Part shown: piece after piece, positions 1-32,829 of the stretch
Layout of the letters: each line of letters opens with the position of its first letter
How positions within the stretch are numbered: the first letter of the stretch is position 1
Assembly (NCBI GenBank): GCA_012839765.1
Contig: DUMW01000034.1
Span: 1 to 32,829 of the forward strand
Origin: Bacillota bacterium
Lineage (GTDB): Bacteria; Bacillota; Limnochordia; DUMW01
Direction of reading: 5' to 3'
DNA: 32,829 bases
Notes under the pieces: generated by a model
The model's database searches: none
What the model was told of the DNA's origin: nothing
What the model saw: the letters and a program-made list of their open reading frames with translations, nothing else
Program-made: the position numbers and the translations under genes

Positions 1-2
1 AA

Positions 3-302
3 AACGTTTATCTGTTCGACTACCGAAGTGAAATCTCTGACGCTATCGGAGAAGCCCTAGGCATTGATTTTGCTAAGAAACGTCTGCGTCTGGGAGACAT
101 CAAAAAAATTCTGGGCGAGGTAAAAAATGACATTTTCCCCTACATAACGCCGACATGGCCAGAGGTCTGCAAACCCTTTCGTACCAAGGGTTTGAGACCT
201 CTGTTTCTGACTATAACTGCAAAAGATGGGATTCATCCATCGGTATTGATGTCAATTTTTTATCGGCCAAAGAGGATTTCTCTAGCGGGAGGGCGAAACT
301 AA
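3..302 (+). CDS. C-terminal part of an unknown protein (5' end outside window)
   Basis: The frame starting at base 3 is open from the window edge to a TAA at 300-302, giving 99 residues. It begins NVYLFDYRSEISDAIGEALG and continues with a mixed hydrophobic and charged composition that looks like real protein, at least over the first 60 residues. I do not recognise a family and see no metal-binding motif, signal peptide or membrane segment. Codon use looks more AT-rich than in the genes downstream. The alternative is an open frame by chance; the lack of a visible start inside the window is consistent with a gene cut by the edge. Confidence 0.4.
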   Translation, partial: NVYLFDYRSEISDAIGEALGIDFAKKRLRLGDIKKILGEVKNDIFPYITPTWPEVCKPFRTKGLRPLFLTITAKDGIHPSVLMSIFYRPKRISLAGGRN

Positions 303-316
303 CCCAGCAAACTATT

Positions 317-413
317 CATGGCGGGCTTTGCCCGCAGGTGTTCGCACCATGGATGGTTTCCTTGCCGGAGAACCTATCTTCCTTCGGCTGTTTCAAGGGA
401 TGCCTCAGCAGGC
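317..413 (+). other. Cluster of four small hairpins upstream of rex
   Basis: In fewer than 100 bases there are four separate inverted repeats: GCGGGC-TTT-GCCCGC (321-335), GGTG-TTCG-CACC (337-348, a UUCG tetraloop in RNA), GGTTTCC paired with GGAgAACC (355-374), and GCCT-CAGC-AGGC (402-413). No T-tract follows, so this is not an ordinary terminator of the gene that ends at 302. It could be a structured leader or part of a small RNA. I do not recognise a known riboswitch. Confidence 0.3.
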
Positions 414-486
414 GGGACCGTCAAGGTTATACTTTCCAGTGGGGCAGTCATATATATAACTTTACAAACCGAGGGAGGTTGTGTGC

Positions 487-1122
487 ATGAGGAGGAAAAT
501 TTCCGATGCTGTGGTGCGCCGGTTACCGTTGTACATGCGGGTGTTAGATGAGTACAAGAAGACCGAGGAAAATCCGCTGATCTCTTCCCAGGAACTAGGC
601 GAGCGAGCCGGAGTCAGTTCTTCCCTGGTGCGGAAGGATTTAGCCTGGTTCGGTGAATTCGGCAAACAGGGCGTTGGATATGATGTGGAGTTTTTGCGCA
701 ATCGTCTGAAGGCGATCCTCAATCTGGATAAAGAGGTGCCGGTGGCCTTGGTGGGCGTTGGTAGCTTAGGCCTAGCCTTGACCCGTTATGTACATCGTCG
801 GTACCAGGATGAGACCCATTTCAACCTCCATATTGTCGCGCTCTTCGATAACGACACGAACAAGATTGGTGCCCATGTGGACGGTATAGTGATCGATTCA
901 CTGGACAAAATACCAGAGAAGGTCCGTAAGTACGATCTCAAGATGGGCCTTATCACCGTGCCCGCTGCCAGTGCCCAGATGGTGGCCGATGCCCTGGTGG
1001 CCGCAGGGATTAAGGCGATCTTGAACTTTGCCCCGGCCAACATCACCGTTCCGGAAGGGGTACATCTTACCAGTACGGACTTTAGTCTGGAGATGCAGCG
1101 CTTGGCTTACTATACCAGCTAG
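487..1122 (+). CDS. rex: Redox-sensing transcriptional repressor Rex
   Basis: Rex binds DNA when NADH is low and lets go when NADH binds, so it reports the NADH/NAD+ ratio and controls fermentation and hydrogenase genes. The 211-residue protein has the family's normal length and order: an N-terminal winged helix (about residues 1-80, with SSLVRKDLAWFGEFG, typical of Rex) and a Rossmann domain whose nucleotide loop reads GVGSLGLAL near residue 91. A GTG at 481 is in frame, but the Shine-Dalgarno GAGGGAGG at 471-478 fits the ATG at 487 with 8 nt spacing. A perfect Rex operator lies 2.4 kb downstream in front of the hydrogenase genes. I found no Rex box before rex itself. Confidence 0.97.
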   Translation: MRRKISDAVVRRLPLYMRVLDEYKKTEENPLISSQELGERAGVSSSLVRKDLAWFGEFGKQGVGYDVEFLRNRLKAILNLDKEVPVALVGVGSLGLALTRYVHRRYQDETHFNLHIVALFDNDTNKIGAHVDGIVIDSLDKIPEKVRKYDLKMGLITVPAASAQMVADALVAAGIKAILNFAPANITVPEGVHLTSTDFSLEMQRLAYYTS

Positions 1123-1223
1123 GCGAAGGCGCAGCACCGTTGGAAGGGGTTAGGGAAGGGGTTTTCCCTTGAAGAATGGGTTTGAGGGAACGCAGTCTAC
1201 ATGAACGTTGGCGCCGGGTGGCG

Positions 1224-1928
1224 ATGAGTTGTCACCAGGACCGCGGCGACGAAGTGCGACAGCTTTTTTCCAATATTTTTCATAGATATGATTTGGTAAA
1301 CCGGGTATTGACCGCGGGACTGGACGACTACCTGCGGCGGCAGGCGGTGTTGCTGGCGGAGATCCAGCCTGGTTCCATCGTGGTGGACGTGGGTAGTGGC
1401 ACCGGGGAATTGGCTGTGAAGGCGGCGACCTACCTTGGGTCGGAGGGCAAGGTGTACGGCGTGGATTTCTGCCCTCCGATGCTTCAGGTGGCCCAAAGAA
1501 AGGTCCAGAACCGAGGTTTGCAGGAGAAGGTGGAGTTTGTGGTGGGGGATGCCCGGGCGTTACCCTTTCCCGATGCCTTTGCGGACCGGGTTTTAATGGG
1601 TTTCACGCTCCGGAACATTCCCACCTATTCCCCGGTTCTCCAGGAGGTGTGCCGGATCCTCAAACCCGACGGCTGTTTTGTATGCCTGGATATGTTTCAG
1701 CCTACAGGAAGCCTGCTTTCCCCCTTCAGCCGGTTCTATCTTCACCGGGTGGTGCCGAGGCTTGCGTCCTTTTTTATCCCGGGGGGTGAGTACTCCTATC
1801 TGCCTACGTCTTTGCTTACCTTCCCGGATGTGGGTACCTTGAGGAGGATGTTTGCCGAGGTGTTCTCGACGGTATCCTCGCGGACTTACCTGGGGGGGAC
1901 CTTTGGCATCTTGAAGGCCTTGCGTTAG
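1224..1928 (+). CDS. UbiE/MenG-type SAM-dependent methyltransferase
   Basis: This is a class I methyltransferase of the family that methylates demethylmenaquinone or related quinones. Motif I reads VDVGSGTGELA, and family blocks are visible at the N-terminus (FSNIFHRYDLVNRVLTAGLDDYLRR), in the middle (GDARALPFPDAFADRVLMGFTLRN) and at the C-terminus (YLGGTFGILKALR). The ATG at 1224 gives 234 residues, close to Bacillus MenG; an upstream in-frame ATG at 1176 would add 16 residues with no homologous look. There are no other menaquinone genes in the window, so the substrate is open and quinone methylation is only an inference from the family. It sits between rex and an Fe-S protein gene, which gives a redox context. 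Confidence 0.85.
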   Translation: MSCHQDRGDEVRQLFSNIFHRYDLVNRVLTAGLDDYLRRQAVLLAEIQPGSIVVDVGSGTGELAVKAATYLGSEGKVYGVDFCPPMLQVAQRKVQNRGLQEKVEFVVGDARALPFPDAFADRVLMGFTLRNIPTYSPVLQEVCRILKPDGCFVCLDMFQPTGSLLSPFSRFYLHRVVPRLASFFIPGGEYSYLPTSLLTFPDVGTLRRMFAEVFSTVSSRTYLGGTFGILKALR

Positions 1929-1980
1929 GCGGGAAGTCTTCCTCCCTAAGACCCCGGGTAAAGACGACCTGCAGAAACTG

Positions 1981-1989
1981 TGTTATAAT
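1981..1989 (+). promoter_or_regulatory. Extended -10 promoter element
   Basis: TGTTATAAT matches the extended -10 consensus TGnTATAAT exactly. It lies about 150 bases before the TTG start of the Fe-S protein gene. The -35 region (about 1961-1966) is weak, which is usual for extended -10 promoters. The remaining leader up to 2126 contains nothing I recognise. Confidence 0.55.
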
Positions 1990-2140
1990 CAATCTAAGCA
2001 ACTCCCACCGACAGGGTTTACCCATTCAGGCCTTTAGGCAGAACGTCTCCCTTCAGCCAACCGGTATCTGCGGGGCAAGGACTTTGGGTGCACCGGCTTT
2101 TCACGGGGGATTCTGTGTGTTGTCTTAAGGAGGATTAGCC

Positions 2141-3202
2141 TTGGGCAGAAGGCGGACCGCAGGTTATTTGTTGATTCAACCGCAACAGTGCCTTGCAAAT
2201 CAAATGACGAAGTATTCCTGTAGTGCCTGTCGGGAGGTATGTCCTACCGGGGCCATCGATCTGAGTCACGGGTTCCAGATTGACCAGCAGAAATGTACCG
2301 GATGTGGTGCCTGCGTCAATGTGTGCCCCGTGGAAGCCGTCCGCTTGGCGGATGTTTCTTACCTGCACTGGTTTTCGGCGGCCTTGAAGCGGGCCCAGGG
2401 GCAGAAGGAACTGCGGATCGTCTGTGAACGGGCCGAGGCCGGTTCTGGGGACTTAGTAGTGCCCTGCCTGGGCTGGATTAACGAATGTCTTCTGGTGGGT
2501 CTGGGAGCCCTAAGTCCTGTGCGGGTGGTGGAATTGGTGATTGCTCCCTGTGCCGCCTGTGCCGAGAAGAAAAACTTACGAACCGCCAAAAGGCGCATCC
2601 GCTGCGCCCGGCAGTTTCTGAAGAGTGCACGCAAGTCCCTGCGGATCACCTTGTCTGACGCGACGGAGATCCCCATGCTTCCCCGGGTCCGTCGGCGGTT
2701 TAGGAAGCTGAAACGTCGGCTAAAGGGAAGACTCCGGGTTTTAAGTACGGCCAGTAACCCCCAGTGGCGTCTGGAGAAACGGGAGATCTTGGCCCAGGCT
2801 CTAGGGCAGCTGAAACCGAGAAGACCCTTATCCCTTTCCTGGTATGATTACGGCAATATCAAACTGCGGACCGAGCTTTGTACCGGCTGTGGTTATTGTG
2901 AAAAAGTGTGTCCCACCGGGGCTTTGAAGTTGGAGTCCGGGGAGCAGGAGGCTGTCTTGACCTTCGATGTTTATCGGTGCATAAAATGCGGCCTGTGCGC
3001 CAGCTGGTGCCCCGAGGAGGCTTTGCGGGTGCAAAGGGGTAATACGGGCCATTTCCAACAGCAACAACCGCGGGTCTTGACCCGTTTCCGTACCGGTGCA
3101 TGTAGTTATTGCGGCCGAGAGGTCACGGTTCCCGTGGGAGCCGAGATGATTTGTCCTACCTGTGCCCGAAACCGCGATCTGGCTGAGGGTTACTTGATCT
3201 GA
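2141..3202 (+). CDS. Multi-cluster [4Fe-4S] protein with MvhD-like middle domain and zinc ribbon
   Basis: This is a cytoplasmic electron-transfer protein of 353 residues with five cysteine modules. Residues 17, 27, 30 and 34 (C-x9-C-x2-C-x3-CP) and 52, 55, 58 and 62 form an N-terminal pair of [4Fe-4S] sites. Cysteines 95, 109, 116, 137 and 140 lie in a stretch (VPCLGWINECLL, VIAPCAACAEKK) resembling the MvhD/hydrogenase-delta fold. A very basic linker follows (about 183-205). Residues 247-257 and 280-290 form a second two-cluster ferredoxin unit, and C321/C324/C338/C341 look like a zinc ribbon. The TTG start is set by AAGGAGG at 2127-2133. It lies between the rex region and the hydrogenase operon, so a role as an electron carrier or adaptor for the hydrogenase is plausible, but that is inference. 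I do not know a named family with this full architecture. Confidence 0.85.
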   Translation: MGRRRTAGYLLIQPQQCLANQMTKYSCSACREVCPTGAIDLSHGFQIDQQKCTGCGACVNVCPVEAVRLADVSYLHWFSAALKRAQGQKELRIVCERAEAGSGDLVVPCLGWINECLLVGLGALSPVRVVELVIAPCAACAEKKNLRTAKRRIRCARQFLKSARKSLRITLSDATEIPMLPRVRRRFRKLKRRLKGRLRVLSTASNPQWRLEKREILAQALGQLKPRRPLSLSWYDYGNIKLRTELCTGCGYCEKVCPTGALKLESGEQEAVLTFDVYRCIKCGLCASWCPEEALRVQRGNTGHFQQQQPRVLTRFRTGACSYCGREVTVPVGAEMICPTCARNRDLAEGYLI

Positions 3203-3485
3203 AGATAGGCCGACTTTGTCCTTCGATAGTGTCTTTCCACTTTCCAACTAGATCTGACCAGGGCTAGGGTCCCATAGCCCCGATTTGTAGCTTGAATTAT
3301 TGTAGAATCCTTTCTTCTTGTAGACTGGAATTTCTGATTTGTGAAAGAAAGGATGAAATATGGAGAACCTCGTAACCCAATCACTGTGTTCTGGTGTAGG
3401 CCGTAGCTGTTGCCCCGTGGACGATTGCAACAGGAGGGGGGGGGGATTGCCCTTGGCCATGTAATCTTGGAGCTTGGGAAAACAG
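3203..3485 (+). other. Intergenic stretch with weak hairpin and a 10-G tract
   Basis: No gene is visible here. GGGCTA (3261-3266) pairs with TAGCCC (3275-3280) shortly after the Fe-S protein gene, but no T-tract follows, so it would be a poor terminator. A TTTGTGAAA half-site resembling a Rex half-operator occurs at about 3339-3347. A run of ten G residues spans 3436-3445, about 40 bases upstream of the hydrogenase promoter. Confidence 0.4.
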
Positions 3486-3514
3486 TTGACGCCCAACATG
3501 CCTTGTAGTATACT
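3486..3514 (+). promoter_or_regulatory. Promoter of the hydrogenase operon
   Basis: TTGACG at 3486-3491 and TATACT at 3509-3514 are separated by exactly 17 bases, a near-consensus housekeeping-sigma promoter. Transcription would start near 3521, giving a leader of about 160 nt before the first hydrogenase gene. Confidence 0.75.
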
Positions 3515-3555
3515 CGAGGTTGACGTGGGGGAAACTATATTTTTATGGACCTGCT

Positions 3556-3573
3556 TTGTGAAAGTGTTCACAA
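3556..3573. promoter_or_regulatory. Rex operator (perfect palindrome)
   Basis: TTGTGAAAGTGTTCACAA is a perfect inverted repeat (TTGTGAA-N4-TTCACAA) matching the known Rex consensus TTGTGAAnnnnTTCACAA. It lies about 35-52 bases downstream of the inferred transcription start, where bound Rex would act as a roadblock. An overlapping outer pair, CTTTGTG (3554-3560) with CACAAAG (3575-3581), adds a third half-site. rex is encoded in the same window. Confidence 0.9.
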
Positions 3574-3601
3574 GCACAAAGGTTACATAGGAGCTATCTA
3601 T

Positions 3602-3631
3602 CTGCCCTGGGGCAGAGGGGGCTCTGTTTTT
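3602..3631 (+). terminator. Possible attenuator in the hydrogenase leader
   Basis: CAGAG (3613-3617), GGGG and CTCTG (3622-3626) followed by TTTTT (3627-3631) have the form of a short intrinsic terminator inside the leader. A second hairpin, CTGCCC-TG-GGGCAG (3602-3615), shares bases 3613-3615 with it, so the two cannot form together. The 5-bp terminator stem is weak, so the call is tentative. Confidence 0.4.
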
Positions 3632-3684
3632 CTTGAAACCCAAAAAATCCTCTGTATGTGGAGAAGAGAAGGGGAGGAGTCTTG

Positions 3685-4182
3685 GTGAGCATTACTCAGT
3701 GTCAGTGCGGGAAACCCGTCACCGATACGAGGATGACGGAAATCCTTAGCAAGTATGCCAGCAAAGAGCCGGGCAACTTGATTGCGATCCTGCAGGATAT
3801 CCAGGATAAGTACGGATACCTGCCCCGGGAAGCCTTGGTGGCGGCTGCTGTGCATACGGGCCTGTCTACGGCCGAAGTCTATGGTGTCGCTACTTTCTAC
3901 AACCAGTTCCGGTTCAAACCTTTAGGAAAGTACACCATCAGTGTCTGCTGCGGTACCGCGTGCCACGTGCGGGGTTCGGCGGAGATTCTGCAGACCTTGG
4001 AGTCGGAACTCGAGATCCGTCCAGGGGAGACCACCGACGATGGATTGTTTACCCTGGAGACAGTGGCTTGTTTAGGGGCTTGTAGTATGGCGCCTGTGGT
4101 GATGGTGAACGGAGAGTTCCACGGCAAACTCACGCCAAAATCTGTACTGAAGATGATCAATCTGTACAGGAAAAAGGGGTAG
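3685..4182 (+). CDS. hydC: NAD-reducing/bifurcating [FeFe]-hydrogenase, NuoE-like subunit (HydC)
   Basis: This is the [2Fe-2S] thioredoxin-fold subunit that helps relay electrons between NADH and the hydrogenase core. The 165 residues carry the helical N-terminus typical of NuoE (DIQDKYGYLPREALVAAA, STAEVYGVATFYNQFRF) and the cluster ligands in SVCCGTACHVRGS and ETVACLGACSMAPVVMVNG. Candidate starts are GTG 3658, TTG 3682 and GTG 3685; GGAGG at 3673-3677 gives a 7-nt spacer to GTG 3685, which I chose. Four bases separate it from the next gene, and the order NuoE-NuoF-HydA is the standard order for trimeric HydABC enzymes. Control by Rex is expected from the operator upstream. Confidence 0.95.
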   Translation: MSITQCQCGKPVTDTRMTEILSKYASKEPGNLIAILQDIQDKYGYLPREALVAAAVHTGLSTAEVYGVATFYNQFRFKPLGKYTISVCCGTACHVRGSAEILQTLESELEIRPGETTDDGLFTLETVACLGACSMAPVVMVNGEFHGKLTPKSVLKMINLYRKKG

Positions 4183-4186
4183 AAAG

Positions 4187-6190
4187 ATGCGTACATTAAT
4201 GTCTAAATGCTGTGACCGCTGTACTCATTCCCAGGAGAATCCCTGTCGGGATTATATTACCTGTCGGTTGGAAGGACCCCTCTGCCATGATGATGCCGCC
4301 TGTCGAGCAAAACGGCAGGAGATCCGGGCGGTCCTGGACGGACTAAAGCTGTCCCGTCCGGTGGTGAGTGTGGGGATGGGGACCTGCGGCTTGGCCTCCG
4401 GCGCCGATAGGGTCTGGACCAAGCTGCATGAGCTGGTGGAAGCCGCAGGCCTTGATGTGGAGTTTAAGCAGGTGGGGTGCATTGGGCTTTGCTTCCGGGA
4501 AGTACTTGTAGATGTACAGAAGCCTAATCGACCCCGGGTATCCTTCGGCCCGGTGACCGAGGACAAGGTGCCCCTCCTGATTGAATACCTGCAAAATGAT
4601 GTGCTACCCATGGAGATGGCCATTGGTCGGTTCCCCTATGGGGGAGAGATCGAAGGGGAGATCCCTGAACAGAAAGTCCCCTTGATTTATGATCTGCCCG
4701 TCTTTGCCAAGCAGAAGCGGGTGGCTTTGGCCAACTGTGGTTTGATCAATCCCGATTCCTTGTCCGAATACGTCCATCGGGGTGGTTTCAGTGCCCTGTC
4801 TAAGGTCCTGAAGGAGATGAAGCCCCAAGAGGTGATCGCGACCGTTACTGAGGCGGGCTTGCGGGGCCGTGGTGGCGGAGGATTTCCCACGGGACGGAAA
4901 TGGGGATTTGTCGCGGCAGAGTCCGCAGATAAGAAATACCTGGTGTGTAATGCCGACGAAGGAGACCCCGGTGCTTTTATGGACCGCAGTCTTTTGGAAG
5001 GGGATCCCTACCGGGTCTTGGAGGGTATGCTCATTGCCGCCTATGCCATGGGCGCCACCGAGGGGTATATCTACGTCCGGGCGGAGTATCCCCTGGCTAT
5101 TAAGAAACTAAAACAGGCCATAAAGAACATGGCCGAGCTGACCCTCATCGGGGATAATATCCTTGGCAGTGGCTTCAATTTCCATTTGAAGATCAAGACC
5201 GGGGCGGGAGCCTTTGTCTGCGGTGAAGAGACGGCCCTCCTTGCCTCCATCGAGGGTAAACGGGGCATGCCTAGACCGCGTCCGCCCTATCCGGCTAAGG
5301 AAGGTCTCTGGGGCAAACCCACCTGCGTGAATAACGTGGAGACCTTCGCCAATGTGTCCACCATCATCCAGAAAGGGGCCCAGTGGTTCGCCGCCATCGG
5401 TACGGAGACGAGCAAGGGGACCAAGGTCTTTGCTTTGACCGGCAAGGTGAACAACACAGGGCTCATTGAGGTGCCTATGGGAACCACCATCCGCGAGATC
5501 GTGTTTGATATCGGTGGTGGGATTGCCAATAACGGTGAATTCAAGGCGGTGCAGATCGGGGGGCCCTCCGGTGGGTGTCTACCCAAGGAACTGTTGGATA
5601 CCCCGGTGGACTACGAGTCGTTGCTCAAGGCTGGGGCCATGATGGGTTCCGGTGGTCTGGTGGTGGTGGATCAGCAGACCTGCATGGTGGATTTTGCCCG
5701 GTTCTTCATTAGCTTCACCTGTAAGGAGTCTTGTGGTAAGTGTATCCCCTGCCGGGAAGGGACAGCTCGCATCCTAGAGACCATGGATCGAATTGTCTCG
5801 GCCCGGGCCGATGAGACCGGCGATGATACCTTGGTGCGGTTCCAAAGTGTGGTGGAGCTGGAGAAACTGGCGGAGACCATCAAGGATACTGCGGCCTGCG
5901 GTCTTGGTCAGACGGCTCCCAATCCTGTTTTGTCCACCCTGCGGTATTTCCGCGACGAATACGATGCCCATGTCTTTGAACGGAGATGTCCTGCTGGCCA
6001 GTGCCGCAGTTTGCTTACCTACCGGATTGTGCCCGAAGTCTGTCGGGGATGCGGTCTTTGCGTGCGACGGTGCCCCCAAGAGGCGATTATCGGGGAGAAG
6101 GGACATGCCCACATGATCGTAACCGACAAGTGTATCCGCTGTGGGGCCTGCATGCAGTTTTGTCCCTTTGGGGCAATCGTGGCCAGCTAG
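4187..6190 (+). CDS. hydB: NAD-reducing/bifurcating [FeFe]-hydrogenase, NuoF-like subunit (HydB)
   Basis: This is the flavin subunit that exchanges electrons with NAD(H). It has 667 residues. A thioredoxin-like segment (about 58-130, C67, C98 and C102 visible) is followed by a NuoF core with the FMN/NADH loop GRGGGGFPTGRKW (about 226), NADEGDPGAFMDR, GAGAFVCGEETAL (about 340) and the [4Fe-4S] motif SCGKCIPCREGT (about 514). Two C-terminal ferredoxin motifs close the protein, CRGCGLCVRRCP (about 618) and CIRCGACMQFCP (about 648). Unusual is a cysteine-dense N-terminus (C8, C9, C12, C20, C26, C33, C39). The thioredoxin-like part shows fewer cysteines than I would expect for a full [2Fe-2S] site. 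An in-frame ATG at 4199 would shorten the protein by four residues. Confidence 0.95.
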   Translation: MRTLMSKCCDRCTHSQENPCRDYITCRLEGPLCHDDAACRAKRQEIRAVLDGLKLSRPVVSVGMGTCGLASGADRVWTKLHELVEAAGLDVEFKQVGCIGLCFREVLVDVQKPNRPRVSFGPVTEDKVPLLIEYLQNDVLPMEMAIGRFPYGGEIEGEIPEQKVPLIYDLPVFAKQKRVALANCGLINPDSLSEYVHRGGFSALSKVLKEMKPQEVIATVTEAGLRGRGGGGFPTGRKWGFVAAESADKKYLVCNADEGDPGAFMDRSLLEGDPYRVLEGMLIAAYAMGATEGYIYVRAEYPLAIKKLKQAIKNMAELTLIGDNILGSGFNFHLKIKTGAGAFVCGEETALLASIEGKRGMPRPRPPYPAKEGLWGKPTCVNNVETFANVSTIIQKGAQWFAAIGTETSKGTKVFALTGKVNNTGLIEVPMGTTIREIVFDIGGGIANNGEFKAVQIGGPSGGCLPKELLDTPVDYESLLKAGAMMGSGGLVVVDQQTCMVDFARFFISFTCKESCGKCIPCREGTARILETMDRIVSARADETGDDTLVRFQSVVELEKLAETIKDTAACGLGQTAPNPVLSTLRYFRDEYDAHVFERRCPAGQCRSLLTYRIVPEVCRGCGLCVRRCPQEAIIGEKGHAHMIVTDKCIRCGACMQFCPFGAIVAS

Positions 6191-6215
6191 GCGGCTAGGA
6201 GGGGAGAGGTGGAAG

Positions 6216-7946
6216 ATGGATAAGATGGTTAAACTGCGTATTAACGGCCAAGAAGTGGAGGTGCCGGAGGGCACCACCATTTTGGAGGCAGCTAGAACCC
6301 TAGGGATCGACATCCCGACCCTTTGTCATCTGGAGGAACTGAAACCCTCCGGTAGCTGCCGGATTTGCTGTGTGGAAGTGAAGGGCATGCGTGGTCTGGT
6401 GCCTTCCTGTGCCTATCCGGTGGCGGAGGGCATGGAGGTCTCTACCCATGCTACCCGGGTGCAACAGGCCCGGCGGCATATTATTGAACTGTTGTTGGCC
6501 AATCACCCCGATGATTGTCTGTATTGTCCCAAGAACGGTGCTTGTCAGCTGCAGGAGTTGGCAGGCATGTATGGGATTATGGAGCGAAAGTTCATCGGCC
6601 GGAAACGGCACTATCCCATGGACAGTACGAGTCCCAGTATCGAACGGGATCCGGACAAGTGTATCCTCTGCGGGCGCTGTGTGCGGGTTTGTAAAGAGAT
6701 CCAGACCGTTGGGGCCATTGAGTTTGTAGGCCGGGGCTTTGACACCATCGTTTTACCCGCCTTTGCCGAGGACTTGCACAACACGTCCTGCGTGAACTGT
6801 GGCCAGTGTACCCTGGTTTGTCCCACCGGTGCCTTGCGGGAGCGGCGTTCCATTGACCAGGTGGTTGGGGCTTTGCGGAACCTGGCGAAACACGTGGTAG
6901 TCCAGGTGGCTCCGGCGGTGCGGGTAGCCCTGGGTGAAGAATTTGGCCTGCCCTACGGGACCAATGTCACCGGTCAGATGGTCACGGCCCTGCGGCAGCT
7001 GGGCTTTGATGCGGTCTTCGATACCCAATTCAGTGCTGACCTCACCATCATGGAAGAGGGGACCGAGCTGATTCAAAGGCTGAGCTCCGGGGAGAACTTG
7101 CCGTTGCTCACCTCATGCAGTCCCGGTTGGATCAAGTATATAGAGCATTTCTATCCTGATTACTTGCCCAATCTGTCGACTTGCAAATCACCGCAACAGA
7201 TGCTCGGGGCGGTGATCAAGACCTACTATGCCAAACAGAAGCTGATCAATCCGGAGGACATTTATGTTGTGTCGGTGATGCCTTGTACCGCCAAGAAGTT
7301 CGAGGCTACCCGGCCCGAGATGGAAGGGGCCGCTGGGCGGGACGTGGATGCGGTACTCACCACCCGGGAGCTGGCCTTGATGATCAAACAGGCAGGCATC
7401 AGCTTTACCGAACTGCCCCCTGGGGAATTTGACGATCCCTTGGGTGCCTCCACTGGTGCCGGGGCGCTTTTTGGCACCACCGGTGGTGTGGCCGAGGCGG
7501 CCCTCAGGACTGTGTATTACCTCGTGGAAGGAAAGCTACCGGAACAGATTGAGTTCACACCGGTGCGGGGTCTGGAGAATATTAAGGAAGTGGAACTGGT
7601 GCTGGGCGGCAAACAGATCCGCTGTGCCGTGGCCCATGGTCTAGGTGCGGCCAGGTACCTGATGGAGGAAGCTTTGCCCAAGAAGGAGTACCACTTCGTG
7701 GAGATCATGGCTTGTCCCGGCGGCTGTATTGCTGGCGGCGGACAGCCGGTGTCCTTCGGCCGGGGTATGGAGGCCAAGAAGTTGCGCCAAGAGGCGGTTT
7801 ACGCCTTGGATCGGAAGGCCAAGCTACGGTTCTCCCATGAGAACCCCGCGGTGCAGGCCTTGTATGAGAAATTCCTGGGCGAGCCTGGCAGTGAGAAGGC
7901 CCATGAACTGCTGCATACCCACTACGTGCGGCGGGGCATTTGTTAG
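6216..7946 (+). CDS. hydA: [FeFe]-hydrogenase catalytic subunit HydA
   Basis: This makes or consumes H2 at the H-cluster. The 576 residues contain an N-terminal [2Fe-2S] site (C37, C48, C51, C65), the His-Cys3 cluster (H97, C101, C104, C110) and two [4Fe-4S] sites (C149-C159 and C192-C202). The three H-cluster signatures are TSCSPGWIKYIE (C301), MPCTAKKFEATRPE (C357) and EIMACPGGCIAGGGQP (C500, C504). All H-cluster cysteines are present, so the enzyme should be active. The start at ATG 6216 follows GGAGGGGAGAGG; an upstream open frame overlapping hydB is not needed. With hydC and hydB it matches the trimeric enzymes that couple NADH and reduced ferredoxin to H2 formation. Bifurcation itself is inferred from subunit make-up. 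No maturase genes (hydE, hydF, hydG) are in this window. Confidence 0.97.
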   Translation: MDKMVKLRINGQEVEVPEGTTILEAARTLGIDIPTLCHLEELKPSGSCRICCVEVKGMRGLVPSCAYPVAEGMEVSTHATRVQQARRHIIELLLANHPDDCLYCPKNGACQLQELAGMYGIMERKFIGRKRHYPMDSTSPSIERDPDKCILCGRCVRVCKEIQTVGAIEFVGRGFDTIVLPAFAEDLHNTSCVNCGQCTLVCPTGALRERRSIDQVVGALRNLAKHVVVQVAPAVRVALGEEFGLPYGTNVTGQMVTALRQLGFDAVFDTQFSADLTIMEEGTELIQRLSSGENLPLLTSCSPGWIKYIEHFYPDYLPNLSTCKSPQQMLGAVIKTYYAKQKLINPEDIYVVSVMPCTAKKFEATRPEMEGAAGRDVDAVLTTRELALMIKQAGISFTELPPGEFDDPLGASTGAGALFGTTGGVAEAALRTVYYLVEGKLPEQIEFTPVRGLENIKEVELVLGGKQIRCAVAHGLGAARYLMEEALPKKEYHFVEIMACPGGCIAGGGQPVSFGRGMEAKKLRQEAVYALDRKAKLRFSHENPAVQALYEKFLGEPGSEKAHELLHTHYVRRGIC

Positions 7947-7961
7947 TGTGGAGGGATGGAC

Positions 7962-7994
7962 GGCCCAAGGATGACCTTGGGCCCTCTGCCGTTT
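7962..7994 (+). terminator. Terminator of the hydrogenase operon
   Basis: GGCCCAAGG (7962-7970), loop ATGA and CCTTGGGCC (7975-7983) form a perfect 9-bp stem 16 bases after hydA. The following T-tract is poor (only TTT near 7992-7994), so termination may be partial and reach the receiver gene. Confidence 0.6.
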
Positions 7995-8125
7995 ATAGAT
8001 TAATTGCAAAGGGCTTCGGCAGGAAAACAGCCTCCAATGGTGAAGATGATCATACAACGATTTCTCAGATTCATCCAAGGGGCAAAGAAGAATAGATAAA
8101 ATACGAACTGATAGGGTGAAAGAAG

Positions 8126-8515
8126 ATGGCTCAACGGATTCTTGTGGTAGACGACGATCGGGAATTTCTCGAGGCCAGTGCCGGTATCCTGGAAGCGGCT
8201 GGCTATGAAGTGGTGAAAGCTTACTCCGGGGAAGAGGCGCGGAAAATCGCGGCGGAACAATCGTTCGACTTGGTGATCCTGGATGTGGTGATGGAATATG
8301 CCGACGCGGGCTTTGTGTTGTGCCATGAGCTGAAGAGTGGCAAGTACGCGAATGTGCCGATCATGATTCTGACCAACCTTGGCCGGAAGAAGGGGATCCA
8401 CTTCAATTTAAACGATGAGCAGGAAAAGAAGTGGATTAAGGCCGATGCCTACGTGGAAAAGCCGGTGAACGCCGAAGAATTGCTCCGCTGGGTAAATTCC
8501 CTGCTGAAAAACTGA
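8126..8515 (+). CDS. Stand-alone response regulator receiver domain
   Basis: A 129-residue CheY-like receiver with no output domain. The acidic pocket is in ILVVDDD (residues 5-11), the phosphoacceptor Asp in DLVILDVVME (about 51-60), the switch Thr in IMILTNLG and the conserved Lys in YVEKPV. Between the Thr and Lys strands there is a longer-than-usual loop (GRKKGIHFNLNDEQEKKW). No histidine kinase is adjacent. It follows hydA after an imperfect terminator and runs the same way, so it may be tied to hydrogenase control, which is inference from position. The start ATG follows AGGGTGAAAG. Confidence 0.9.
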   Translation: MAQRILVVDDDREFLEASAGILEAAGYEVVKAYSGEEARKIAAEQSFDLVILDVVMEYADAGFVLCHELKSGKYANVPIMILTNLGRKKGIHFNLNDEQEKKWIKADAYVEKPVNAEELLRWVNSLLKN

Positions 8516-8522
8516 TTCATCA

Positions 8523-8556
8523 GGTAGAATGGGCCGTGGACCCATTCTACCTTTTT
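8523..8556 (+). terminator. Strong intrinsic terminator
   Basis: GGTAGAATGGG (8523-8533), loop CCGTGGA and CCCATTCTACC (8541-8551) form a perfect 11-bp stem followed by TTTTT (8552-8556). It ends the receiver gene. It lies between convergent genes; on the minus strand the nearest T-run is about 10 bases beyond the stem, so it may serve ndk less well. Confidence 0.88.
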
Positions 8557-8563
8557 AGTCAAG

Positions 8564-8980
8564 TCAAGCCAAATGGGGGAAAAACCGGGCGATTTCCGCT
8601 TGGGCGTTTTCTGGGCTGTCGGAGGCGTGTATCACATTGTCGCTGACGTCGAGACCAAAATCCCCGCGGATGGTGCCCGGAAGTGCCTCCGCCGGATTGG
8701 TGGCTCCCACCATAGTCCTAACTACACTCACTACTCGGGGGCCCCGGAGAATGGCGAAAACCACCGGTCCCTTGGTCACCGCCCGGAGTAGTTCCGGGAA
8801 AAAGGGTTTGTCTTGATGATGGGCATAGTGGGCCCGGGCCTGCTCCTCCGTGATCTGTACCATCTGCAGATGTTCAATGACAATTCCCCGTCGCTCAAAG
8901 CGAGATAAGATTTCTCCCACCAGTCCCCTAGTTACCGCTTCCGGTTTGATGAAAATCAAGGTCCTTTCCTGATTGGACAC
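8564..8980 (-). CDS. ndk: Nucleoside diphosphate kinase
   Basis: Transfers the terminal phosphate of ATP to other (d)NDPs through a phosphohistidine. The 138 residues include the start block TLIFIKPEAVTRG, and the catalytic His lies in DNVIHASDSPENA. GTG at 8989 is in frame, but that codon is itself part of the Shine-Dalgarno AGAGGTGA; starting at GTG 8980 gives a 6-nt spacer and MSNQERTL, the expected N-terminus. It follows fhs with only 15 bases between, so the two probably share a transcript. Confidence 0.95.
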   Translation of the reverse strand: MSNQERTLIFIKPEAVTRGLVGEILSRFERRGIVIEHLQMVQITEEQARAHYAHHQDKPFFPELLRAVTKGPVVFAILRGPRVVSVVRTMVGATNPAEALPGTIRGDFGLDVSDNVIHASDSPENAQAEIARFFPHLA

Positions 8981-8995
8981 GTTTCTCACCTCTTT

Positions 8996-10666
8996 TTAGA
9001 ACAGTCCGGTGATGGTTCCGTCGGCGAAGATGTCCACCTTGGTGGCCGCAGGCTCCTTAGGTAACCCTGGCATGGTCAACACTTGTCCTGTGATGGGTAC
9101 CAGGAAACCGGCCCCCAAGGAAGCGCGTATCTCCCGCACCGTGAGGGTGAAATTCTTCGGTGCCCCCTTCAAGGCGGGATTGTCACTGAGGGAGTGCTGG
9201 GTCTTGGCCACGCACAGGGGCAGTTTGTCGTAGCCTAGCTCCGTAAAACGCCGGACTGCTGCTTCCGCCTGATCCGTATAGACCACTTCACCGGCTCCGT
9301 AGATTTCCTTGGCGATGATCTCCATCTTGGTCTTAATGGGCAGATCCCAGGAATATAATGGGCGGAAATGGGGAGTCTCATACTCCAAGGCATCCAATAC
9401 GGCCTCGGCCAGTTCGATACCGCCGGCCCCACCCTTGGCTACCACTTGGGAGCAGGCCACCCGCACATTCCGACTGTGGCAATAATCCATGACCAACTCT
9501 AATTCCTCCGGTGTATCGGTGGGGAACTGGTTCAGGGCCACTACCACCGGCAGGCCGAATTTCGTGAGGTTTTCAATATGTTTGTCCAGATTGGCCAGAC
9601 CCACCTCCAGGGCGTTTAGATTTGTTTCTGCCGCGGCATGGTGCGGCACTCCTCCGTGCATATTCAAGGCCCGCACCGAGGCCACCAGCACCGCCACATC
9701 GGGGGTGAGCCCCGCATAGCCATGGACGATGTCGAAGAACTTTTCTGCACCCAGATCCGCTGCGAAGCCGCCCTCGGTGACGACGTAATCAGCCAGCTTT
9801 AACGCAGTCTTGGTCGCGATGACACTATTGTTCCCGTGCGCGATATTGGCAAAGGGGCCACCGTGGATGAAGGCCGGTTGTCCTTCTAGGGTCTGGACCA
9901 GGTTGGGCTTAATGGCATCCTTAAGTAAGGTGGCCATGGCCCCTACACACTTCAGATCCCGGGCATAGACGGGGGTGTCCTCATAGGTGAAGCCCACCAG
10001 GATGTTCCCGAGGCGTCTTTTCAAGTCTTCCAGATCCGAGGTCAAACAGAGGATCGCCATGATCTCCGAGGCCACTGTAATGTCGAAGCGTCCAGGCATG
10101 ACCACACCATCCTTGGGTCCGCCCAGGCCCACCACAATATTCCTCAATTGCCGGTCGTTCATGTCCATGACCCGGGGCCACAGGACACTTTTGGGATTGA
10201 TCCCCAATTCATTGCCTTGGAAGATGTGGTTTTCCAACACAGCGGCCAAGAGATTGTGGGCGGTGCCGATGGCGTGGATGTCCCCAGTGAAGTGCAGATT
10301 GATGTCCTCCATGGGTACCACTTGGCTGTATCCGCCGCCCGCGGCGCCCCCCTTGATCCCGAAGGTGGGTCCTAAAGAGGGTTCCCGCAGACAAACGGCC
10401 ACCCTTTTACCCAATTTTCCGAGGGCTTGGGTGAGACCGATGGCGGTGCAGGTCTTCCCTTCTCCCGCCGGGGTGGCGGTGATCGCGGTGGTATAGATCA
10501 ATTTCCCGTTGGGCCGATCCGCTAGCCTTCGGTAAAGATCCAAACTCACCTTGGCTTTGTAATGTCCGTAGGGTTCCAGGTCTTCGGGCGCGATGTCCAG
10601 TTTAGCTGCCACTTCTTGGATGGGCAGTAGTTTAGCCCGTTGGGCAATTTCAATATCGGTTAGCAT
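8996..10666 (-). CDS. fhs: Formate-tetrahydrofolate ligase
   Basis: ATP-dependent activation of formate to 10-formyl-tetrahydrofolate, the entry step of the methyl branch of the Wood-Ljungdahl pathway and a general C1 supply for purines. The 556 residues match the family's length. The P-loop-like motif TPAGEGKT sits at 65-72, and long family blocks such as [23 protein letters not shown] and [15 protein letters not shown] are intact. The ATG is preceded by AAGGAGG. No other Wood-Ljungdahl genes are in the window, so acetogenesis cannot be concluded from this gene alone. Confidence 0.98.
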
Positions 10667-10914
10667 GCGACTTCCTCCTTATGCTGCCAGTTTTGTGCTT
10701 CCCCCATTTATTGCCTGTGCCATTGAAGGATTATTTCGGTAAGGGCCGCGGGGAATCCTTCCCCCGGGATCTGTATACCTGGCAATTAGGGATTACCCTG
10801 AATAAAAGAAAAGATACGTCTGATAACAGAATAGCCGGAAATCCGATCCCGATGCACCGGAGGGGGTTGGGGATCCTACTGGTCGTAAAAAGAAGATACT
10901 GGGGAGAAAGAAAA
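10667..10914. other. Intergenic region between fhs and the frameshifted gene
   Basis: An open frame covers most of this stretch on the plus strand, but its translation has no protein-like character and no ribosome site before its start. I take it as the divergent control region for fhs (minus) and the unknown gene at 10915 (plus). No confident promoter was found. Confidence 0.4.
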
Positions 10915-11315
10915 ATGCCAACTATCGTGGCAGAGCGCGGGACCGTGTTCTGGGAACTTTGGGGTGTCGGGGTCATCCGTCAGAAGTTGAACCAGATCTG
11001 GGCGGAACATCGTCAGTCTTCGCCCCAAATTGCGGTCATCTGTGACTTCGAGTCGACCTTCCCCCAGGCGGATTGGGCTACTGCACGGGGTACCGTCTGT
11101 ATTGTGGAACTGGTAGGAGACCGGCCCGCGAGGGTGAAGACCCAAGCGGAAGTGGAGTGTAAACTTCTGCAGGAGGGAGAGCGAATCGAGAGCCTGTTTT
11201 TGGGACTTTGTTTGATGTGGTACCGGTTTCCCTCAGGGAGGTGGCCGAAGTCATCGAGATGGGAATCCTAGTCCCAGGCTTTGCGCCACTGGCCCGTAAG
11301 GGAAGTAAACCGTAG
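10915..11315 (+). pseudogene. Unknown small protein gene with apparent -1 frameshift
   Basis: ATG 10915, preceded by GGGGAG, opens a frame beginning MPTIVAERGTVFWELWGVGV that looks coding up to about residue 93 and then turns into unlikely sequence ending at 11271. In the frame one base back, open from about 11162, the text reads VFGTLFDVVPVSLREVAEVI and ends at a TAG at 11313-11315 with LVPGFAPLARKGSKP. Joining them near the T5 run at about 11197-11201 gives a protein of about 133 residues. I do not recognise the family. The break may be a true mutation, an error in a homopolymer, or recoding; the local CTGTTTTTGGG is not a canonical X-XXY-YYZ slippery site. Confidence 0.5.
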
Positions 11316-11458
11316 GACGGATAGCGCAGGCGACGAGAATTTTTAGGAAGGCTTTACCGGATTTGTCTGCGGGCAAGGATTAATGGAATCCTTTGCCGAA
11401 TAATATTGTTACAAGAGAATAGGCACCGGCGGTCGCAGACAGTCGGGAGTGAGGGAAG

Positions 11459-11773
11459 ATGCGGGAAGGTCAGGGTTACAAGGATCCGAAGAAAGCCGCC
11501 TTGTTATCTGCGATCTGCGCTGGAGTGGGGCAGATTTATAACGGTGAGGTCTCCAAAGGCATTGGGTTAATCATCCTGTATGCGCTTTCCTGGTGGGGGA
11601 CTAGTTTCACCGTAGGTTGGATTACCACCCCGATCCTCTGGCTGTTTGGTATTATCGACGCGTATAATACAGCCGGAGGAATCAATGCCGCCATTGAATC
11701 TGCCATGAAACGCAGGCAATTGGAAGAACAGGACGCCGACACCGTCCTGGACAGGAAGGCAAAATATCTCTAG
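11459..11773 (+). CDS. TM2-domain-like small membrane protein
   Basis: The 104 residues start with a charged segment (GYKDPKKAALLS) followed by a TM2-like pattern: G-x-GQIYNGE at about 22-30, a hydrophobic helix (about 33-50) and a second helix ending IIDAYNTAGG. The tail is charged (RRQLEEQDADTVLDRKAKYL). TM2 proteins lie in the cytoplasmic membrane and their function is mostly unknown. The ATG follows GAGTGAGGGA. The next gene begins 68 bases downstream in the same direction. Confidence 0.75.
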   Translation: MREGQGYKDPKKAALLSAICAGVGQIYNGEVSKGIGLIILYALSWWGTSFTVGWITTPILWLFGIIDAYNTAGGINAAIESAMKRRQLEEQDADTVLDRKAKYL

Positions 11774-11841
11774 ATAAACTGTGCCGACGGTGCCGGAGAT
11801 GCGCGGTCCAAGGGGCCCGGAGTTTTTTGGGAGGTAACATA

Positions 11842-12813
11842 GTGCAAGAGCTTTATCCCCAGCCCATCTATCGCTGGGAACGGGGCAGGACTGAAGACGA
11901 GCCCCCAGAGGTAAGTATTGTGATTCCTACATATAACCGACGCCATACTCTGGAGTTGGTCCTGAAGTCGTTGAAGGATCAAGTCACCGTGGTCCCCTTT
12001 GAGGTGATCATCGTAGATGACGGTTCAGTGGATGGGACTACGCGACTGGTGAAGCGGTTTCCCGTCAATTACCCGGTGGTCCTTCTACGGGTCCAGCGGG
12101 ATCGTATCAATTTCCCAAGGAACCCGGGTCCCTTGCGCAATCTCGGTGTCATGGAAAGCCGTGCACCTTTGGTGATCTTTTTGGATAGCGACATGGTTTG
12201 TTCCCCTGAGTTTGTACAAGCCCATTATCTGGCCCATGATCGGGACAAACTGGTGGTCACCGGTGTGTTCATCCATACGTATAAACACACCTATCCCGTG
12301 GAGGAGAATCGAAAACTGCTAGATTTTTCTCGCGCCTTTCTGGCCACCGGCAATGCTTCGGTGAAGCGGGAGTGGTTGTTGGCGGCAGGGCTTTTCGATC
12401 CCCGGTTTAGGGAATACGGATGGGAGGACTTGGAGCTGGGAGCACGGCTGCGTCAGTTGGGTCTGGATGGCAAGAAGGAGCCCCGCGCGGTGACCTACCA
12501 CTTATCTGCGGAGTTAACACCCGATACCCTGCCCGGGCGCCTCAAGAAAGAACAGGCCCGGGCCCGGATGGCTATACTCTACCACCAGAAACACCCTACT
12601 TTGCGTACGGCTATGGCCACGATGAATATGCCTCTGTGTTTTTGGCTGGCTAAGGTGATCTTCCTGGGCGATTGGCCGCGCCGGCCTGCCACCCAGAAGC
12701 TGATCAACTGGTCCCACCGACGGAAAATTAAATGGTTACGGAACCTACTTTGTGAGCTTACCGCGGTCCATACCTACCTGAAGGAATTGCGCACTCTTTC
12801 CCAAGCCCAGTAA
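11842..12813 (+). CDS. Family 2 glycosyltransferase
   Basis: A GT-A fold enzyme that moves a sugar from a nucleotide-sugar donor, probably in surface polysaccharide or glycan synthesis. The 323 residues carry the nucleotide site VSIVIPTYNRRHTLE, VDDGSVDGT (about 57-65), the metal-binding DSDM (about 115) and GWEDLELGARL (about 193), the acceptor-side ED motif. GTG 11842 is set by GGGAGGT at 11829-11835 with a 6-nt spacer; an in-frame TTG at 11827 lies at the ribosome site itself. The C-terminal 100 residues are basic and may contact the membrane. Donor and acceptor cannot be told from sequence. Confidence 0.9.
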   Translation: MQELYPQPIYRWERGRTEDEPPEVSIVIPTYNRRHTLELVLKSLKDQVTVVPFEVIIVDDGSVDGTTRLVKRFPVNYPVVLLRVQRDRINFPRNPGPLRNLGVMESRAPLVIFLDSDMVCSPEFVQAHYLAHDRDKLVVTGVFIHTYKHTYPVEENRKLLDFSRAFLATGNASVKREWLLAAGLFDPRFREYGWEDLELGARLRQLGLDGKKEPRAVTYHLSAELTPDTLPGRLKKEQARARMAILYHQKHPTLRTAMATMNMPLCFWLAKVIFLGDWPRRPATQKLINWSHRRKIKWLRNLLCELTAVHTYLKELRTLSQAQ

Positions 12814-12815
12814 TG

Positions 12816-12821
12816 TATAAT
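12816..12821 (+). promoter_or_regulatory. TATAAT -10 box before the diguanylate cyclase
   Basis: A perfect TATAAT immediately preceded by TG lies three bases after the glycosyltransferase stop and 41 bases before the diguanylate cyclase start. No good -35 hexamer is visible at the right distance, so promoter strength is uncertain. Confidence 0.4.
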
Positions 12822-12862
12822 CTATATTGTTTCTGTCGACAATGGGAAGGGGAGGGATTGCC

Positions 12863-13564
12863 ATGGGAAACCTAAGACCATTCCATCTGTATACTTGCTG
12901 TGGTTTGTTGAGTCTGCTGATGTTGGCCCTTTTGGTTGCAGTCAGTAGAGGGTTGCTGCACCCACTGGTCCTGGCCCTACCTTTGTTTGCCTTCTTGAGT
13001 ATTATTGGTTATCTGGCCTCAGCCCTGCAGAGATTGCTCCCCTTGGTGGAACAGGATCCTCTGACGGGGATCGGGAACCGGCGGCGTTTAGAGGCGGTGA
13101 TGGAACGCTCTCGGGAACAACGATGCTTCGTGAGCCTGATCCTTTTGGATCTGGACAACTTCAAAGCCTGCAATGATGTCAACGGACATCAACATGGGGA
13201 TACCATGCTGCAGGAGGTCGCGGCCATTATCCAGGAAGCCAGTGGCGCCCAGGGGATCGCGGCCCGTATCGGCGGTGATGAATTTGCCGTTTTGCTCCCC
13301 AATACCAATTTCCAAAGGGCCTATGGGGTCGCGGAGCGTATCCGGCGGGGAATCGAGGAGCAAAGTGGTGCCAAGGGCCCGAAGCTTACCGCCAGCATCG
13401 GTGTGGCAGGGCTCCAGGCGGCGGGAGACAATTGGTATACCCAGCTATATGAGCGGGCGGATCGGGCCCTGTACCAAGCAAAACTGCAGAAGAACCGGGT
13501 GGCCATTTATCCTCCCGGCGGCTGGGGCTTTGGGGAGGTGGCCGCTGGCCAAGCTAGCCCCTGA
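12863..13564 (+). CDS. Membrane-bound diguanylate cyclase (GGDEF)
   Basis: Makes cyclic di-GMP from two GTP. The 233 residues begin with two hydrophobic helices (about 8-28 and 32-52) and go straight into a GGDEF domain: DPLTGIGNRRRLE, the metal-binding LLDLDNFKACND, and the active loop ARIGGDEFAVLLPNT. Catalytic residues are intact. The allosteric RxxD inhibitory site expected just before GGDEF is absent, so product inhibition is unlikely by that route. There is no clear sensor domain beyond the membrane part. ATG 12863 follows GGGGAGGG. The gene's last 11 bases overlap the end of pyrE, which converges on it. Confidence 0.93.
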   Translation: MGNLRPFHLYTCCGLLSLLMLALLVAVSRGLLHPLVLALPLFAFLSIIGYLASALQRLLPLVEQDPLTGIGNRRRLEAVMERSREQRCFVSLILLDLDNFKACNDVNGHQHGDTMLQEVAAIIQEASGAQGIAARIGGDEFAVLLPNTNFQRAYGVAERIRRGIEEQSGAKGPKLTASIGVAGLQAAGDNWYTQLYERADRALYQAKLQKNRVAIYPPGGWGFGEVAAGQASP

Positions 13565-14099
13565 TGTCGTCTATATCGAAGATGGCGGAGAAGTCGTATC
13601 CCTTGTCTAAAAGTAGCTGATCGCCGCCTTGTTTGCGGTTGACGACCACGAGCACCTTGGCCACCGTGCAGTCGGCCTGTTCCGCGGCCTCAATGGCCTT
13701 CAGGATGGAGCCGCCCTTGGTGAGGACATCGTCCACGATCAGGACCCGATCTCCTGGGGTCAGGGGTCCTTCGATCAACGAACCGGTCCCATGGCCCTTG
13801 GGCTCTTTGCGTACGATGAACCCTTTCAGGGGGGTGGGTGTCTCATAGGACAGGGCAGTGACCGCGCCGATGATGGGATCCGCCCCTAGAGTCAAGCCGC
13901 CTACGGCATCCAGATTCAGGTCCTTCACCATTTCCAGCATGATTTTCCCAATCAACCAGCCTGCCGGGGAAAGGGTGATCTTCCGGCAATCGATGTAGTA
14001 GTTGCTGATGGCCCCGGAAGCCAGGCGAAACTCTCCTTCTTGATAGGCCTTTGTCCTAATCTCTTCCAGCAGTTCCTTGCGCCATTGTTCTTGAACCAT
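13554..14099 (-). CDS. pyrE: Orotate phosphoribosyltransferase
   Basis: Joins orotate to PRPP to give OMP in de novo pyrimidine synthesis. The 181 residues include YYIDCRKITL, the catalytic loop RKEPKGHGTG (about 97-106) and the PRPP-binding motif RVLIVDDVLTKGGS (118-131). ATG 14099 follows AAAGGAAAGA; an upstream in-frame GTG at 14138 only adds a basic, non-conserved stretch. It stands alone here, away from other pyr genes, with its own promoter. Confidence 0.95.
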   Translation of the reverse strand: MVQEQWRKELLEEIRTKAYQEGEFRLASGAISNYYIDCRKITLSPAGWLIGKIMLEMVKDLNLDAVGGLTLGADPIIGAVTALSYETPTPLKGFIVRKEPKGHGTGSLIEGPLTPGDRVLIVDDVLTKGGSILKAIEAAEQADCTVAKVLVVVNRKQGGDQLLLDKGYDFSAIFDIDDIRG

Positions 14100-14164
14100 G
14101 TTGATCTTTCCTTTTCTTTTGATCTGCCCGAAAAACACAGCCGGGCGCCCTTAAGTACGACCAA

Positions 14165-14193
14165 ATTATAACACGTGGCTTAGTCCGCAGCAA
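14165..14193 (-). promoter_or_regulatory. Promoter of pyrE
   Basis: On the minus strand TTGCTG (14193-14188) and TATAAT (14170-14165) are 17 bases apart, and the -10 is extended (TGTTATAAT). The leader to the pyrE start is about 60 nt and contains a GCCCG/CGGGC hairpin. No PyrR-type leader was recognised. Confidence 0.75.
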
Positions 14194-14351
14194 AGCAGGC
14201 GACCCATCTGTAGGATGAACCGATGCGAGGGAAGCACAGGAGGGCAATACCAAGCTGCGCAAAGGAAAAGGAGGGCCTGTGGCGAAGGGATAGAGTACTT
14301 AGCGGTGTTTCCAGGAGTGATCCTCGGGGCCGAAACGAAGGAGGAATTCCA

Positions 14352-15206
14352 TTGCGGCTTGGAGCCCATTTGTCCATTGCGAAGGGTTTAGATCATGCTG
14401 TAAAGATGGCGGTGGAAATTCAGGCGAACACCTTTCAGTTTTTCACCCGGAATCCCCGGGGCGGTGCTGCCCGGGCCATTGCCGACGATGAAATTGTCCG
14501 CTTCCGGGAGGATCGGGCGAAGTATGATCAATGGGAGATTGTGGGACATTTTCCCTATACAGTAAATCTGGCAACCCCGAAGGAGGACCTGTGGGACTTT
14601 GCCTGCCGGGTGCTCTATGAGGATCTGCGACGTTTTTCTCCGGCGGAGGTGGAATACCTGGTCACCCATCCAGGGGCCCATCTGGGCAAGGGAGAGGCCG
14701 CGGGGATCAAACGCTTGGCCTCGGCTATTGATCAAGCCTTTGAAGGCTTTGGCGGCAAGACGATGTTGCTTCTAGAGACCATGGCGGGACGGGGAACGGA
14801 GATCGGCACCCTCGCCCACCTACGGGCGGTGCTGGATCTGGTGAAGCATCCTGAGATGGTGGGAGTCTGCCTCGATTCCTGCCACTTGTTTGCGGCCGGT
14901 TACGATCTGCGCACCCCCCAGGGGGTAGCTATCCTGGTGGAGGATATAGAAAAGACTGTGGGTTTTGCCAAGGTGAAGATGCTCCACGTCAACGACGCGG
15001 CGGTTACCTTGGGCAGCAAGAAGGATCGGCACGCGAACCTCGGCGAAGGGGAGCTGGGGCTGGAGACCTTCGCCAATTTGATGCAGGTTCCCGAAATTGC
15101 TCGTCTGCCTTGGGTGTTGGAGACTCCCCAGGATGATTACCGGGATTACGCCAAGGAGATTGCCCTGCTTAGGGAATTGTGGGCACAACAAACAAACACA
15201 GATTAG
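14352..15206 (+). CDS. nfo: Deoxyribonuclease IV (apurinic endonuclease, Nfo)
   Basis: Zinc-dependent TIM-barrel enzyme that cuts DNA 5' to abasic sites in base excision repair. TTG 14352 is fixed by AAGGAGG at 14338-14344 with a 7-nt spacer and gives the correct N-terminus MRLGAHLSIAKGL; the frame is open farther upstream but without homology. The 284 residues show the family landmarks NTFQFFTRNPRG, YLVTHPGAHLGKGE, LLLETMAGRGTEIG, GVCLDSCHLFAAGYD, MLHVNDA and DRHANLGEGELG, which carry the three-zinc ligands. It diverges from pyrE. Confidence 0.95.
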   Translation: MRLGAHLSIAKGLDHAVKMAVEIQANTFQFFTRNPRGGAARAIADDEIVRFREDRAKYDQWEIVGHFPYTVNLATPKEDLWDFACRVLYEDLRRFSPAEVEYLVTHPGAHLGKGEAAGIKRLASAIDQAFEGFGGKTMLLLETMAGRGTEIGTLAHLRAVLDLVKHPEMVGVCLDSCHLFAAGYDLRTPQGVAILVEDIEKTVGFAKVKMLHVNDAAVTLGSKKDRHANLGEGELGLETFANLMQVPEIARLPWVLETPQDDYRDYAKEIALLRELWAQQTNTD

Positions 15207-15953
15207 GGAAATTTAATGAAGGAAGCGGTCAATTACTGGGTAAATATAGAACAGGAGAAGAAAAGGACGAGCCGATGGTGATGACAAATCTCGTACCTTG
15301 ACAACCACATAGTGATTCCAAGGCGACGGGTTTTTGGAAGGCAAAGGGTCAGTTGTCCGAGGACAAGGTACAGATCCGGTGCATCAGTTTATGTGCGATG
15401 CCTCGGCATTACCTGTGGATTTGCGGTCCGGTGGTGCTTTCAGCAGTATCCCGGGACCAAAGGCGCTGTTCCGCAAGTCACCCGATTGGGGTGGTCGGCC
15501 CATGGGTCTGGCGCGGGCACCAGGGCCCTGGGCCGGGCATATATTACTAGAGGCTGGGCAAACATCAGCATCTCACCAGGTCATTACCGCGGCCAGGAAG
15601 GTCTAATTTCGGGGTTCCTTCTTAGTGAAAGGCAGGGGCCCTTGGAAAGCCCGGTCTTTTCAACCTCACCGTTAACAATTGACCCCGCTTGTCTAGACGC
15701 CGGTCCTAGGGGCATCTAAGTTGACGCCTTTGGTGGGAAAAAGAAAGCAAGTGGCATCCTCTGGAGACCTATCCCAAGTATCGCCCAGGGCCGGGGTTCC
15801 AATTTACCTGCCGATTTTGTTTTCCCAGGAGAGCCCCTAATTTTGCGAGAAAGCTGGACCATTACCCGGGGAGTTTCTACGTGGTTGTCAAGGTTTTTGG
15901 CGTAGTGCCTGCACAGTGGGTCGACAACATTTTTTGGCGAGGAGGTGGGTCTG
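15207..15953. other. Long intergenic region without a recognisable gene
   Basis: I see no gene I can support in these roughly 750 bases. Three plus-strand frames are open at once between about 15350 and 15550, but none yields protein-like text. A 21-codon frame at 15216-15281 has a weak ribosome site and is only a possibility. Small inverted repeats occur, e.g. TTGTCC-GA-GGACAA (15353-15366) and GTTGTC (15884-15889) with GACAAC (15923-15928). It does not match the conserved cores of tmRNA, RNase P RNA, SRP RNA or common riboswitches as far as I can tell by eye. Confidence 0.5.
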
Positions 15954-16280
15954 ATGCCGGAGAATGTGAACTGGGGGATCATCGGTGGACAAATCAGTCT
16001 GGGGGTTCTGTTGGGACTGGCCGTCGGCTACCTAGCGAAAAAAACGTTAAAGGTTCTCTTGCTTTTGATTGGGGTCTTGGTTTTGGTTGGAGTGACCTTG
16101 GAACGGTTGGATGTGATCACGATTCATTGGGCCACCATCGAAGCATCGTATAACACGTTCCTGGAAACCTCAGGCGGGCTTGGCGCGTTACTGCAAAGCT
16201 GGGCCGCTAATTTCGGTGGTTTTATCCCGGTGGCTGGCAGCTTTGTGGTAGGATTCTTTATTGGCCTGAAATTGGGCTAG
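15954..16280 (+). CDS. FUN14-like small membrane protein
   Basis: The 108 residues have the FUN14 pattern: a glycine-rich hydrophobic segment GVLLGLAVGYLAKKTLKVLLLL, a second helix (GVLVLVGVTLERL) ending ITIHW, and a C-terminal glycine-rich helix (FVVGFFIGLKLG). Bacterial FUN14 proteins are of unknown function; in eukaryotes FUNDC1 is a mitochondrial outer-membrane protein. ATG 15954 is placed 8 nt after GAGGAGG (15939-15945). A 100-base gap and an operator separate it from the ABC exporter genes. Confidence 0.75.
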   Translation: MPENVNWGIIGGQISLGVLLGLAVGYLAKKTLKVLLLLIGVLVLVGVTLERLDVITIHWATIEASYNTFLETSGGLGALLQSWAANFGGFIPVAGSFVVGFFIGLKLG

Positions 16281-16325
16281 GCGGGGCAGGAATTTCTCCG
16301 CCTCCGTCGAATTAGTATGGATGGG

Positions 16326-16331
16326 TATAAC
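16326..16331 (+). promoter_or_regulatory. Candidate -10 box of the exporter operon
   Basis: TATAAC lies 12 bases upstream of a 16-bp palindrome. The -35 position is weak. The arrangement would place the palindrome over the transcription start. Confidence 0.35.
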
Positions 16332-16342
16332 TTTCATTTGCT

Positions 16343-16358
16343 GACTGACTAGTCGGTC
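16343..16358. promoter_or_regulatory. Candidate TetR-family operator
   Basis: GACTGACTAGTCGGTC is a 16-bp inverted repeat centred on CTAG with a single mismatched pair (16346/16355). Size, symmetry and location between a -10-like box and the first exporter gene are typical for TetR-family operators. The operon ends with a TetR-family gene, the obvious partner. Confidence 0.65.
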
Positions 16359-16380
16359 TAGCTTGGGGGTGGAGATTCCC

Positions 16381-18147
16381 TTGTCAGTGTTGTTGCGTTT
16401 GCTAAGGTACCTGAAACCCATGTGGTTTTACGTGCTCATCGTGTTGGTGTGCATGCTGGGATCTGCCGCATTGGGACTGTGGGTACCCCGTCTGACCGGA
16501 CAGATTGTTGACCTAATCTCCGACGGTTCCGGTAGCGAAGGGGTGCTCCTGAAGGGTATCATGCTCATCTTAGGTGTTAGTGTGGTCAATGCCCTCCTGG
16601 TCTTCGCGGAAAGTGCCATGTCGGGACGGCTCGGCCAGCGGGTGATTTACCAACTGCGGAACGATATGTATTCCCACATGGTGAACCTGCCCTTCTCTTT
16701 CTATGATCAGGCCCAGACCGGACAGCTGATGTCCCGGGTTACTGCCGACGTGGAAACCCTGCGGCGCTTTTTGGGTCTTGGTTTTACAAGGTTGATCAAC
16801 AACGTGTTTGTATTCGTTACAGTGCTTGTGATGCTTTTAACGATGCATTGGCGGCTTACACTGCTGGTGTTGCTGACCATTCCCCTGTTGCTATGGACAG
16901 TCTTGCACTACGGTAAGGTCATCCGGCCCCAGTTCCAACGGATCCAGGAACAGCTAGCCCAGATGAATACGGTACTGCAGGAGAATATCACAGGGATTCG
17001 GGTAGTGAAGGCCTTCGGCCGTGAGAAAGAAGAAGTTCAGAAGTTCGAAAAGGAAAACCAGGGGATCTTGGAACGTAACCTGGAGATGACTAGGGTTTCC
17101 GCCTTCTATGTCCCCCTGATGAACACCCTGACTGCCTTGGGAACCGCGGTGCTGATCTGGTATGGCGGTTGGCAGATCATGCAGGGCACACTCACCGTAG
17201 GAGACCTTGTGGCCTTCAACTCCCTTTTGATGCGGTTAATCATGCCGGTGCGGATGCTGGGCTGGCAGTGGAACATGTTGCAACGTTCGGTGGCCGCCGG
17301 CACCCGTATCTTTGAGATCCTGGATACCACCTCTGACATCACCGAGGCGCCCGATGCCAAGCCTTTGAAGAATCCCAAGGGTGCCATTGAGTTTGAAGAT
17401 GTGTGGTTCAGCTATCGGGATAATGTACCGGTGCTGCGTGGCTTCAATCTAAAGGTGGAACCGGGGCAGACGGTGGCTTTGTTGGGTGGTACGGGCTCGG
17501 GGAAATCCACGGTGATAAACCTTATTCCGCGTTTTTACGATCCTGACCGGGGTGTGGTCCGGTTCGACGGCACTGACCTCCGGGAACTGAAGATCGCGGA
17601 TCTGCGCCAGAACATTGGGATGGTGATGCAGGAGACCTTCCTGTTTTCTACCACTATTCGGGAAAACATCGCCTTCGGACGGCCCGATGCAACCCAGGCG
17701 GAGATCGAGCAGGCGGCTAAGGCTGCCCAGATTCACGACTTCATTGTCTCCCTGCCCCAGGGCTATGATACCCTGGTAGGAGAACGGGGCCTGAATCTCT
17801 CTGGAGGCCAGAAACAGCGCATCTCCATTGCTCGGGCCCTTTTGATGGATCCGGCGGTTCTGATCCTAGATGACTCTTTGTCCAGTGTGGACACGGAGAC
17901 CGAATATCTGATTCAACAGGCCCTGGATACCCTCATCGCCGGGCGCACCACCTTTGTTATTGCCCAGCGGCTTTCCACGGTGAAGAATGCGGACATCATC
18001 GTGGTGCTAGACAAGGGCGTGGTGGTCCAACAGGGAACCCATGAGGAGCTGATCAAACAGCCTGGTCTTTACCAGGAGATTTATCGCCGGCAGTTTGGTG
18101 CCGTGGAAGAAGAGGAGGGGGGACTAGGTTATGCGGGGGATGCCTAG
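16381..18147 (+). CDS. ABC exporter half, degenerate-site subunit
   Basis: A type IV ABC exporter half-transporter of 588 residues: an N-terminal six-helix membrane domain (about 1-310) and a nucleotide-binding domain with Walker A GGTGSGKST (about 369-377), signature LSGGQKQR (about 472) and Walker B VLILDDS. The catalytic Glu after Walker B is Asp, and the switch-loop His is Gln (IAQRLST). These two changes mark the non-hydrolysing site of heterodimeric exporters such as TM287/288, BmrCD and LmrCD. The partner follows with a 17-base overlap. I chose TTG 16381 because GGGGGTGGAG precedes it by 6 nt; TTG 16363 is the alternative. Substrate unknown, probably drugs or lipids. Confidence 0.93.
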   Translation: MSVLLRLLRYLKPMWFYVLIVLVCMLGSAALGLWVPRLTGQIVDLISDGSGSEGVLLKGIMLILGVSVVNALLVFAESAMSGRLGQRVIYQLRNDMYSHMVNLPFSFYDQAQTGQLMSRVTADVETLRRFLGLGFTRLINNVFVFVTVLVMLLTMHWRLTLLVLLTIPLLLWTVLHYGKVIRPQFQRIQEQLAQMNTVLQENITGIRVVKAFGREKEEVQKFEKENQGILERNLEMTRVSAFYVPLMNTLTALGTAVLIWYGGWQIMQGTLTVGDLVAFNSLLMRLIMPVRMLGWQWNMLQRSVAAGTRIFEILDTTSDITEAPDAKPLKNPKGAIEFEDVWFSYRDNVPVLRGFNLKVEPGQTVALLGGTGSGKSTVINLIPRFYDPDRGVVRFDGTDLRELKIADLRQNIGMVMQETFLFSTTIRENIAFGRPDATQAEIEQAAKAAQIHDFIVSLPQGYDTLVGERGLNLSGGQKQRISIARALLMDPAVLILDDSLSSVDTETEYLIQQALDTLIAGRTTFVIAQRLSTVKNADIIVVLDKGVVVQQGTHEELIKQPGLYQEIYRRQFGAVEEEEGGLGYAGDA

Positions 18148-19927
18148 ACAAGCTCATTTGGATGATGAAAAGCGCCCCTTGGACCCCCAGATGTTCAAAC
18201 GGTTATTCCGTTATGTTTTGCCTTACAAGCATCTGCTAATTGGGGCGACGATCATGATGTTCGCTGGGGTGGGGATTAGCCTTGTGCAACCGCTTCTTTT
18301 GCGACACGCCATCGACGAGAATATCCACAATGGTGATATGTTGGGATTGACTAAGACGGCCCTATTGTATCTGGGCACCTTCCTGGCGGCCTGGGTGGCT
18401 TCTTACTGCCAGTCGGTGTGGATGGCCCTGTCGGGCCAAAGGTCCCTGGCGGACCTCAGGCGGGATCTGTTTTCCCACCTGCAGAGGCTTTCCCTGTCTT
18501 TCTTTACCAAACGGAAGGCCGGGGAGATCATGTCCCGGGTCGTCAACGATGTGGATACCCTCAGCGAACTGTTGAGTTCGGGGATCATTACGGTGATCAG
18601 TGATCTAGTTACCCTGGTGTTCATCGCCGCCATCATGTTTGAGATGCATCCCACCTTGGCCTTGGTCACCTTTAGTATCTTGCCTGTCATGTTTGTGGTG
18701 ACCATTGGCTTTCGGGGGCGCATGCTCCAGGCCCACCGCCAGGTGCGGGGGAAAGTGGCGGAGATCAACGCGAATTTGCAAGAATCCATCTCCGGGGTTA
18801 AGGTCACCCAGGCCTTTAACCGGGAGAAACGCAGTATTCAGCGTTTTGAGGAGACCAACCAGGAAAACATGGAGGCTAACGTGCGGGCCTTAGACCTGTT
18901 TGCGGTGTTCATGCCGATTTTGGAGCTCATTGGTGTGGTGGGTATTGCCCTGGCCCTTTGGTATGGTGGAACCCAAGTGATGCAGGGAACCTTGACCGTG
19001 GGGACCCTAGCGGCCTTTATCTCTTACATCCAGCGGTTCTTCGGTCCTGTGCGGAACATCAGCCAGATTTATACCCAGCTACAATCCGCGGGGGCCGCGG
19101 TGGAGCGGGTCTTTGGGATCATGGATGTGGAGCCGGAGATCAAGGATAGCCCCAAACCGGTGGCCATCGATGGATTCAAGGATAAGATTGTCTACGAGAA
19201 TGTCTCCTTTGCCTACAATCCCGATGAGCCGGTCTTGAAGAACATCAATCTCACCATCAATAAGGGGGAGACCATCGCCCTGGTGGGGCCCACTGGTGCT
19301 GGGAAGACCACTATGATCAATCTCCTGTGTCGTTTTTACGACCCTACCTCCGGTCGGATCACCGTGGACGGTCGGGATTTGAGGGAGATCGAACAGGCTT
19401 CCTGGCGGAAGCTAGTGAGCATTGTATTGCAGGATACCTTCCTGTTTTCTGCCACCATTAAGGAGAATATCCGTTTCGGAAAGCCCGATGCTACCGATGA
19501 GGAAATCCGCTGGGCTGCGGAACAGGTGGCCGCCTTGCCTTTTATAAATGAGCTGGAACATGGCTTTGATACCATGCTCACAGAACGTGGCTCCAACCTG
19601 TCCGTGGGGCAAAGGCAGCTGTTGTCCCTTGCCCGGGCCTTGATCGGCCAGCCGGAGATTCTGATTCTAGACGAGGCCACCTCCAGTGTAGATCTGCACA
19701 CGGAAGGGTTAATTCAACAGGCCTTGGAGGTGCTTTTGAAGGACCGCACTGCGGTGATTATCGCACACCGGCTTTCCACCATTGAAAATGCGGACCGGAT
19801 TGTAGTGATCCAAGACGGTGAGATCGCGGAAATTGGCAATCACCGGGAGCTTTTGGAGAAGGGCGGCCTGTACTACCAGCTGCATCAAAAACAGTTCGGG
19901 GCCGTGATGAAGGCTGAGGGGGTCTAA
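18131..19927 (+). CDS. ABC exporter half, catalytic subunit
   Basis: The partner half-transporter, 598 residues, with six membrane helices (about 35-330) and a nucleotide-binding domain: Walker A GPTGAGKTT (about 384), Walker B ILILDEATSSVD with the catalytic Glu, and switch His in IAHRLST. Its signature reads LSVGQ instead of LSGGQ; in a heterodimer this altered signature faces the degenerate ATP site of the partner, so the pair has one good and one weak site. ATG 18131 lies inside the end of the upstream gene, 8 nt after a GGAGGGGG ribosome site, which suggests coupled translation. The TetR gene begins directly after its stop. Confidence 0.94.
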   Translation: MRGMPRQAHLDDEKRPLDPQMFKRLFRYVLPYKHLLIGATIMMFAGVGISLVQPLLLRHAIDENIHNGDMLGLTKTALLYLGTFLAAWVASYCQSVWMALSGQRSLADLRRDLFSHLQRLSLSFFTKRKAGEIMSRVVNDVDTLSELLSSGIITVISDLVTLVFIAAIMFEMHPTLALVTFSILPVMFVVTIGFRGRMLQAHRQVRGKVAEINANLQESISGVKVTQAFNREKRSIQRFEETNQENMEANVRALDLFAVFMPILELIGVVGIALALWYGGTQVMQGTLTVGTLAAFISYIQRFFGPVRNISQIYTQLQSAGAAVERVFGIMDVEPEIKDSPKPVAIDGFKDKIVYENVSFAYNPDEPVLKNINLTINKGETIALVGPTGAGKTTMINLLCRFYDPTSGRITVDGRDLREIEQASWRKLVSIVLQDTFLFSATIKENIRFGKPDATDEEIRWAAEQVAALPFINELEHGFDTMLTERGSNLSVGQRQLLSLARALIGQPEILILDEATSSVDLHTEGLIQQALEVLLKDRTAVIIAHRLSTIENADRIVVIQDGEIAEIGNHRELLEKGGLYYQLHQKQFGAVMKAEGV

Positions 19928-20497
19928 GTGCGTAGCAAGAAGGAAGAGATTCTGGAAGCGGCCTTTGTGATCTTTAGTGCCAAGGGTTATCACCGGGCGA
20001 CGGTGGATGAAATCGTGGCCCTGGCCAACACCGGTAAAGGTACTGTTTACAATTACTTCTCCTCCAAGGAAGGTCTGTTCCATGCGGTGATCGAGCACCA
20101 GCAGGACAAGTTATGCCAGCGGCTAGAAAGCTTGCTGGGCAAGGAGCAATCCCTGTCCGAGGCGGTCCACAGCTTCATCGCGATCTATTTAGAGTTTCTG
20201 GCCGACAACTCTCCCCTTTGGCGGACTATGGTGGGAGACCCTGGGGCGGGCAATGAGCGGGCGCGGCGCAGGGAGCTGGTCCGGCGCCGGTTCCAGAGGA
20301 TCGCCAATGTAGCGGAGGAAATCCTAAAACGGGCCCAAAACCGGGGGGAGATGCGTTTTCCCGATTTGGATCTGGCCAGCCGCATCCTGGTGAATATAAT
20401 CCACGCTTCGACCCTCCATGGGGAATTCACTGTGCCCTTGGAGGAGTTGGCGGAGAAACTGACGCGGTTGTATCTGTACGGTGTGACTAACGAGTAG
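19928..20497 (+). CDS. TetR-family transcriptional regulator
   Basis: A 189-residue repressor with an N-terminal HTH (KGYHRATVDEIVALANTGKG followed by TVYNYFSSKEGLF) and a variable helical ligand domain. The GTG start abuts the TAA of the exporter gene (no gap) with GAGGGGG upstream, so it is the last gene of the exporter operon and probably represses it through the palindrome at 16343-16358, releasing it on ligand binding. The ligand is likely a substrate of the exporter, which is inference. Confidence 0.93.
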   Translation: MRSKKEEILEAAFVIFSAKGYHRATVDEIVALANTGKGTVYNYFSSKEGLFHAVIEHQQDKLCQRLESLLGKEQSLSEAVHSFIAIYLEFLADNSPLWRTMVGDPGAGNERARRRELVRRRFQRIANVAEEILKRAQNRGEMRFPDLDLASRILVNIIHASTLHGEFTVPLEELAEKLTRLYLYGVTNE

Positions 20498-20517
20498 GAA
20501 CAATGGGTACCCCCCCT

Positions 20518-20598
20518 TTAGAGGGCATCTACCTGACCCTTGGGGAGACTTACGGTGACGGTGGTTCCCTTTCCGGGGGTGCTCATCAGATCTGGATG
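20518..20598 (-). pseudogene. Relic of a histidine-kinase C-terminus
   Basis: On the minus strand, just after a TAG, 26 codons read HPDLM, then STPGKGTTVTVSLP, then KGQVDAL and a TAA at 20520-20518. The block S-x-PGKGTTVTVSLP is the final strand of the HATPase domain of sensor histidine kinases. The rest of such a gene is not found upstream in any minus frame: the sequence there has stops and then runs into the TetR gene on the other strand. It therefore looks like a remnant left after deletion or insertion. Chance resemblance is possible because the block is short. Confidence 0.5.
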
Positions 20599-20698
20599 CT
20601 AGATAGGACGAGTTTCTGGAGAAAAAGGGCGGTGTCTCTAAAGCGCTATACCATTCCGGGTAAGACAATGTCAGAAGGATGTAAAGACTGAGGTTTAG

Positions 20699-20736
20699 GC
20701 TAACAGGCCTGTTCCTGTAGCGACAGGCCTGTTAGC
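20699..20736. terminator. Perfect 14-bp inverted repeat between convergent genes
   Basis: GCTAACAGGCCTGT (20699-20712), a 10-base loop and ACAGGCCTGTTAGC (20723-20736) pair perfectly. It lies between the TetR gene (plus) and the URO-D-like gene (minus, ending at 20743). No T-tract flanks it on either strand, so it may be a Rho-independent terminator of poor type, an mRNA 3' end stabiliser or a protein site. Confidence 0.5.
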
Positions 20737-20742
20737 GAAGGA

Positions 20743-21792
20743 TTAGCGGCAGTGGACCCGGCCGTAGAGGCGATAGTTGTCTTCCAGCAAGCTTTGGGCT
20801 AAGTTCACCGGGAAGTCCAGGAGTTGGATGCCCCGGGCCACCGAGTGCTCATAAATGGTCTTTAGATCATTGAGTTCCGGCTGACCTAGATTAAAGGCAT
20901 ACAATCCCTTGGTTTCTGCGGCTAGGGCCACAAAGTGATCGCCGCGTCCGCAATAATGCATGGATCCTCCACCGAACTCTTCAAGAATCCTTTGATCATA
21001 GGGGCGGAAGAACTCGGCGAACATCCCGGGGGAAAAGTTTACGGCCGAGTCGTTCCGTAGCATAACCTGCCCTTTTTGCACCACACCCCAATGGACCGAC
21101 CAGGGGGTTTGGGGTGGTACAATCCTTTGCCATTCTTTCATAAAGGCGATGTATGTTTCGGTGATGAGTTCTAGGAAGTCCTTCACCAAGTTGGGTTCAT
21201 CCATGATGTCTAGGAAAAGCTGACTACCCCAGATCACTTCACAGACGTCCATGGGTCCTTGCAGGTCCGGGTGGTAGATATGCACATGCTTTTTGATTTT
21301 TGGATACTGTGCAAAGACCTCCACGAACCGCTGGCCCATTTCCAAGGTTTTGGCCCCCAATCCCCGGGATAGATCGGGCACTCCCTGTTTTAACAGTTCA
21401 CGGATACCTTCCTTAGCGTTTTCGATGGGATACGACGTGGGTAAGGTGTTATACCGATCGTCCATAAAAAAGAGCTTCACCCCAAACAGGGAAGGGAGGA
21501 TGCTGGTTCCGTAGTTGCTGCGAACACAGAGCATCTTGCCTGTCCCTGCGGCCAAGGTCGCAGAACAGGAGGCCAATTGGGAGAGGATCATCTTATCGTG
21601 GTCAGCAATAGCCTCATTGATGGTAATGTTGGGCCAGTCTATCTTTGGCGGGGATTTTTCCGGACGGGCGGGACGGAAGAACTCCTCCGGCCACTCCCCA
21701 TTGACGAACTTTATCCATTGATTTAACAGCTCGTCTTCCACCTTGTCATCGATGCGCGCTTCTAGGTCTTCCAAATATGGTGCCAGATTCAA
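20743..21792 (-). CDS. Uroporphyrinogen-decarboxylase-like protein
   Basis: A 349-residue TIM-barrel protein related to the URO-D/MtaA superfamily, whose members decarboxylate uroporphyrinogen or transfer methyl groups between corrinoid proteins and thiols. Visible features include a long acidic N-terminal segment, PWSVHWGVVQKGQVMLRND, FSPGMFAEFFRPYDQRIL and a late MHYCGRGDHF with His-x-Cys, a possible zinc or substrate site. The HemE N-terminal signature is not evident, so true haem synthesis is unlikely. TTG 21792 is set by AGGAGGT with about 6 nt spacing; the open frame continues upstream but without a ribosome site. No corrinoid protein gene is nearby, so the substrate is unknown. Confidence 0.75.
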   Translation of the reverse strand: MNLAPYLEDLEARIDDKVEDELLNQWIKFVNGEWPEEFFRPARPEKSPPKIDWPNITINEAIADHDKMILSQLASCSATLAAGTGKMLCVRSNYGTSILPSLFGVKLFFMDDRYNTLPTSYPIENAKEGIRELLKQGVPDLSRGLGAKTLEMGQRFVEVFAQYPKIKKHVHIYHPDLQGPMDVCEVIWGSQLFLDIMDEPNLVKDFLELITETYIAFMKEWQRIVPPQTPWSVHWGVVQKGQVMLRNDSAVNFSPGMFAEFFRPYDQRILEEFGGGSMHYCGRGDHFVALAAETKGLYAFNLGQPELNDLKTIYEHSVARGIQLLDFPVNLAQSLLEDNYRLYGRVHCR

Positions 21793-21909
21793 CGGGCCAC
21801 CTCCTAGGACGTTGCATGGTTCTCTTACCCAAATTCGCCAGGCTGGGGGTTTTACCTGCCCCTTGTGGGAGAAAGACAACGGTTTTTTGATTTAGTGCCG
21901 GGAGTCCTT

Positions 21910-21959
21910 TTCCCTTCTTGGGAAGTTCCTTGCAGGCAAGGAGAAATACCGAAGGTATT
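21910..21959. other. Three evenly spaced small hairpins
   Basis: TTCCC-TTCTT-GGGAA (21910-21924), CCTTG-CAGG-CAAGG (21928-21941, 14 bases) and AATACC-GAA-GGTATT (21945-21959) follow each other with exactly three bases between. The nadA promoter lies downstream on the plus strand, so if transcribed they belong to the minus-strand leader of the URO-D-like gene. They may be RNA structure or tandem protein sites. Confidence 0.35.
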
Positions 21960-21998
21960 GGCAGCTTTATGCGGTGATCTTTTCGAAATCCCAGCTTA

Positions 21999-22027
21999 TT
22001 GCTTGTTAGGAATACATGTGTTATCAT
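21999..22027 (+). promoter_or_regulatory. Promoter of nadABC
   Basis: TTGCTT (21999-22004) and TATCAT (22022-22027) are 17 bases apart, and the -10 carries the TGn extension (TGTTATCAT). Transcription would begin near 22034. Confidence 0.65.
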
Positions 22028-22038
22028 TTACTAAAACA

Positions 22039-22058
22039 TGCGTCAGGTCTTTGACGCA
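22039..22058. promoter_or_regulatory. Candidate operator of the NAD biosynthesis operon
   Basis: TGCGTCA-GGTCTT-TGACGCA is a perfect 7-bp inverted repeat with a 6-base spacer, starting 11 bases after the nadA -10 box and ending about 20 bases before the nadA start. This is a repressor position. NAD biosynthesis repressors such as NiaR are the natural candidates, but I cannot confirm that the motif matches and no such gene is in the window. Confidence 0.5.
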
Positions 22059-22079
22059 CCTTTAAATGGGGGTAAGGTA

Positions 22080-22991
22080 ATGTCAACTAGAGCTGAAATT
22101 GAGGAGCGAATCCAACAGCTGAAAAAAGAACGCAATGCCCTCATCCTTGCCCATAATTACCAACTCCCTGAAATCCAGGATATAGCAGATTTTACAGGGG
22201 ATTCATTGGAACTGGCACGGTTGGCAAGGGAAACCGATGCCGAGGTGATCGTCTTCTGCGGTGTTGATTTCATGGCAGAAACGGCGGCAATCCTCAATCC
22301 CGACAAAACCGTCCTCCTGCCGGCTAAGGATGCGGGTTGTCCTTTGGCTGACATGGCCACTGCCGACGCATTGATCGAAAAGAAGAAAGAGTATCCCGAT
22401 GCAGCGGTGGTGTGCTATGTGAACTCCACCGCGGAAGTGAAAGCCGAAAGTGACATTTGCTGTACCTCGGCCAACGCGGTGAAGGTGGTCAACTCCCTAG
22501 AGCAGGATCGGGTCCTGTTTGTGCCGGACCAGAACCTGGCCAGCTGGGTGGCGCGCCATACGGACAAGGAAATCATCCCTTGGCAAGGGTTCTGTATTAC
22601 CCACCACCGGCTGCGGGCCGAAGATGTCAAGCGGGCGCGGGAAGCCCATCCCGATGCAATTGTCGTAGTGCACCCTGAGTGTCCGCCGGAAGTGGTGGAT
22701 TTGGCCGATGAGGTAGCCAGCACCACTGGTATTCTTAAGTACGTGAAGAATTCTTCGGCGCAGAAGTTCATCATTGGTACGGAGATGGGGTTGCTGCACC
22801 GGCTCATGAAGGAGAACCCTGGCAAGACCTTCTTTATACTCAGCCCGGGTTTGGTGTGTCCGAATATGAAAAAGATCTCCAGTATCCAGATGGTACTAGA
22901 CGCCCTTGAGACCAATACCCACCATGTGGTGGTGGAGGAGCCTTTGCGGAGCAGAGCATTGGCCGCAGTGGAACGGATGCTGGCATTATAA
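22080..22991 (+). CDS. nadA: Quinolinate synthase
   Basis: Condenses iminoaspartate with dihydroxyacetone phosphate to quinolinate, the second step of de novo NAD synthesis, using an oxygen-sensitive [4Fe-4S] cluster. The 303 residues start with AHNYQLPEIQDIADFTGDSL, typical of NadA, and the cluster cysteines lie in GCPLAD, HPECP and CPNMKK. ATG 22080 follows GGGGGTAAGG; an in-frame ATG at 22038 lies within the promoter-operator region. nadB and nadC follow in one operon with gaps of 19 and 17 bases. Confidence 0.97.
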   Translation: MSTRAEIEERIQQLKKERNALILAHNYQLPEIQDIADFTGDSLELARLARETDAEVIVFCGVDFMAETAAILNPDKTVLLPAKDAGCPLADMATADALIEKKKEYPDAAVVCYVNSTAEVKAESDICCTSANAVKVVNSLEQDRVLFVPDQNLASWVARHTDKEIIPWQGFCITHHRLRAEDVKRAREAHPDAIVVVHPECPPEVVDLADEVASTTGILKYVKNSSAQKFIIGTEMGLLHRLMKENPGKTFFILSPGLVCPNMKKISSIQMVLDALETNTHHVVVEEPLRSRALAAVERMLAL

Positions 22992-23010
22992 ACTAGGGAA
23001 GGCGAAATCT

Positions 23011-24621
23011 ATGGATCAAGGGATGTACCAGACGGACTTTCTGGTCATAGGCTCCGGTATCGCGGGCCTTTTTTCTGCCCTGAGGTTGGCGGCCCATGGG
23101 GATGTCATCCTGGTGACCAAAAGTGATCTTGAGGACAGCAACAGCTACTTCGCCCAAGGGGGTATGGCCGCGGCCCTCAAGGAACCCGATACGCCGGAAC
23201 TGCACGAAGAAGATACCCTCCGGGCTGGGGCGGGCCTGTGTGACCGCTCCGCGGTGAAGGTGCTCGTGGAAGAGGGACCCCAACGGGTTATGGAGCTCAT
23301 CGGGTTAGGAGTAGAATTCGACCGGGTAGATGGACACATTGCCCTCACCCGGGAGGGGGCGCACAGCCAGGGCCGCATCCTACACGCCCTGGGAGATTCC
23401 ACCGGGAAAGCCATCAGTGATCGACTTGCCCAGCTTACCAGAGAGCATTCCAACATTCACATCAAGGAAGATCATTTCGTGGCCGAATTGTTGGTACAAG
23501 AGGGCCGTTGTGTCGGGGTTTTGGTGGTGAATCCCCAGCAAGAGCTGGAGATTTACCTGGCGCGGGCGGTGGTGCTCAGCTCTGGTGGCGCAGGACAGGT
23601 CTATGCCGAAACTTCGAACCCCGAGGCTGCCACGGGCGATGGTATGGCCTTGGCCTATCGGGCGGGGGCCAAGCTCAAGGACATGGAATTCATCCAGTTT
23701 CATCCTACGGTGCTAGTGGGCAGCGGGACTAGTCAACGTTTCCTGATTTCCGAAGCGGTCCGGGGTGAGGGAGCGATCCTGCGGAATGTCCATGGGGAAC
23801 CGTTCATGCAGAAGCGCCATCCATTAAAGGATCTAGCTCCCCGGGACGTGGTGGCCCGTGCCATCTGGCGGGAGATGGAAGAGACCAAGACGCCCTTCGT
23901 CTACCTGGATGCCACCTCCCTCGGCAGCGAACACTTGAAAAACAGATTTCCCACGATTTGGGCCCGGTGTCAGGAACAGGGTTTGTCCATGGATCGAGAC
24001 TATATCCCTGTGGCTCCGGCGGCCCACTATTTCATGGGTGGTGTCCAGACGGACCTGGAGGGAGCCACCTCGATTCCGGGCCTGTTTGCCTGTGGCGAAG
24101 TGGCCTGCACGGGGGTGCATGGAGCCAATCGCCTGGCCAGCAATTCCCTTTTGGAGACGGTGGTTTTTGGTCAGCGGGCCGCTCTGGCGGCAGTGGAATT
24201 TGCCCGGCGCCATCCTATACTCCCAGATCCCAGCCGGTTTAGGGATTATGTGTCCGCCCTACCCCGGAAGGACACCTGGGACAATCAGGAAATTCACCGC
24301 CTCAGAGGGCAGACTCAAAAGGTCATGTGGGACTTGGTGGGACTTGTGCGCTGCAACGACTCCTTAACCCGGGCCCAAAGGGTGTTGGAGGAGCTTACTT
24401 TAGAAGTGGAGGAACTGACGGCTGGGGTGTGGAGCAAGGAAGCCCTGGAATTGAAGAATATCTTGCTGATCGGCAGGCTCATAACCAAGGCCGCCTTGAC
24501 CCGCCAGGAAAGCCGGGGAGCCCATTTCCGGACTGATGTGCCGGAGCCGAACGAGGCATGGCGCAAACATATCATCCTACAGCGGGATCAGTTGGAACCG
24601 GAATTTAGTGCTGTGGATTAG
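23011..24621 (+). CDS. nadB: L-aspartate oxidase
   Basis: FAD enzyme that oxidises L-aspartate to iminoaspartate for NadA; in anaerobes it uses fumarate rather than oxygen. The 536 residues show the FAD loop VIGSGIAGLFSALRLA (about 12-27), NSYFAQGGMAAAL, FIQFHPTVL with the active-site His, SEAVRGEGAILRN, and GVHGANRLASNSLLE near the C-terminal FAD contact. ATG 23011 starts MDQGMYQTDFLVIG; the longer open frame overlaps nadA and is not needed. It belongs to the nadABC operon. Confidence 0.97.
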   Translation: MDQGMYQTDFLVIGSGIAGLFSALRLAAHGDVILVTKSDLEDSNSYFAQGGMAAALKEPDTPELHEEDTLRAGAGLCDRSAVKVLVEEGPQRVMELIGLGVEFDRVDGHIALTREGAHSQGRILHALGDSTGKAISDRLAQLTREHSNIHIKEDHFVAELLVQEGRCVGVLVVNPQQELEIYLARAVVLSSGGAGQVYAETSNPEAATGDGMALAYRAGAKLKDMEFIQFHPTVLVGSGTSQRFLISEAVRGEGAILRNVHGEPFMQKRHPLKDLAPRDVVARAIWREMEETKTPFVYLDATSLGSEHLKNRFPTIWARCQEQGLSMDRDYIPVAPAAHYFMGGVQTDLEGATSIPGLFACGEVACTGVHGANRLASNSLLETVVFGQRAALAAVEFARRHPILPDPSRFRDYVSALPRKDTWDNQEIHRLRGQTQKVMWDLVGLVRCNDSLTRAQRVLEELTLEVEELTAGVWSKEALELKNILLIGRLITKAALTRQESRGAHFRTDVPEPNEAWRKHIILQRDQLEPEFSAVD

Positions 24622-24638
24622 GAAAGGGGATTACTGGG

Positions 24639-25496
24639 TTGTTGGAAGGAGCATTGCTGTATAAGATCCGGCCGATCATTGATCAAGCCCTCAGGGAAGA
24701 TATTGGTCGGGGAGATATCACCACCGAGGCCTTGGTGCCCTCCGATGCGTGGGGCACGGCGATCCTGAAGGCCAAGGATGAGGGGATCTTCTGTGGGGAA
24801 GCGATTTGTTACGGGGTGTTTGATGTCTTGTGTCCCCAAGTGCAGGTAAAGGTCTTGGTGCGGGATGGGGAGCAGATTGCCAAAGGCGATGTGCTTGCCC
24901 AACTTCAGGGTCCTGCTTGGGCCATCTTGATGGGAGAACGGGTCCTGTTGAACTTCATTCAGCATTTGTCAGGGATCAGTACCAAGACGGCCCGACTGAA
25001 GGCCTTGATCGCGGACTACCCCTGTACTTTGGTGGAGACCCGCAAGACCCTGCCGGGACTACGCCTTTTGCAGAAATATGCGGTCCGGGTTGGGGGAGGA
25101 GGCAATCACCGTTTGGGCCTTGACGATGCGGTGATGATTAAGGACAACCATATCGTGGCGGTGGGCAGCATCACCGAGGCGGTTCGCCTGGCGCGCAGTC
25201 GAGTGCCCTTTACGGCCAAAATTGAGGTGGAGACTAAGGAACCGGAGCAAGTGAGGGAGGCCTTAGACGCGGGCGCGGATATTATTATGCTCGACAATAT
25301 GTCGCCAGCTCTGATGGAGGAGATGGTCAAACTCATCGATGGGCGGGCCCTAGTGGAAGCTTCGGGTAGTGTCAATGAGGAGAACATCGTGGAGGTTGCC
25401 CAGTGCGGTGTGGATATCATCTCCGTGGGTGCCCTTACCCACTCGGTGAAAGCGCTGGATATTAGCTTGGATCTTAAGATCGCCAACGGCCACTAG
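24639..25496 (+). CDS. nadC: Nicotinate-nucleotide pyrophosphorylase (carboxylating)
   Basis: Converts quinolinate and PRPP to nicotinate mononucleotide, releasing CO2, and completes the quinolinate route begun by NadB and NadA. The 285 residues include ALREDIGRGDITTEAL, TRKTLPGLRLLQKYAVRVGG, HNRLGL-type NHRLGLDDAVMIKDNH, IEVETKEPEQ and MLDNMSP, all family signatures with substrate-binding Arg, Lys and His. Two adjacent TTG codons (24639, 24642) can serve as start, 8 and 11 nt after AGGAAAGGGG. No terminator is visible before the next gene. Confidence 0.97.
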   Translation: MLEGALLYKIRPIIDQALREDIGRGDITTEALVPSDAWGTAILKAKDEGIFCGEAICYGVFDVLCPQVQVKVLVRDGEQIAKGDVLAQLQGPAWAILMGERVLLNFIQHLSGISTKTARLKALIADYPCTLVETRKTLPGLRLLQKYAVRVGGGGNHRLGLDDAVMIKDNHIVAVGSITEAVRLARSRVPFTAKIEVETKEPEQVREALDAGADIIMLDNMSPALMEEMVKLIDGRALVEASGSVNEENIVEVAQCGVDIISVGALTHSVKALDISLDLKIANGH

Positions 25497-25584
25497 AATT
25501 ATTGCAAAAAATCTTTCCTCAATTGGGAGGTATTCAGGCGGCGGTGTCGAATATAGACTTTGTAAAGGAGGTTTGCAAAGACTT

Positions 25585-26760
25585 GTGGATATCCAGAGGG
25601 CAAAGGGGAGAGGACAACGGACCGAATCCGTTGGTTCCTATAACCGTAAACTTATAATGGAAGAAATCCGCCGCTATGGCCCTCTGACGCGTCCAGACTT
25701 GGCAAAACGTACTGGATTGACCCGGGCTGCCGTTGGGAAGATTGTAAACGATCTTTATGAACTCGGCTTGGTGACGGAAGAGGGCTTCGAGGTATCCAGT
25801 GGTGGCCGACGGCCGGTGCTCCTGCAAGTCCGCAAGGATCGGTACGTAGTGGGAGCTCATCTGGACGGGCAGGGTATTCAGGTGGCCGTGGTGGGCTTGG
25901 ATGCGGCAGTGAGATCCTATAGAGTTATTCCCTGGCAGCGGAACGGTGGTTCCGTACTGCTCCAGGATGTCATTGACGCGCTCCGGGGGGTGATCGCCCA
26001 GGATGGGTTAACAGAGGAAGAGCTTTTGGGGATTGGTCTGAGCATTCCCGGCCTATTTGACTACACCAATCAGGAGATTATTGTCTCCTTTGCCCTAGGC
26101 TGGGAACGGGTGCCCTTGGCCAAGTTCTTGCAGCAGGAACTGAATGTCCCGGTGGTGGCGGAACGGGACTGTTTGGCGGGGCTCTTCGGTGAGTTGTGGT
26201 TTGGCGATTGGCACAGTGTGGACGATGCCATGTACGTAGTAGTGGGCGAAGGAATCGGTGCCGGATTGTGGCTGAGTGGCCAACCCTTCCGGGGCTCCGG
26301 ATGGATGGCGGGAGAATTGGGGCACGTGTCCGTGGACGATGATGGGGTTCCCTGTCAGTGTGGGCAGCGGGGTTGCTTAGAGGTGATGGCCAGCCTGGGG
26401 GTGATGGCTCGGCAATGGTGGTCCGCTGGAGCCCTTTCTGAGGATTTCATTGAGCGTTACGTGAAGGCCCTGAAGGACCGTGATGAAAGGGCCTGGCAGG
26501 TACTGCGGGAAGGGACCCGACACATTGGCAAAGCCCTGGGCCAAGCGATCAATCTGTTGGATCCGGAGATGATCTTCGTTGCGGGCAGACTGGATCCTGT
26601 GAGTGAGGAGTTCATTGATGTCTTGGGGGCGGCTACTTTGCCCCATGTGATGAAACACAACGTGCGGGAAGTGAGGATTGTCCCGGCCAGTTTTGGCCCG
26701 TATCACTCGGTGATGGGCGCCGCTGCGGCATTCCTCTGGGAATCATTTAACCACCTATAA
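25585..26760 (+). CDS. ROK-family transcriptional regulator
   Basis: A 391-residue XylR/NagC-type ROK protein: an N-terminal winged helix (PLTRPDLAKRTGLTRAAVGK) followed by a sugar-kinase-like domain with the zinc motif CQCGQRGCLEVMAS and the nucleotide/sugar segments GIGLSIPGLFD and VVGEGIGAGLWLSG. Such proteins repress sugar genes and are released by a sugar ligand. AAAGGAGG at 25564-25571 lies 13 nt before GTG 25585 but only 1 nt before TTG 25573, so the start is not certain. It directly precedes, by 15 bases, the isomerase-dehydrogenase genes and is their likely regulator. Confidence 0.9.
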   Translation: MDIQRAKGRGQRTESVGSYNRKLIMEEIRRYGPLTRPDLAKRTGLTRAAVGKIVNDLYELGLVTEEGFEVSSGGRRPVLLQVRKDRYVVGAHLDGQGIQVAVVGLDAAVRSYRVIPWQRNGGSVLLQDVIDALRGVIAQDGLTEEELLGIGLSIPGLFDYTNQEIIVSFALGWERVPLAKFLQQELNVPVVAERDCLAGLFGELWFGDWHSVDDAMYVVVGEGIGAGLWLSGQPFRGSGWMAGELGHVSVDDDGVPCQCGQRGCLEVMASLGVMARQWWSAGALSEDFIERYVKALKDRDERAWQVLREGTRHIGKALGQAINLLDPEMIFVAGRLDPVSEEFIDVLGAATLPHVMKHNVREVRIVPASFGPYHSVMGAAAAFLWESFNHL

Positions 26761-26775
26761 GGAGGCGACGGCTCA

Positions 26776-27615
26776 ATGAAAAAGAGTATCAGCTACTGGA
26801 TGTTTCCCGGCAACTGGAGCTTAGAGCAGATTGTAAAGACTACTAAGGATGCAGGATATGACGCCATCGAGCTTTCCTACGACGAGACCGGTCCATTATC
26901 CTTGTCTGGTACCAAGGAAGAAGTTTTGAAAGTGAAGGAGACGGTGGAGCAGGCGGGGCTGGAAATTGCGGCCTTGGCCACCGGATTGTTCTGGACCTAT
27001 TCCCTGACCGCCGATGATCCCGATACCCGGCAGAAGGCCAAGGAGATCGTCAAGGGAATGTTGCAGACGGCTAAGTGGCTGGGTACCGATGCCATTTTGG
27101 TGGTGCCCGGCGCGGTAGATGTGTTCTTCAATCCCAACAGTGATGTGGTACCCTATGACGTGGCCTGGGAGCGGAGCATGGCCGCCTTGAAGGAATTAGC
27201 CCCGGTGGCCGAAGAACTGCAAGTGACTATCGGGATTGAGAACGTCTGGAACAAGTTCTTGCTCAGTCCCCTGGAGATGGCCCGGTTTATCGATGAGATC
27301 AACAGCCCCTATGTAGGTGCCTACTTTGACGTGGGTAATGTGCTGTTTGCGGGGTATCCCCAGGACTGGATTCGGATCCTGGGCGAACGGATCAAGCGAG
27401 TTCACATCAAAGATTTCCGGAAGTCTGTGGGGACTGTGGATGGCTTCGTTGCCCTGTTAGAGGGTGATGTGCCATGGCCGGAGGTAATAAAGGCTTTGCG
27501 GGAGATCAGCTATGACGGTTACGTCACCGCTGAGATCTTGCCACCTTATAAATACGATGGGGCACAGCTGGCCTATGACACCTGTGCTGCCATGGAGAAA
27601 ATCTTTAAACTATAG
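26776..27615 (+). CDS. Sugar phosphate isomerase/epimerase-like protein (TIM barrel)
   Basis: A 279-residue xylose-isomerase-like barrel of the AP-endonuclease-2 superfamily. The expected metal-ligand regions are present: GIENVWNKF (Glu), YFDVGNVL (Asp), RVHIKDF (His) and a late TAEIL (Glu). The sequence resembles L-ribulose-5-phosphate 3-epimerase or hexulose isomerase types, but the substrate is not set by sequence. ATG 26776 follows AAGGAGGCGACGG. It is the first structural gene of the sugar operon, before the Gfo/Idh/MocA dehydrogenase by 12 bases. Confidence 0.88.
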   Translation: MKKSISYWMFPGNWSLEQIVKTTKDAGYDAIELSYDETGPLSLSGTKEEVLKVKETVEQAGLEIAALATGLFWTYSLTADDPDTRQKAKEIVKGMLQTAKWLGTDAILVVPGAVDVFFNPNSDVVPYDVAWERSMAALKELAPVAEELQVTIGIENVWNKFLLSPLEMARFIDEINSPYVGAYFDVGNVLFAGYPQDWIRILGERIKRVHIKDFRKSVGTVDGFVALLEGDVPWPEVIKALREISYDGYVTAEILPPYKYDGAQLAYDTCAAMEKIFKL

Positions 27616-27627
27616 GGAGGAAATCAA

Positions 27628-28638
27628 ATGTTGAAAGTAGGTATTCTAGGTGCAGGTATGATCGCATCGGTTCATGCTGCCGGGTACAAGAATCTAAAGG
27701 ACAAGGCCCAAGTGGTGGCCGTGGCTGATGTGGTACCTGAAAAGGCCGAGAAGCTTGCCAAGGACTTTGGCGCGAAGGTATACAAAGACGGGATGACCTT
27801 GATTAAGGAAGCCGATGTGGACGTTATCGACATCTGTTTGCCCACCTTCCTGCATGCGGAACATGCGGTGGCTGCCTGTGAGCAGGGTCGCCATGTCCTT
27901 TGTGAGAAGCCCATGGCTTTGACCTTGGAAGAGGCTGATGCCATGATTGCAGCTGCAGAGAAGGCCAACGTGAAGTTGATGATAGCCCAGTGCCTGCGGT
28001 TTTGGCCTGAGTATGCCCTGATGTATGAGTTAATCCAGGAGGGGAGCCTGGGACGGCCGCTCTTTGCCACAGGTTGTCGCTTCTCCCAGACCCCTTCGTA
28101 TAGCTGGAACCACTGGCTACTGGATCCCAAGCTCAGTGGTAGTGCTGCCTTGGATCTACACATCCACGACGTGGACTATCTGACCTGGTTGTTTGGGGAT
28201 CCCCAGCAGGTCTCGGCCGTAGGTGTGGTGGATGAGCGGGGCGGTGTGGCCATGGTGGACACCTCCGTCACTTACAAAAACGGCGGGCGGGTGTCGGTAG
28301 GTGGTGGCTGGTTGATGCCCACGGATTATCCCTTTACCACCGAGATGACTATCTATTGTGAGAAGGGGTGTCTGGAGTTCTCCTCCCGGGCCGGGGTGAA
28401 CATCGAGGCACGGGATAAAGTGGCCCGGGGGATCAAGGTGTATCGGCCCGGTCAGCCGGTGGAGGTTATTCCGGTGGAGGGCAAAGACGCTTACCAAACG
28501 GAGATCGAATACTTCCTCGACTGTGTAGCCCAGGATCGCCCGGTGGACAAGATGCCCCCGCAGGAGGCCCGGCGTAGCCTGTCAGTAGGCCTTGCCGCCA
28601 TCGAGTCGGCGAAAACCGGAAAACCGGTCCAAATGTAA
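27628..28638 (+). CDS. Gfo/Idh/MocA-family NAD(P)-dependent oxidoreductase
   Basis: Oxidises or reduces a sugar or polyol hydroxyl using a nicotinamide cofactor. The 336 residues contain the Rossmann loop GILGAGMIASVHAAG (about 5-19), the catalytic CEKPMAL (about 95), and the C-terminal sheet domain with GSAALDLHIHDVDYLTWLFG holding the active-site Asp and His. Start ATG after GGGAGG. Flanked by two isomerase-like proteins; together they suggest a pathway that oxidises a sugar carbon, rearranges it and re-reduces it. Exact substrate is unknown. Confidence 0.93.
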   Translation: MLKVGILGAGMIASVHAAGYKNLKDKAQVVAVADVVPEKAEKLAKDFGAKVYKDGMTLIKEADVDVIDICLPTFLHAEHAVAACEQGRHVLCEKPMALTLEEADAMIAAAEKANVKLMIAQCLRFWPEYALMYELIQEGSLGRPLFATGCRFSQTPSYSWNHWLLDPKLSGSAALDLHIHDVDYLTWLFGDPQQVSAVGVVDERGGVAMVDTSVTYKNGGRVSVGGGWLMPTDYPFTTEMTIYCEKGCLEFSSRAGVNIEARDKVARGIKVYRPGQPVEVIPVEGKDAYQTEIEYFLDCVAQDRPVDKMPPQEARRSLSVGLAAIESAKTGKPVQM

Positions 28639-28683
28639 CGGGAGCTATAAGGTACAATCGGCTTGACAAAGGAGGCGGTAGGC

Positions 28684-29535
28684 TTGAAGATTGGAGTAAT
28701 CGTTGACTCCTTTCGGTTGGGGATCCGCGAAGGATTGAAGAAGGCAAAAGAGGTCGGGGCCCACGGTGTGCAGATGTATGCCGTGTCCGGCGAGATGGCG
28801 CCGGAGAACCTGTCGACCCAGGCGAGGAAAGACTTACGGAACTATATCGCAGACTTGGGATTAGAGATCTCTGCCATCTGCGGCGATTTGGGTGGCCACG
28901 GTTTTACCCGGGCCGAGGATAATCCCCGGAAGATCCAGCGATCCAAGGAGATTATGGATCTAGCGGTAGAGCTGGGGACTAACGTGGTGACCACCCATGT
29001 GGGCGTGATTCCCGCCGATGAACAGGATCCCACCTGGCAGCTCCTCCACGCGGCCTGTTCAGAACTAGCGGAGTATGCCAACAGCATCGGAGCCCATTTT
29101 GCCATCGAAACAGGGCCCGAAAAGGCGACCACGCTGAAGAAGTTCCTGGATTCCATCCCCGGCAAAGGGATTGCGGTGAATATGGATCCGGCTAACCTGG
29201 TGATGGTCACCGGCGATGATCCGGTGCAGGCGGTGTACACCCTTAAGGATTACATTGTGCACACCCATGCCAAAGATGGTATCATGCGGAAACAGACCGA
29301 CCCAAAGGTGATCTATGACTATTTCGCAGAGGGTGGCATCGAAGACCTGCGACTGGAGGACTACTTCCTAGAAACGCCCCTCGGTGAGGGTCAGGTGGAC
29401 TTTCCTGCTTACCTGAAAGCTTTACGGGAGATTGGTTTTGACGGATACCTCACCATCGAGCGGGAAGTGGGGGCAAACCCGGAAGTGGATATTCGGAAGG
29501 CCGTAACCTTCCTCCAGGAGCTTTTGAAAGCCTGA
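28684..29535 (+). CDS. Second sugar phosphate isomerase/epimerase-like protein
   Basis: A 283-residue TIM barrel of the same superfamily as the gene at 26776 but clearly different in sequence. Metal-site regions are FAIETGPEK (Glu), VNMDPANLV (Asp), VHTHAKDG (His) and LTIEREVG (Glu). TTG 28684 lies 8 nt after AAGGAGG (28669-28675) and gives MKIGVIVDSF, a good first strand; a TTG at 28663 precedes the ribosome site and is rejected. It ends the sugar operon and is followed by terminators. Confidence 0.88.
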   Translation: MKIGVIVDSFRLGIREGLKKAKEVGAHGVQMYAVSGEMAPENLSTQARKDLRNYIADLGLEISAICGDLGGHGFTRAEDNPRKIQRSKEIMDLAVELGTNVVTTHVGVIPADEQDPTWQLLHAACSELAEYANSIGAHFAIETGPEKATTLKKFLDSIPGKGIAVNMDPANLVMVTGDDPVQAVYTLKDYIVHTHAKDGIMRKQTDPKVIYDYFAEGGIEDLRLEDYFLETPLGEGQVDFPAYLKALREIGFDGYLTIEREVGANPEVDIRKAVTFLQELLKA

Positions 29536-29587
29536 ATCCCAGTGAGTTGTTACCCACTACCCCTGGAAGCAGGATGATACACGTAAA

Positions 29588-29622
29588 GGGAGGCGCGGAG
29601 TGGTGTTCCGCGGTTCCCTTTT
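29588..29622 (+). terminator. Terminator of the sugar operon
   Basis: GGGAggCGCGGA (29588-29599) pairs with TCCGCGgtTCCC (29607-29618) and is followed by TTTT. An interior 2x2 mismatch is present. Confidence 0.7.
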
Positions 29623-29638
29623 ATACAAGATTTCGCAG

Positions 29639-29666
29639 AAAAAGGGCACCCCTTGGTGCCCTTTTT
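29639..29666. terminator. Bidirectional terminator
   Basis: AAAAA-GGGCACC (29639-29650), loop CCTT and GGTGCCC-TTTTT (29655-29666) are perfectly symmetric, with T-tracts on both strands. It serves the sugar operon (plus) and feoB (minus, ending at 29698). Confidence 0.9.
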
Positions 29667-29697
29667 CCTATACCTGGTGAGTGAAGGGGGAGGGGAA

Positions 29698-31743
29698 TTA
29701 GGCAAAGCCTAGTAGACTACCAACTTGATAGACCACTACCGCCAGAAGCCAGCCCAAAAACAGGGTGTACCCCACGGCGAAGAAGGTCCACTTGCGGGAG
29801 TTAGTCTCCTGTCGAATGGCACCAATGGTGGCCACACAGGGGATGTAGATCAAGGACATCACCAAGAAGGCGTAAGCCGACAGGGGAGTCCACTGGGCTT
29901 GCAACGCTGCTGCCAGTCCTGCTTCGCCTGCTCCGTAGAGGACAGCTAAAGTACCAAGAATCAGTTCTTTCGCTAGGGCACCGAAAATTAGGGCGGTGCT
30001 TGCTTGCCAGGTACCAAAGCCTGCGGGTTTGAAAATCGGGGCGAAGAAGCCGCCGATACGGGCGATCAGGGAATCGGGGCTACCGGGCTCGATGTTGGGC
30101 GGCAAATTGGACAACACCCACACCACGATGATCGATATAAAAATAACGGTTCCCGCTCGCTCCAAGAAGTGTTTGGCCCGTTCCCAGGTCTGAATGAGAA
30201 TGTCCTTGAGCCGGGGGAGCCTGTACGGTGGCAGTTCGATCACGAAGGTTGACGTGGAATCGGACTTAATGAACAGGCTGAAGATTTTTGCCATCACCGC
30301 GGCGAGGACCACCCCTAGTACATAGAGGGAAAAGACCACGATTCCCTGGTGCTTCGGGAAGAAGGCTGAGGCAAAGAGCACATAAACCGGCAGCCGGGCT
30401 GAACAGGAAATCAACGGATTTACCAGGATGGAGATTAAACGGTCTTTGGGGTTATCTAGGCTGCGGGTGGCCAGAATACCGGTCACGTTACAACCAAAAC
30501 CAAGGATCATGGGAATGAAGGCTTTACCATGCAGACCGACACTACGCATCAGCCTGTCCGACAACACCGCGGCCCGGGCAATGTACCCCACGTCTTCCAA
30601 CAGGGTGATAATCCAAAACAGGAAGAAGATCGGGGGAGCAAATTCGAAGACCGCCCCCAAGCCACCAAGAATGCCATCGGTGAGGAAGCCTACCAACATT
30701 TCTGGTGCACCGAGACCTGTCAGACTGCCATAGACCCACTCGCTAAAGGTTTCAATGACACCGCCTAGCCATTCCACAATGGGATCGCTGAGGGTGAAGG
30801 TCAGCTGAAACATTAGCAGCATCACAACTAGGAAAAGGGGATAGGCCAACCATTTGTTTAACAGGATCCGATCGACCATCGTGGAGGGACGGATGACATC
30901 CTCCGGGGTAGTCGTAGTCTCCTTAGTGATCTTCGCGGTTAAAGCATATCGTTTTTCGGCGATCAAATCCGTCGGGTCCTGACCGGTCTCCTGTTGGATA
31001 CGCGACCGGGCCATGGCCACCCTTGTTTCCAGTTGCTTAACTTGTTCGTCTGCGAGTCCTTTAAACAGTTTCCCGCGGATGTGGTCATCGTGTTCCAACA
31101 GCTTGATGGCGAACCAGCGGGTGGAAGTCCTTACCTTCTTTTGGAGGATGGTGTCCAGCAGTTGGCTCAGCTCTGCAATCTCTCTTTCCACCGCGGGCCC
31201 ATAGTCTATGGTGAACTTAGCAGAACCTTGATTCCTGTTCTTCACCATCTGTATCGCTGTGGTGAGCAGCTCTGGGATGCCCTTTCGCTCAATGGCTACC
31301 GTGGGAACCACCTTTGTGCGTAATCGGGCCTCCAATTTATCTAGATTAACCTTGATTCCTAGCTTTTTTGCTTCGTCGAAAATATTCAACGCAAGGATGA
31401 CCGGGGCGCCCATTTCCAGAATCTGAACTGTAAGATAGAGATGGCGCTCTAGGTTGGTGGTGTCCACCACGTTGATCACCGCGTCGGGGTTCTCCCAGAG
31501 AATGAAGTCCCGGGCGATGGTTTCATCAATGGCACTGGAACTAAAGGAATAGGTCCCGGGAAGATCGACGACCGAAAGCTCAACGCCCTCATGAACCACC
31601 GATCCGGTCTTCTTCTCTACGGTGACCCCAGGCCAGTTGCCCACATGTTGCCTGGCGCCGGTGATCCCGTTAAAGAGGGCCGTTTTTCCCGAGTTGGGAT
31701 TGCCCGCGATGGCAATCACCGGTTTCCGAGTTGCCGCAACCAT
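29698..31743 (-). CDS. feoB: Ferrous iron transporter FeoB
   Basis: Fe(II) uptake protein with an N-terminal GTPase and a membrane domain. The 681 residues show G1 GNPNSGKTALFN (about 14-25), the switch GNWPGVTVEKKTG, G3 DLPGTYS, G4 LNIFDEAKK, and from about residue 300 a core with many helices and two Gate-type repeats, including GFGCNVTGILATRS with the conserved Cys. ATG 31743 follows AAGGAGG with 9 nt. It is separated from feoA by 70 bases that hold a 26-bp palindrome. Expression is probably repressed by iron through the DtxR-type protein upstream. Confidence 0.97.
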   Translation of the reverse strand: MVAATRKPVIAIAGNPNSGKTALFNGITGARQHVGNWPGVTVEKKTGSVVHEGVELSVVDLPGTYSFSSSAIDETIARDFILWENPDAVINVVDTTNLERHLYLTVQILEMGAPVILALNIFDEAKKLGIKVNLDKLEARLRTKVVPTVAIERKGIPELLTTAIQMVKNRNQGSAKFTIDYGPAVEREIAELSQLLDTILQKKVRTSTRWFAIKLLEHDDHIRGKLFKGLADEQVKQLETRVAMARSRIQQETGQDPTDLIAEKRYALTAKITKETTTTPEDVIRPSTMVDRILLNKWLAYPLFLVVMLLMFQLTFTLSDPIVEWLGGVIETFSEWVYGSLTGLGAPEMLVGFLTDGILGGLGAVFEFAPPIFFLFWIITLLEDVGYIARAAVLSDRLMRSVGLHGKAFIPMILGFGCNVTGILATRSLDNPKDRLISILVNPLISCSARLPVYVLFASAFFPKHQGIVVFSLYVLGVVLAAVMAKIFSLFIKSDSTSTFVIELPPYRLPRLKDILIQTWERAKHFLERAGTVIFISIIVVWVLSNLPPNIEPGSPDSLIARIGGFFAPIFKPAGFGTWQASTALIFGALAKELILGTLAVLYGAGEAGLAAALQAQWTPLSAYAFLVMSLIYIPCVATIGAIRQETNSRKWTFFAVGYTLFLGWLLAVVVYQVGSLLGFA

Positions 31744-31772
31744 TCTTCAAATCCTCCTTCGATGCACCACTG

Positions 31773-31798
31773 AATAAGTTAATGTAACCTAACTTATT
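31773..31798. promoter_or_regulatory. Candidate DtxR-family operator between feoA and feoB
   Basis: AATAAGTTA-N8-TAACTTATT is a perfect 9-bp inverted repeat. On the minus strand it contains GTTAGGTTA, like the TTAGGTTAG half-site of iron-dependent DtxR/IdeR regulators. Thirteen of 16 bases of 31778-31793 match 32633-32648 before dtxR. It may equally act as an mRNA hairpin between the two genes. Confidence 0.6.
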
Positions 31799-31813
31799 GG
31801 GCAAAAAAAGATG

Positions 31814-32110
31814 CTATGAAACCTTGTGTTGTACCTGACCTCTGAACCGCCGACGATGTCCCGGGGCATAGGCCAATTGTTGCTCCCTGATCATAACGGA
31901 TGCAGCCTCTTTCTTGCGCAGTCCCAAGCGGCAACCCCGTACGCAAACGATGATCGGATCTTTCAACGGTGCAGTTCCTTCCACGTAGATCTCTGTTCCC
32001 GGGGTGAAGCCCATGTCCATCAGTTTTCGTCGCAGTGCTCCATTACAAGTCAAGCTGGAGATAATCCCCTTCATGCCGGGGGTCAATTTGTCTAAAGAGC
32101 AGTTATGCAT
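31814..32110 (-). CDS. feoA: Ferrous iron transport protein FeoA
   Basis: A 98-residue SH3-like protein that works with FeoB at the membrane. Family blocks are LTPGMKGIISSL, RRKLMDMGFTPGTEIYVEG, APLKDPIIVCVRGCRLGLRKKEA and a basic tail (GHRRRFRGQ). ATG 32110 gives the right N-terminus, yet has no ribosome site next to it. A strong GGAGGT lies 39 nt upstream, with a hairpin between (see 32111-32155). The only other start in frame is TTG 32179, which has no ribosome site and adds an unlikely N-terminus. Confidence 0.92.
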   Translation of the reverse strand: MHNCSLDKLTPGMKGIISSLTCNGALRRKLMDMGFTPGTEIYVEGTAPLKDPIIVCVRGCRLGLRKKEAASVMIREQQLAYAPGHRRRFRGQVQHKVS

Positions 32111-32155
32111 GGCGTTGACGACCGAAGTATACTTCCTAGTGGTCGTCTTACCTCC
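32111..32155 (-). promoter_or_regulatory. Feo translation initiation hairpin linking ribosome site and start
   Basis: On the minus strand the order is GGAGGT (32155-32150), then GACGACC (32147-32141), ACTAG, the palindrome GAAGTATACTTC (32135-32124), GGTCGTC (32123-32117), AACGCC and the feoA ATG at 32110. GACGACC and GGTCGTC form a perfect 7-bp stem, with GAAG/CTTC stacking inside. Folding removes 31 nt and leaves 8 nt between Shine-Dalgarno and start, an ideal spacing. There is no other ATG, GTG or TTG between them. Confidence 0.6.
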
Positions 32156-32182
32156 TCTCCAACATGTGGTGCGGGTCAATGA

Positions 32183-32572
32183 TTAATTGGAAGCGTTGTG
32201 GTGCTTTTCCATGAAATCCAAGAGGCATTCCATACTTTCTCTACTGAGAACGTGTTCAATCTTGCAGGCGTCATCTTCCGCCGTGGCTTCGCTTACACCC
32301 AGCACTGTCATCAGGAAGGACTTAATGGCCTGATGGCGCTTATAGACCAGGGCTGCTCTGGCCTGTCCCAGTTCTGTTAGATAGACAGGTCCGTATCGTT
32401 CTTGCCGGACAAGGCCCCGTTCAGCCAGTTGACTTACTGCCTGGTTGACGCTGGCTTTGGAAACGCCCAATCTGTCTGCGATATCTGTAGTCCGTGCCCC
32501 GCCCTTGGCATCAGCTACCTCGAGGATCGTTTCCAGGTAGTCCTCCAATGACGGAGTAATTCCACCGGGCAT
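32183..32572 (-). CDS. DtxR/MntR-family metal-dependent regulator
   Basis: A 129-residue metalloregulator with a winged helix (about 8-65, TTDIADRLGVSKASVNQAVSQL) and a dimerisation/metal domain, without the C-terminal SH3 domain, as in MntR. Likely ligands by comparison with MntR and DtxR are D11, E14, H80, C103, E106 and H107. The Cys at 103 (DDACKIEHVLS) is found in iron-sensing DtxR (C102), whereas Bacillus MntR has Glu there. Together with feoAB downstream this points to Fe(II), with D11 being MntR-like. ATG 32572 follows GAGGTGAAGC. It probably represses its own operon and feoAB when iron is plentiful. Confidence 0.92.
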   Translation of the reverse strand: MPGGITPSLEDYLETILEVADAKGGARTTDIADRLGVSKASVNQAVSQLAERGLVRQERYGPVYLTELGQARAALVYKRHQAIKSFLMTVLGVSEATAEDDACKIEHVLSRESMECLLDFMEKHHNASN

Positions 32573-32632
32573 TAATGCTTCACCTCATTTGCTCTGTATG
32601 TCCCTTGCCAAGGACAGGGTCCCAGGGTAAAA

Positions 32633-32648
32633 GTAAAGCTAACCTAAC
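32633..32648. promoter_or_regulatory. Candidate DtxR-family operator before dtxR
   Basis: GTAAAGCTAACCTAAC, read on the minus strand as GTTAGGTTAGCTTTAC, carries the TTAGGTTAG half-site of DtxR/IdeR operators. It lies about 10 bases downstream of the -10 box of the dtxR promoter, over the transcription start, and matches 13 of 16 bases of the site before feoB. Confidence 0.65.
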
Positions 32649-32658
32649 ATCCGAGTAC

Positions 32659-32687
32659 AAAATAGCATGGATTCCGCCCCTTGTCAA
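32659..32687 (-). promoter_or_regulatory. Promoter of the dtxR-feoAB operon
   Basis: On the minus strand TTGACA (32687-32682), a 17-base spacer and TATTTT (32664-32659). A perfect -35 with the DtxR-type box directly downstream. Confidence 0.75.
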
Positions 32688-32753
32688 TACCCAAAGGGCC
32701 TGATGGGTGCACGCACAAAACGTAGGTAGAAATCATCACTCTACCCCCGTACA

Positions 32754-32828
32754 TTATGCTATTTTTGGCTGCCAGTACTCGTCCCAACGATTACCATGGA
32801 TAAAGGCAGCGAGGTTAAGCATTTGTTG
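32754..32828 (-). CDS. Possible C-terminal end of an unknown protein
   Basis: On the minus strand a frame open at the window edge reads QQMLNLAAFIHGNRWDEYWQ followed by PKIA and a TAA at 32756-32754. The 24 residues look protein-like but cannot be assigned to a family. The dtxR promoter lies between this end and dtxR, which fits a separate gene. Confidence 0.3.
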   Translation of the reverse strand, partial: QQMLNLAAFIHGNRWDEYWQPKIA

Positions 32829-32829
32829 G

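Follow-up and report, generated by a model that had tools for sequence, protein, structure and literature searches.

The window, the whole 32,829-nt stretch of DNA that was analysed, comes from a genome of the class Limnochordia (Bacillota) and carries a rex gene and, downstream of it, the genes of an [FeFe] hydrogenase. The rex gene (487-1122, + strand) encodes RexA, an NAD(H)-binding redox-sensing repressor and the likely binder of the operator described below. The protein contained an N-terminal winged helix (Pfam PF06971, Put_DNA-bind_N) and a C-terminal Rossmann domain (PF02629, CoA_binding), both above cut-offs, and scored 245.3 bits against NCBIfam PRK05472.2-4, where the cut-off is 126. 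The best PDB match was the Rex structure 2vt2 (E 3e-39), and the RexA clade had a support of 100/99 in the tree. These results confirmed the first-pass annotation, which had placed a Rex gene about 2.4 kb upstream of the site. Rex has been linked to hydrogen-production operons in Thermotoga (PMC8836258), and compared with Thermotoga Rex the protein in the window keeps the DNA-reading Arg48/Lys49 (as VRK) and the Gly58, Gly61 and Tyr64 positions that contact DNA in solved complexes, whereas Gln46, Ser52 and Arg60 are replaced by Leu, Ala and Gln, respectively. Ser52 and Arg60 are variable across the Rex family (PMC8836258). The NAD switch, for which Tyr100 and Asp191 (T. maritima numbering) served as reference residues, is also kept, with the GxGxxG motif as GVGSLG, a Tyr six residues past the last Gly, and TDF at the last helix.

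The hydrogenase genes lie on the + strand as well. The gene hydC (3685-4182) encodes a NuoE-like [2Fe-2S] subunit (Pfam 2Fe-2S_thioredx, 1e-52), and the GTG at 3685, which stands behind GGGGAGG, is a likelier start codon than the mechanical start at 3658. It is followed by hydB (4187-6190), encoding a NuoF-like NADH/FMN subunit whose C-terminal part carries 4Fe-4S clusters (Pfam Complex1_51K, NADH_4Fe-4S and Fer4), and by hydA (6216-7946), which encodes the catalytic [FeFe] hydrogenase subunit of the NADH-dependent group (NCBIfam NF040763, 872.5 bits against a cut-off of 765; TIGR02512, 532.7 against 405.95). HydC, HydB with its extra clusters, and HydA with the H-cluster are encoded together at 3685-7946 as a trimeric HydABC set. 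Between rex and hydC are genes for a UbiE/MenG-type methyltransferase (1176-1928) and a multi-cluster 4Fe-4S protein (2141-3202); in the latter, two dicluster regions enclose a middle part, and a CxxC pair lies at the C-terminus. A stand-alone response-regulator receiver domain is encoded at 8126-8515, immediately 3′ of hydA.

In the 455-bp gap 5′ of hydC we found the sequence TTGTGAAAGTGTTCACAA at 3556-3573 (no strand assigned), which reads as TTGTGAA-AGTG-TTCACAA. Both 7-bp arms agree without mismatches with the published Rex consensus TTGTGAANNNNTTCACAA, as quoted in PMC6391272. The site had been described earlier as an 18-bp palindrome identical to the Rex consensus, and this was correct for the arms as matches to the consensus but not for the centre; the site is built 7+4+7 with an inner AGTG that is not self-complementary, so that 14 of the 18 positions are symmetric. 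The arms and their spacing are also identical to those of the Staphylococcus aureus Rex sites, TTGTGAAW4TTCACAA (PMC2883068); the spacer there is W4 rather than AGTG, and the targets are anaerobically induced genes. The site at 3556-3573 is real and probably a functional Rex operator. An outer inverted repeat, CTTTGTG...CACAAAG, exists as letters, and its right half (CACAAAG, 3575-3581, no strand assigned) had been proposed as a half-site permitting binding in a second register. This proposal was not supported. The sequence lies 6 bp beyond the proper half-site, a spacing unfit for a Rex dimer, and was absent from every other operator examined; Rex sites with altered spacing showed no enrichment in the spacing controls upstream of hydC in relatives.

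A scan of the whole genome for the Rex motif had been suggested in the first-pass annotation. When the 2.56-Mb genome was searched with the wider pattern TTGTKAANNNNTTMACAA, 3556-3573 was the only exact match, and the reversed control gave none. Within the window, three matches were found at up to three mismatches (1.00 expected), and 3556-3573 alone had fewer than three. With TTGTGAAN4TTCACAA at up to two mismatches the genome contained seven sites compared to three for the control, and two of the seven were located at hydrogenase promoters. A one-mismatch site at C104:1831 had no convincing gene start nearby and was treated as chance. The relaxed pattern TTGTKAN6TMACAA was not enriched in the genome (13 sites and 13 in the control). 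No site with up to three mismatches was found in the examined sequence upstream of either rex gene of the genome, and rex autoregulation was rejected on this ground. The distribution of sites suggests that the Rex regulon of this genome is small and hydrogen-centred, comprising structural and maturation genes.

For comparison we used about 60 (61) Limnochordia genomes, relatives that share the class of the host, with none nearer. Upstream regions of hydC were collected from 28 loci in these relatives, and TTGTKAANNNNTTMACAA was present with up to two mismatches in 14 of them, compared to 0.34 expected and a maximum of 3 in 200 dinucleotide-shuffled sets; with up to one mismatch it was present in 5 of the 28 (0.03 expected). 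Patterns with a spacer of 3, a spacer of 5 or swapped halves gave no match in the same regions, and the reversed pattern gave two. Relatives of the same family are not independent, and the hydC counts are a measure of enrichment and not of the number of events. An exact Rex match occurred in 10 of the 61 genomes compared to 1 for the control. The shuffles, the reversed controls and the footprints show that these sites form a genuine class of operator conserved among the relatives. Five f6 genomes have the exact match 5′ of hydCBA; one of them is G005, in which RexA was the only Rex found. Three f4 genomes (G003, G037 and G046; loci L149, L150 and L151), likewise with RexA as the only Rex found, have it 5′ of a por operon. 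The por operon, named by reading its translation, encodes a 2-oxoacid (probably pyruvate):ferredoxin oxidoreductase. In G014 an exact match to a TTGTTAA form was located within a reading frame and was put down as probably chance. The RexA-bearing genomes of f4, f2 and parts of f12 and f9 were without a site before their hydC, and Rex control of the hyd genes would therefore not be universal across RexA-bearing families. Upstream of hydC in relatives of f5 and f13 (L038, L039, L041, L068 and L075), Rex-like sites were often seen in pairs 53-54 bp apart, or about five helical turns.

A second candidate target in the genome is the hydrogenase maturation operon TM1266-hydE-hydG on another contig, all three genes of which scored above curated cut-offs. 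A copy of the site with two mismatches, TTGTGAAAAGTATCACGA, is located upstream of it (C116:19136-19153; L137:3137-3154) and extends over the start expected from a promoter with the -10 element TATAAA, which was read from the sequence outside the automatic scan. Among eight relatives found with TM1266-hydE-hydG, five had an upstream site at one or two mismatches, and three of these five were f9 genomes with RexA types only (G013, G028 and G034). The recurrence of the site at the maturase operon and before hydC in relatives supported the earlier reading of a Rex-type operator ahead of hydCBA. The same consensus TTGTGAANNNNTTCACAA applies in Caldicellulosiruptor bescii, where gel shifts have shown Rex on sites before the [FeFe] hydrogenase and hydG genes (PMC6391272), so that operons for the structural hydrogenase and for the maturases are targets in both organisms, here as a prediction. 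In contrast, the rex gene of C. bescii has a Rex site of its own, and the regulon there is broader and includes a NiFe hydrogenase, PFOR and others (PMC6391272), whereas the genome of the window has few other good sites and none that we found upstream of rex.

The candidate promoter of hydCBA, P1 (3486-3514, + strand), consists of TTGACG (3486-3491), a 17-nt spacer and TATACT (3509-3514) and matches the consensus at 10 of 12 positions; three promoters of this kind were found in the region compared to 0.5 expected from shuffles. When the start was placed 7 nt past the -10 element, the operator fell at about +36 to +53, in agreement with the position reported earlier for this promoter. This is farther downstream than in the relatives, where the site begins between about -8 and +16, namely at about +11 to +16 from the predicted starts before hydC in f6 and f10, and at about -8 to -4 at the hydEG promoters where the promoter was clear. 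An alternative -10 element, TATATT (3536-3541, + strand), with a weak -35 element, TCGAGG, and a 16-nt spacer, matches at 8 of 12 positions, and if it were the true one the operator would begin at about +9, which is closer to the hydC values of the relatives. All the predicted operator positions would suit a repressor that blocks the polymerase, and an overlap with the promoter would be equally suitable. The first-pass annotation held that the reading as an operator would be refuted if transcription began 3′ of the palindrome, but this was too strict. In relatives, initiation is predicted at the site, inside it or shortly before it, and Rex control would still be compatible with transcription that begins inside the site or beyond it. 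On the opposite strand, a promoter-like sequence, TTCACA-17-TATAGT (3534-3562, minus strand), has its -35 element inside the Rex operator and may be chance. No riboswitch or other known RNA in Rfam was matched in the window, including the long hydC leader.

The genome encodes two Rex proteins, RexA in the window and RexC on contig C27, which are 39% identical. In a phylogeny of 78 Rex proteins from the class, the clades RexA, RexB and RexC each had a bootstrap value of 100, and the genome has A and C; the helix of RexB, QIRSDLSYFGSFGQQGYGY, presumably resembles that of clostridial Rex. The gene for RexC immediately follows a second set of hydrogenase genes, which encode a PAS-domain sensory-type [FeFe] hydrogenase, a SpoIIE-type phosphatase, HydC, HydB and HydA; this second operon, RexC included, was recorded at C27:33058-40991 (L077), with L131:5705-5779. 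The proximity of rex to hydCBA in the window, which had been put forward as evidence, is weakened by this arrangement and by the named rex loci, since neither hydC, hydB nor hydA was found beside rex in any of 63 loci (5-kb flanks, some shorter); in several of them the gene next after rex was ubiE. The linkage in the window is thus local and weak evidence and does not alone name the binder, because the genome holds a second Rex.

It could be argued that the operator is real but bound mainly by RexC, with RexA serving something else. RexC is present and adjoins hydrogenase genes, and Rex-like sites stand at the promoter of the RexC-linked operon itself (TTGACA-17-TATTGT), with the variant TCGGGAAAAGTTTCACGA at the start and TCGAGAAATTATGCACGA 57 bp upstream, so that the two operator types are similar; the pair is located at C27:32704 and 32761. 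We first favoured this reading, as genomes with two Rex proteins had hydC sites more often, but withdrew it when the second Rex proved to be mostly RexB and genomes with RexA only were seen to have exact sites. At the RexC-linked operon the right arm of the sites is mostly a different one (GCACGA, TCACGA and the like), and the wing of RexC is altered, with an SGGRPGLGY-like sequence instead of FGKQGVGY. Exact sites are found before hydCBA in G005 and before por in the f4 genomes, and only RexA was found in these genomes, which have an estimated completeness of 95-100%; on these genomes we base the putative assignment of the motif TTGTGAAN4TTCACAA to RexA. The comparative evidence favours the RexA of the window as the binder, and RexC as the main binder appears unlikely. 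In several f6 relatives the arrangement of the second operon is kept, with site pairs 56 bp apart at the same place. It is possible, and we propose it tentatively, that RexA acts on hydCBA and the shared hydE-hydG through TTGTGAAN4TTCACAA and that RexC, with its remodelled wing, acts on the adjacent operon for the sensory hydrogenase, the phosphatase and HydCBA through variant sites arranged in pairs with a distance of about 56 bp; the two proteins would then have separate operator specificities, and control of H2 metabolism would be split between them in Limnochordia.

A regulator of another family was also considered, because 3556-3573 contains an exact match to the 16-mer CRP consensus TGTGA-N6-TCACA and the genome has three regulators with a cNMP-binding domain. 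This 16-mer occurs three times in the genome, but never on the contigs that carry the three regulators, and two of the three have ETLSR-type recognition helices, which are typical of Fnr and not of CRP. The sites of relatives include TTGTTA halves, so TGTGA is not strictly kept, and they include the outer letters of TTGTGAA/TTCACAA that are read by Rex. A CRP/FNR-family site is for these reasons very improbable. That 3556-3573 might be a chance palindrome without function is the least credible reading. An 18-mer of which 14 letters are fixed may arise randomly in some genome, but from the base composition (about 55% G+C) about 0.02 exact matches are expected in this one; the match also stands before a classical Rex target, and sites of this type are strongly enriched in relatives and at hydEG.

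Taken jointly, we consider it highly probable that 3556-3573 is a Rex operator, that it is most likely bound by RexA, and that it serves NADH-relieved repression of hydCBA. At a low NADH/NAD+ ratio, a Rex dimer, most likely of RexA (487-1122), would occupy the site at or just downstream of the hydCBA start and block RNA polymerase. With rising NADH, Rex would bind NADH and leave the operator. The [FeFe] hydrogenase, a trimer that would depend on NADH and ferredoxin, would then be made, and reductant would be disposed of as H2. The weaker copy over the TM1266-hydE-hydG promoter would allow the maturation genes to be induced together with the structural genes.

What is new here is mainly the very probable switch between Rex and the [FeFe] hydrogenase in the little-studied class Limnochordia and the second, parallel set of Rex and hydrogenase genes in the same genome. 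Rex control of [FeFe] hydrogenase is known in thermophilic and in fermentative anaerobes, and the predicted switch would add to these the Limnochordia, a deep class of the Bacillota with few cultured members. With two Rex proteins, each encoded beside its own HydABC operon, the genome would provide a simple system for how Rex paralogues divide their targets.
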